Positions 1 to 64,000 of a stretch of DNA of 64,000 nt are shown here, piece after piece; the first letter of the stretch is position 1; each line of letters starts with the position of its first letter. The notes below the pieces were generated by a model. That model ran no database searches, was not told the DNA's origin, and saw only the letters and a list, made by a program, of their open reading frames with translations. Source of the stretch: Tetraselmis striata. Taxonomy: Eukaryota; Chlorophyta; Chlorodendrophyceae; Chlorodendrales; Chlorodendraceae. Location: positions 247,547 through 311,546 of the forward strand of contig VCJN01000858.1 in NCBI GenBank assembly GCA_006384855.1, read 5' to 3'. The position numbers and the translations under genes are program-made.

Positions 1-54
1 GGGGGAGATATATCGATTGGGGACAGGCGAGACTGGCGGTTCAAAACGCGAAAG

Positions 55-430
55 AGGCGGCGGGCAACATGTGGGAGTGGGGTGCTTGCGATTTTTTTTT
101 TGCGGCAATGGTTGTTCGGATTTTGGGGAGTTGGGTCTTGCTGCCGCGCGGCGCATCGAGAGTGGCGCCGACCGCTGCCTTCTGTTGCTTCTCGGGTATG
201 TTGATGTCCATGGTGGTTGTAGTGATGCTCTCCTATGGAGCCTGCTCTTCACGCCTTTGTGGTCGCTTGCCGGCAGTTGGCATGGTGTTAGGTCGTCCGG
301 TCGTCGATCGGTCCGCCATTTCACATGAGTACACTATCAGCACATGTAGCCACGCCGGCTCGCCCGGACTTAGGACATACGCAGTACTTCACCCAGTGTT
401 AAGGGCCGGCTGGAAAGTGAGAAGTTTCGC
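55..430 (+). repeat. Left arm of a ~370-bp inverted repeat
   Basis: This stretch is repeated in reverse complement at 2287-2650. The clearest match is 361-430 against 2287-2350, where only a few bases differ. The translated plus frame here and the minus frame at 2390-2650 also match (for example GSWHG, the R/DVHGGC region, and the poly-T run after the GVGC/GACDF stretch). The two arms could be ends of one decayed 2.6-kb element or two opposed copies of a dispersed repeat. No transposase is recognisable between them. Confidence 0.6.
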
Positions 431-720
431 CGTATGCACATCGGCAGAGAGAATGCTGCCCAAGGTACCATGCATTCAAGCAGAGACCCGATGAAGCAAC
501 CCCCGCCAAGTGCGCGACAAGTGATGGCTAAACTCAGCAGGCTGGCTGGCGATAAAGTTCCGAAGAGCTTGTACATACCGATCACCGCGGAAGCACGAAC
601 ACGGGGCGAAAGGACCGCCATGGAATAAGGTGCGCACGGCATCAAGCAACATCGCGAAGATGTAGACAACTGTCACAACCGACTTTCCCAGGCGGCCGCG
701 GTCCTCAACCACAAAAGGGT
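430..720 (-). repeat. Dispersed coding-like repeat (family R1), copy 1
   Basis: The minus strand encodes a fragment with VVEDRGRL, TVVYIFA and HHLSRTWRGLLHRVSA. The same fragment, diverged and broken, recurs on the minus strand at 3770-4056 and on the plus strand at 24640-24910. Three copies in one window, all interrupted, mark it as a decayed mobile-element coding region. The family is not recognised; a retrotransposon tail is possible because copy 3 runs into a repeated 3' tail. Confidence 0.55.
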
Positions 721-2286
721 AGCACCGATAGACACCTTATTGCACCGGCGCGGAAGACGCCCGGTCCGCGGCGGCCGTCAACTTGCTGTGCTCCGCATGA
801 GTCGCCGCGAACTCCGGTGTGCAAGTAGGGGTCGTGGAGGACACGCACGCAAAATCGAGCATGTCATCGCACGCCGGGCCATCCTACCTCCCAAGCGTCA
901 AATCCAATGGCCGCAACCCACTTGCGACGGCCGCAAGGGACCAGCCGGGCGCAACCCACTCGTTTCAAGAGTAAAGTCGCCGACTCTTGAGCGGTCGTCC
1001 CGGTCGAGCACCGCCCCCACTGCAATCGCCACGGAACCCCGCAGTTGTTTTCAAAGCGGTATGCGTACGGTACTTGTAGCTCGCGACGGGGCGTATGGGC
1101 GGATGATCCACAACGAAATCCGTAGCGTTCCGGTTCGAGCCATCCGTAGAGCGAAGCCACCACGGATCATCAATACCGCATGTTGGGCCCGGGCACGTGA
1201 TCATCGCAGAACCCCAGGCGGACGAAGACTCATCATCCGCCCAACGGCAGCCGAATAAGCAACATGGGGAACCTTGCGGGCTGGCTCGTGACCCGACTGG
1301 AAAAGCGGCCCGCACGCGTCGTGCAAGCGCATGGTATCAAGTCGCGGGGCCGCGGGGCCCGTACGCTGGAAGTCAAGATCGAGTGCCACAAAGTCACGCA
1401 AACGAATCGCGCGGCTGAGGTGGCTTGGCACGACCATGGTCATAGACTGATCATCGGAGGCAGCACTCGTACCCTTACCATGTGTTGGAGCGGCATCAGT
1501 ATCACGCATCGATTCTAGTAGGGCTAGAGCGAGAAAGTTCCGGACGGAGGGGTGGCCACTAATTCGGCGGGCGACGGTTGCAACAAAAGCTACAGAAGCG
1601 CGTGTAGTAACGGTCTCTATTTCTACTTGCCATGAGCAAGGATTAGAGACCTTACGCAAATTTTGGGGGTGGTGGTTGACGGTCTGTATTCGTGTATAAT
1701 CCGTGATGAAAACGGCCACCCGAGTTTGACATTCGGCATCTCGCCGTCGTTTTATGGTACGGGATAACCCCTCCGTCCGTGTTTATGAGTATAGCCAGCA
1801 TACAATAATAATGTGGAAAACACTCAAATATTTCCGCTGCTCGCGCCCGCCCCGCCCCGTTATCCGCGCCAGTTTCCATGACGGTGGCCTCGCGCTGCAG
1901 TACGGAAGACGTAAACCCATAACGCATAAATCATTAGCGAGGACACACTTTCGGTGCCACGGCATGCTACCATCGGCGCTATGTATGGCGAGCAGCAAGC
2001 GGCTTAGCATGCCAAACGGCAGGTTGAAGGTGCTGTCGCAACTGCCCCGACACCCGCAATGCCAAAGCTGCTGCGTCATCTTGCCGTAGCTGCCGTGGAT
2101 CCCCCGACGACCAGTCGCGCCCACCTGGCGTCTGTATCATGTCCAAGTCCGGCCCCAAGCATGCCGGGTGAGCATCGGGCAAGTCCGGTTGTGCGAGGTG
2201 GTGACGACGATGCGTTGCTATCTCGCTGCCGGTGGGCGTTGTGCATTCAACATAAATACTTAGAGCATTCTTAGGTACATGCAACA
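721..2286. other. No supported gene; spacer between inverted repeat arms
   Basis: Open frames here overlap one another on both strands and show no recognisable motif. GC content and composition resemble the flanking repeats. Nothing here can be assigned with confidence. Confidence 0.4.
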
Positions 2287-2650
2287 ACTTCTCACTTTCC
2301 AGCCGGCCCTTAACACTGGGCGAAGTACTGCGTATGTACTAAATCCGGGCGCCGGCGCGCCTACTAGTATTTGTAGCGTGTTCCTCCTGCGAAACGGTGG
2401 ACCGTCCGACGACCGGACGACCCACCACCATGCCAACTGCCGGCATGCGCCCACATTGGCGTGAAGAGCAGGCCCTCCAGGAGGACACCACCACAGCCAC
2501 CATGGACATCGATAGATCTGAGGAGCAACATTACGCCGGGGCCGGCACTTTTCTGGCCGCGCTGAGGGGCGGCAGAGTACAACAGCCAACGATCCGCACG
2601 GTCGCAACTGCAAAAAAAACGCAGGCACCCAACTCCCACCAGCAACCCGC
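2287..2650 (-). repeat. Right arm of the ~370-bp inverted repeat
   Basis: Reverse-complement partner of 55-430. See that entry for the matching blocks. The outer end, near 2650, lies in the 5' part of a plus-strand open frame (2397-3041). Confidence 0.6.
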
Positions 2651-3210
2651 CGCCATATATATATGCGTACTGCAACGCCCATCCCACCTGCTCCTCACCG
2701 GCCTCCCCGCCGGCATGGACGACTCCGCCCATGTGGCCCTACTATTCGGCGATTTGGTGGCCCAACATCAAGCTATGGACGAAGAGTCACGCGGCCGGAC
2801 TGTGACGAACCTGGTCCGCACCCTCAGCCCCAAAATCGGTGTCCAAATCCTACCGGCAGACGTCCGGGCGGTGACTCGCCGCCCTCCCAAACCCACCGCC
2901 GCTGACCCAACCGGATCGAGTGGCACCATGCTTCCCACTACCACACGGTCCGTCATCATGCGACTGGCCCGCCGAGAAACGGCCGCTAGCGTACTGCAGA
3001 CCTATTGGACAGGAGAGGGCGCGGCGATCCTCGACCGCTAGGGACGCCGCTATTCCACCCGCCGGGAAGTGGAGCGCCGCACCTTGACGACATCGAGCGC
3101 TCAGTACACCAAGTGTGGCTCCGCTTCCCCTCGTTCAGAGGCCTCTCAGAGGCCGACATGTGGCCGCACCTGGCGGAGGGTCTCCTCCCAGCGCCTTGTA
3201 ACAATTGAGG
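2397..3210 (+). pseudogene. Possible retroelement ORF1/gag-like remnant
   Basis: An open plus frame runs to 3041 and continues in another frame to about 3210, so it is frameshifted or truncated. The C-terminal half contains VIMRLARRETAASVL, followed after a stop by GRRYSTRREVE-like and DDIERSVHQVW-like stretches. These resemble the nucleic-acid-binding ORF1 of some non-LTR elements, but that comparison is weak. A MITE-like repeat begins at 3196 right at its end. It sits among repeats, so a mobile-element origin is more likely than a host gene. Confidence 0.3.
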
Positions 3211-3359
3211 CGGTATCAATCCGGCTCCGAAGCACAACGCTTCACAACGCTTACCACATGGCAGCATTATACAGTACATATACTCGTAGTTTCAGGTACA
3301 CATTGTACTAGTACACACAGGTATTAACTCGTAGTATATCATACTCGTATAATTGTCAA
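3196..3359 (+). repeat. MITE-like 165-bp repeat, copy 1
   Basis: Begins TTGTAACAATTG and ends near AATTGTCA, giving imperfect terminal inverted repeats (TTGTRACAATT). Near-identical copies are at 3452-3538 (truncated) and 3592-3756 (full length). The 3' portion of the family also appears in reverse complement at 6779-6900 inside the gypsy-like remnant. It has no coding capacity. Confidence 0.7.
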
Positions 3360-3451
3360 ACTACATTCCGCCCCCCCCCCCCGTGCGAGAATTCAATTCT
3401 CGACATCAGCGGGGTATGAACTAGTGAACCTTACATCAGTATGCTGGCGCC

Positions 3452-3538
3452 TTGTAACAATTGAGGCGGTATCAATCCGGCTCCGAAGCACAACGCTTCA
3501 CAACGCTTACCACATGGCAGCATTATACAGTACATATC
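3452..3538 (+). repeat. MITE-like repeat, copy 2 (3' truncated)
   Basis: Matches the first ~87 bases of copy 1 almost exactly. It then breaks off into a 50-bp spacer at 3541-3590 that repeats the sequence at 3403-3451. The local order spacer-repeat-spacer-repeat looks like a small tandem duplication. Confidence 0.7.
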
Positions 3539-3591
3539 AGCGACATCAGCGGGGTTCGAACTAGTGAACCTTACATCAGGATGCTGGCGCC

Positions 3592-3756
3592 TTGTAACAA
3601 TTGAGGCGGTATCAATCCGGCTCCGAAGCACAACGCTTCACAACGCTTACCACATGGCAGCATATACAGTACATATACTCGTAGTCTCAGGTACACATTG
3701 TACTAGTACACACAGGTATTAACTCGTAGTATATCATACTCGTAAAATTGTCACAA
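3592..3756 (+). repeat. MITE-like 165-bp repeat, copy 3
   Basis: Full-length copy from TTGTAACAATTG to AAATTGTCACAA. It differs from copy 1 by a few substitutions and a one-base indel. It is followed directly by family R1 sequence from about 3770. Confidence 0.7.
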
Positions 3757-3769
3757 CGAGCCCACGCAT

Positions 3770-4056
3770 CGGACTTGGCCATCTGCACACCGGCATAGAA
3801 TGCCTCCTAGGATACCATGCACGCAAGCAGAGACCCGCGGCAACAACCCCCGCCGTGTACGCGACAGGTGACGGCGGAACTCCGCCGGTTGGCTAGCGAC
3901 AAATTTCCGAAGTAACGGACTGACCACGAAGGAATCATGAGGTCGGGGCGGAAGAACCGCGAGGGAAGTTGCGCACAGCCAACAACACCGCTAAGATGTA
4001 GACCACCGTCAAAGCGGACTTCCCGAGACGGCCGCGGTCCTTAACCACAAAAGGAT
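3770..4056 (-). repeat. Family R1 repeat, copy 2
   Basis: Aligns with 430-720 in the same orientation, with many substitutions. Shared landmarks include the CAAGCAGAGACCCG block and the GGCCGCGGTCCT.AACCACAAAAGG end. Coding frames are more broken than in copy 1. Confidence 0.6.
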
Positions 4057-4079
4057 GGTAAACCCCAGCTGATGCATAA

Positions 4080-5860
4080 ACCCCAGCAGTACTACGAGAT
4101 ACCGATATTATTAATAAATAAATTATCTATCGCTGCGCATCGCTTGCTTTAATGTTTCTAAAACAAAAAACCTAACGATTATTCACACTCGTCAATATCT
4201 ATTAAAAGATTAGCATTTAAAATAAAGCATTTTAGGCAACAGCTGGTATGTACATGTATGCACAGGGGCTGATGATGTTCATATCTGTACTTGCACTACA
4301 TTCTCATATACCTACGGGTACACCGCGTCCTACTTTCTCCACCCGATTTTCACGAGCGAAATTAATACTCCAAATCTGTCGCAGAAAAGGTTGCGGGCTA
4401 TTGAAGGGGCGGGGGGGGGGGGGGGGGGGATTTTCGGACTCTGCGCTGCAAAACACCACAAAGCCCGGTCACCCTGTGCCTTTACTGCAGGGATGCTGTA
4501 TTTCCTGATGAGCAAAAAGCTCAAAAGTCTGGCCGCGACTCTGATGCAGGGGAAAAAGACCTCAACTTGGCTCATTGTGTACCAGTACTTTATTTCAAGT
4601 CGCGAAAAGCGCGTGCTCGGTGCAGATGCAAGACGAGACAGCCAAAAAGAGTGTGAGTACCGGTACGCCGTGCTAATCTTGCTGTGACGACCAAGTGACG
4701 GGCCGGTGCTGGCGGCCAGATGCGTGCTACCTGTAGCGACTACTCCTTGTTTTATAACCGTCAGAATCCTTGTGGGAGCTGGATGGAGCCGGATAATAAT
4801 CCGTCGCAATCTTACTGGTACTGGTACTGTACTTGTACTGCACAGGAACAGGTACGGCATGACCTTTTTTTTTTAAATAGTACCGGTAGGGGCAACTTTG
4901 AGACCGGGTGAGATATTTATGAAGATAGTTTTCCCGTCTGCAGTCATTGTATCGTCTGAGAAGATACTTTGAATCCGGCGGGCATATCCTCACGGGCCCA
5001 AGGCGCCAGTAGTATAGCACATCAGATAAGTCCACACAGCACGCGCGGTGTTCGCCTGCACATCGACTAACAGTACTCCCGGCAGAGCTGTACCGTACTG
5101 ATGGCGTAGTCTGGCGGTCGCCCAACCGGCAACCGCCGGCAATAGTCCCTGGCCAGGGCGGGGTCGGCACCCGGCTGGGGCGGGATGTTGCTGCTGGGAT
5201 TTCAAAGCTGAGTATGGTTTTGCCAAAACGGTCGTCGCGCAGTAGGCTCTTATTATTTTTAAACAAATGATGGTTTCGGTTTATATTATGTTTATATTGG
5301 TATAAACATATACCTCTCCACATAAGTATGCGGCTTGCGAATTCGATCCACATGCCCATGCGCGGCTAGACTGAGACTGTGCGCGTGCATGCATGTTACT
5401 CAGGGTCGTACGGCTTTGGGGGGAAGGGGGGGGGGGGGGGGGGGGCGGGGGGGGGAGGGAGGGTGTTAACGCGATATATAGCTACATACACCTAATATAT
5501 TGCCACGCGGTAGCTGTTGCCGTCAACACGTTCATTTAGGCAACAGAAGCATGGCTTATGGCGCTAGCGCTCCAAACCACAAATTGTGCCACTCGTGTAC
5601 ATAAATAGGCATGGCGGGACGCGACTGCCCCCGTACTCATACCACATCACCCTTGGTATGATAACCATCCGCCATAAACGTAGGGCATTGAAATTAGCTA
5701 GCTAGGTCATTCACGACATGGACCAAGCCCTACGTGTCGATGATGATGGTTTATGGGCAAAATGATGGACAAAATGCGGTTGTGATCGCTGCACGATATC
5801 GGCGTGTATATTCATTTAGCTAACGATAATCAATGCACATGCGCAGGCCACCATTGCCCT
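4080..5860. other. Gene-free AT-rich stretch with long G runs
   Basis: No supported gene. The stretch contains G homopolymers at 4411-4429 and about 5426-5455, short TA-rich blocks, and GTACTG-type simple repeats near 4815-4840. Open frames overlap on both strands and carry no motif. Confidence 0.5.
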
Positions 5861-7240
5861 TGCTTTCTGGCGAACATGACGGGTGCAGCGTAAGGTGAGA
5901 ACGACTCTCTAATCAAACCTTTGTCTAGAAAGTCATTTAACTGCTTTTTCAACTCATTTAACTTGGCAGGAGAGAGACGATATATTTTGCCGGGTGGTAC
6001 ATTGGCATCGGGGAGTAGGGGTTTTTGAAATCAAAGCCCGGGCGGGGTTGCGAGAGGCAGTCCAACGGTAGTTGGCAAATACTTTTGTGCAAACACTTTT
6101 GTGTTGGCAAATACTTTCGTGTTTAAGTAGAAAGGGGACGGATTTGTTGGGTATACCCGGCAGACTGGTCGGTAGTAATACCGGCGATATCATTATCTAC
6201 AGAAAGGGTAGTAGTGTGTTTTGTGGCATCGTATTCGCGGAGCACGGCGCAAAAGAACACGGTGTTGGGATCTGTTTTAGGTATCTCACGAGCCATAGGT
6301 AGTGTTGGCATGAAATACGTCGACGCTACTTGAGCGAGGTTCAATAGGGCATGTCAAGGTGTGTCCGTCGGGGAACGTAAGCGAACCGGTGCAACTAACA
6401 TTTGGGTTATGATTTTTGAGAAAGGACAGGCCGAGGACGGCGTCGAAGTTATTTTGTAAGAAGGTTATAATATTAAACTCAACGTTTGCTTGATATCCAT
6501 TTATATCGAGTCGTAATGTGCAGGACTGTGATCGATGCCAATGTCATACGGCCGTTTGCCATAACAAGAAGTATTTTGTTTTGTAGCGGCGCGGTACTGA
6601 ATTTGCGAAGACGGACGAAGGCCTCGCTCGTTAATAAAACACATTGTAGCGCCCGAATCTAGTAGCATAGTGAGTGGGGGCAAATCTGAATGGTCGGATG
6701 ATTTGGGTTTTAGCAATAGTAAATCGTGATCGGAGATTGTCGTTATGAAAGCTTTATCTGTTTCAAAACGGGGTTGTGACAATTATACGAGTACGATATA
6801 CTACGAGTTAGTACCTGTGTGTACTAGTACAATGTGTACCTGAGACTACGAGTATATGTATAATGCTGCCGTGAGGTAAGCGTTGTGTTAAACAATTGTT
6901 CTATGCTGAAAAACACTGTAGCCTCTCGCCTCTGCAACCACTGCACATACACCACCTTTGTTTGTCCTTGCAGTCTCTCTTCGGCTGAGACTGCCGCAGG
7001 GTTGGTGGGGTTTTTAAAGGTCTTATTGGGTTTATATGTCTTACCTTTAGACTTTACCTCAAGAGTCTTTATGTGTTCAAAACGCATACTTTCGTTGTGC
7101 GCCGTGGCCGCATGCTCGTCGACAGTGTTGTCGGCGGCGAGGTAAATATCCATGATCAAATTGGTTGGTGGCATAGGCAGGTCGTCGGTGGCAGTTGCGG
7201 CAGTGTGGAACAGATAAGCCGGGCACCAAATGGAGTGCAT
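5860..7240 (-). pseudogene. Ty3/gypsy-like retrotransposon remnant (gag, protease, start of RT)
   Basis: Reading on the minus strand, a gag-like segment (about 7240-7005) is followed by a retropepsin segment (6780-6500) with the aspartic-protease motif LLDSGATMCFINE. Next come a linker and, at about 6020-5860, a PPGKIYRLSPAKLNELK... segment continuing to KGLIRESFSPYAAPV, typical of the entry to a gypsy reverse transcriptase. The rest of RT, RNase H and integrase are absent. A ~220-bp insert (6779-7002) carrying MITE-like sequence splits gag from protease; it is missing from the second copy of this element (18478-18900). Frames are interrupted, so it is dead. Confidence 0.75.
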
Positions 7241-8900
7241 TTAATGGCGGAGTGGTTGGCATTGTTATAAGTAAAATCGGTGAGGGATAAGTTGGGCCAG
7301 TCGTCATTACGTAACGAGCACTACGAGCGAAACATACTTTGCCAAAACCGATGTGAAGCGGGGACCGCAGTCTTCTACCTTACGCCGCAAAGCAGGGCGT
7401 GGCGGCGGAAAAGATTGTCAATATATAAGCGGGCAAGCTGAGGAGGGTCTACATGGATACTACACGGGATGGAGCGGGCTTGTTTTGTGAATGTGCGTAC
7501 AAGTAAGTGTGGCTATAGTGGCAAAGCCACTTGCGCACATGGAGGCATGTTAGTGATAAAAAAAGTTTATGGAAACAATTGCCTAGGACCGGGTGCTTGT
7601 ACGTATGGGAGACACGGGGCCTATGTACTGTTGTATGGAATGGTGTATAAGTTGTCAAGGTGGGCAAGTCTGTTGCGCATAATGGGTCACCATAAGATTT
7701 CAGAATATGGCGAGAGTGCATGCGCCATCAAGATGGCCGGCAGCGTGCGTCGATTAATTTCGGAATGATCATTTGAAGATGGGCCTTTATTTTGGTTGGG
7801 CAGGCATACATTATTAGACATCTAGCGTAATAACCCGTCTTTGGAATTATATACCGCAATTGGGGATACGGTTACCGCAGTAGTTTCTTTGGAAGTATAG
7901 CTGTGGCGAATCCGAGCAATTAATTCTATATTAACTTGAAGATGGTGGTATTGCATGGTATGAGAGGAGATGGCTGAGTGTCATGTTTTGTTACGTCACG
8001 ACGTAAATAATCCGGGCAACGAGACCGGGCATAGGCTTCACTCTAAGAGCTTGTATGGCGGTATTATATGTCGAGCACGTGCTTCCGGTGCGGGGTTGGT
8101 CTGCTATGTATGGTAAAACAATATGGAGCCATAGTGAGTGACGGCGGCCCGGTTGGACGGGCAGGTGGCATAGTGTTGTATGGCCGTGATCTTAGAACTA
8201 TTTGCTATATAGCACCATCATTTGGTCAAAGCGTATTCACGCGGCAAAGTTATTAGGCATAGGTGGGGCATGTAGTATGGGTACATTGTGAAACTTTGGT
8301 ATAATTTGCGCACTGTCGGAGGTGTCGTTTCGCATTTTGCTGAAGTATCACGGCGCCTAAGGCGTAGTCATAGCATATGTGGTGCAACTGCGTAAAAGGC
8401 AACGTATGTACATGTTTGCGTTGTTTCCTAAAGTGAACTCTGCATATTGTGACAAAATATTATAAAAGGGATGCGGTCATGCGATAGTATTTATGAATAC
8501 ATTTGAAAGACAGATTTCCGATTTTGATGAATCGTCGTATATGATGTGCAATGTCATTAGACGGGGCTCAAATCGCGAGGTGCATCAATGTTCTTTTATC
8601 GGAAGGACGCGTGCAGCGTTGGCTAAGGAGCATTGTCACTCAAATGGCCACACCAACAATTGACCATAAAATTTAGCTCTCACTGAATAACTTTGTAAGG
8701 AAAAACGAATTTGCCCCAAAACTATGGTACCATCGGATTCCGCAGCTCCTCAGCTTTCCGGGGATGGTTTCAAATATGGGATCGGGCCGCTGACAGGCCG
8801 GCTGCGGTCTGCGGCCCGCCGGCCCGATGTTAACTGATCCGAGTTAAGAATCGTCACAACGTTAAGCACTCGCACCACCTGGCCGGCCTCTCTGCTCGCC
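7241..8900. other. Gene-free stretch between two transposon remnants
   Basis: No supported gene. The plus strand is rich in TATGG, GGCATAG and similar words and in TGT/GTA runs, with short open frames only. It could be decayed LTR or 5' leader sequence of the gypsy-like remnant, but no terminal repeat partner was found. Confidence 0.35.
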
Positions 8901-8950
8901 ACCGACCCCCTCCACCCATCCCAGGCCACTTTTGAGGTGTCTGCGGAGCT

Positions 8951-10452
8951 ATGGCTCGTCGCGTGCCGCCCCATTCGGTGTGTGGCGGGCCGATGAGCGT
9001 GCCGTTTTGCATCGTGAGTTTTCTGCTATTTTTGCTGCCTCTCCTGGCGCTGGTCGCCGTCGGCGGCAAGAAGCATGCTCGCGCTAAGGCCCGAGCCAAA
9101 GCCCGAGCCAAAGCCAAGGCAGCAGCTAATGCAAGCTTCGCTCAAGGCCGTCGAAAGCCGCGGCTGACGATCGTCATGGCTCGTACAATCAGTGGACTGG
9201 GGAGGACATGGAGTGTGCGCTCACATAACTCGTTGAGGCTGCGTGTTCGAAATACCCGCACCTGGAGTTCAACTTAAAGGCGACTGCTACCAAGTGGAAT
9301 ATACCCCAAAAGACCATGGAGCGCTACTACCACCGCGCTGGCCATTTTGAAGCCATGACGAGTTCAGCCAACAAGGGGAGAGGGATAGTATCGAGTGATG
9401 ATGAGGAGGAGATAGTCCACCTCGTCCTCTCCCAATAGTCATGCTGCCGGTATGGCCCTGAACCACACCCAACTGAAGTGGGTGATCATGCAAATGGTGC
9501 ATGGGAAAAGCCAACTCTCGAATCGGAAAGGCATGGATAAAAAACAACAAGCCCAGCTACACCTAGTACTGTCGCTTTCTGGATCGCCACTGAGACAAGA
9601 TTCGCAGCCGAGTTGTCGAGAATCTAGACCCGAAACGGTGGAAGGTTTCTGTCGAGGACGTCAAATCGGTGTGTGACATTCTGCACAATCTGAGGAAGCA
9701 ATACATTGATCTACCGGCGCGGAACGTCTGCAACATATATAGATGAAACTTACATAACGCTAGAGAGGCGGAAGTCAAGGGTGCGGGCGGCGAAAGGAGC
9801 TCGGCGCACGCACACACGGTGTAACGACGCACGCTTCTCTATGACATCACTGCCCGTTGTCTTTGCAAATGGCACTGAGATGGCACCCCACTTCATCATT
9901 AAGGGCAAGAGGCGCCCTAAGTGGTGGGGCAGCCACAAATATTGTATGGATCTACTTGGGGCAGAGTTTACATATGCCACCCTTTCTGTGCAAGACAATG
10001 ACTCAGAGATATTCCTAACCTGATTTACTGAGTATTTCTTGCCCGTTCCTGCCGACCGCCGCTCTGAAGAGACTCCGTTCATCCTGGTGCTTGATAACTT
10101 CTCCGGGCATGTTCATCCTGCGACATTGAGAATGGCGAGGGAAAACAACGTCATCATGGTGGGGCTGACCCTGCACTCTACGCACATCATCCAGCCCCTG
10201 GACGTCACCCTTATGAAGCCCCTGAAAGACTATTGGACTACAAAACTCAACCACGATGGCGTCGAGAATCCCTGGGAGCGATACCATGAGAAGGACGTCA
10301 TCACGATGTCGTGCGAGCCATGTGAGGCCTTGGGCAGGAGGGAGGGGCACCCAACAGAGTTTTGGAGCCCGTGGGCGAAAGCATTCACATCACATCTGGT
10401 CCGCGTTCCACTCTACCGGGATGTGGCCCGTCGACTTCCAAGCAGTCTCTGA
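8951..10452 (+). pseudogene. pogo/CENP-B-like (DDE_1) transposase, decayed
   Basis: The N-terminal part has a run of imperfect 12-base repeats coding AKAR/RAKA units (9075-9120). A psq-type helix-turn-helix follows (KYPHLEFNLKATATKWNIP, MERYYHRAG) and then an acidic SSDDEEE stretch. The catalytic core starts near 9740 with DETYITLERRKSR (first Asp) and continues through MAPHFIIKGKRRPKWWG. After an in-frame TGA at 10021 comes LVLDNFSGHVHP (second Asp), then STHIIQPLDVTLMKPLKDYW, the signature of the pogo branch. Several frameshifts between 9240 and 9740 and the internal TGA make it non-functional as written. Confidence 0.8.
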
Positions 10453-11320
10453 CCAGGCCGACGCTCTCTACACCACCTCTTCCGGCACAGAGTCTTCGCC
10501 TACAGCGGGAGGCGAGGCCGCACCTCCAGCAACAGGGCAGCCGTCCGCGCCGTCTCAGCCCTCCGCCACATCTCGCTCCTCTAGGCCCTCGGTGTCATCA
10601 CGCAAGTCCGCCGCTCAACCAGTCCCCAGCTTCCGTTGCGCATGCCTTTGCAGATAAAGAGCTGCGGCTCCAGATGGAGATCCTGGAGTCCAAGCGCAAT
10701 CAAGAGACTGCATGGCGAAAGCTCCAGCAGATGCGGATGAAGCGCGGAGTCTTGGAGGCCTTCACGATGGATGTGACAACAATTTGTCACGACGTCTTGA
10801 ATAGCGCCAACCGGTCTACCAAGCGGACACGGAGGGATGGGCGTTGGGTGCAGCGAGGGTGCAGCGTTGGGCATGTAGGTAGAGGAGGAGGAGGATGACG
10901 AGAGGGAGGAGGAGGAATAGGAGGAGGAGGTCGTGGAAGTTCAAGAGGTGGGTCAGGAGGGTGCTGGCGTTGACGCACCAGTAGCAAGGCGTCGCCGACG
11001 TCCGCCGGTGGATCCTACCATCGCGTTTGAGGCTGCACATGCATGCATGGACTCAGCCATGCAGGCGATCGCCACAGCCCGCTTTTACGCGGACATGGCA
11101 GCGACCTCAGCACTTCTGGCCGCGGCGTGGGAGGCGTTCTACAAGGCAGCGAAACCCAAGGCGACCAGACATCGTGGCGCGGCGGCGGTCGCACGTCGTG
11201 CTCCACTGCCGGACATCACCAACTGCCCGCCGAGCGCGCGCCGATGCCTAGCGACGCTCGTCCCCCGACTCGCTCTCCGCGCCACAGCCTAGACGTCCCG
11301 AGCGTGCGTGGGCAAGGCTT
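10453..11320 (+). pseudogene. C-terminal tail region of the pogo-like element, low complexity
   Basis: Downstream of the transposase core the sequence codes Ser/Pro-rich and then coiled-coil-like stretches (KELRLQMEILESKRNQE) in a shifted frame. A GGA-rich run (10880-10935) follows, then a frame with DPTIAFEAAHACMDSAMQ. DDE_1 proteins often have a variable tail here, so this is probably the continuation of the same element rather than a separate gene. Confidence 0.4.
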
Positions 11321-11689
11321 ATGGGCTGTAAATAACAGTTTGGGTTGACGGGGATGAAGCTCACGGTTGCCCAGCGAGGCGAGTGGGACAGGGCGGGAGC
11401 GCCGATGTGCTGCTGTGGTGGCGGTATACAAGTGTGGCCAAACGCTTCGAACCGATTTTTTTGGCGATGCACGACCCACCCACCTGTGACCGGCTGGAAC
11501 ATAATCGTCCGGTGGTCATCAAATCAGGCCGTACGACACGCAGTAGATAGCCCTGCAGATAACCTTTCCAAGCCATATTGCCCGAGGGGCATCATACTGA
11601 ACCTCTTTTAGACATGGGCATTTCCGTCCTTAACATGGCCAAACCTCAATAATGCTCCTTCTATAGTGGCCCAAATATTCGAGTTCGTT

Positions 11690-12900
11690 CTTGGCATAGG
11701 AGATTACGCAGTCGCAACCGCATGTGGTGTTGGCGTGTTAAACAAGCGTGGTATACGGTGTATTACGTGTTCATCGAGGAAGATACTAGATACCAAAACA
11801 TCATCAAAGTATACAAGAATAAACATGTTTTTATGCGACTGCAGAACGTTACTCATCCATTGTTGAAACGCCGAGCGACGGGGCATTGAACATGCCAAAC
11901 GGCATAACTTTGCTAAGAATTCGTACTAACCGAACTGAGTTTTGAAGGATACTTTGTGGGCGTCCGTATTTTCTTCCAAGATGGTGATAGCTGAAAATTA
12001 GGTCGAGGGCGGAAAACACGGCAGCGCCGGAGAGCATGGCGGCGCGTGGTATCGGGATCGAAACCTATTCGGCGGGTATATCCATGCAACTGACGATAGT
12101 CAAAGCACATGCGCATGCCCATATTGTCATGTTGGGCAAATATGACATGTGCAGCAAAAGGCAGAAATGATCACCCAACAAATCCTTGTCGACAACGGTG
12201 GTTAAATGCTTTTTATATTCTTCTAACTCGGCACGTGGATTGGTGGAAGGCAAAATATTTGTCGGGTGGTACTACATGGGCATCTTATTTAGAGCAGTGG
12301 TATTTCGAAGTGAATGCCGGGGCGGCGTTAGTTAGAAGGGGATTCCATAGTCGCTGAGGGTTAGTGGCAGAGGGATGCGTGGCGGCGTGGGGGAGCGTGC
12401 GGCCGGGGGGGGGGGGGGGGGGGCGGGCGAAGTGACGTTCATTGGCGATGCGGGTTTTTAGGGTTTGTATGTGGAAGGGGATTCCATAGTCGGCATATCC
12501 ATTTGTGTTTAAGTAGATGAAGGGGTCGAATTTGTGAGGTATATTACTATATTCAGCATATTGGTCGCTAGTGATATCGGAAATACCATTATCGATGGAT
12601 TCATGGGGCATACGTATTTTTGTTGCGCCGTATTTGCGGACTACGGCGTAAAAGACAACTACGGTGTAGGGATATTTTACGTAGTTTTCGAGCCTAGTCC
12701 TAGCTGGAACGGCGTCGACATTACCGGAGCGGGGCTCGATAGGGCATGCAACGGCGTGGTCGTCGGGGGACGCGAGGGAGCCGGCGGTCGAATTATTATG
12801 CGGATTCTTATTCATGAGGAAAGATAGGCCGAGAACGGCCTCGGAATTTTTTCGTAAGTTGGTTATGATAAATTCAACGTTTGTTATTTGATAGTCATGT
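11690..12900 (-). pseudogene. Ty3/gypsy-like remnant, second copy, part 1 (RT)
   Basis: On the minus strand the segment 12260-11690 gives MRMCFDYRQLHGYT, then GAAVFSALDLIFSYHHL, VMPFGMFNAPS, and FILVYFDDVLVSS. The last is the YxDD-type catalytic box of gypsy reverse transcriptases. The segment 12815-12285 matches the spacer between protease and RT in the copy at 5860-7240. Frames are broken between these blocks. The copy continues at 14106-14285 and 18478-18900 after two insertions. Confidence 0.75.
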
Positions 12901-12916
12901 ACTAATATAGTCGCTA

Positions 12917-14105
12917 ATTATCTAATTTTAATAGATCAACCCACCCACCCACCGCCTGGGCGGGCCCGACGACCGTGCGTCCTCGGGCCTCGGAATCGCG
13001 GGCCCTTCCTCCGCCTCCACCCCCGGCTGGGAATTGGGGCGGGGATCGTGCACGGGTCGCGCCTTGGTAGCCTTGGCCCCGCCCGTGCTGCCACTGCCGC
13101 GGAGGAGCAGTGTGATATGGACACCGGCGTCTCACGTCGTTGCTGGTCCGGTCAAGTCCCCGTTCGCTGTTCTTTGAGCACCCTCTCCCTTCATGTCATG
13201 TCGGCGCCTCCACATCACATTCGGCCTAGTGCTGCTATTGGAGTGGCCTGGGATGTTGTGCTGGGAAAGGAGTTCTACGTTCGGCGGAAGGGGACGCGGC
13301 CGAGCTGGCGGCGGATCTGGCGCTAGGCGGAACAACGCGCGCTGGACACCGGCGTCTTACGTCGTTGCTGGTCCGGTCAAGTCCCCGTTCGCTGTTCTTT
13401 GAGCATCCTCTCCCTTCCTGTCATGTCGGCGCCTCCACATCACATTCGGCCTAGTGCCGCTGTTGGAGTGGCCCGGGATGTTGTGCTGGGAAGGAAGTTC
13501 TACGTTCGGCGGAAGGGGCCGCGACCAAGCCGGCGGCGGATTTGGCGCTAGGGCGGAGCAACGCGCGCTGGACACCGGTGTCTTACGTCGTTGCTGGCCC
13601 GGTCGGCTCTCCATTCCCTACTCGTGGAGCACTTTCTCCCTTCCTGTCATGTTGGCGCCTCCACATCACATTCGGCCTAGTGCCGCCATTGAAGTGGCCC
13701 AGGATGTTGTTTTGTGGAAGGCGTTCTACGTTTGGCGGAAGGGGACGCGACCGAGCTGGCGGCGGATTTGGCGCTGGGTCTATTGCACGCCCGCGGCGCC
13801 CCGTTATGGGTTGGACCCCCCAACTTCCGCTCCTTGCTGTGAGACGTCTACTTCGAAGCCCCTTTCATGTCGGCGCCTTCACATCACATTCGGCCTAGTG
13901 CCGCTATTGGAGTGGCCTGGGATTGCGTGCTGGGGAGAGCGTCCCTACTGCGTGGAGCGGCGGCTGGCTGGTGGCGATGCCTGATCGGTGGCTGTCATGG
14001 CGGTTCCCGCCTGTTGTGGCCCGTAGCTGGATTTTCTTCTGGATTTCTGCATGGATTTCTTGAATTTTGCAGCTAGCACATGTAATCATCATTATCTAGT
14101 TTTAA
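12917..14105. mobile_element. Insertion with 15-bp target-site duplication, carrying tandem repeats
   Basis: The gypsy-like copy is interrupted here. ATTATCTAATTTTAA (12917-12931) and ATTATCTAGTTTTAA (14091-14105) flank the insert and differ at one base, consistent with a target-site duplication. The 3' end (GGATTTCTTGAATTTTGCAGCTAGCACATG) resembles a stretch near 25060-25095, so this tail belongs to a dispersed family. A 15-bp duplication suits a non-LTR (LINE/SINE-type) insertion better than an LTR element. No coding region is recognised. Confidence 0.6.
13117..13950 (+). repeat. Tandem repeat, ~225-bp units, three full and one partial
   Basis: Units start near 13117, 13340, 13571 and (partial) 13860. 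Each contains ACACCGG.GTCTTACGTCGTTG, TCATGTCGGCGCCTCCACAT, and TTGGAGTGGCC.GGGATGTTG. Units differ by roughly 5-15 percent. The long open frames across them are a by-product of the repeat period and GC content. Confidence 0.8.
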
Positions 14106-14285
14106 CTGCGCGGGACTGCGACGCTAGTGGCATGCGGCCGTCTGCTTTTTCGAGCGGCGCGGTTTTAATTTTGCGCAGGCGGCCGACGAAGGTGTAACCT
14201 AAAACTACAGCATTGCGCCGGAATATAGTCGCTATATAGTACTCGTAGCATAGAGGGCGGGAGTAAGTTTTAATAATCAGTCTAT
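14106..14285 (-). pseudogene. Ty3/gypsy-like remnant, second copy, part 2 (protease)
   Basis: This short stretch aligns with 6515-6690 of the first copy (shared GCAGGACTG/GCGGGACTG, GCGGCGCGGT and GGCGGACGAAGG blocks), the retropepsin region. It ends abruptly where the inverted-repeat-bounded insertion begins at 14286. Confidence 0.6.
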
Positions 14286-14902
14286 TCCCCTACCTCTTGG
14301 GTTGATCGGAGGAAAAGGAGGACCGCGTCCTAAATTGCCTGGAATGCGAGAGAATCGATACCGGTTACACTACGGTTTTATGACGGATTTTTCGGCGTCC
14401 TCCGTCCGTCCGTCCTGCGTCCTACATCATACGCGCTTCGTGTATGAACCGTCATACGTTCGGTTTTTGCTCGTTTGATTTCACGGTACATGTACGTGCA
14501 CTGTCAAGTTCTGAATGGATGCGCGTGTATTCTAGTCCGGGCACGTCATATATCCGTCTGATACGCCAAAATAACGCGGTACCGCAGCGCGTTTTTACTG
14601 CTGAATCAGCAAGCGAGACTTGTTCTCTTTTATACAGCGACTATACGGTGGTCCAAGTAATGCTGTAAAATGATGCTGTAAAAAGGGGTCGCCGCGGGGC
14701 GGGGGCAGTCTGCCGACCCGGGGCCCGGCGTCCGTCGACGGGCGGGCGACGGTCGAACGACGGCGTCCGGCGTCCGGTGCCGGTACAGGCGGCGAGCATG
14801 GCGATTCGCGCCGTGCCCGCCCCGTAGACCTGACGACCGGCCCGACCTGCGCGGCCTCGTGCGGGATGCGGGCCGCGCCTGTAGGCGGCTTGTAAATACT
14901 GT

Positions 14903-15090
14903 ATGATCTAAACTAGTTTATGGGGTTTCCCTCCTTGACCTAACCGCTTTTTAGCTACAAGTGCTGCTCAGTGGTGCGGGAACTAGGCATCTGTTGTTGC
15001 GCCCTTTTTGGGTGCAGCACGAGTAGACATAAAAGCAGCCAGAACAGCTGAGCCTGCCATCTTCCATTTTTCGCTGCGTTCCACGCAGCG
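14903..15090 (+). repeat. Split direct repeat A1 of tyrosine-recombinase element
   Basis: Identical in length (188 bp) and nearly identical in sequence to 17828-18015, with about three substitutions. It starts ATGATCTAAACTAG and ends with a perfect hairpin, CGCTGCG-TTCCA-CGCAGCG (15072-15090). It precedes the gag-like ORF and probably carries the promoter. Confidence 0.85.
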
Positions 15091-15203
15091 ATGTAAAAAC
15101 TGTCTCGTAACCAGTTGCGAGCAAGGTCACCCCAGGTTGTTCAAGACCACACCCGGCTCACCACCCGAGTGTGATATTCTCGTCCGTACGTCCGTGCGTT
15201 ACC

Positions 15204-16088
15204 ATGCCAGATGGAGAAGAACCCGTCGCCGAGCCTACGTTGGAGTCGCTGAACGCAGATATGAGGGCCCAGTCTTCATTACTGCGAGAGTTAGCTACAG
15301 CTGTGGCACAATTAACGGCTCGTGATCGCGTTGTTGATGGGGAAGGGGCACATGGCTCCGGCTCCGGGCAGCGCTTCGCGGGACAGCCGACAGGCATCGG
15401 GGGAGCCGCAGAGCGCCCCGACTTGCTAGAGCTAGCCCAGAGCGGCCGTGTCGGAGCAAAATCCGTGAGTGCCGAGGACGACTACCTCGCGGTGCCAGAG
15501 CTACTGCAGAGAGTAGAGTATGGTTACGATCGAGGCCGTTCGACCGGTCAGCCGAGTGCCTATCCTAGACTCTTCCCCCTGAGCACCGACCTAACGAACG
15601 AGTACCTCAAGCAGGACGACCGGCGTCTGCCGGCCCAGGAGGAGTATTTGTGGATGTCGTGTTTCGGGGCCCACATGGCCGCACTTTTCGTGGCTCTCGA
15701 CAAGCTGCTACCTTACGTCCCTGCCGCTAACCGGGACTTCACCCCCTACCTCGCGAGAGCTCGGAATCACGCCGAGGCCATCGACAAGGCGTTTCGTTTT
15801 CGTCTGGCTTTCCTGCGGAAGCTAAATGAGATCAAGCGTGTGCACGGTGACCAAGGTGTTCTGGACGTGCTGCGAGCCCAGCAATTTCAGCCTGCTTCGG
15901 AGCATCTGGCTTCCGCGATTTTTGGGGACCTCGTGAAGGACTACGAGCGTCGCGTCTTCGAGGCGACCGTTGCCAGCAGCGCAAAGGCAACCGCTACTGC
16001 CCGAGTAGCAGCTGCAGCTGCAGGTCGCGGGCGTGGGCGAGGACGTGGTGGCGGGCGTGGACGTGGCCGCGAAGGTGAGCACGAGTGA
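15204..16088 (+). CDS. Gag-like ORF of the tyrosine-recombinase element
   Basis: A 294-residue open frame starting at the ATG in ACCATGCCAG, 114 bp after repeat A1. The N-terminal third is Glu/Ala-rich. The middle is helical, with the blocks YPRLFPLSTDLTNEYLK and FGAHMAALFVALDKLLPYV. The C-terminus is an Ala stretch followed by GRGRGRGRGGGRGRG, an RGG-like nucleic-acid-binding tail. Position and composition fit the gag-like ORF1 of DIRS/Ngaro elements; no conserved zinc knuckle is seen. It is in the same frame as the recombinase frame that follows, separated by TGA stops at 16086 and 16110. It could instead be a DNA-binding accessory protein of a Crypton-like element. Confidence 0.6.
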   Translation: MPDGEEPVAEPTLESLNADMRAQSSLLRELATAVAQLTARDRVVDGEGAHGSGSGQRFAGQPTGIGGAAERPDLLELAQSGRVGAKSVSAEDDYLAVPELLQRVEYGYDRGRSTGQPSAYPRLFPLSTDLTNEYLKQDDRRLPAQEEYLWMSCFGAHMAALFVALDKLLPYVPAANRDFTPYLARARNHAEAIDKAFRFRLAFLRKLNEIKRVHGDQGVLDVLRAQQFQPASEHLASAIFGDLVKDYERRVFEATVASSAKATATARVAAAAAGRGRGRGRGGGRGRGREGEHE

Positions 16089-16124
16089 CGGTGTAGGGCG
16101 CCTTTCGCCTGAGCTGCTGGAGCT

Positions 16125-17749
16125 TTGCGAGGCCACCTTTCGGTGACCGCCGCAAGACGCACCCTTGCAGCACAACGGCGAGATGAGCGCCCTGTGTCAG
16201 GATCTGACCCCCCCACCTTGCAGACTTCATTTAGACCTTCCTCGGTGCGGCGCTTCTTACGGCTACATCCGAGTGCGGCTCAACCATCCGCACACATGCA
16301 CATGGCGGTCCAACCAACCGTCTCCCGTACCATTCCATCGCTGCGTCCATCGGTTGTTACCCTGCGTGTCACAACTGGTTCGCAACGACCAAGTTTCGCG
16401 CGTGTACGTTATGCACGGGACAGGCGCTACGAGCGCGAAGGGCGCGCGGGGCGGCCCTCTTACCTGAACCTAGCCCCGCAAACCCGTACTGAAGCTACTG
16501 CAAAGCCGTCCAGCAGCTACCGGCCAACCGCCGGAAACCTAATCGCTGCTGCCGAGTACTTTGCAAACAGTAGTCGTACTGGTGGAACTCTGTCGGTAAA
16601 ACGACGCACGTACGTAATTGACGAGCCCGCAGCTGTCGCTCCGTGGGCTGCGTCATTGCGATCCCGGCTGCAGGATGCGTTCGGCTCGGACGAGCTGGGC
16701 CAGCGGACGCTCGACCTGCTCTCAAGCTCCCTCAGCGCTCAAACACTCAAGAGCTACGCCGGCAGACTGTCTCAGTTCGCGGAGTTCTGCCACGACTCTG
16801 AGAACATCAGTCCGCTGGAGGCGACTACTGCTACTGTCGTTCGGTATGTTGCTTGGATCGGGGAGCGAGGGCACATCGCAGCTAAGTCGCTGCAACCCTA
16901 CCTGTCCGCAATTAACACGTTCTTCGAGCTGCGCAACCTTGTCCCCATCGCCAAGGACAGTCTACACCTAACTTCAGCAAGGCGTGGGCTGATGCTGCGT
17001 CAGCGCTGGCTGGACGCGGCCCCTTTGCGTGTCCTTCTGCCTGCGGATGTAGCCTACCGCTTCGTCACAAAGGCCGAGCTAATTGTGTCTGCTCCTTACC
17101 CAGAGTACCACCCCGACTTCCGAGCCCTCTTGGCCTCGGTTGTCAACTTCATGTTCTTCGCCATGGGCCTTATTGGCGTCTCCTGTCGAGTGCGAGATGT
17201 GCATGTCGACACCTACAACATCACCTTACAAGTGTACCGCGAGAAGGGTCGCGCTGGCCGACGGGGACCCGACGACCTGCGCGTACTTCTCCTTCCGGTG
17301 TCCGAGCACCCTCGAGTGGCACGTCTCTTGCACCACTTCATCGACAACGTCCAATCTGTCCCCCTGGTTACTGTTGGCCAGGCTACATCAAACTTCTGGG
17401 CTGTCACTGCGGCCGAGCAGTCAAAACCTTGGACTGCGGCTACAATGTCAGACTGGCTGTCTGCAGCCATCAGTCTAGTCAACGCTGCTCCCCCTGTTGG
17501 CACTTCCTGGACTTCACACATTCTTCGCAAGGGCGCAGCTTCTGCAGCAAACGCCATCGGAGTGCCATTGTCCCACATTCGCTACCAAGGCGGTTCGCCA
17601 CTAACTCTGACGTCGTTCTGGACTACATCGACCCCAACGTTCTTCCTTCACATGGCGCATGGTTCTTCTTTGGACACATCGCCCCCCTCCGCCACTTCCA
17701 AGTCCAACAGGACTCCGCAGCGGTGGCCTTCCTAGTGCCTCCTTCATGA
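16125..17749 (+). pseudogene. Tyrosine recombinase, frameshifted before the catalytic Tyr
   Basis: A long frame without a strong upstream ATG (first in-frame ATG at 16296) encodes a phage-integrase-type core. It has a SAM-like N-terminal domain (AQTLKSYAGRLSQFAEFC, YLSAINTFFEL), then VYREKGRAGRRG (beta-hairpin Lys region) and the HxxR box SHILRKGAASAAN near 17518-17555. The nucleophile region, NSDVVLDYIDPNVLP, lies in the next frame (Tyr codon 17624-17626), so a single base change near 17590-17600 splits the catalytic domain. With that exception the gene looks intact and young. There is no reverse transcriptase between the gag-like frame and this one. Confidence 0.75.
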
Positions 17750-17801
17750 CTTGGCGCTACCTCTTCTCCGTCAATCCACCGCTCTCTCCGTTCGCTCAAG
17801 A

Positions 17802-17829
17802 CTGGCAAAACCAGACTCAACTTTGAAAT
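17802..17829 (+). repeat. Split direct repeat B1
   Basis: CTGGCAAAACCAGACTCAACTTTGAAAT abuts repeat A2 and recurs at 18111-18138 with two differences. The resulting order A1-ORFs-B1-A2-B2 is the split-direct-repeat layout of Ngaro-type elements. Confidence 0.7.
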
Positions 17830-18015
17830 GATCTAAACTAGTTTATGGGGTTTCCCTCCTTGACCTAACCGCTTTTTAGCTACAAGTGTTGCTCAGTGGT
17901 ACGGGAACTAGGCATCTGTTGTTGCGCCCTTTTTGGGTGCAGCACGAGTAGACATAAAAGCAGCCAGAACAGCTGAGCCTGCCATCTTCCAATTTTCGCT
18001 GCGTTCCACGCAGCG
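17828..18015 (+). repeat. Split direct repeat A2
   Basis: Second copy of the 188-bp repeat at 14903-15090, ending in the same CGCTGCG/CGCAGCG hairpin (17997-18015). It lies immediately after B1 and is followed by about 95 bp of unique sequence before B2. Confidence 0.85.
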
Positions 18016-18110
18016 CCCCCCCTGACTCCGTTTTCCCTCCACGCTTTCGCTAAACCATACATCCTGCCAATTTCGGCTCTTGACCGTGTAAAACAGCCTG
18101 CGCGACCTTT

Positions 18111-18138
18111 TTGGCAAGACCAGACTCAACTTTGAAAT
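18111..18138 (+). repeat. Split direct repeat B2 (element right end)
   Basis: TTGGCAAGACCAGACTCAACTTTGAAAT repeats B1 (17802-17829). It is the last recognisable part of the tyrosine-recombinase element; a G homopolymer follows at 18164-18183. Confidence 0.65.
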
Positions 18139-18477
18139 TGCTGATCTGGTAGTGCTGCTTTGGGGGGGGGGGGGGGGGGGGGGCGGTAATACTGCTAAAT
18201 TTAGCGGTGGGTGGGTACTGGCCTTTTTGTAATGCACACCAGTAGTCAGCGGCAAGCTTTTACGCGGCCTGTAGATTTAATCTGATTTACAAATTAATAC
18301 GTCGTCTCGTAAAAAATAGATGTGACAAATCTAACGCTAAAAGCAGTATATTACCCGGGAAAACACGGTATTACAAGATCAACACTACAAGCCGGCTAAA
18401 AGCGGCCCGCATCCCGCACCAGGCTCAATCCAAGAGGTAGGGGCACCTCCACAAATCCCCGGCGCGAAGCGCCGCTT

Positions 18478-18900
18478 AGTTTGGGATTTAGCGACAGTAA
18501 AAAGTTATCGGACTGAGAGGTTACGAAAGCCTTTTCGGTTTTAAAAGCGGGACTGGTGGGGTTTAAGGTGTCCTATTGGGCACAAAAGTCTTACCTTCAG
18601 ACTCAAGCTCAAGAGCCTTCATGTGGTCTGCACGCATACCAGTATTGTCGTTGTGTGTAGTGCATGGCCGCATGCTTGTCGACAGTGTTGTCGGCGAGGT
18701 AAACATCCACGATCCAATTGGTTGGTGACCAAGTCGTCAATGGCAGTTGTGGCAGCGTGGAACAAGTATGTTCCGGCTAGGTAGCGGTGGATATGGGGCG
18801 GTATTTGGACCGGATGGGGCATCAAGACTTTCCGAGGTTAAAACGCTAGCGGCGGGGTAAAACAATAATGGCACGGTATGATCTAGCGTGTAATCCCAAG
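18478..18900 (-). pseudogene. Ty3/gypsy-like remnant, second copy, part 3 (protease end and gag)
   Basis: Aligns with 6715-6780 and then 7005-7240 of the first copy. Shared landmarks are the gag region with CGACAGTGTTGTCGGCGAGG and the block coding FHAATTAIDDL (first copy FHTAATATDDL). It lacks the 220-bp insert found in the first copy at 6779-7002, which shows that insert came later. Confidence 0.7.
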
Positions 18901-19269
18901 TACATAATAATGCTACCAACATGAACATATAGTCGCTACTATGACTCAGCAGCAGCTTGCCTATATACGAATATGTTACATGGCACATATACGCGTAAAT
19001 AATGTGCTAAGTAAATAAACACAATATGACCGATAGCCGATGTAATAGACAGATTATCGCATGTACAAAAACTCGGATAGACCGTGATCATTGCAGCGGA
19101 AAAATCTTAAGGATAAGTGAATTGTAGTTGTGGTCGCTATTTAGGTTAGTCGCTAGTCATCGACTCCTTGTCTAGGTGATTGCCGAGGCATGCAAGTGAA
19201 GTCATCACGATGACTTAAGCGGTGGAGGCGGGCGGGCAAGCGTTGGCCGGGCGGGCTTGGTTTTTGCCA

Positions 19270-19387
<118 letters not shown>

Positions 19388-19389
19388 CC

Positions 19390-20630
19390 GGGGCGGCGTC
19401 GGTAATATTTTTGGATAGCAACACGTTTCGCGATCGCAGTAACGTGTGGCGGCAGTTGTGTCAGTTGAGATGGTAAAGCATGCAAATGCTAGCATAAACC
19501 GACGCAGCTCGCGCGAAGGCAACGAGTGCGCCGACTCGACAGGCAACGGGCATGATGAGGAGGCCCCGTCATGCGCAGACACCGGCACGAGGGGCTCGGC
19601 CGCGCTCTCAAGAGTTAGCTCGTTCTATGGGGGAAGGTCAATAGGCATAGTTTCGGGGATGGGCGATAAACTCGGCCAGCAAGAAAGATTGTTGATTGAT
19701 TATTGTTCGAAATCGAATCTAGGCTGGCCCCAAACCGTCGTTAACCGGCATGGGGGTGCAAGTCCAGGTTGATAATGCCCTTATTAGCTGCCTTGCCGGC
19801 TGCCACTGTCGGGCACCGGGCCTCGCTCGTCGACGAGCATTTTCTGACGGAGTGGCTCATGCGGCCACAACCATCGCGCATGCCGTGGTAGTGGTCATAG
19901 GCCGAGGGTCGGGGTGTGGCTGTGGCAAGCGTGGCAGCGGGAGAGGGCGCGCATCGGGGGGGGGGGGGGGGGGGGGGGGGAGGGGGTTATGTCCGTTGAC
20001 GATGCGTGGATGACGTCCGTGGTTGGGGCGCGGGTCGCGGGCTTGGCCGGCTTGACTAGGATGACACATATGCCACCGGGTATGTAGTGTCGGTCTCCAC
20101 GGCCCCGCCGGTGCTAGCAGCGGCGGCGCCGCCGGCAAGGTGGTCGTCCGAGATGGGAGCAGGAAGTGACCGGCATACGCAGTGGGAGCGCGGCGGGGAT
20201 CTTTAACCATGCATAGCTCAAACAAAACCAATGTAAGCTTAGGCGGGGGGCTTTAGCGCAGGCAGGGAAAAGGTTTGCAGCACATGAATTGTTACAGTGT
20301 ACCGGGGCGTGCACGGCTTTATACATATTTGCCAACGGCTTGGCAGTCGGTTGCGCGCATGTGCTAAGCTTCGGAAGTGCAATCTAGTCTTGGGTCGTCA
20401 TCCGCCATCGCGGCAGCATTGGTACGGTATTGCTGCGGCATTGCGGTATTACTGCGGCATTACTGATGCGGCTTGGGATGATATGGTGCGGCCTCGTACA
20501 AATATGCACGAGCTATCGTGTGACAAGTCCTCGTGGGGTGTGAGTATAATAAGCATGTGAGTAGTACGGGTATAGGTATGAGTGTGGAGGTAGGGTTATG
20601 GTGTTAACCCTAACAGTCACTCGGTCGCGA
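19390..20630. other. No supported gene; G-run and repeat-rich spacer
   Basis: Contains a G homopolymer at about 19957-19981 and a GTATTGCTGCGGCATTGCGG-type short tandem repeat near 20430-20470. Open frames on both strands are short and share no motif with known proteins. Confidence 0.4.
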
Positions 20631-20639
20631 GATTGACTG

Positions 20640-21060
20640 CGACGTCGAAAAGCGGTTCAACCCACGTCGATTCGCCTCGCTCATTGCTAATAAGTGGGGC
20701 GTTTGCACCCATCGACCGCTTCGCGTTGTCCGAAAACGCCCTCCTACCCCGCTACAACTACGCCCGTTGACGCGATGACCCGCGGTGCGAGGCCGTCGAC
20801 GCCCTGCGCCTCGCTCCTCGACGACGTTGCATGGCGTTGCGAACATAACTGGTGTAGCCCCCCCCCCCCCCCCCCCCCCCAGGAACCTCCTCGGCAATCT
20901 TGTCTCTAAACTGAAGTCCTGCGGTGCCCCAGCCATCGCCATTATTCCCTACTGGCATGACAAAGCTTGGTACCCGCTATTCTCGGAGATGTGCTGCGAC
21001 ATGCGCTACTCCTGGAAGCCGCGATCTCTTCATTCCTGGCCGTAATGGCCACCACCTTAC
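20640..21060 (+). pseudogene. 3' remnant of a DIRS/Ngaro-type pol
   Basis: Pieces in different frames match the C-terminal part of the pol remnant at 21666-24021: CTHRPLRVV in one frame corresponds to a HTIDRFA block, then LLGNLVSKLKSCGAPAIAIIPYW and DKAWYPLFSEM. A C homopolymer (20860-20880) interrupts it. It is followed by the direct repeat at 21066-21368, just as the larger copy is followed by 24069-24401. Confidence 0.6.
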
Positions 21061-21065
21061 ACCAT

Positions 21066-21368
21066 TAGTTGGGGTTTCCTTTCCGCATGGCGATCGCTTC
21101 GCGCGTTTTCCATCGTATATGCGTTACAAATGTCACGCATGCGATGCTCATGGCTATACATCGTACTCAACACACGGTAGTCCGCGTATGCTTCAACACC
21201 CGAAATATGCATGAGAAGAAACTGCCGTACAAACGAGCACGGTCAACTCCGGCACCACGCTGCGAGTCGACCCCACTCAAGGTATAATTCTTATAAAAAC
21301 TAGCGGGCTGTATGTTGTCCCCATCTCCCATCTTTGCGCCCCGCCCACCATGTGGCGGGCCGCGTTGG
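21066..21368 (+). repeat. Direct repeat flanking DIRS-type pol, left copy
   Basis: About 280-300 bp, starting TAGTTGGGGTTTC and reaching ACCATGTGGCGGGCCGCG. It repeats at 24069-24401, where a 33-bp insertion (24341-24373) lies near the end. Shared internal blocks include CACGCATGCGATGCTC, GAGCACGGTCAACTCC, and CCATCTCCCATCTTTGCGCC. Confidence 0.75.
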
Positions 21369-21665
21369 TGCTCGCAGGTTCGTCCCGTGCGCTTTGGATT
21401 TCCCGCACGCCCAAACCGTGTGTGAAGCTTAGACCGGCCGTCCTTCGACTGCCGGTACCGTCTTCTTGGGTGCGACTAGCCGACTTCTGCCGGACGGGTC
21501 TGCCGACAGCTGACGACTTAGAATCGCACCTTCGAAAGGCGAGCGCTAAGATAGCATGCGCCCACCCTCTTCTCAACAAGCCCCGCCCATTCCAACCGCG
21601 CATGCTGCTCGGGTCGGTGGTACTGGTGGCCCCATCCGCGTGTCCTCACAATTGCACGCTCCACA

Positions 21666-24021
21666 TTGGCGCCGACTGCTCGACGCCTAGGCCTAGCTGA
21701 CCGATTCAAACGCTTACCGCCTTGGCAACGAATCCGTATCCAGCCAGTGGGCGACCCGAGTACTATGACCGAGCGAGATGCTCCCTTAGGTCGCTTACTC
21801 CTGCCTCGATGCGCTTTGAGCACGCGGCCTAGGGCGGCAGATGTCGTTGTCGAGCGAGGACGGGCCCTTACGCGCCACGCGCGGAGCCATGCGGACTCCG
21901 GCTCGCGTGCCGACCCGTGCACCCCTAAGTCGGATTACATGCGGCACCGGGTGCAACGCAATTATTGGCATGCATGGGCGGACATCGGCGCCGGCCGCTG
22001 GGTCGTCGACGTGACCCGCAACGGCGTGCGCATCCCGTTCAAGAGCGGGCCGCCCGCCCCTTTTCACCAAGGGGCCTCGATGGAGGACGCGATGACTCTT
22101 AGCCAACTACGCTTCATGGACATCGAGCTGGCTCGCTTTCTGGCTAGTGGAGCGTGGGAGGAACGCCACTGCTCGCGGTGGGTTTCTCGGTTGTTCCTCG
22201 TACCTAAGCCGGGCGTCAATAAATGGCGGCTTATCATCGGGTACTGCGACCCTTGAACCGGTACTGCGAGGTAGGAGCGAGACCTGAGTTTCGAGACCCT
22301 CACGCGTCTGCGTCACCTGGCTCGGCCGGGCGACTATATGCTCTCCATGGACCTGCGGAACAGCTTCTACGCCGTCAGCACTACTCCCTAAGACCGAGAG
22401 TATTTTACCGTCATCAACTACCGAGGCAAGCTCCATCTATCGGTTTGGTGGGGCTCCCCATGAGTGGAGCCTGAGCCTCTACTACTTTTGCTCGCTCGCT
22501 GCGGCGTTCAATGACCGCCATCTTCGACGCCACGACTTCGCAGTGACCACCCAAGGAGTGCGTCGTGCCAAGCTCAGCATGGGGCGACGGTGACAAGCGC
22601 TGCGCAGCCACTTCCGTGGCCGCCGCATGCTCCCCTACATGGACGATTTATTGTTCTTTGCGTCCATCCGGGCGCAAGCCTACGCTGTGCGCAACTACCT
22701 CACCTCTCAGCTCGGACGGCTGGGTCTCAGCCGACACCCCGACTAGGGTCAATGGGAGCCGGTACAACGGTTGGAGCAGCACCTCGGTTTGAAGATCGAC
22801 TCACGGAGCGGTACGATTCGAGCCCCTCCCCCCCCCCCCCCCCTCTCGAAAACTATATTCACTCGATGCTACAGCACTAGGGCTCATCCGCCGGGCTAAG
22901 CGAGATAGGCGATGACTGCATGTGCGAGAGCTCGCGTCCCTCGCATGACGTGCCCCGTTCCCATATCTCGCCATCAAGCCCGCGTGGTTCTACCTGCGCG
23001 AGCTGCACGACGTGCTCCGCACAAAGAACTCGTGGAGCGGGCGCGTCAAGATGACGCACCAACTCCGACGCAACCTCGAATGGTGGGTGGCGGTCCCCAA
23101 CCACAGCAACGGCCGCTCCATCTACAAACCCGCCGTGGAGACGGCCTACGTACATGCATGTCGACAGCTCCAGCTACGAGTGAGGCGCCGTCCTCAACGG
23201 GACCACCAAGGCGCGCGGCTTATATATGGTACGACTGCGACCGCGAGCTGCACATGTCTGCAATAAGGAGCTCAAGGTTGTCCGGTGCGCCGTGCTTACA
23301 TTCCTCACGGAGCTGCGAAGTTGACAGATGCTGCTCCACGAGGACAACATGGGGGTGGTCCACGTCCTCGCCAACCTCATCTCCCGCTCGTCCCCTCCGC
23401 TCATGACGGAGCTGCGATAATTGTGGTTTATCCTTGACTCCAACGACATATATATCCATCCGTGCGCGCTACATCAAAACCACGGCGAACATTTGGGCCG
23501 ACCGCCTCAGCCGCGAAATTGACTATGACTACTGGGCGTTCAGCCTACGCCACTGCACCAACCTCGACACCATCCGGGGGCGTCACACCATCGACCGCTT
23601 CGCTACCATGGAGAATGCGAGGCTCCCGCGCTACAATTCCCGCTGGCGTGACTCTTGCAGCGAGGCTACCGACAACACGCGCCTCTCCGATGGCGCATGA
23701 TGTCGTGAGCACAACTGATGCAACCTCCCCTGGGGCCTCATTGATAACCTCGTCATCAAACTCCACACATCCGGCGCGGCGGCCGCCGCCATCGTGCCCT
23801 ACTGGCCCGACCGCGGCTGGCACTAGCGCCTCTCGGAAATGGCATCCGAGGTGCTTGCCTTCCCGCCCTCCCCGGACCTCTTCGCGCTGGGCCGCCTCGG
23901 CATCCGCACTGGCGTCGGTTCTCCCAAGTGGCCAGTGGTCGCCTTCCGGCTCTTCTCCCTTCGGGCCCGGTGCGCGCCCGTCAAGCCGGCCGGCGCCCTC
24001 AAGCTCGTGCCCCAAGACTAA
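21666..24021 (+). pseudogene. DIRS/Ngaro-type RT-RNase H polyprotein, decayed
   Basis: Reverse transcriptase begins near 22090 with LRFMDIELARFLASGAWEE and WVSRLFLVPKPGVNKWRLII. After stops and frame changes come LRHLARPGDYMLSMDL and, at 22627-22660, LPYMDDLLFFAS, the catalytic YMDD box. The connection and RNase H follow: FYLRELHDVL (about 22985), RVKMTHQLRRNLEWW, NGRSIYKPAVETAYVH, then TANIWADRLSREID (about 23475). The C-terminal block includes RHTIDRFATMENARLPRYN. The order and wording match the RT-RH module of DIRS-like elements. At least six stops or frameshifts make it non-functional. No recombinase is recognised in this element. Confidence 0.75.
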
Positions 24022-24068
24022 GCTCGGCAAACCACACAGCCCCCTCCCGTTGAAATGTTTACTACCAA

Positions 24069-24401
24069 TAGTTGGGGTTTCGTTTTCGCATGGCGACCGC
24101 TGCGCGCGTTCGCCTACGTACGCCGCGTAAGTTACAAATGCGGCACGCATGCGATGCTCGCAGCTATACAAGCACGGTAGTCCGCATATGCTTTTACACC
24201 CGAAATCTGCTTGAGAAGAAAATGCCGTACAAGCGAGCACGGTCAACTCCAGCACCACGCTGCGAATCGACCGCAATCGAAGTAGAACTCTTATAATAAC
24301 TAGCGGGCTATCTCATGTCCCCATCTCCCATCTTTGCGCCATGTTCCATCTTCCCATCTTCCATCTTCACGCCATGCCTACCATGTGGCGGGCCGCGTCC
24401 C
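24069..24401 (+). repeat. Direct repeat flanking DIRS-type pol, right copy
   Basis: Partner of 21066-21368; see that entry. A 34-base C homopolymer (24404-24437) starts right after it. Confidence 0.75.
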
Positions 24402-24403
24402 CG

Positions 24404-24437
<34 letters not shown>
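24404..24437. repeat. C homopolymer, 34 bases
   Basis: One of the longest uninterrupted C (or G) runs in the window. Similar runs lie near 4411, 5426, 12405, 18164, 19957, 20860, 22826, 27854, 32039, 32928, 34350, 35690, 37797, 42912, 45354, 46533 and 61985. Confidence 0.95.
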
Positions 24438-24439
<2 letters not shown>

Positions 24440-24554
24440 ACTTCGCGCTTTATGTTCTTGCGGGCTGCCGACATGCTCTTGCCTTGGAAAACACTGCAAC
24501 CCAAGCCAAGGCGCCTTTTCGGGAAACCATACAGCAGCCCCCTCCCTTGGAAAC

Positions 24555-25110
24555 TTGTGAAATGGTACGTACTGGTGCACCCCGGGGATCGCGGCGACCG
24601 AGGCGGAGCACAACAAGCTGGCGGCGGACCGGGCGTCTTCCGCCTCAAGACTGGTATTCACCGGTACTACGCTTTTGTGGTTGAGGACCGCGGCCGCCTC
24701 CGAAAAGCTGCTTTGACAGTGGTCTACATCTTCGCAGTGTTACTTGCTGCTGCGCGCAACTTCCTTGGCGGTCCTTCCTCCCCGACCTCATGCTTCTTTC
24801 GTGGTTAGTCCGTCCATGCCCGTTGGAACTTTGTCGCCAACCAGCCCGTTGAGTTCCACCACCACCTGTCGCGCACGCTGCGGGGGTTGTTGCGGCGAGT
24901 CTCCGCCTCCGGGCGTGCATGGTACCTTGGGCGGTATTCTTTGCCGGAGTGCAGACGGCCAAGTATTATGCGTCTGCCCGAGCTCATTCCGCACCCTCTT
25001 TTGGTGCTGCTTCCACCGCGCAGTTGTTGTAATGGAAGTTTCCTAATGCCTTTTTGGGTGATTTCCTTATCGCATTTTGCAGCTAGCTCATGTACCTGTA
25101 ACTGTACATA
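24555..25110 (+). pseudogene. Family R1 repeat, copy 3, with 3' tail
   Basis: The plus strand codes FVVEDRGRLRKAALTVVYIF and, after a stop and frame change, HHHLSRTLRGLLRRVSA, matching the minus frames of 430-720 and 3770-4056. This copy is longer and runs into ATTTTGCAGCTAGCTCATGT (about 25073-25095), which also ends the insertion at 12917-14105. That suggests one non-LTR family with a shared 3' end. Confidence 0.5.
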
Positions 25111-25215
25111 CTGGTTTGATTTACAAAAAGGCGGTAACAAATCCACATACTGCTAAAAGTAGTACTAAAAGATCAACACAACAATCCGCCTAGGCGCGGC
25201 CCGCATCCCGCATGA
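25100..25215. repeat. Dispersed ~110-bp repeat
   Basis: TTTACAAAAAGGCGGTAACAAATCCACATACTGCTAAAAG-type sequence ending near GCGGCCCGCATCCCGCAT. Related versions are at 18285-18420 and 27030-27140, and the last block also appears reversed at 14868-14900. It has no coding potential. Confidence 0.5.
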
Positions 25216-25401
25216 GGCGGGATGGATGAGTGATGCGCGCACGGTTCAGAGTCCGGGCCACGTGTGCACGTGCGTGCGAGGGTGATCCCCGAACGTGCCG
25301 TGCTGCTTCGGCAACGGGATGGCGGACGAATCTGCGCCGTCAGATGGGGCAGCGAGCACGCTCTCGAGCCGCCACCAAGCTCCGGACTTCGAAGAAATTT
25401 C

Positions 25402-26606
25402 TTACGAGTAAGGCCTCCTGATGAGCCCGGGTGGTGCATCGAGTGCCCCGCGATGAGAGGGCACCCGGGTCCGCAGCCAAGCATGCGACACCGCGCACAG
25501 TGCGGCGCACCCCTGCTTGCTCACCTCACCCGCTGTGCCGATTATTACCATACCCGTATACTGCGACATATCCAATATGTCTCGAAGAGGGCCCTTCTGT
25601 CCGGACTCCGTGTTGTGCCTTGCCGCATTCCGCACTGCCAATAACCCCCGTTGTATGTCGCCCAACAGGAAGCGCTCAAACCGATCCACAACCGTGGCCC
25701 GGGGGAACGCAGTGTACTTGACCCCGTACCGGATAGTCTTGAACTCTAGCAACGTGGACTTCAAGCTCCGGGGATCATAGCTCCCGGTAACGAAGGTGAA
25801 CGCCGGAAGGGAGAGCTCTGCGACCGGCACTAGGTCCTTGAGCTCATCCCTGGGCACGGTGTTGCCAAGAGGCACTGCCTGCTGGAACAAGGCATCCACC
25901 TCCTGCCGTACAACGATACCCATGTCGTGAACACAACGATCGCGGAAGGCGTCCGCGATAGCGTCATGCTGTATACGCCAGTGGGCGTCTCCATGTGCCG
26001 GGAGGTTCATGAGCGCGTCGTCGTATAGGTCAACAGTGACGGGGTTGTGCTCCGTCGAGGGCAGAATGATCTGGCTCGCAACCACCGGGGCCAAGCATTG
26101 GCTAAGCAGAAAGAAGTACCCGGCAGCGACCTCCCGCAGCTCATGCTGCGGAGGCATGACCGTCCGCGCGGTACTGGCGGGGATGTCCACCGTCCATATG
26201 CCCGACGCCGCATCGACCTGGTCGAACAAGATCCGTTCCCTACATGTGACAGGGAGAGCGCGCACCTCATTTCGAAGCCGAGAGTTCTTGGCATGGTCTA
26301 GAATGCCGTCAGCTCCTATTGCGAGTAGCCCGACGCAACCTCCACTTCCCGCCCCATTACGCGCGCATCGGCATCGTTGAGGCGGCCAGCAGTAGCCGCT
26401 TGGAGGCGGCCCCACGCCTCGCGCACCGCCGCGGTGTAGCTGCCCGATCCGCGAGCATCGGTGAAAAAGTGGTCATACCGGCGGGCGGAAGAAGTTGCGT
26501 TGAAGCTACCTCGCTCGGCCGAGTACGCACCCAAGCCGTGGGTCAAAGAAACCACGGGTGGGGGTGTTGGTGTTGTTCCTAGTGAGGAACCTTGGGAGGA
26601 TGTCAT
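25402..26606 (-). CDS. PD-(D/E)XK-like nuclease ORF, probable transposon protein
   Basis: The main frame (26415-25402, 337 residues) has an upstream extension in another frame (26606-26316) containing REAWGRLQAATAGRLNDADA, so the 5' part is frameshifted or spliced. The core carries AHWRIQHDAIADAF and MGIVVRQEVDALFQ. Then come TGSYDPRSLKST and LLEFKTIRYG, a D...ExK arrangement like the PD-(D/E)XK fold, followed by an amphipathic segment with R-A-T-V-V-D-R. Nuclease-like modules of this wording are common in repeat-rich algal genomes beside retroelements. The reaction, if any, would be DNA cleavage during transposition. Family assignment is from motif layout only. Confidence 0.45.
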
Positions 26607-28250
26607 TCATGCAGCCGGTAAAGGCCTCGAGATCATATATTTACAAACATGGGCAGTCACGAGGGCGGCATGCATGCCGTTCCACCAACCCGTGAGCCGC
26701 GGAGCTCACTTCCATACTAGCTCCAAATTATGCGATCTCACATAGCTAGGAACGGTCCAGCCCATGTAGCTCATCCCTCCCTCCTCGGGGAACTCACTAC
26801 AGGCACCCTCTGAGGTGATGAGGGACTATATCTTGAGCACGGCGGTGCCCCGCCACACCGGCTCCCGTGTAGTCTCTGAACCTTCCTATCCGTACACATA
26901 TTTATATATATTGCGTGTCATACCCAGGCACGGCTCTACACGGCTTGGCTGCGTGTGGCCCGATCCTGGAGTGGGGTGGCGCTGGTAAAACTGTACATAC
27001 CGGTAACAGGTAGTCGCTACTGGTGTGAGTTACAAAAAGGCCAGTCACAAATCCACCTACCGGTAAAAGCAGTACTATAAATTGAAAGATGTAATAATTA
27101 AAAGCAATAAATTGAAAGGTCAACTTGAGGCGGCCCTGCCCTGGTACAGGGTACTGCTGGTACAGTTCACCGCCTCCGATTTATCTGGGTATAGCAACCG
27201 CGCCTAAATAAACTGAACATTTAATCGCAGTGGCGTAGTCGCTAATGGATCTCGGGACGTACGTGGCCACTGCTACCTGCGCGTTTTCCAGTTGGATAAA
27301 GACGGAAAAAATACTAAAGTACTACTGTGTGGCACTTTAAAGCGCAGCATTATCCCCGTGCAGGTGCAGATACAACTCAAAAGGTGCCGGCAACCTTTCT
27401 CCTACCCCACTTTCGGTGCCGCCACCCAACACATCCTACACAGCAGCCGTACTCCACCCTGCACCCCATCCACCGAACATAAGCAAACGTCCACTGCAGT
27501 GCGGCCTATCACCATCCACTAGTGACAAGTAACCGGTGCGTGTGACCCTTTATGCTTCTCCTAGCATGAGCGAACTGGTGGCGGTGGCGGTGGCAGTCGT
27601 GCCGTCTCCGTCGAGATACTCTGGAACTCGCGTATTTTCCACCTTTCGTCCTGCCTGTTGCCAAGGGTTGAAAGCTGTCCCTTCCTATCTCCACTTGTAT
27701 TTACGACACCCTAATCCCCCCGCCCCATTGATGCCATGTCATCTGTCTCCTGGCTAGCCTTAGGCCCCCCTTCGCTCAAATCCAGAGCAAGTGGTTTGCT
27801 ACCTCGGGTTGGCGTTTCTGAACGAAAGTTCGATCAACAGTTAGCCCCCCCCGCCCCCCCCCCCCCCCCCCCCCCCCCGGGCCCCCACGCCGCGTACACC
27901 ATACTGCACCGTGTCCGCAGGGAATATCAACCGTGGAATTTGCCGCTGCCGCACATGTTTTCTATGCTGTGTGTGTGTGTGTGTGCTGCTTGTGTTACAT
28001 TCAGTTCTCCGAGGTGGTTTTTAAAACACGTATGTAGCGACATTGCTTCACGTAGCAATTCCGCAGCACGCGGCCCGAGCGGTCAAGGGCCGTCAAGATC
28101 GCTCCGTATTTGTCGGCAGCAGTCTTCAACAGCTATCTCTCCCCCCTCTCCTCCTATATGAGATACCAGAAGTAGCAGATACCGCAATATCCTTAGCTAT
28201 GTAGGCACTCTTTGGCACATCGTCAAGCTAACGCGCCGTGTGCGTGCCAC
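26607..28250. other. No supported gene; upstream region of the AP2 gene
   Basis: Holds a dispersed-repeat relative at 27030-27140, a C homopolymer at 27854-27878, and a short GT run at 27970-27983. The promoter and 5' UTR of the AP2 gene presumably lie in the last few hundred bases. CACTGCAG at 28251-28258 could be the acceptor of a 5' UTR intron. Confidence 0.4.
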
Positions 28251-28309
28251 TGCAGGGTTGAAACCGTGGAGACTCCCGCTTGATCCACTTAGGTCCTCTT
28301 CAGGAGGCC

Positions 28310-30089
28310 ATGGGACCCACATCGCACACCCCAGCGGTGGGGAGCAAAAGATCCAGCCCCTCCGACGATGACATCGAGACTCTCGACCAGCAGGCGGGCC
28401 GCAGCGACGACAATGAGGCTCACAGCGAAGATAGCTCTTTTGAGCCCCTGGAAGGGGAAAGGACCGGCGACGCCAAGAAAGAGGGAAAGCCAAAACCGGA
28501 ATCGGAAAGTCCTGCCGACAAGTCCGAGGCAAGCGAGCGGGCTGTTCGCCGCCGCACGTCCAGGTACTGGCGTGCGCTATGCCTGAACATTTCCTAATTT
28601 TAGATGTGGCGGTTGGGGCAAGAGATTAACACGCGCTATTCCGTACCATCGTCAGGTTTTGCGGCGTGTGCTCAGCGAACCGCAAGAATCAGTGGCAAGC
28701 TCGGATTCTGATGAAGGGCAAGGTCACTCATCTCGGTTACTTCGACACCGAAGAGCAGGCAGCGCGTGTCTATGACGTGGTTTCACTTAGCCTGCACAAG
28801 GACAAGGCCAACACCAACTTCCCGCTGTCGGACTACACGAGCGGTGCGGAGGCAGAGCGGGTGACGAAGTTAGGTGGCCTTTCACGCGAAGACCTGCAAA
28901 AAGCCCTGGGTGTCAAGCCTATCCGCAAGACCAGCCGCTTCAATGGTGTGAGCAAGAAGAGGGGCAAGTGGGTTGCAAAGGTCATGATTGACAAGAAGCT
29001 TGTGTATCATGGTGAGCTTTCTTTCCCTTTGGCGAATGCGTGACCGCTGCATCGCTGTGTCACGGAACCTTTAGTTACTTGTTGCCACGCTGCATGAGGA
29101 AGATCATGGTAGCTGACATCTCATTTTATTTTGCTATGACAGCCAGCTTCCACGACGAGCGCGAAGCTGCTCTTGCGTACGATGCAGCTGTGCGGAGGCT
29201 GAAGCCCAGCAAGGCCCACGCCTACGTAAACTTTGTGGAGCCGGCGCCCGGGGACATTGCCAACATCAACCGTATGGCCATGGGTAACGGCACTGTCAGC
29301 GCCGCCCAGATGCCGTTTCAGCCCCAGCAGATGATGACTGGACTGCCTCACCAGCAGATGATGGGCGGTCCTCAGCACCTCGGACTCATGGGAATTCCAC
29401 CGATGACACATGGAGCAGGAGCCCCCGTGCAGGCCCCCAACAGCATGCACCTTCAGTGGCCCGTGATGGGGCACATGCCGTACCACAGTCCTCTGGAGCC
29501 CCACTTGAATGGAATGCACGATCAAGGGATGATGGCCCCCCTTGGCATGCCTGTCAGCCAGGCACGGTCCGTGCCTTCGGGCTCGGCAGTGTACTCTGCC
29601 GGCCCTGATATGTTTGACATGGACGTCGGGGCGCCGTCTGTTGAGAACTTGGGGCAGAGAGGCAAGGCAATGCAAGGCGAGGGTGTCTGGCCTGTAGCGG
29701 ACCCGTCCATGGAATGGTGGAGGAACCATCACCCGGGTATGACTGGCTACCCTGCTGGCAGCATGCCTCCTCCGCACATGACTGCCGCTCCGACCAGACC
29801 CCACCACTTGCCTCAGCTGGCTCCCGGACAACACCCCATGTGGTCCATTCCCATGGCCCAGCACACCCCCATCGACGCGTTCTCGCGCCGCGAGAACCTT
29901 CGCTCCCATGTGCAAGGCCTGGTCCCACAGCCCAACGGCATGATGGAGTCCATGTACAACGAGAGGCAATCGTCTAGCGCCTCGACATGGTCTGCGCAGT
30001 TCCCCATGCCGAACATGGGCGGCTTGGCCCAGGGCGATGCGGACAGCAGCTTTGCATCCCGGAGAACGGCCATCCCTGCTTGGGCGTAG
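28310..30089 (+). CDS. Double-AP2-domain transcription factor
   Basis: Three exons, 28310-28563, 28656-29011 and 29143-30089, with GT-AG introns of 92 and 131 bp whose phases match exactly, give 518 residues. The start ATG lies in GGCCATGGGA, a good context. Residues 1-84 are acidic and Ser/Lys-rich. AP2 domain 1 (about 85-145) has RFCGV, WQARI, GYFDTEEQAARVYD. AP2 domain 2 (about 178-234) has SRFNGVSKKRGKWVAKV and DEREAALAYDAAV; intron 2 splits it. The rest is rich in Met, Pro, His and Gln (for example PFQPQQMMTGLPHQQMMGG), a likely activation or low-complexity region. AP2 domains bind DNA, so a nuclear regulator is expected; targets are unknown. It converges on the SEC-C ORF. Confidence 0.88.
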
Positions 30090-30382
30090 AGCTTTGCTGT
30101 ACCACTAGTAGACCATCTGATTGATCACTTCAGCCTAGACGATCAAAGAGGATGTTTGATAGAATATGCCACAACAATGTGGCTTCTTAGGACTAGATCA
30201 ATTAACCACCCCTTTGTATTTTGTAAATTGATTGGCAGCCATTGCCAACCTTTCTACTGCCATGAATTCCATCGCCTGGATACACCCATATGGGTAGTTT
30301 TTACACCAATGACACTGCCCGGTGGTACGAGTACCGTATAGTGCGCGAGCCGCATTCTCATTTTGAAGTATTCTGCCTGCCA

Positions 30383-30670
30383 TTAGAACCCGCCTGCGTC
30401 TCTTAGTTGCAATCCACAGCATCTCTTGAACTTCTTGCCAGTGGATGGGCAGACACTGTTCCTTCCAGGAGGCTTGGTTCTGTTGCCAGTGTTTCCAACC
30501 AGAGGGCATGGGAAGCCATCTGGCGCTCGAAGGCTTTGCAGCTGCTCGGCATACTGTGCGGCTGCTGGTGCCCCGGTGGAGTGAGGAACAGCCGTTTGCC
30601 GCCTCGGGTTGCTATCTGTGACGCCATCCTGCTTCAATTGGGCTGTGTGCAAGCGCGGCGCGAGCGCCAT
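30383..30670 (-). CDS. Small protein or terminal exon with a SEC-C zinc-binding motif
   Basis: The frame from the ATG at 30670 gives 95 residues, Gln/Pro-rich, ending in GRNSVCPSTGKKFKRCCG, a clear SEC-C-type motif (C-x-S/C-x-GKK-x-K-x-CC). The second Cys of the usual CPCGSGKK is replaced by Ser. SEC-C motifs bind zinc and sit at the C-terminus of many larger proteins, so this could be the last exon of a longer minus-strand gene; no upstream exon is recognised. It lies tail to tail with the AP2 gene, about 290 bp away. Confidence 0.5.
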   Translation of the reverse strand: MALAPRLHTAQLKQDGVTDSNPRRQTAVPHSTGAPAAAQYAEQLQSLRAPDGFPCPLVGNTGNRTKPPGRNSVCPSTGKKFKRCCGLQLRDAGGF

Positions 30671-30899
30671 GTCTATCGTGCGAGTGAAATAGAGCAGTCG
30701 TTCACAGAACAGCTCACGCACTGCGCTTCTGCCCCAGATAACGCTGCATGGTATCAATATGCAGTACACACGGGGAAAAGCAGTCCGGTAGTATCAGCGC
30801 AATACCCCTGCATCATGTCATTTGCACTGCTCGTACATCATGATGAGATACATTCCACATAACAATGATCTAGTGCTCATGCTACCCTCTACTGCCTCG

Positions 30900-32900
30900 A
30901 CAAGCACATACAGCCGTGCTGGCACTGTGGGCCTACTCTGCCCATATACGGCGTGTATGTAAACTGTGTACGATTATCAATCCGGTTGAGGTGCGCTGCA
31001 TTTAATTAACAGTCCAACCATCAAAACGTAAATAAAGCACCACGACCTAGTGACGCAAAAGCTCGCAGTGCTTCGTCCCTTTGCAGCCAGTGAGATTATC
31101 GCTGTGGAATTCAGGTCTGCTTGCTCCCATATACGAGGCTCGGCACCCTGCAGCATAGCATGCCCCTCCTTCGACCGCGCTGATAGTCCCCCAGCAAGTT
31201 TGTGTTTGTTTGTTTGAGCAGTGTGCGGCAACAGACACTGCTCCACCTGAAGACACACAATTGCTGTTAAGAATCCTGTGTGCCGGTATGCGTGACGAGC
31301 AAGCAGGAAGGAATATCTCAATATCAATAAGAAAGAGTATCGTGGTTTGATTCGGAACTGCACCGATAGGTAGGTCTGTGTGGCATTCATCACTTTCAGC
31401 ATTGCGCTATGTACGGCTTGACATATACTAAGGATTTTTTTAAGCATCCATACATGGACACAGTCAACACGGCACACCACCCTAATATTACACTACTAGC
31501 GCGTACCTGAGGTGGCAACACTTTGAAAGGGTGGATCATGGCTGCGCTTTGCAACCATTATAACGTTTTTCCTAGTCTGTTCTGTATCTTAAATGCTAAC
31601 TCACCAATATATTAGGGTGGAAGCTCGGCCATCACAATGGAATATAATATGTCTACTTGATAATTCGCCATTTTCACGAAAGAAAGCTGACAGATACATC
31701 TCCATCGTATTGCGGAATGCGAACTGATTTTGGATAGCATCAAGGACATTTTTGAATTGTGTATTGCCCATGTTTCCAGGAGCAGTTTACGTACTTTCAA
31801 AATATATGCCACACAGGAATGCAGGCCGATGTACGCGATGAGATTACGTCAACGATTCCTACATATGAGTTACTATTAGTGCGGGAAGTGCAGCATACGT
31901 ATAGATGTGACACGGGTCAAGGTCAAGCGCAAGGTCGGACTTCAATTGTCCCGTGGATTTATCTGCACTTTATGCGGTGCCGCTACATTTCCATGTCGAA
32001 ATCGGGCGCCCCATTGCGGGCTCATTAGCTCGTTGTGACCCCCCCCCCCCCCCCCCCCCCTTCCCCCTGTGGTTATCGGAATAGTCGGAACAAGCAACGC
32101 ATCCACAACGTAGGGTTGCTTGGGTGCCTGCGTTAGCTAGAGAGCAATGGTTCAGAGCAGAGTGAATGAAAAAATCAGCGCACAGAACAATAATGTGACT
32201 GTCCGCAGGGATAGCAGCAACAAAGACTCAAAGAGGTGGAATGGGGAATAGGCGAGGGGCCGCTGCTACGCACGACTGCATGCATGTGCGGGCTATTCAC
32301 ATGCTGCTGGCATTTTGGGGCCAGAGAACACTGCGACCGCGGCCAACGTGATGAGAGAGAGTGCCGGCGTATATTATTCCCTGCCCGCCACATCAGTTGA
32401 AGCACGCCATTCATGCCATGGATGGCAGGTAGGATAAAAAGGGGCATTCCGCGAGCCAAAATGAGATGAGAACAAAATGAGATGAGATTGAACACACAAC
32501 AACGTATTCAATCACATCATCTCACATGTTCCTCGCACCCTATGGCTCTGAAAGCAAACAAAACAGTACGCAGCGCGCACCAAAGTGTATGTATGCCCCG
32601 TTGGCATGTAGCTTGCATCAGGCGGAGTTGCATGCTGCAACCTCCTCTCCCCCCCCTCCCCCCCCCAAAAAAAAACCACCATGGCACTCCCACATTTATA
32701 GCGATAGCGAACGCGATGGCAGACAGAGGGGAGGGGAGAGGGAGGGGACCTAGAATGCGTAGCTGCGCCTCCCCCGGGGAGCGGGGCAGAGTGTGAGAGC
32801 GCCCGCGCCTCAATGTGCCTGTGACAGCGCGCGCGTAGGCAGTGAGATGGGCGCGTCCGGTAAAAATTCACAATATTAAAAACCCACGGGAAGCGATCGC
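30900..32900. other. No supported gene
   Basis: Moderately AT-rich sequence with short overlapping frames on both strands. It includes C homopolymers at 32039-32060 and 32651-32666. A partial relative of the duplicated unit described next lies at about 32755-32880. Confidence 0.45.
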
Positions 32901-32926
32901 GGTCACGTTGGCAGGAAAAGGGCGGG

Positions 32927-32927
<1 letters not shown>

Positions 32928-32958
<31 letters not shown>

Positions 32959-33620
32959 ATCCGAAAATGCGCCTCACCCGCGCAGCGGGGCGGAGTATGA
33001 GGCCGCCCGCGCCTCAATGTAGTGCCTTCGCCGGGTCGCAGCGCGCGCAGTCGGGGATGAGATGGGCGCGTCCGGAAATAATGCAAAAAGGTGGCAGAAA
33101 GAACACGGCGGACCTGCGCCCGGTGTTTAAAATTGGCGAAATGATAGCGTGACGCGTACAGGGACCACCCCCATCCTGCACCCCCGAAGCGGCCACTAGC
33201 AGTGCCCCCGACACGAACCACCAGCTATATACCACCATCACTCGACCCTAAGAGGTCAGGCGTCAGGGGATATGGGCCGAGTCGGGTGGGACTTGGTGAG
33301 GCACGGGTGAAGAATCGTGCGATTCAGCCCGTGGCGCACCTCCGGCCTCCGCCCGATAACCGCATTTCCGCTATTTTTAAGTATTTTTACTGTTTTTAAG
33401 CATTTCCGCTGTAGGTGTGATATGGCTGTGACACACATCGGGATGAAGATATAGCTGTGATACATCATAGCTACGCTACCGCCCAGAGGCAGTTATCACC
33501 TGCGTTCTCGCTTCATTCAACATGTGCTTAATCCTGCCTGACAAAGGTGCTGTCCTCATAACCACTGGTTTTATCTCACACCACTCGTGAGGGTAGTACA
33601 TTAGTACTTTTATTTAGAAA
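32928..33620 (+). repeat. Tandem duplicate unit 1 (~690 bp), headed by a G run
   Basis: Starts with a 30-base G run, then AATCCGAAAATGCGC, and continues through CGCGCAGTCGGGGATGAGAT, TCACTCGACCCTAAGAGGTC and CTCGTGAGGGTAGTA. The same order recurs at 33621-34335. It has no coding motif. Confidence 0.8.
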
Positions 33621-34335
33621 GGAGGGGGGGGTGGGGGGGGGGAGGGGGGGGGGAATCCGAAAATGCGCACAGTAGCTGCGCCTCACCCGCGCAGCGGGGC
33701 GGAGTATGAGGCCGCCCGCGCCTCGATGTAGTGCCTTCGCCGGGTCGCAGCGCGCGCAGTCGGGGATGAGATGGGCGCGTCCGGAAATAATGCAAAAAAG
33801 TGGCAGAAAGAACACGGCGCACCTGCGCCCGGTGTTTTTAACAATTGGCGAAATGATAGCGTGATGCGCACGGGGACCACCCCCATCCGGCTACCCCGAA
33901 GCGGCCACTAGCAGTGCCCTCCACGCGAACTACGAGCTATAGACTATAGACCACCATCACTCGACCCTAAGAGGTCAGGGGTCAGCGGATATGGGCCGAG
34001 TCGGGTGAGATTTGGTGAGGCACGGGTGAAGAATCGTGCGCACCTCAGCCCGTGGCGCACCTCCGCCCGATAACCGTATTTCCGCAATCTTTATATCTGT
34101 TATACTGTATCTGTTATAATTAGAGCGCTGTGATATGGCTGTGATGAAGCATATCGGGCTGAGGGTTATAGCTGTGATATAGCTGAGATCATAGCTACGT
34201 TACCGGTACCCAGAGGCGGTTTTCACCTTCACCTTCGCTTCCTTCAACATGTGCATAATCTTGCCTCGCTCATCGCCACTGATGACATCTCACACAACTC
34301 ATGAGGGAAGTAAAGTAGTATTTTTATTTGGGTGT
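33621..34335 (+). repeat. Tandem duplicate unit 2, headed by a G run
   Basis: Copy of 32928-33620, with about 90 percent identity by eye. It ends just before a GTGTGTG run and another G homopolymer (34350-34371). A third, partial copy is at about 32755-32880. Confidence 0.8.
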
Positions 34336-35059
34336 GTGTGTGTGTGTTGGGGGGGGGGGGGGGGGGGGGGGTCCATGCAACCTGCTCACGGCATGCCTAG
34401 GTACTCTTTGTATTGACTGCGTTTCGCGGTGGATCGTATGAGGTGGTGCTTCGCTATCCCACAGTGGGGATGATATTATTTTGCCATTTTCGCATTTCTT
34501 TTTGCCACACATACTTCAGACAGCGCAGGCGCTCATATATTATTAGGTTATGGCCACCTGATGTCCAACATCGTAAACAACATCCCTATCTGCTCAGATT
34601 CTAAATGGTGACTGGCCCGGGTTAATCACGCTCAGTGAGGGGGCAGAAAGTAGCGTCCAATAACGAAACATGAGCAAGACAACCTTCGCCACGGAGGAGG
34701 TATACGTGCTTTCTAGTCCTTGCATGCTTCGTGGGTGATGGCCAGTGCAACGTTCCCCCTACGAGAGACCCTCGTGCTTTGGGCACCGGGGCTTGATGCC
34801 ACTGCGCTGGCAACTGCAACTCCATAAGCTGCACACCTGCTTCACATGCTCAATTTCCGCGCTGTCACTACAGCAACAGATGCACCCACTCATTCAGGGA
34901 GTGCATCATTGCATTGGCGCTGGTCTCCAGTCCCTCCCCCCCTCCCCCCTAGCCACCACGATAAGCCATGCGCATCAGATGCGGATCACAAAAAACATGG
35001 AAGGGTGGCCCAGATACAAACCGCTCACAAAGGCGGAAGATTACACGGCGAAACACATG

Positions 35060-38000
35060 TCAGAACGTGAGCTTGAAATGACAAGGCATTTTCATCATCT
35101 TGTTGAACTGGTCCACTCGGGCCTGTTGCTCCTCTACCAGCTTTTTCCGCCTCTCATGCAGTGCTGCGTTCAGGTCCGACTCGAATCCTCGGCGGGCTGT
35201 GTCCTCCTTGCTTTTTGTACCCCTTTCCATGCGGACGCCCTTGGTCGGTGTGGGCGGTGTCCCCGCTCGGCTGTCGTCTTCCGCGGGAGTGGCAGGAGTG
35301 GCAGGCTTGCTCCCCTTGCCAGTAGCCGCATCACCTGACGAGGCGCCGCAGTGTCAATGCGATGAAACATATGTGGAAACTTCATTGGTGAGATCCGCGA
35401 GGCTCCTCCTACCTTTCCCGGCTTTGCCAGCTTTCCCTTTTGCAGCCTTCCCGCCCTGAGCTGGAGCGGCCGGGGCAGGTTCGGCGGGGGCCGGCTCCGG
35501 GGAGTTGTCCAGATCCAACCAGGTGTCTATCTCCGCTTGGGCTGGCGCGCGAGGCTGCGCCTGCGGAGACGACAGTCCGGCGGTGGGTTAGAGGGCAGCA
35601 ACAGCGGTGAGAGGGGAGTTCTATGGAGGGCATTGCAAGCTCATTGGCAAGCCAGGGCAGAGGGGAGAATCGGTGTGGTGGTGGTGGGGGGGGGGGGGGG
35701 GGGGGGAGTTGCTGCACTTGCCTTGGGTCTCATGTTGTCGTCCGCGTCTTCCTGAAGCTTGTCAGTGGTTGGAGCGCCATAGAGTATTCCTGGCACGGAG
35801 ACCTCCATGACCTAGCAGCACAGCGCCGGTGAGTGGGGGCAATATGACCGGTGCCGGAGCATCAGCGTACGTTCAGCGTGGCGGAACACCGGCACAGGCA
35901 CGGGGCGCACCTGCCAGAGTTCCTTTCGAGGGACCCACGAGTCGGAGAGCATGGGCAGGCTGCGCAACGCACGGCAGCTGTTTGAGGCCGGGTCGTGGGT
36001 GGATGTGGTGTCCTCGTGAGCAAAGATGGCCGGCTGGATCCGTTCGGCCTCCGTTGTGCCCCAGCTGGGAGGCGCTTCGGCCATCAGGCTGTCGTTGGTG
36101 TAGCGTGCTGCAACGGGCAGGCTCGCAAACGGCACATCCAGGAAGCAGTCTGGCATGCCCGGGAGGCTGTCTGGGGCGGGCACTGCGGCGGCTGGGACCG
36201 AGGCACCGGACGACTCCTCCTCTGCGCCAACGAGCAAAGGCTGCTCCTGCAGGATCGGGAGGTACGACGGGATGGGGCTCCATTCCTCTTCCTCGTACCC
36301 GAGCAGCTTGTATTTGAGGGGAACCTGTCACCCGGGCAGCAGAGCGGATTAAGGCATTCCGACTCGTACGACAGCAGGACGCACATGCTGCGCCCGAGTG
36401 CAAATGGCCATGCGTGCGCCGTGATGCGTGCGGCAGCGCAGGGCTTGCTACGGGGCGCACCTTGGCAGCCATCATGTCCACCAGATCAAAGTCCGCCACG
36501 AAGTTTGCCTCCATGGGCGACCGGTGTTTGAAGAGGTTCTTCCTGTACACCGGAAGAGGGGCTGGGCACACTTTCTGGAGGTTGAACAGCTGGTTGGGCG
36601 CGACGCCAGGGCGCTCGACGGCCTTGTCTTTCGCGGACAGCATCTCTGAAATCACCAGCGCTGCCACCTCGGCCCGGTTGTAGTTGCATCCCTTCAGAAG
36701 ATTCTGCGAAGCGGTCCCACCGCCAAACGGATCAGCTGCCAAACATTCGCCGCAGGCGATCAACAATGTGTCAAACGAGGCCGATCAGAAAAGGGCACAA
36801 GGGGAGGGGGACCTTGATTTGATTCAACCGCTTCTGCGTCCGGTTTCTGATGATGACGATTCTGCCGGCGCGCACAAACTGATCCAGTGTCTGTGCCCGC
36901 TTCAGCCACGTGTCATTCGCGTAGGGGTTCCATGACGGCTCCTGGTCCTCCAGTCCCTCCAGGGCTTCGACCTCCCCGCCGAGCCGGTCCGCGTCCCAGA
37001 GGTTCCTGGTGCTGACCGGCTCGAGCTCTGGGTCCGTGGAAGCGCTGACCATCTGCAGGCTCCCGGTCTCAAGCTCGGGTGAGATTCGGTGGGCGTGCTC
37101 CTGCCATTGCATTCGGTTTGTCAGCAGCAGCCACCGCGCATGCTGGCACGGCAATGTGGACAGACTGGCCATGCACACGCGCTGACTCAGCCGTTCCGCG
37201 GACTGCTCCACATGTCACCTGCTCGGCGGTGTGCTTAAAGATGAGGTGATGATCCAGGCGCGCTTGTCTGACCGAGTCGCAGTGCTCTTCGGACAGCAGG
37301 TCGTCCCCGATGGCCTGCATCGTGAACCCCATTTCCATCCTGCGCGCGTGTGTCTCCTGCTCTTGAACCTGCATCATGAACATCCCCTCCTGCAGGGGCG
37401 CAACGCCCAGCAGGAGATGAGGATACAGAGCGCCGCCCGGGGAGGGGAGGGCCTCCCAGTGCTATGCTCCCCGGCACATAGGCCCAGTCAATGTAAGCGG
37501 GCAACGAGGCCAACCTTCACATCATCAGGCAGGCTCAAGTCATCCAGTGGGTCCAGCACCACGGACGATCCATGGGCGTTAGTCAGGGTCAAAGCGTCCT
37601 CCAGGCGGCCTGGCCGCATCGACACCAAACACGTCAGACCACGCAAGCCGCACGTCCGCCAACTGCACAGCGGCAAGCCCGTCCAGCTTCCGTACCTTCG
37701 CGAAGCGCAGCCTCCCGGTTCTTCTCATCAATCATGGTCTGGAACACATGGATTCGGGTACAACTCAGCTGGATGGGAACAGGGTTGAGGGGGGGTGGGG
37801 GGGGGGGGGGGGGGGGGGGGGGGGAGCTTGCAAGCGACTGGGTACCTGGATGTCCTGGATGCGCAGCTTTCCTGGCTGCTGGTTCAGCACGTAGGACACC
37901 GCATTCACAGTCTCCAGATTTTGCGGCACGCACAGTCCGTCAATCACGAATTCCTCTGGCGGGGGCGGCTGCATCATGGTGGTGCTCAGCTGCTGTGTCG

Positions 38001-39564
38001 GGGCGGCCGCCTTGCCCCACGTCCCCTCCGCCATTTTCCGCCGACGCCGCATCTCTGTCATGGTGCGGGTGTAGGCGTCGCCACCCCCCGCGCCGCCGCG
38101 GCCATCGCCCCCGCCCGCGCCGGTTTCCGTCCCGAATGCCCGGAGACCGACGGGCTTGGAGCCGTACAGCTCCCCCGTCTGCGGTCGCAGACTTCCCGTC
38201 AAGCTCTGCATCTCCCGCTGGCCGGGCGGCGCCAGGCTGAGCACTCCCCGTCACGCGGCATCGCACGGGCTTGGAGTCAAATTCAGCCACCCGCAGCTGT
38301 GAGGCACAGCAGCAGCGCGCGTCAAACCTCGTGCCGAGCCGCTGGCGGCACTGCTAGGTAGCAAACGCCCCAGATTGGACTTCAAATATCGGCAGCCCAG
38401 TGGCGCGCTCAGCCATTCAGCGGCCGAGACGCTGGGCGCAACGACTGCCCCATGCAACCGCGGGAGTAGGGCAACTCACCTCGAGCTCCATCACCGCCGT
38501 GGCCAGCTCTGACGGCTGGTACTGTACCGTGACAGTTGATACGCCGTTGGCGGGCACCACCCCTCGCGTATCGGACACATGGAACTGGCGGTTGTCTTGC
38601 CGGACGATGACCTCGTACTCAAAGTCGATCGGCACCTTGCAGCTGATGTGCACCTCCTTCACGTGCAGCTCGCCCACTTGGCACTTCCCAAAGTCGATCG
38701 CCGCGGGGAACTTGATGTCGTTCATGACGGGGTACGCGTGGATCGGTACCAGCAGATTTTCCTCCTCTGAGTGGATGCGGATGCAGTCATAGTAGTAGCG
38801 GTGCTCTGTGGGGCAAAACTCTATCGTGATGTCCTCTGAGAGGCCTGGTGCAATGAATCCACGCCGCGTAACCGCCGCTATCTGCGTTGCCATGGTCGGC
38901 ACATCCGGGTGAGATGACAGAAAAGGGTTTCTCCATTGCATACTGCCAATGATTGCGGGGAAAGGGGGGAAGGGGGAGAGGGGGCCGGCGTTGTGCTCAA
39001 TCACGAACACTGTTTGTGGGCGGCGACTCGCCTTGAAGAAGGGCGTCGTGGGTGGTATGATGTGGCACCGCGAGCTGTACCCGGCAACGTTGCAGACACG
39101 GATGGTCTGACGGTGAACTTTGTGCAGCTCGAACCCCCCATAGTGCACGACGGACGGGATGGGCTCCAGGACCCCATTGCTGCCAACCTTGCTGAAAACG
39201 CCTGCAACATGATGGCCAGCGCACAGGCAACCAGCCATACAGTCAGGCAGTGGCACGCATGGCTTGGATGTACCGGCGGAGCAAGTCAAGGCATTGCTGG
39301 TTACTCACGATTCTTTGTGATGTAGTTGTTGTTCTCCAGCGGCAAGTCTTCCACAATGCCCTGCGAGCAACCGGCTGAATTGTCAGCCGACAGCATCAAC
39401 CCCGAGTGAGATGCTCAACTGTCACCTGGCCGCGCACCCTCAGCGAGGATGCATGGCATGATCCATACCTCCATAGCGCTGGGTAGCTTGGATGGCGACT
39501 TGCTCTCATTGATCTCATAGTGCGGGGACGCCGGGCCTGATGGCCCTTCAGTGGCTGGGGGCAT
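35060..39564 (-). CDS. CFAP221: CFAP221 (FAP221/PCDP1) central-apparatus protein
   Basis: Exons, in gene order: 39564-39469, 39360-39309, 39201-39032, 38881-38480, 38296-37846, about 37738-37696, about 37389-37219, about 37140-36813, 36703-36461, 36324-35911, 35811-35722, 35560-35413, 35334-35060. Exons 6-8 are approximate. The product is near 960 residues. Family landmarks are VVHYGGFELHKVHRQ, YYYDCIRIHS, LVPIHAYPVMNDIKFP, GVVPANGVSTVTVQYQP (two ASH/PapD-like domains), then VLNQQPGKLRIQDIQ, NPYANDTWLKRAQ, NQLFNLQKVCPAPLPVY and VPLKYKLLGYEEEEW. Vertebrate CFAP221 binds calmodulin in the central-pair apparatus of motile cilia. Two introns use GC donors (after 39032 and after 35722). Exon 5 is one base too long (451 nt), putting a frame slip at the C run 38246-38249. 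Confidence 0.9.
37797..37824. repeat. G homopolymer in CFAP221 intron 5
   Basis: In the minus-strand transcript this is a 28-base C run ending about 60 nt (or about 30 nt, if the alternative acceptor at 37769 is used) before the next exon. It may act as the polypyrimidine tract. Confidence 0.9.
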
Positions 39565-40704
39565 TTTGTTCTCTGCCAAAGCAATCACTTGGACGGAGAC
39601 CAGGGAAGAGGACTCGTGCGCCTGTCTTCTGGCCTACGCACGCACGCACCAGGCTCCTGGGGTGCCTCCTACACTACACAGTATCAGCACAGAGACCAAA
39701 TACCGGTGTGCTACTGCCTGCGTGTTGTCGCGACCAGCGGTGGTCTCGTTTGACCTTTTTCAGCTCATGCCGCATGCCGCCGCGCTGCCGTCCCGGCGTT
39801 GCACCCGCATGTATAGTAAACACTACGAGCCGTCACCCAGCATCGTGACTGAGTGGAAAGAGGCTCGACTAGCCCACTGTGCTGTCCTTGCAGCGGCTAA
39901 GGGATGCTGTTTACACCTTGCAGTGGTTGGCGCTGCCCGCATGCGGTCATACCCAGGCGGCGGTTGCTCCTCGCACTCCGCATGCTGCGCGCCCCCTACA
40001 GCCGGGTAATCCAGCGTCGTCGCGCGGCGGCTGAAATCGTCCGCGCTCATCGAGAGGGAAACCGAGCACCACTCCAACCGCACGCCCCGCTCGACGAACG
40101 GCGTGACTCGTAATTCATCCGCGCGTCGTCTTTCGATTATGCGTTTACGGGTATGTAGTGCTTGCGGCAGTTGCGTAAGGGTACTATTAACTACTGTACC
40201 GGCATACTTAGTACTCGTACCCGTATTTCGGTATACGGGAACGACCGTCATCAGTGCTGGTGCGCATGCAACGTCCGCCATCGCGAGTAGGGCGCAGCAG
40301 CAAGCATAAGGATGCGCAGCATGCGCTGCCGACGATAATCATGATGGGATGCCAGGATCCAGCAATAGCGACCTTCATATGTCCGATTAGGCGCGCTGCG
40401 AAACCGCGCGGACACCCGCGCTCTGGCTCGATTAGTGTAATCCTGGCTGTGCTGGCGCCTGACGACGCAGCGCTGGTTATGTTTTGAAACAGGCTGCACT
40501 GTCAGAACTCGGCGATATGTAGGCCCGGCCATAAATATTTTTCTATGCTGACAAGCGTCAGTATAAAGTGGTGGTCGTCATCTAATTGGGGGCGCTCCCA
40601 ACGTTTAAGTTATCAGCATCCGTGCGCGCCTTTTGCCGAGTGGGGTGCCTTGGTTAGTAGTGCGTTACACGCCCGTGGCCGTGCAACTGCTGGCCGTAAT
40701 ACAA
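39565..40704. promoter_or_regulatory. Divergent intergenic region
   Basis: Lies between the start of CFAP221 (minus, 39564) and the putative start of the unrecognised plus-strand gene (40705). No TATA box or obvious conserved site was picked out. It contains a short repeat-like AT stretch with CCGTA/TACGG words around 40190-40250. Promoter function is inferred from position only. Confidence 0.3.
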
Positions 40705-43099
40705 ATGGCGAAGCACAGCGACCAACAACTCGATGGGCGAGCTGCAAGGTTTCGGCGACTCGATGAGGCGCGCGCGGTTGCTGTTCGGGAAACGTTGCGC
40801 CAGCTGGTGATCGCGGCACGGCCTGTCTCATACTGCACAACCCTTGTGCGGCAATTTGTTGGCAACAACAAGGCGCTGGTTATCGTCTCCATGGCTGCCA
40901 CCGTGGTGACCGTTGCAACGAGGTCGAGGTCGAGAGTGATGGGGAAATTCGAGGCAAGCTCCGGTGGCAGTAGTTCACTCCTGTCTGACTGCTGCTGTTG
41001 GGGGCCACATGTCCTCCTGTTGCAGCTCGCTCCCACGCTCAAACTGTTTGCTACATTACAGCGTGTCACCCCTCCTGGCCTCTCATTCACAGGCAGCGCG
41101 AGACGAATTCCTTGCCAGAAGGCGAATCACTGAGGCTCGGAGACGGCTTGCTGGGCCGCTGCTGTCTGTACGGACCCGAAAACCTCAACGGCTTCCAATG
41201 CATGTATACTGTCAAAGACCCTCATGATGCACCTAGCACTGCTGCACATCTGATACGTGCGTGTGGCTGGGTTGCATGGTAAGGCCGCGGTTGATGCGGA
41301 CCGGCACCTGAGAATGATGCTCGCATACGGAGATGACTCTAACTACATCCGGAGCCATTTCAAGGACAAGCCGGAAGTGGTGGTGATGAGCGCCATATAT
41401 GAACTTTCCAGGCGAGGGTGCCTTGAAGCAACCTATAGCCTAGCGATGTGCCTGCATGTGCATGCAAGCCTACATAGCGCCCGTAACCTGGCAGTTCAAA
41501 TGTCATCGCCCCAGGGGGAGGGGGGGTGGAGGGGAGGGGGGGTGTGAGTATGGAGATACTTCCTGTGCTACGCCACGGGCGGGCACACTGCAGCCGTGAC
41601 ATGTTTCCATCAGTCATAGTCGTATCTCATCATGTGGAATTGCCGGGTTTGTGAAACCATCAACAGGTTCATCCATTACCGCTGGCTGCTGCACATCAAG
41701 ATGAAGGACGAGAATGTCGAGTACACCGACTCCTGGTACCAGTGCAACCTCCGCCGCAATCCAGCATTTGTATACGACTCCGCCGCCCTTGCACGACCAC
41801 GCTGGGCACAGTCGCCGACTTCACCCGCTGGCACTGCCCCTGCAACAGGCTCTTTGCTGTGGAGCGCGTGTTCCTGGGGCTGTCACTTGCTGCAGGATCG
41901 AAGGACATCAAGTGGGCTTACTGCACTTGCCGTCTTGTGCCCCATCCGCTGCCTGCTTGACTGCGCAAATGCTTGGGTGTATAGCCACACGCCTGTAGGG
42001 TTATGTCGGCTGTCGAAGCTCCCCGGACACTGTATGGTTTCCACTCGCCGCTGCATGCATTGACAACAACCTTGGATCATGTAGAGGACCGCTGCCATTG
42101 GTGACCACTAATGGGACGCGGAATCGTGGCTAACAGTACAGCTTGCCTTGCTTGGCGCAGGGTGTCGGAGTACACAAAGAAATGGCAGTGGCTACCGCAA
42201 GCTGGTCAGAAGATACCGGTGAAGCACTTTGTGTCGTGCCCCATCGTGCGGTGAGTACCACTCTTGCGCTCTGTTGGATGGGGGCCTCGAATGGGAACGC
42301 CTCCCGTCAGGATGGGCCATGTAGGCACGATCCACCTGTTCATGCCGGAGCCTAGACCCATGCAGCTCCATGGCCAGCGCTGTAGGCACCTCGGGTCTGG
42401 CAGTGGGCATGCTGCGGAGGCCGCGGAGCGTAGCACAGATGAGGCGGTTGCAGCTGGGTGAGCACCATGCACTGTCGCAGGGAGGCGCTGACCCTTCACC
42501 ATCGACGGCAGTACCCCATGAATTTCCTTCTCCATGAGCGAAACGCGATAGGAGAGCTCATGGTCCGCCAGGCCTTCGCCAGCAGCACAGCAGACAGCCT
42601 GCCGCAGTGCTTGAACTACACGGAGTTTGTGGCTGAGCTCAAGTGCGCCTTGCAAAGCAGCCAGTCGGATGCGCAGCATCCATGGGTGGCCTACTTTGTT
42701 CCGCTGTGGAAAGACATGGTGCGCTTGATCTCCCTGGAGATGCAGTGCATGGACCACCCCAACAAGATGCATGCCCTGGATTTCATGGAGCTCATGCAGG
42801 TGCCCCCCCCTCCTTTCGTCCCAAAGGACCCCTCCAGCTCCCTTCCTCTCAACCTGTCCTGCTCCACCTCACCCTTGCCCCCCTCCTGACAAAATGTGCT
42901 GCGCACCGCATCCCCCCCCCCCCCCCCCCCCCATCCCGGCTGCCCGCCGACAGTTCCGCGTCCGCATGCGGGCCTTTCAGCTCGCAATTCATGACATAAT
43001 TGAGGTAAAGCGCGCCTGCGGGAAGCTTTCAGTTGGAATAGTGACTTTGGATTGTGAGTATGGTTCGCATTCAACACACCCACCCACACACACACATGT

Positions 43100-43142
<43 letters not shown>

Positions 43143-43602
43143 AATATATATATGTTTTACAAGGGATATAATTATATGTCATATACATGTGTACGAGAAC
43201 ACCGGGTGGGCGACTGTCGCTGCTGCTGCATTGTATGTCTGTCAGTCAATTCATGTGCACACTTCTGGATGGAGGAGGCAAGTGCCACTGCTTCTCAGCA
43301 CCGGCACGCGTGATTTCTCTGGCACCGGCCGCAGGTGTTTTCGTTCCCACTTGACGCCTGGAATTCCTCCCCACACTTGCCAAGCCCTGCGAAACCGTCC
43401 CGAAAGTCCGTGTCAGCCGTCATCGACATGCGCCGCATACGTGCCAGCAAATCAACACACCAATTGCTGACACACATCGCAATGGACGACGGCGATGCGC
43501 TCATGAGGTTTCAGCACAACAGGCTCCGTGCCCAGGCTCATTGGGAACTAGTCAAGGGCTTCACATGGATCATCCTGCCGAATCTTACCTTTGGCGCTGT
43601 GG
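40705..43602 (+). CDS. Unrecognised spliced gene (approximate exons)
   Basis: Several plus-strand segments look coding and end at plausible splice sites, but the family is unknown. They are 40705-40910 (MAKHSDQQLDGRAARFRRL), about 41095-41220 (ARDEFLARRRITEARRRLAG), 41280-41410 (LRMMLAYGDDSNYIRSHFKD), 41660-41800 (IHYRWLLHIKMKDENVEY), 42161-42240 (SEYTKKWQWLPQAGQKIP, donor GTGAGT), 42450-42798 (PMNFLLHERNAIGELMVR), 42954-43002 (FRVRMRAFQLAIHDIIE), and 43335-43602 (NRLRAQAHWELVKGFTWIIL, donor GTGAGG). The 42954 acceptor follows a 21-base C run. The chain could be one gene, two, or a spliced mobile element. No catalytic motif is claimed. Confidence 0.4.
43101..43153. repeat. (TA)n microsatellite in a putative intron
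   Basis: TA dinucleotides within the intron between the exons ending near 43003 and starting at 43335, preceded by a CACACA stretch. Confidence 0.9.
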
Positions 43603-43739
43603 TGAGGCTTCGTTCCGAATGCAAACTAGGCCTGGTATCCAGTGTCCTGGGAGCTACTGCGGCGAGGGATTAGCCGTGCATTAACTATCGGCGGTGCGGT
43701 GATGCCGCGAATGGCCTCCAGCTTCCTGTAAGGTTACTC

Positions 43740-44300
43740 TTTACTCTGAAATGCGGCAGGATGGTGAAAGGTTGTGATGAAAAAGTGCACATTTATCGGC
43801 GGGTTCTTGCTCAAGATTATACATTTGGGCCATGCTCGGAGTACCACGCGAGTCAGGAAGCCGGTCCGACGCCGCCGCTGCGCATGATGCCTCAGAGCGC
43901 AATCTCCAACACATGTGCCCCCGTTATGATGAGCTGGGATGCGCCATGCATGGGTATCGCATGAATGCCAAGGTGCGGGGCAGGACCAGGATTGAGAATT
44001 GTATCCACAGGGCTGAGGTCTGGTCCTGTCAATTGGAAGTTCCTGTTCAACGGCATACGGCCGAGCAGCAGCAACAGTTATCTGCATCGGGCGTGATGGA
44101 GCTGGCAACCCCTGCGGAATCTAAGAATCGGCCAGCCGGTCGGGGCGGCGGAGACCTAGAGCTTCCTCGTGTGCCGTAATGCGCAGGGTGCCCATGATGG
44201 GGCCATGCGCTCCGTCGCGATTACAGCTCGCTGTGCGCTTGGTTTGGGGCTGCGCCCGTCTGAAACCTGGTGTGCACCGGCAGCATGCCCCCAACTTGCG
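43740..44300 (+). other. Possible 3' exons of the unrecognised gene
   Basis: Short plus-strand frames (for example NLQHMCPRYDELGCAMHGYR at about 43895-43960, and CRNAQGAHDGAMRSVAI at about 44170-44222) follow the last supported exon. Their splice connections could not be settled. They lie tail to tail with the glycosyltransferase gene. Confidence 0.25.
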
Positions 44301-44434
44301 TCAGCGTCACAGGAATGCACTGGAAGAAATTAGGCCTCGTCACAGCGTATTTCATCTCTCCCGGTGCCTGCAACGCTGTGAGCCACCTTTCTTGTGCACA
44401 TCCAGCGGCCGGGCATTCTCTGCCGGGGCGGCGT

Positions 44435-45888
44435 TCATGGAGGCGTCGGGTTGCTGGGATATTCGTACCTGCGTATCCAGTGCGCCCCTTCATATTTGAT
44501 ACTGCCCGTGTGGTTCAACCCTGAGGTGAGATCCACCCACACGCTGCCTCCAATTTGCCGCCAGCGGTCGCAAAATGCGAAATCCTCGCTCACCTGCACA
44601 CCGCGTGCAGGTAGCCGCAGCCTGAGGCAATGCACCTCCCCCGGGGCTACCGCAGCGCGTCATGCAGGGATCAGGAGGCGCGGCCTTGTCGGTACCCATC
44701 GCCTCTGATCTTCCTGCCCGGTGAACCCATTGTAAAACAGGCCATAATGCGTTTTCTGTGAGGGAGGATCCAAGTACGCGAGCTCGGGGTACGCCGCGGC
44801 CAGTCTGTTGACAGCCGGCCTGGTGACCTGCCACGCAGAGGTGAGAGCCAGTCGGTCAGTCTTGGGATGGAGCGACTGGACGACATTCTGCACTCGCCAG
44901 TCACAGGAGCGATCTGCCCATGGAGCTGCAGGACCGCGGCGTCGCATCTCACCGCCCAGCGTGCGGGGTTCGTACCATCATGAAGGCGGCCCCGGCGCGG
45001 CGCACCCTCCCCATCCCATTGCCATCAGTCTGCACTTGTCCGACAGTCTCTGGATTCCCTGCATCGTGGTTTGGCGCAGTGTTGTCACGCGTGGGCCAAC
45101 GCCCTGGCGCAGGATCTGGTGGGGCATGCGCCCGGCAGCATAACCACAAGCCGGCATGCGCACCATCCTCAAACTCAAACTCGATCGGGTATTCCAGAAG
45201 TGAAGACTTCAGCTCGTCCAAAGGAAGGTGTGGGGATGCGCGGGCTGACTCTACCAGCCTTTGCCTGATGGGGTGAAACATCATGGGTTCGGCAATATAT
45301 CCAGCAATGAATCCCCTCCCTCCCTGCCCCCCCCCTCTTCCACAGCCCAGGCAACCCCCCCCCCCCCCCCCCCCCCACACACACACATGCACGCACAATG
45401 CATATCCCACTTGAGCAATAACTGTCCCCAGTCTGCTCAAACAAGGCACAGCTGCGCACCAGTCGAGCTGCTTCTTTGGGTACATCCCCGCCACAACATC
45501 GTGCCCACTGTTAAGAAATCGTGCCATCATCTCCGGGTGCCACTCGACGTCTGCATCGATGAAGAAGATGTACTTGTACTTCTCCTGCGAAAGGAACTGC
45601 GACGCCACATCAACATGGGCCGAAATGAGGGCAGGTTGTGTGCACGCGATTTGTCGCTGTGCGAAGATGTCCCCTGCTGGGTGTGCTGGTACTGTGCTGA
45701 TGTGTGTATCCAGTTTATAAATAACGGGCCTGTCGACACCCGCGACTCGTTGCCGGCCGGCCCGACACCTGGTACAGAAGCGCACCGCGCGCCTTCGGGA
45801 GATCTGCGATTCCTGGCACCGTCGCCACGTGAATCTGCACATGGCTGCAAGCGAAATATTGAAACGTCCTCGCCACCTGCGATGCCAT
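44435..45888 (-). CDS. DxD glycosyltransferase
   Basis: Exon 1 (45888-45769) gives 40 residues with HVATVPGIADLPKARGALL. Exon 2 starts at 45596 in phase and gives KYIFFIDADVEWHPEMM, with the DAD metal-binding motif at about residues 54-56, then DVVAGMYPKKQLDW. Later blocks are FIAGYIAEPMMFHP (about 45310), RRAGAAFMMVRT (about 44990), VNRLAAAYPELAYLDPP (about 44800) and the last exon 44593-44435, with VSEDFAFCDRWRQIGG and LNHTGSIKYEG. This block order is that of a GT-A-type glycosyltransferase family common in algae and their giant viruses. No signal peptide or membrane segment is seen. Donor sugar and acceptor are unknown. A C homopolymer (45354-45376) lies in intron 2. Confidence 0.75.
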
Positions 45889-46614
45889 GAGAAGTGTTTT
45901 TGGAGCTGCCTCGCCTGTCTAGCTCCGAGCGGGACTGGAAACTCCGGCAGTGCAGTGGTTGCCTACGTCGTGCTGATACTAGCTGGCAGGCACGTGAAAG
46001 GGCATTAGCTCACCGATAGTAGATACGTGTCTGTGACAGAGCCGGTGTAGCACGGTGTCGCCAGCAACACGTGCGCGCAGTCCTCTGCTTGATCCGCTGG
46101 CAAGCATCCGCACTGCGACTGGTCGGCGCGCGCGCTGGCAGTGCTTGTGGCAAGCACGTAAAAAGATATCATGTGTATGATTTGCCGCAGCCTGAGCATT
46201 GTGGGCGACGGACACCTGGCGGTATCCGCTTCAGCGGACCCTGGCGCTTGACGACCAGTAACGTAAACCTAACTGGAGGTGCCGCCATGGGGGCGGGGGC
46301 ATGGGGTGAGGACTCGGGATAATCGCCCCCGGGCAGCGGGCGGGGGTTTTGCGACTTCCGCAGAGACGCGATGATTTGTCGGTCATATATATGAAAATAC
46401 TTATAAATAGTAAGGATTATTATACCGCCTCCTGTAGCGACTATAATATCGTCTCGCTGCGCTCCTCATCATCGTAGTATTATTATTTTTAGTCGTCGCG
46501 CCGCTACAAGTATACCTTCCCAAAAAAGTCTTCCCCCCCCCCCCCCCCCCCCCGCCTCCCAAAATCACATGCACAACATGCGGGAATTCATTGTTGCGCG
46601 GGTATGCGGCAATA

Positions 46615-47433
46615 TTATTGGATGCCATTCAACCAACCGCAGGTACAGCCAATAGCTACTGGGTGCATCGTCTTAAACTGGTAAAATTCGGTCATTTTGG
46701 CGCGGAGATGTGTGATAAAGTGATCGAATAGCTGCAAAGTCCCCCATAGCATTGCAAGCGATTTCGGAGCAAATAAATAACGGTTTTCGGCTAGTGTAGG
46801 TGTGATTTTCTTCCAAAGTCGCCGGCATAATGGTGTCATGCGACCACACCGTGTTTTTTTATTGAGTAAACATGAGTCTCTACGCGAGAGGGTACGTGAA
46901 CTGAGCGCCGTCAGTGCTGAAAAAAATTGCGGCAATTGCACTTTTGGGAGGGGTGCCAAGAGACATATCTTGAAACGGTGTCGGATTGAGGCGTACGAGG
47001 TCGCGTTGGAAAACGCGTGGCAAAAGCGCGTCTTTGCGTTTTAGGGGCATATAATGCCCAGATTCATGCGCTCAAAATCGCCATTTGCTAACGTTTAATG
47101 AGTCCGTGAGTAGCCGCCCAAAAACAGATTCTTAAACTTGGAGCCTAATGGTAAGCCCCGTAGCGGGCACCTAGGCGCAACCCACAGTATCTCAGACTCG
47201 AAGCCACTATTAGTAGGTCTCAAGCAAACAAACAACTCTTCATTACAGCGTTTCCCAAAATTAGCAGACTTTTTGGTTCGCAATGCGTAGATATTTGCGA
47301 TTTCGCAGTAATTGGTGCTTTTGCACAATGCATATCTTTCTTCCAACACCTTTCCGGCGCGCTGCTGCGTCGTGACAGTAGTGTATCGGAAGGACTTTGA
47401 TATGGGTTGTCCACATGGTGAAGCTTGGGCCAT
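46615..47433 (-). pseudogene. Possible decayed coding region of unknown family
   Basis: On the minus strand, frame 47433-47095 includes YTTVTTQQRAGKVLEERYAL and GFESEILWVAPRCPL, and after stops the frame 46959-46615 includes LSRRDSCLLNKKTRCG and WKKITPTLAENRYLF. Amino-acid composition looks protein-like rather than random, and the frame breaks suggest a dead gene or transposon. No family is recognised. Confidence 0.25.
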
Positions 47434-48990
47434 ATATCGCGTCTTGTGTTATGCTGATGCCAATGGTCTGCATTTTTTGGCCCTTTCAAGTACTGACAAT
47501 AAAAACTGTAGGGGTATAGTGGTGCGTGCACGGCTGCGATGTCACCTCATCACCCAAAGGGCAAGACACTCGCACATTACATTCATTTACCATCATACTA
47601 TCCGTGCGTAAAAGCTTGGGGGCATGCGCACCCCACATGAAGCTGAAACGCGTGCAATCGCGTTATGCATTTTTCTGCTGAAAACCGGCATTTTTTCACT
47701 GTGAGAAGAAAAAGAGCACTACAGAAAATGATGCATCAGCGCGACGTTTCGGAGGGCGCGCTGCAACAAAGGTCGTGGAAGCTAAGCTTCGGTATAAGTT
47801 AAAGACTATACATGGTTTTGGATATATGTTGGTGCGCAGCGATGCGCCCACATGCAGATTCGTGTAGGGCTAAATTTTGTGGGAGAGTGTATCCTTCATC
47901 TGCGCGATCTGTTATTTTTATTATTGTTCCGCAGACAACGGCAGACGACAGTAGTAGAATAACTACGCACGATCATTCGAATCAGTCGACGACGACGGGA
48001 CTACAAGGTTGCCTCCTTAGGGGTCCCTGTTAGTAGTCCCACTTAGGGGTGCTGCCTGGGTACACTCTGCTGGGGTTCCCGCACTAGGAAACCATGGGAC
48101 CTGCCCCGCCGCCGCCTGATAATATAGGAGGCCCGCCTTATACACTTCGCCAGCAAGGATACACTTTTCCACAGAATCCAGCTGATGACAATGGAAGCAG
48201 CCGTACACCTCGCCACAGAAAGGTTCAGCGCGTCGTCGCGCCCCAAGGGAGAAGCGGAGAAGCTGTACGCCGCCGCCTCGCCACGAAGTCCATCAGCGGC
48301 CCAAAGGGAAGCAGGTAGCTGTATAAACTACATCGCCAATGATTCCTATACTTCGCCACGAAATTCCGCATGGGCTTGTCTCTAGGTCTCCTCTGCCTGA
48401 CTAGGGCTGCGACTAGGGTCTAGCCAATCAGGTGCCCTATCTGGGGCTGCAACCAGGACATAATAACCTATTTGAAACCCTACCTTACCAGGTAGGTCAT
48501 GGGCTGTCTCGGTCATCGTTCCCCCCTGGATATGGCAGACACTACGGCACTTCTGCTCAGAATGGTAAGCAGAGCCGCCAGCTGTATCTGCAACCCCGGC
48601 TGTGACAAACAGCCATCCACTCAGTGAAAAGAACAATAATGATAATCCATATGTAGTATACAGCGGGTCCCAACGCGATAGTAAGAACCCAACCTACAAG
48701 AACACACCATGCCAGATAGAGCTCAATTTTGGGAGAAACGATCTCGGATTCATCATGAAGTTTTATAGTTTCGCCGGCACCCCTCTGGAGGCTAGTGTGA
48801 GTTCTAACTATCCCTGTCGGCACCCGTAATTGAAATTGATTACATGCACTAGCTGTAATTGATTCAAAAAATCCATACAGAAATCCAGAAGGAAATCCAC
48901 GTAATTGAAATTCAAACTTATTGTCACAACATTCCTCCTGCCAGTCTGCGAACTACACTACAGGCCAGCAGTCTTACAGTCCTGCCAGAT

Positions 48991-49008
48991 GAACCCTAAA
49001 CCCTAAAC
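48991..49008. repeat. Short telomere-like repeat (CCCTAAA)
   Basis: AACCCTAAACCCTAAACC gives two and a half units of the plant-type telomere repeat. It is short enough to occur by chance or to mark a repair scar. Confidence 0.4.
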
Positions 49009-49617
49009 CTTAGCCCGTAGCATGCACACAGCTCTATAACAGGCCAACATATGTAGTGGAAATAGTGGACAACATACTAGGCATCCTTACCAGGTCCACT
49101 TGTATAAAACATGGACACGCTTCTGAATTAAAATGCCATACCGTTTAGCTTTTCGCGCATAGCACCGCGACCAGGGTGTCAGCACCGCCTGCCTTCGCCG
49201 ATCAGCAGCGCTGAGCGCGCTCTGCTGGGACATTAACCCAACCCATCACTGCCGGGATCTCCTCACAATGCAGCCGCTTCTCATGTCAGCACCACATTCC
49301 CCGCACGGCATCCGCATAGCAATGGCAGGAAGCTGATAAGGAGCGCCATCAGCCCCCCGGTACAAGACACGACGCGCCCTCAGGGCCTGGGTACTAGCAA
49401 CACCTGCTGAAATCATATAGCTTACATGGGGGTGTGAGCGAAGAGACCTAGTGGGAAACCCGAAACCCAATGCGAGTGGCTTCGCAGCCTGGCACGCATC
49501 ACACAAGGGGTTGCGAAAGAGGAAGAATTGCGCGCATGAAAGTACGCTTGTAGGAGGTCCCTAGACAATGGTTGCCGATGGACATGCCCAGGAAGGACTG
49601 CAGAGTCGGGCAGGTGG

Positions 49618-52600
49618 CTAGCTCCCGGCAGGCAACCCGCCGCCGCGCTGCGCCTTGAGGTTGCGGTAGTACGCGCGGTACTGCTCGTCCAGCGGGTGCT
49701 CGTACGTGGACACCCCGGTGACGGAGTTGTAGTAGAACTCGTTGCCCTCCTGGTCCAGGTGCTCCGTCCACCCCTCCGGCAGCGGCGCCGTCAGCGCCCA
49801 CTCCGCGATGTACAGCAGGTCCTTGTCGGCCACGGGGTCCATGCCCAAGTACACCGCGTACTCCACGATCTCCTCCTGCGTCGGGGGGTCGTCGTCGTTG
49901 TAGGGCTGCAGCGCGGAGGGGCTCAGCCCGCCTGCCACGGCCGCCTGGTTGAGCTGTGCGCTGACCGCCTCCGCCAGCGAGGGCTGCGCGGGCGCGGCGG
50001 CGGGGGGCTGGCCGGCCTGCTTGGCGGGGCTGGCCTGCGGCGGGCTGCGCTGCTGCATGAGCATGGCCATCTGCTGCGTGGCAGCCAGCTGCATCTGGAA
50101 CGCCGCCAGCGTGTCCGAGATCTGGCTCTCCATGCGCAGCTTCTCCGCCTCCGCCTTGGCCTGCGCCGCGCGCCGCTCCTCCATGCGCCGCCGCAGCTCC
50201 GTCTTCTCCTCCTCCAGCCGCTTCTCCATCGTCTGCCGCTCCAGCTCCAGCATGTCCCGCATCGCCTGCCGCTCCTCCGCGATGTACCGGTTCTGCTCGC
50301 TCCGCTGCTGCTCCAGCGCGGTGCTCAGCGACGTCAGCGCCTTGCTCGCGTCAAACGCGTTGCTGGTGGGGAACGGCTTGGCGACCTGGCTGCTCGCCAG
50401 GGCCGCGGCGGAGGCCTCCGTCATGTTGGGCTGGTAAGGCGCCGGCAGCGGCCCGGCCTGCGCTGCCGGGGGCGGCCGCCCGCGCGCCAGGGCCGTGCGC
50501 TCCGCCTCCAGCGCCGCCATGCGGTCCAGCAGCGCAGCTTGGCGGCTGCCCGCGTCGCCGCCAGGCGGCCCCGCGGCAATGGCAGCGGCAGGCGGGCCCA
50601 TGCCGGACACAATGTCGGCATGGGTTGGCCCTCCCGGCTGCGGCGCCGCGCTGCGCCCGCCCGGCCGAGAACTCAGCCGCGCCTTCTCCGCTTCGTAGCG
50701 GGCGCGCTCCTCCGCCAGCTTGCGTGCCAGTTCCGCGCGCTCCGCCTCCAGCCGCGCCGCCATCTGCGCGCGCGCGTCGTCCATCGGCCCAGCGCTGGAT
50801 GCCGGGTCGGCGCCGCCCGCCACGCTCGAGCGCCGGTCGGTCACAAACTTGGCGCGCATCTCCTCCTCCTTGGCGGCGCGCTCCGCCGCCTTGGCGTCTC
50901 GCGCGGCGGCCAGCTCCGCCTTGCGTGCCTCGATCTTCTCCTGCATCTTGCGGCGCTCCTCCGCCAGCCGCTCCCGCATTGCAGCTATGCTGCTCTCCAT
51001 GTCCTCCTCCTCGATGGCCCTGGGGGCGGGCGACGACAGCGCGGCGGAGGCGGCAAGCGGGCTGGCCATCGCCTCCGAGCGCTGCGAGCCGCCACCGGCC
51101 AGCGCGAGGCGCCGCTGCCGAAGGGCCTCCAGCTTGGCGTTGAGCGCTTCCTGCTCCGCGGCCGCCTTGGCGCGGCGCTGCTCCGCCAGCTGCGCCGCAG
51201 AGCTTGCGTCACCTGCCGCCCGCTGCGCCGCGGCCTCCGCCATCCGGGCTCGCTCCTCCGCCAGGTTCTCGTGCAGCCTCTTCTTCTCGTCCGCCAGCTT
51301 CTCCGACATGGCAATGCGGTCCGCCTCCAGCTTCGCCAGCCGCACCTCGCGCTCCGCCTTGGCCGCCGCAACCTCCGCGGCAACCTCCGCCGCGCTCTTC
51401 ACCACCTTGCCAGCCCCCACGGCCGGCGTGTGCTCTGCCTTGGACTCCTCTGCAGCAGGCGCCGCGCCCGCCGGCACCTCAGCAACGGACGCCTTGGCCT
51501 CATCGGTCGCGGACGGGGCGCCTCCCGGAGGCGACTCCTCGTCAGGGTTGCCGCCAAGGCGGCGCAGCAGCTGCTCCGCTCGCTCCAGCACCTCCCGCGC
51601 GTACTCCACCCGGCGCGCCGCGCGTGAGCGGGCCGCCTCCGCGGTGCGGACCCCCACCGTCTGGGCCACGTGGCGCCCCGCGGGGTCCGCCGCCTTGGCG
51701 GACTCCAGCTCCGCAGCGGCGGCGGCGGCCTTCTCGTCAGCGGCTCCAGCGGCGGCCTCCGCTTCCGCCATCTGCTTCCGCGCCAGCGCCACCTCAGCCT
51801 TTGCCTTCTCCAGCAGCTCCTCCGCCCGGCGCGCCTTGGCCGCCGTCACCCGCTCCGCAGCGGCATGCGCCGCCCGCGCTGCCCCCGCCGCCGCAATCAG
51901 CCGCTGCTCCGCGTCCTCCACGTCCTGCCTTGCGCCGGGTGCCGCGATGTCATCCGCCTGCAGGCCCTCCAGCGCCTTCTTGGCCGCCGCAGTCTCCGCC
52001 TCCGCCCGTACCCTCGCCTTCTCGGCCGCTTCCGCCGAGTCCTCCACCTGCCAGGTCACACCAGGCATGCCATGCGCTTATTAGCCCTGCGGCGGGGCGG
52101 AGCTGCAGCCGGCCACATGCAGTACACTGTTTGCACCGTAAACCTGCAATGTTCTTGGGGATGCATCAACGCGCACTAATAATACCATTGGAAACAGAAA
52201 TCTAATCACAACAGCATAAGGGCATGGACACCGGAACCCCGAAACTGCACCATGGCCCGAAGCATGACGCCAAGCAGGAGGGGATGAAGAGAGCGTACGC
52301 GCGATAAGCAGCGACAAAGACCGCGCAGAGATGACAGCCGGTGCGCACCTGTGCAACGGCCTCGTTGCCCGCTGCCTCCAGGCGACCCGTCACCGAGCTG
52401 TATGCCTCCTCCCACGACGCCATGTCCGCCTCGGCCGCGTTGAGAGCGCCCTCCGCGACCTCCACGGCCGCCTCCGCCTTGCGCACCGCTGTCCTCTCCG
52501 CCGTATGCGCGCCCCCTGGCTCCTCGCGCAGGCGCCCTGCCAGGGCAGACCCGGCCACCTCCCACTGCCGCACAGCCGTGTGCCACTCCGACGCCGCGCT

Positions 52601-55600
52601 GCCCAGGCGAGCTGCGGCGGCGGTGCGGGAAGACTCGACGTGCGCTTGTACGGAGGAGGTGCGCTCCAGGGACGCGTCCTGCTCGTCGGCCAGCTTGTCG
52701 GCGGCTTGTGTCTCCGCGCTGAGCAGGCCGTTCATGGCCGTGGAGGCGGCGCGCAGCAGAGAGGCGGCGGCGGCGATGTCCTCCACGGCGGCTGCCAAGG
52801 CGTCTTCGTCCCCCTCGCCCCTGCCGCACACAAGACAGCACGCAGGGTAGTCAGGCGCCTGAAGCTAATGCCCCCCCCCGAGACAGGCGGGGCAAGTTCG
52901 TGAGCAAGCTTGGGGGCGAGGACTGCGTGGGGCAGGTGCGGGTATGGAGGCAAAGACGCACGAGCAGCGAAGCGCGCGGGCGGAGATATGCCGGTGCAGA
53001 CTATAGTTATCCGGGGCCAACCCGTGATGCAGCTCAAGTTTGGGTTGCACTGAACCTCAAGGTGAATTTGCCATCATTCTGCTACAGCCATGTATCTGTA
53101 CTAGCGCGTGGGTGGTCACTCATGTGAAACGGCGGTGCATGGCCGCCATGTTGGATTTGCCACCCTTCTAGCGTTGTGTTACGATACCGTATGATACCTG
53201 AAATGTCCCTGTTATATGCTGGCGGTCCCGGTACCGGTGCCTGTACGCGCCACCCACCCGGCACCGGCACCGGCAGTAAACAAAGACACGATACGCGCCG
53301 TACTCGTTTACGTAATTACGCATTTTTTTGCCGTGCATCGGTCCGCATATTCCTGTGGTATTGCTATCTATTCAAAACAATGTATGTAACAATTGTAAGC
53401 ATATATGTGTATGTATGTATGTATGTACATATATTTGTAACATATGTAAACATGTGTGTAACATTTTCCTGAACAATGGGCAGTACCCAATCGAAGAATG
53501 CCCTTATTGTGCTGTCCGAGACGGATTCGCACTACAAGCAAGATGCATCTGTCAGTTTTCTCAAAGAAATGCCAAATCAGCAAGACATTCTCCATTCTTT
53601 TCTTTTCTGTTATAATTGCCGCACCTGTAGCCTAACAGCTGCATCCGCACCTGTATCCTCACACCTGCATCCCGATAGCTACACCTGTATCCTAATATGT
53701 ATCCTATTTGCTGCACCTCTACCCTGCATCCTAATAGACTAGAGTCTCGACGTCTGACCGGGTGGGCGGGTTCGTATTTGCTGTGTTTTGATTGCCACGC
53801 CGGCAGCCGTACACGCGGAACGTGCAGAGAGGCAGAGATCGTCCTGGCCCTCTACAACGAGCGATAGATGCGGTGGACGAAACCACCAGGCGGATCATTG
53901 GCAGGCTCGGCGCGCTCGCTCTGGAGGACAGGGTTGCTTGATGGGCAGGTCCTGGGGCAGGGGCGCACCTGAGCTCCGCCGCCTTGGCAGCTCTGGCGGC
54001 CTGCTCCGCCTCCAGGCGCCGCAAGCGGGCGGCGGTCAAGTCGCGCTCCGCCTGCAGGCGCTCTCCGCGCGCTGCGGCAGCGCTGGCGCCCGCCAGGGCA
54101 AGCCTCGCCGCGTTGTCGGCGCTCTCCATGCGGGCCACCAGCTCCTCGGCGCGCTGCAGCATCTCGGTCCGGGAACGGGTCTCCGCGGAGCTGGGCTCCC
54201 GCGACTTGGCGTCCTCCAGTGCCTGCCGATGCTGGTCCCTCTCGGTCTTGGCACGCTCCAGCAGGGCCGCCGCGCCTGCAGCCTGCGCCTGCGCCGCAGC
54301 GCTCATTGCCGTGCCGGCCTCTAAGCATGCACCGACCGTGCTCTCGACGGCGGCCCTCGCCCGCACAAGCTCCGCCCCGGCTGAGCGCACAGCAGCCTCC
54401 GCGGCCTTCACCTGCGCCAACAGGCACGGGGCGCACACCCACCTCAGCGCGGGCCCAGAAGGACACCCACAACCAGCGACACGACAAGGACGGGGAAGGC
54501 GTCTCCCCAAGTTGATGACACTCCAGCCCGCACCTCCGCCTCATCGGGAGCGGGCGCATCTGACAGCTGCCGCTGCGCGTTGGACATCGCCACCTGGGCC
54601 ATCAGGGCGGCAGCCATGCCCACGCTGCATGCCTCCTCTGCGAGGGAGTTCCGCTCCCGAGCACTGGCAGCGGCGTCCTCCCTCTCCCGCAGGAGCGCCT
54701 CCAGCGCGGCGCGGACGGCCCGCTCCGCGTACCGCGCGCTGTCCTCCGCTTCGGAAAGCTTGGCTGCCTCCGCACCCAGAGCAGCTTCCGCCCTCTTCTC
54801 CGCTTCCTCCTCTGCGCTGGCGTCCGCCCCGGGCTCAGCTGCTTGCTTACCCGCCAGCGTGGCTTTGGCAGCCACCCATGAGCGCGCCAATATCTGCGCG
54901 GACGCAACCACAATCAGCGGTAGGCCGCGCAGACACCAGTGGGGCGGGCCCGCCCTTGGGGCTTGCTACTGGCGCGGACGCGGGCCATACCTGGTGATCA
55001 TCAAGCGACGCAGTGAGCGCATCCCGGGCGCTGGCGGCCCACTCTTGCGCCTCCGCCTGTGCCGCGGCGACAGCGGCCAGGCTGGCTGTCTGTTCCTCCT
55101 CCAGCGCCGCAGCCAAGGTGCGCTCCTCCAGCCCAGCAGCCTCCGCAGCACCCATGGCGGCGTCGAGGTGGGACTTGGCATTCACGAGCTCAGCTGCCGC
55201 CGCCGCTCTGGCGCCATCATCGCCGCTAGCCTTGGCTTCCGCCACGGCTGTCTGTGCGGCAGCGTGCCTGTCTTGGGCAGAGCCTAGAGCCGAATCGGAC
55301 TCGCTCTTCTGTGACCGCGCAGCAGCACACTTGTCGTAGGCAGTCTCGGTGCGCCCCCTCACTTGCGCCAGTCGGCTCAGGAATGCATTGTATCGCTCCT
55401 TGGCCCGAGCAGCAGCCTCGGGACCTCCTTCCTCCGAGTGCGCTGTGGCGCTGGCCACAGCATCAGATCCAGCAGCCGCCTGCGCATTGTCCATCCACAT
55501 TGTCTGTCAAGCCCACGGCAGCGAGGCCTCTCATCGCCCACTACCTTTCTAACAAGCATCGGAGCATGTATAAGGCATGCAGTTGGGTCACTGTAGCACC

Positions 55601-58600
55601 ACGCTAGTCATCTCAGCAGTGGCACATCTCTGGACGGATTGTCAAGCCGCACCTGAGCTTTCTCGGCTTCCATGCCTGCAGCACTCTCCTCTGCGCTGGC
55701 GTCTTGCTGCGTTGCCTCCCCTGAAGCGGCGGCGGCCGCGGCAGCAGCTGCCTCTTCCCCTTGCTTCTGAGCCTCCTCCGCGGCAGCAGCAGAAGCAGCG
55801 GCTGCTTCTCCCGCATTGGCTTCCGCCTCTTGTTGGTTGGCCTCCTCGACAGCAGTAGCTGCGGCTTCCTCTTCTTGGTTCTTCGCTGCCTCAGCAGCAG
55901 ACTCAGCTGCGGCTTGCTCCCCCTCCTCCTTCTTCTTGGCCTCCTCCAGCAGCGAGAGTAGCAGCGGCAGCCGCGGCGGCTTCCTCCTCTTGCTTCTTCG
56001 CTTCTTCCTCCGCTGCAGCAGCTGCTGCTGCGACGGCAGCAGCTTCCTCCGCTTGCTTTTTGGCCTCCTCTGCCGCCGCTTCTTCCGCAGCTTTGGCTTC
56101 CGCCTCCTTTCTGGCGGCCTCTTCAGCTTGGCGTATCGTCTCCGCCGCCTCAACCTCTGCATATGCGGCGGCACTGATGGCAGCCGCTGCCGCAGAGTCG
56201 CCCCCAGCGCCTACCTCCTCCAGCTGCTTCTTCTGCGCCTCCAGGGCCGCGCGCTCCGCTGCCATCACAGCTGCCATCTGCTCAAACTCGGCTTCTACCG
56301 CCGCGTTGTCCGCCTGATGCTGCTCAGCTTCCTGCTCCGCCGCCGCATCCGCAGCCCGCGCAGCCGCTGCCTCAGCCTCCGCTGCCTCTGACTCTGCAAG
56401 CTCCTGCTCGGCGCGTTTGGCAGCGGCTGTAACCGCTGCTGCGGCCATCATCTGTGCCAGCTTCTCCCTGGCGAGCAAAGTACACATCTCATCAGACACC
56501 AGGCAGGTAGCTTCAAGCACATCTACGCCACAAAAAGGGCTTGACGGAGCGAGAGGTTCAGGGGCGCACCGCTCCTCCTGCTCCTGTGCCTCCAGTTCAG
56601 CCGCCTCCGTCGCTAGCCGCGCCTCTGCCGCAGCTTCCTCATCCTCATCCTCATCTGCCCGCTGACGCGCTTGCTCAGCCTCCGCATCTCTCTGGCGCTG
56701 CTCCTGCTGCTCCTGAGTAGAGCGGGCGGCCTCCTCCGCCGCGGCCACCTCAGCTGCTGCCTGGCCTTTCAGCGCCTCCTCTCTGCTTGAGCGGCAATGC
56801 CAACAGCCCCGCAAGGGGTCAGTATGCCCACAACGGCCGCCCCGACAAGACCGAGCAACCAACATGCCAACTACAAACACCACATACCTGGCTTTCTGTG
56901 CAGCGGCGTCCGCGGCGTCGGCCTCCGCCTGGAATGCCGCCGCCTCCGCCGCGGCAGCCGCTTCCGCTTCGGCTGCAGCCGCGGCCGCTGCGCGTCGTTC
57001 CTCCTCCTCTCGGGCCGCCGCCTCCGCAGCGGCCGCCTCCGCCGCGCGGACCTCCTCCGCCGCCGCAGCACGTAGCGCCGCCTGCCGCGCCTCCTCCTGC
57101 GCCGCAGCAGCCTCTGATCGGGCGGCCGCCTCTTCTTCCGCGGCAATCCGGGCCGCAGTGGCGGCTGCCGCCTGTGCCTTCCGCGCTGCTTCCTTCTTCT
57201 CGTTTATATGGGGAGCAAGCTGGCCAAGAAAGTCGTTCACAACCTACAGGTAAAAGGGCAGCACGGCCATGGTATCCCGGAAAGTTAGGCCCAAAACAGT
57301 TGTTTTTGCACCAACACACTGGCAGACCACCCCGGAGGCCTCCTGCCTAGTACGGAAGCACTGCAGGCAGGCACGCTGTGAAGAAGTGCGGGTAATTGCT
57401 CATAGAATTGCGGGTAATCGCACATAGTTGCTCATATGATCTCATTGGGTAGAGATCCCTGAACTTCTGATGTGTGCGCAGTTGGTGTCGATGGTAGGCA
57501 GGCTGTGACATAAAGGCGACGGCCGTAACCCGCTAATGGCAAGGGCAGTGTGATTCCAATGCCTGGATGGGTGGACGTGCTCACCTTGAGCAGCACCTCC
57601 CGCTCAATGCGTGCCATCGCAGCGTAGCCAGCGGGGCCCAGCACTGCCAGCTGCTCCCTCGTCGCCGTGTAGTGCTTGATGATCTTGAGGTCCGCAAACT
57701 GGGAGGTGAACAGCTCCTTGTCCACAGGGTTCCACTGCCATGCCTCCTGCGCCACCTCCGCGTCCGTCTCCCCGATGTTCTGCATCAGCAGCAGCTGCAC
57801 CTCCTCCAGCAGTCCCTGCCGCATCACCGCCAGAGTATTGAGAGGCCTGCCATGCAAGCTCCGGGGCGAGAAGGCGTGCGTGACGCTGCGGCCGTCGGCG
57901 GTTGGCGTTGGCGTTGGGACGGCGGCGAATGGCAGGAGGTCACAGGAAGGGCCGGGGGCGGCTCACCATGAGGAGGTCCGGCTCAGTGTGGACGGAGCGG
58001 ATGGCCGCGAAGAAAAAGTGCTGCTGCACAAATAGCCCGGCGGCAGTGAGCTGTACCTGCGCCGGCAGCTCTGCAATGTACTCCAATGGTTCCTCCAGCT
58101 CCTTCACCTGCCATGCACAAAGTTCAGCCATTGTCCTGCTGGCCCAGCTAGCTGCGCTTCATTCAGCCCGGCTGGCGGGGGTTCCCATGGCCCAATAATG
58201 CCCATCCGCACCTGCAGCCCTGGCTTTGCAAAGATGTGGTGGTACATGCTGTCCGCAAGCAGCTCCCGCCGGGGCTTGCCGCCGCGCAGCATGCTTTGCT
58301 TGAAGCTCACATCCCCGCGAGGGCCGGCGCCCTTTCTGGGGGCTGCGCCAGTCTTGGACGCGCGCCTGCGGGCGCCTCCGGTCGCGGGGCCTGGAGCTTG
58401 CCCATGCTTGATGGCCATTAGGCCCTTGGGCCCCCCGCCTGGCCCCCGAATGACAGGGGCGTTGGTAGCCCCTGGCGGCGCGGCACTGTAGACTCCCAGC
58501 TGCCTGGATTTTTTGGCAGGTGACATCTTTGGGCCCGGTGAGCCAAACGTGCCCGGCTGTGCCCTCCCAATATATGCCAGCGGCTGATCAGCTGCGCTGG

Positions 58601-59353
58601 AGGCATAGCGCCTGGGGTCGGCCACCCGCTGGATGGCTTCGCGCGTCTGCTGCTGCTCCCTCACACTGGCAGACTTGCTCGTGCGTGGCTGCGTGGGTGC
58701 CATGTGAGGCACGGGCGACAAGTAGGGCCCATCCAGGTGCGGCAGGTCTCGCTGCCTGGATCTCCCAACAGCCTCCGGGGAGTGCGTGGGCGACAACATC
58801 ACCGCGGTGTCCATGGGGCCGTGCAGCTCCAGCGGCTGCAAGTACTTGTCGGATACACCTTTCGGTATGAGGCTGCCATAGTACGCCGCCTGTTGGTGCA
58901 CATTCAAAGCAGGGGGCATCAGCAACCCCATCTACCATTGCACCCAGCACATCTGACCTGCAAATTCATGTCATGAAGGAGGAGATGGGCGGGTACGTGG
59001 CACCGCAGAATGCTCCTGCGGAGAAACAATACATAGCACGCCGCGCAATGAAGCAGCATGCCCACCTTGTAATTCACAGGTTTCTTCGTGGGCGGCGCGT
59101 GCCTGGACACGCCCTTGCGCGAGGTGTCCTTCATCCCCTGCAACACCGCCGCGACAAAACACGTGGGCTGAGACTGCGGGCGGGAAACTGATTTAGCCCT
59201 GGGACTGCACTGGCCCTCGAGGGGAGGTTTATCGGTTGCCGTGGAGACACGATGCAAGGAACCAACCAAATAGTCTATACCCGCTGGAAGCGCGGCGGTT
59301 TCCGGACTCGATGCGACCAACACCGCCCAGCGCGCTCTAGTTGCGTCGCCCAC
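49618..59353 (-). CDS. Large alanine-rich coiled-coil protein with C-terminal CEP164-type WW module
   Basis: A chain of minus-strand exons joins in phase. The 5' exon (59353 or the ATG at about 59134, to 59065) has SRHAPPTKKPVNYK, then about 58898-58212 (AAYYGSLIPKGVSDKYLQPL), about 58109-57967, about 57880-57587, 57243-56888, 56782-56570, 56467-55653, 55503-54991, 54893-54534, 54411-53969, 52820-52349 and 52047-49618. The product is roughly 2,200 residues. Everything after about residue 450 is Ala/Glu/Lys/Arg heptad-like coiled coil. The last 90 residues hold TQEEIVEYAVYLGMDP, AEWALTAPLPEGWTEH and NEFYYNSVTGVSTYEHP, the helical-plus-WW module at the N-terminus of CEP164. Here it is C-terminal and the second Trp is Tyr. 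Exon 56467-55653 is one base out of phase, a slip near 55955. A basal-body role is inferred only. Confidence 0.7.
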
Positions 59354-59359
59354 GTCCTC

Positions 59360-60470
59360 CGCACCTATCCGTGCTGTGACATATGCGAGGTTCAGGTGAG
59401 TTGGTCTACTGCTGCATGGTTCCCTATTTGCGACACTGTCCAGTCTTCGGGACGCTCACGCCCTGAACATGCCCGCTGTAAATGTCGACCCCGCGTGGTT
59501 TCACATGCCGCGGAGTAGACCGTTCATCCAGAAATAGACATACTTACCGCGCGAAGTACTCACGATATATATGCGAAAATTTGCTGCGTGAAGCCGCGGA
59601 CAACGTCCGCCCATGCCGACGTTGCCGCGACCGGTGCATGCACACAGATGGTGGAGGGTGAGGGTGGCGCGCTCTCACGTTCCCTGCGACGCCGATGCCC
59701 CTCCGCTGAGCAGACCAGCACAGACTGGTCCCGCCGAATGGCTGCGCCTTCGACTTTGCGCCAGGACGACTCCTGCTGCAGTGGGTATCATCTGCGGCCT
59801 GGTATGGAGATATACCTCTCAACCCTCTCCAACATCCCGACAAATCAATAGCGACTAATCATTTATTTTGTCGATGACCTGATGCTGGTGATAATCGCGA
59901 TTATATCGCGCGGCGGAGCGACCTACGTGCGCATAGATACGGGTACTATCGAGCAGGCATTAAAAAATAATTATATATATAACATATGTATATTTATCTA
60001 GACATGTATATATGGTCGCTATGTATGTATGTATCCTAAACAACGCCGTCGGGATCACGAGGTCGCACCCAGGATATGTACTTCTAGCTGACTGGCATAC
60101 TTGTACTCCTGAAAAATAAAGTTGCATGCAGGGTTGTGCGAGCGCTGCCGAGCAGCTCTGAATTTCCTCATCAACCACTCCTATTGGTTTCGGAGCAGGC
60201 ACTCACAGTCACCTGGAGGGCATCAAATCTGCGTGCAGCACCTGCAATGCGCATGGATGCACCTCGCGGGATGCCATCACGACTCATCTGGGAACTCGTA
60301 GCAGAGGCTGACTTACACCGTGTTGACACATGACTATGGCCCTTGCCACGCTGGAAAGATGATACGGTGCTGCAGTCAAGATACTGAGCTTGCCCACCCT
60401 CCTGCCGAGGCACCTCACAGACTCCACTGTGGCATGCCATCGACCTCGTCCATGCTGTCAGTATTATCCA
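59360..60470. other. Intergenic region between two minus-strand genes
   Basis: No supported gene. A TA-rich block (59960-60040, with TATGTATGTATG) lies in the middle. The promoter of the coiled-coil gene and the 3' UTR of the HROB homologue are expected here. Confidence 0.4.
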
Positions 60471-60478
60471 GGCCTGCG

Positions 60479-61973
60479 TCAGCCTTGGCGTCTGCTGACG
60501 CGTGGGGCACGCCCACTCCGTGCATGCCTGTCGGCCTGGCGCCCGGGAGAAGGCTCCCCATGGTAGGGGTCAAATTGATCCCCATCGTCCTCGTCCTCCA
60601 TGCCGTCCATAAGGTCCTCCAGGTTCATGCGATCCTGCTGAGAACACCATGGAAAGGTGAGGAGGAGGAGAACAACCATCCCCCTGGATGAATGCAGCTC
60701 TGTCTCTGTCTCCCCCTCTCTCCCTCTTTCTCTCTACCTCCCTCTCTCACACACTCGTATACACTTGCTAAACATCAAACTAATCCCAAGTTGCAACACC
60801 TCTCAGGAGCAGCGGTGCATACACCTACCTCATCCGAGGGCGCCTGGCATAGAGCAGTGGGGTTGGGAGGATTCTCTGCTGCCAATCCAGTGGCGGCGGC
60901 CGTTGCACTGCCTGTGGGCCACCCCGCACGGCCCATGCCACCTACTGCATGCCTACGAGGCTGTGGACTGTGCGTCACTGGCAATGCCCGGGTACAACCA
61001 TCTGCGTGCATAGAGGACTCACACAGCCCATGCGCAGGCTGGAGCTCGGAGTGGTCGTGGCCACTGAAAAAGTCCGGAAGCTCACCCAAAGGCTCCTCCT
61101 CCCAACGAGGAAGGATATCGGCCTGCGCCGCCGGTGCTACTCTCTGCGGTGCTTCCCATTCGACAACACCAGCACGCCCACCGTCATGCAGCCCAGCGTG
61201 CGCGGTCATTCTTGACCCTGTTTGGTTGCCAGTGTCCAGTGGCACTCCTGCTGACTGGAACAGCGATTGTCGCTGACCCTCGTCTGCATCGCCGCGGGTC
61301 TGCGCCCTGAAGGCCTCCCCGCAATCCCCATCCGGCCGTACAGATGCAGACGTGAAGGGATCTGGCAGCTCAGCCGCAGAGCTAGCAGGCATTGACGCCA
61401 CCCCAGCGCCTCCACCTGTGGTCTCATTATCCGGGCCACAGACATACTGCTGCCGCCCGCCGCACGCTCCAACAGCATATTCAGTATCGCCAAGTTGAAG
61501 CGCCGGAGGTGATGAAGCAACCTGTAGCAGGCCCGGTCCAGCTCGAAGATCGCCTGCATGTCCGGGGGACATAAGCAGGTTGCCAAAATGTCAGGCTGAT
61601 TATAAAATGCACGCTTTCTGCACCACCAATATGCATCTATGCAATGCAGCCACGGCCCGTGCCTGGTGTGCGGAAATTAAGACAGCCAAAATTTGCGCAC
61701 TGCCGAGATTGGAGTGCAGTGGGTGCCGGTGCACCTTCAGATTGCAACAGTCTTGGAATGTCTGGATCGGTGTGGTTTGCCACAGTCTCCAAACAGGTAT
61801 CAGCAGGCAGCACCTGCGCTGGCAGGAACACACACAATTGTGCTCAAATGCCTGTATCGGTGTCACGCCCCGGCAGGCGGCCACCAGAACATCCAAATGC
61901 ACAGGTTGCAGCGCCAAGTCTTGACATGTCGAAGCGCAGCTCTTTTAAGTGGTGACACTTGGTTTTTTTGTGT

Positions 61974-62017
<44 letters not shown>

Positions 62018-62468
62018 TTCCACAAGCAGCAGCACCTGAGCCACATTGTTGAGCGTGATACATAGACAATGCGTTCGCGCCATAGGCATCACGAAGGAAA
62101 CCTGAGCCGGGCAGACGACGGGAATGTCACCTCAATGCTTGAGATGAGAGTTGACGGGATGGAATCAGGAGGGTATAATGAGATGGGGGAATACGCGCTG
62201 AGATGCGTTTAGGTGGATAATATGTCAGCCATGCTGCGCACACCTTCTTGAGCATAAGTACAGCCCCAGGGCTGATGTCCGGCTCCGCCTGCAGCACCTT
62301 CTCATGAATGGCGCCGGTGATGACTCCGGTGGGATCCTAGACAGTCAATGACAGGTTTATATATATATACATGTATATATGTATACATATACATGTGTGC
62401 ATATATACATATATGTGTGTGTATATATATGTATATATATACACGTATATATATGTATATATATGTAC

Positions 62469-62509
<41 letters not shown>

Positions 62510-63539
62510 TATGATCTCGCTCTGTGAGCCAATGCAACAATCCTGCCACAGCATCCCATAAGAAGGAACAGGCGCACACACCCGCAGTCAAAGGCCAAGT
62601 ACCTTGAGTTTCGCCAAAACATTCCCAGGTGTGTTTGCCTTCATAGACACGACCAGCAGGATAATCTGGAACAGCCACAGAGTGTCAGCTGGCGCTTAAC
62701 GCTCACAGGAAGGCAGTTGCCAAGCAGCGAGAGCCGCCCGCATTGAGAGCGACGAGAAACATGAGGGCCGAGAGAAGAGGACCTGTGGGATCTTGCCCGC
62801 TGCTCTGCGCTTTTTCACGGAAGCCACGTTGTGTTGAAGAATTGGGGATGATGCTGCAGCGAGGCAAGGCAGGGCACCCTTGTCAAGCTACACGCTACAC
62901 TTGCCTGCAGAGAGTAGCGACTCTACTTCCTGCCTGGAACACCGAGTGATACACATGCGCTATAAGGGTTGGCCATGGGACGTGTTAGGATTGTGTGCAG
63001 TGTCTTTCAAAAGAGAAGACAGCGTCGGCATTGCAGTGGGTGTCCATTGGCGAGATGCAGATCCAGCAGCATGCTGATAAAGCAATGCTCCTGCTCCTCG
63101 CACTACATCGGTAATCAGTCAGGACGAGGCCTTACCGTCAAACTCCTCTACATCGAGGGTCGACATTGCCGTCCGCCAGGCCTCTGCAGCAAAGGAGAAG
63201 GCAGGAGATAAGGCGCGCGGTGGACCACACTAATTCATATTTTGAATGACGGGCGATTATCTGACCTGAGGAGAAATCCAGGTCACCGGCTCTGTTTTGC
63301 TCAGAGTTGTGCGCTCTGGTGCCGTTGTCTGATCTGTTGCGTGAAATGTCGACAGCATTAAACATAAGTGTCACTGTGCACCCTCATATGGGCGCCAGAT
63401 ACATGCGGTGGAGCATATATACCGGTATTTATGAATACATACACACATGTAAATATGTGTGTGTGTGTGTGTGTGTGTGCATGCATACATCCATATACTC
63501 AGCCATATACCCAAGCAAGTATGTACACGGACATGCAGG

Positions 63540-63577
<38 letters not shown>

Positions 63578-63992
63578 CGATACACAAATTGGGTGCAGTC
63601 TGGCGATGGGCGTGCACTCACAGCACATCGTCCAGTCCAGTGACTTGCACGCCAGCCTCCATAGCTTTCTGAAGTCGGCCTGCAGGGCCTGGTAGGATCC
63701 GACAAAGCCGTGCTTGCTGGTCCGGGATTGCCACCACCGGGGGTTCCTGAGCAATGACAGGCAATGCTGGCGCCTCCACAGGTGCAGGGGGGCACGCTTC
63801 GGCTGTTCGTGGCTCAACATAGTGACGTGCGTGTGGCCCTGCATGACTGAAGGCTGATGTATTGGAGCCTAGTATGTCGCCATTGCCTTGCAGAGCACTT
63901 GGGGCACCTCGTGGCACTGGCTGAGCGCGAGACGGAGCTTTCACGTTGTCGATAATAACCTGCCTGTTGGAACTTGACGACAAGCACCTAGG
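60479..63992 (-). CDS. HROB: HROB/MCM8IP homologue (recombination OB-fold protein), 5' partial
   Basis: Phase-consistent exons in gene order: 63992-63622, 63333-63266, 63183-63136, 62853-62783, 62665-62603, 62336-62244, 62101-62036, 61813-about 61665, about 61540-60829 and 60634-60479. Landmarks are [32 protein letters not shown], then the OB fold: [60 protein letters not shown]. The human counterpart has DPTGEMQGTVH and PGSVLLLKQ at these points. A C-terminal [14 protein letters not shown] block also resembles the human end. In animals and plants HROB recruits the MCM8-MCM9 helicase for recombination-associated DNA synthesis. The first exon(s) lie beyond the window. Introns hold TA and GT microsatellites and a G run. 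Confidence 0.82.
61985..62016. repeat. G homopolymer (32 bases) in an HROB intron
   Basis: Plus-strand G run, hence a C run in the minus-strand transcript, starting about 19 nt after the donor of exon 62101-62036. It is preceded on the plus strand by T-rich sequence. Confidence 0.95.
62356..62512. repeat. TA/CATA microsatellite in an HROB intron
   Basis: Alternating TATATA, GTATATAT and CATATATA blocks between the exons 62665-62603 and 62336-62244. Its long YIYIYI frames are artefacts. Confidence 0.9.
63459..63576. repeat. Two (GT)n microsatellites in an HROB intron
   Basis: GT runs at about 63459-63479 and 63544-63576 lie in the intron between exons 63992-63622 and 63333-63266. Confidence 0.9.
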
Positions 63993-64000
63993 CTGCAGAA

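What the first reader, a model, noticed from the sequence alone, without database searches (positions are those of the whole stretch)
14903..18138. Tyrosine-recombinase element with Ngaro-like split direct repeats but no reverse transcriptase
Two 188-bp direct repeats (14903-15090, 17828-18015; about three differences) and a 28-bp pair (17802-17829, 18111-18138) give the order A1-ORFs-B1-A2-B2, the layout of Ngaro-type retrotransposons. The coding space holds only a gag-like frame with an RGG-like tail and a tyrosine recombinase, with 36 bp between them, so RT and RNase H are missing. High repeat identity implies recent movement. It may be a non-autonomous derivative using RT supplied by relatives (a DIRS-type pol lies at 21666-24021), or a distinct recombinase-only class.
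Basis: partly seen in the sequence, partly recalled or inferred. Interest (0 to 1): 0.72.

Follow-up and report, generated by a model that had tools for sequence, protein, structure and literature searches.

The report
Two-part retrotransposon with split gene set
A jumping element in what looks like a green-alga genome carries its shell-like and integration genes but no copying enzyme, while a second element with matching ends carries only the copying enzyme, so the two probably move as a mutually dependent pair, like a virus whose genome is split into segments.

Summary
In detail: A1(188)-gag-YR-B1(28)-A2-95 bp-B2 at 14903-18138; this copy's recombinase is frameshifted. It is not a one-off deletion. 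Hundreds of copies exist; of 47 gag-end/junction pairs, 46 lie 1.74-1.81 kb apart, one 1.03 kb, none leaving room for RT. A second element family has the same layout but encodes only RT/RNase H (763 aa), no gag or YR (7 of 7 loci read). The two kinds share about 50 bp across the B|A junction, the presumed recombination site, and almost nothing else. In an older generation the site differs, and RT elements and GY-derived elements again share the changed version. Both kinds insert within a 2-bp core. At one locus an RT element's B2 is fused exactly to a GY A1. Both coding sets show constraint. A one-piece gag-RT-YR relative exists here but has another A-side site. Best reading: a bipartite PAT-like retrotransposon, gag+YR on one segment and RT on the other. 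Shown: anatomy, shared sites, precise insertion, one mixed junction, constraint. Inferred: supply in trans, co-packaging, mutual dependence. A rare or extinct one-piece master with the same ends is not excluded.

The parts
14903..15090 (+). A1, left split direct repeat of the GY (gag+YR) segment; ends in a predicted stem-loop at 15072-15090
15171..16088 (+). gag-like ORF (305 aa from a GTG; in-frame ATG at 15204), RGG-rich tail; no Pfam family
   Evidence: 956 exact copies of a 22-nt stretch at its 3' end in the genome
16125..17735 (+). tyrosine recombinase ORF as found here; frame shifted near 17595-17598, so the C-terminal part with the catalytic Tyr lies in another frame (to about 17749)
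17802..17829 (+). B1, left arm of the B|A recombination site
17828..17829 (+). AT, 2-bp overlap of B1 and A2, presumed crossover core
17828..18015 (+). A2, internal copy of A; its first ~27 nt are shared with the RT segment
18016..18110 (+). 95-bp spacer between A2 and B2 (about 91 bp in most of the other copies read)
18112..18138 (+). B2, right end of the element
21061..21340 (+). A-type repeat of an old (type II) RT segment, left copy; preceded by the 3' end of another RT unit
24026..24340 (+). B1|A2 of the old RT segment; type II junction pattern at 24052-24081

Best explanation
It is one half of a two-segment (bipartite) PAT-like tyrosine-recombinase retrotransposon. The GY segment (about 3.2 kb, extrapolated to some 800 copies) encodes a gag-like protein with an RGG tail and the tyrosine recombinase. 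The RT segment (about 3.05 kb, some 100 copies) encodes RT-RNase H. Likely cycle: both are transcribed from A1; the gag-like protein gathers both RNAs with the RT; RT copies each RNA, using the internal B1-A2 copy to restore the ends, into a circle bearing a B|A junction; the GY-encoded recombinase recognises the same ~50-bp junction on both circles and inserts them at a 2-bp target. Shown: anatomy, absence of RT from one and of gag/YR from the other, shared junction in two generations, precise 2-bp insertion of both, one mixed junction, coding constraint in both. Inferred: RNA intermediate, promoter in A1, supply in trans, co-packaging, mutual dependence.
For: GY without RT: 20 of 20 loci fetched; 46 of 47 gag-end/junction pairs at 1.74-1.81 kb and one at 1.03 kb. 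RT segment with only RT: 7 of 7 loci, picked for long frames, none with gag or YR. GY and RT segment share 84% over 51 bp at the junction (E 7e-10) and its 30-bp repeats; beyond that only a 25-nt match (E 0.002) and a 30-nt one (E 0.36). Exact type I junction 932 times, reversed control 0. Site change shared: the type II junction (126 places at up to 3 mismatches, control 0) sits on 8 RT and 2 GY-derived loci of 14 read. Insertion: 20 GY (18 independent) and 6 RT elements have the same end positions; empty sites for a GY (3 loci) and an RT element (2 clear loci) show a 2-bp AT core and no longer duplication. Mixed array: RT ORF-B1-A2-spacer-B2 fused exactly to GY A1-gag. Constraint: against the four diverged GY copies, YR dN/dS 0.09-0.24 and gag 0.12-0.17; RT 0.07-0.47 in 24 of 28 pairs.
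Against: No transcript, particle, circle or trans-mobilisation was observed. A one-piece relative (gag + RT-YR) exists in roughly 100 copies and could in principle supply RT. The mixed junction is a single case and the reciprocal one was not found. A rare full-length element with type I ends is not excluded (0 of 47 leaves up to about 6%; 42 further GY-type or mixed-spelling junctions were uninformative). RT identities do not group type I with type II (I-mono 61%, I-II 45-58%), so a single splitting event is not shown. Some dN/dS values are high (RT up to 0.71, YR up to 0.62, gag up to 0.85). The gag assignment rests on position and RGG tail; similarity to the one-piece element's gag is weak and the fold model failed. 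The type II GY partner is known only as deletion derivatives. One spanning match for the RT element's target (window 25049-25094, 87%) lacks the extra 2 bp, and two others (L015, L019) are unclear. End positions were extrapolated from alignments to reference repeats.
Confidence: 0.74

Rival explanations
1. Both segments are non-autonomous derivatives of one full-length type I master (rare, unassembled or extinct) that supplies everything; GY lost RT, the RT element lost gag+YR, and neither protein set is needed.
Against: 0 of 47 gag/junction pairs have room for RT; the 20 GY and 7 RT loci read are uniform in gene content; both coding sets are under constraint, whereas passengers should decay; the site is shared again in the older generation; no RT remnant found in GY.
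Confidence: 0.13
2. GY is served by the RT of the one-piece family, and the RT segment is an independent parasite of GY's recombinase; there is no mutual dependence.
For: The one-piece family has many long RT-YR frames (1,096 aa); RT of type I and one-piece are 61% identical.
Against: Its junction differs on the A side and its YR is only 40% identical; an RT that gained nothing from its own product should not be constrained.
Confidence: 0.09
3. GY is a Crypton-like DNA transposon that moves without reverse transcription; the split repeats are incidental.
For: It encodes a YR and inserts with a 2-bp core and no longer target duplication.
Against: The A1-ORF-B1-A2-B2 layout is the one for which a reverse-transcription model was proposed in YR retroelements (passage of PMC6681497); an RT element shares its site; a gag-like gene is under constraint.
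Confidence: 0.04

Closest known systems
PAT-like / Toc3-like YR retrotransposons (algae; passages of PMC4157794)
   Same: Split direct repeats A1-ORFs-B1-A2-B2, gag-RT/RH-YR gene set, YR on the sense strand; the one-piece element here fits this layout
   Different: Described elements carry all genes in one unit; here gag+YR and RT sit on two units with a shared recombination site
Ngaro (e.g. of Cafeteria burkhardae, passages of PMC8547959)
   Same: Same repeat order, gag-like ORF1, RT/RH, YR
   Different: One unit of about 6 kb with RT; Ngaro lacks the methyltransferase-like domain, for which the RT segment has a weak match
Athila pol-less families of Arabidopsis (abstract and discussion of PMC2410132)
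   Same: Families without pol that persist and keep gag or gag+env ORFs under purifying selection; supply in trans and possible cooperation were suggested
   Different: LTR elements; I saw no reciprocal pol-only family there; no shared recombinase site
BARE1/BARE2 of barley (passages of PMC3735527)
   Same: A defective element packaged with proteins of a relative
   Different: One-way parasitism; BARE2 lacks only Gag; BARE1 is complete
Crypton
   Same: YR integration
   Different: No RT partner, gag or split repeats (recalled; of PMC3212892 only the start of the abstract was seen)
Multipartite and segmented viruses (recalled)
   Same: Essential genes divided over separately copied segments that share terminal cis signals
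   Different: Those are viruses; these segments are chromosomal mobile elements

Membership tests
PAT-like YR retrotransposon | Split direct repeats A1-ORFs-B1-A2-B2 | tested here: met
   GY, RT and one-piece elements have it
PAT-like YR retrotransposon | gag, RT/RH and YR in one element | tested here: not met
   GY lacks RT, RT segment lacks gag and YR; met only by the one-piece relative
PAT-like YR retrotransposon | Methyltransferase-like domain after RNase H | tested here: inconclusive
   PF05869 Dam on the RT segment, E 0.0072, 16.5 bits against cut-off 28.1
Toc3-like subgroup | No zinc finger in gag; YR in the same direction as RT | tested here: inconclusive
   No zinc-finger family found in gag, no motif scan was run; YR on the same strand as RT in the one-piece element
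Ngaro | Split direct repeats without a methyltransferase domain | tested here: inconclusive
   Repeats present; weak Dam-like match; no rooted RT or YR tree was made
Crypton | YR-only DNA transposon without RT involvement | tested here: inconclusive
   The GY segment has no RT, but has split repeats, and an RT element with the same site exists; the intermediate was not tested
Non-autonomous deletion derivative of the one-piece family | Ends shared with the autonomous parent | tested here: not met
   A-side junction differs; GY against the one-piece element matches over 63 bp of YR only, apart from hits at E above 0.1
YR retroelement | Integration without target duplication beyond a short core | tested here: met
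   Empty sites for one GY and one RT insertion, 2-bp core

The most novel reading that the evidence does not exclude
An obligately bipartite retrotransposon: two chromosomal segments, neither able to move alone, kept together over at least two generations of elements by a shared and co-changing recombination site; the first retrotransposon with a segmented genome that I know of.
Probability: 0.68. Interest if true: 0.92.

Novelty: new variant of a known kind. Interest (0 to 1): 0.85.

Why it matters
The retrotransposons I know of are complete units or one-way parasites of complete units. A pair that divides gag+integration and reverse transcription between two families would show that mobile elements can evolve a segmented genome inside a chromosome. 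It would make testable questions usually asked of multipartite viruses: how copy ratios are kept (86 GY-type to 11 RT-type junctions among the first 100 listed), how trans-acting proteins stay under selection, and why full-length competitors do not displace the pair, since a one-piece relative lives in the same genome. It also warns that annotation may file such segments as defective debris.

Tried and rejected
A shared frameshifted YR lineage spread in trans: rejected. The '536-aa' YR hits carry different indels; four were read.

A third segment behind hybrid junction spellings: rejected for the three hybrids among the 100 listed, which are old GY copies (L036, L037, L057; of L057 only 1.4 kb was read).

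RT remnant or deletion scar in GY: none found.

Relatives elsewhere: none in viral contigs for RT or YR alignments, none in genome contigs for RT; these collections are not of eukaryotes, so little is learned.

Gag fold: the single-sequence model is useless (mean pLDDT 41.6, all helix); no fold search was run.

Rfam on the window, gathering threshold: nothing.

RT identities do not settle whether the split happened once.

Literature: 'bipartite/segmented/two-component/split retrotransposon, bipartite DIRS' gave two papers on other matters. In the listings (several capped) and the passages read I saw no description of gag+YR and RT on separate elements. Only open-licence PMC papers are held and no preprints.
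Full report
OBSERVATION. The layout is A1 (188) - gag-like ORF - YR ORF - B1 (28) - A2 (188) - 95 bp - B2; B1 and A2 overlap by AT. The YR of this copy is frameshifted, a change absent from the 20 other loci compared. The genome is 224 Mb in 2,903 contigs. A window protein is closest to chains named FAP360 and FAP221 among solved structures (that these are from Chlamydomonas is recalled), and I recognise an AP2-like stretch in 29040-30089 by eye, so a flagellate green alga is likely but not proven.

A FAMILY WITHOUT RT. Twenty loci were fetched from the best hits of the A repeat, so biased towards close copies. All 20 have gag, YR, B, A, spacer and B in order with nothing RT-like inside (at E 1e-4). 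L012 lacks A1 in the stretch; L025 and L027 hold a second GY copy. A less biased test used two exact-pattern lists ordered by contig. Of the first 100 of 932 type I junctions, 86 are spelled like GY, 11 like RT and 3 are mixed. I paired them with exact gag 3' ends (956 in the genome; of 100 listed I used the 94 on contigs up to C317). 47 junctions had a gag end within 8 kb upstream on the same strand: 46 at 1,739-1,807 bp and one at 1,030 bp; none longer. 42 GY-type or mixed junctions had no exact gag end nearby and say nothing. None of the 11 RT-type junctions had one.

THE RT ELEMENT. The neighbouring pol has its own repeats (21061-21340, 24064-24340). A search with its start gave 150 scored of 1,781 candidates, many with the same 763-aa open frame. 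Seven loci were read, chosen for long frames: all contain RT/RNase H, and none contains gag or YR. Five show the whole layout A1 (about 180, 97-100% identical to A2) - RT ORF - B1 - A2 - spacer - B2; L029 is a tandem pair, and L031 lacks the 3' repeats. A further complete one lies 136 bp after a GY element in L017. Pfam finds RVT_1 (2.8e-16), RT_RNaseH (9.3e-6) and a weak Dam-like match (0.0072).

SHARED SITE. The B|A junction reads GGCAAAACCAGACTCAACTTTGAAATGATCTAAACTAGTTTATGGGGTTTCC in GY and GGCAAACCAGACGATCCTTGTGAAATGTTCTAAACTAGTTTATGTGGTTTCT in RT. Over the whole segments, BLAST finds this site (84% over 51 bp, E 7e-10), its 30-bp repeats, a 25-nt match (E 0.002) and a 30-nt one (E 0.36). 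The exact two-way pattern occurs 932 times, the reversed control 0. If the proportions of the first 100 hold, there are about 800 GY and 100 RT junctions (extrapolation). In GY and RT the A repeat ends in a predicted stem-loop of unrelated sequence; in the one-piece relative it ends inside one (no shuffled control was run).

AN OLDER GENERATION. The window's RT element has another junction, GAAATGTTTACTACCAATAGTTGGGGTTTC: 126 places at up to 3 mismatches, control 0. I read 14 of the 18 one-mismatch places; of the other four, two (C2005, C2808) were already tied to RT hits or RT repeats and two (C1843, C2396) were left, so the sample leans away from RT. Eight are RT (L040 and L041 are near duplicates; L045 also holds a degenerate YR on the other strand). 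Two (L042, L048) keep YR pieces about 60% identical to type I YR and are deletion derivatives of a GY segment. Four have bodies of degenerate internal repeats and are related to those two or to each other. So the site changed, and elements of both kinds carry the changed version. I read this as both being served by one recombinase. An intact type II GY was not found.

INSERTION. Leaving out the array in L027, 20 GY and 6 RT elements start N|TGATC or N|TGTTC (TGTTT in L035) and end with three A's followed by T or C (positions extrapolated from alignment to reference repeats, L012, L026, L029 and L031 not captured). L013, L020 and L023 share flanks and count as one insertion, leaving 18 independent GY. 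Empty sites in other fetched loci: for the GY of L011, CCCCAGA-AT-TAGAA in L015, L031 and L030; for the RT element of L017, GGCGAT-AT-CAGG in L014 and L026, and at lower identity in L031. Against: the match in window 25049-25094 lacks the two bases, L015 and L019 are unclear, and matches for L036 and the window copy are too diverged to be firm. Both segments thus insert within a 2-bp core.

MIXED ARRAY. Searching for an RT B followed by a GY A (up to 2 mismatches) found one place (C2695:3153, 1 mismatch, control 0). Reading it shows RT ORF, B1, A2, spacer, B2, then at once GY A1 and gag. The reverse order was not found. My rough chance estimate for an exact hit, assuming uniform insertion, is under 0.001. 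Same-segment arrays exist too (C2200 and C1388 for gag, 2,917-2,918 bp spacing; L029 for RT).

CONSTRAINT. Against L021, dN/dS of YR (residues 151 on) is 0.09-0.24 for four diverged copies (L011, L014, L025, L028) and 0.16-0.23 for old ones (L036, L037, L057); the whole range over 23 pairs is 0.09-0.62. Gag is 0.12-0.17 and 0.25-0.35 for the same groups (without L057), range 0.07-0.85 over 22 pairs; the window copy gives the top value of both. RT over 28 pairs is 0.07-0.71; the four values above 0.47 all involve L017. Between types I and II, YR gives 0.28-0.29 (2 loci) and RT 0.31-0.34 (3 loci), at dS above 1. Low dS makes many within-family pairs imprecise.

THE ONE-PIECE RELATIVE. In L022+L052 lies A1 (177) - gag - RT - YR - B1 (30) - A2 - 91 bp - B2, 4.9 kb. 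Its junction, 408 places at up to 1 mismatch (control 0), keeps the B motif but has another A side. RT is 61% and YR 40% identical to the segments'. It shows what an undivided ancestor may have looked like. It does not share the ends expected of a master of the pair.

COMPARISON. Papers were seen as passages (PMC4157794, PMC6681497, PMC8547959, PMC3266345, PMC8226300, PMC12477816, PMC3735527), as abstract plus discussion (PMC2410132), or only as listings (the rest). The passages describe YR retroelements as single units. The nearest idea is the pol-less Athila families under purifying selection, for which the authors argue supply in trans from pol-containing families. I found no description of reciprocal gag+YR and RT-only families in the searches listed under Tried and rejected.

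VERDICT. Real, abundant and unusual. Machinery of a known kind, organisation new as far as I can see. The mutual dependence is the inferred step.

Noticed in passing
L038, L039, L049, L051 (type II junction loci): Elements with the type II recombination site whose upstream 1.2 kb is made of degenerate internal repeats instead of genes (self-BLAST; no tandem-repeat program was run). Likely parasites of the pair.
   Followed up: partly
window 5199-5225 (-): A solitary B-like sequence, 92.6% over 27 nt, with no A repeat of this family found beside it.
   Followed up: no
window 18189-18242, 25108-25192, 27020-27079; flanks of L011, L015, L018, L030, L034, L036: A short dispersed repeat (TACTGGT..TTACAAAAAGGC..) recurs at insertion flanks of both segments and may be a favoured target.
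   Followed up: partly
L013, L020, L023: Three GY copies with near-identical flanks (98-100% over 141-150 bp each side), so a duplicated locus or a repeated target, not three independent insertions.
   Followed up: partly
L045:373-945 (+): A degenerate YR 31% identical to the GY recombinase, lying in an old RT segment on the opposite strand; another YR family in this genome.
   Followed up: no
C54:95909/97467, C158:107045/107343, C1278:57491/58715: Closely spaced copies of the one-piece element's junction, suggesting short derivatives or solo repeats of that family too.
   Followed up: no
window 18162-18183 and 19268-19387: A poly-G tract just right of the element and a long TA dinucleotide repeat; poly-C tracts recur near 20858, 24403 and 27853.
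   Followed up: no
window 38417-39286 (-): Ciliary FAP221/FAP360-like protein (phmmer E 2.4e-57 to a solved chain), a hint to a flagellated host.
   Followed up: partly
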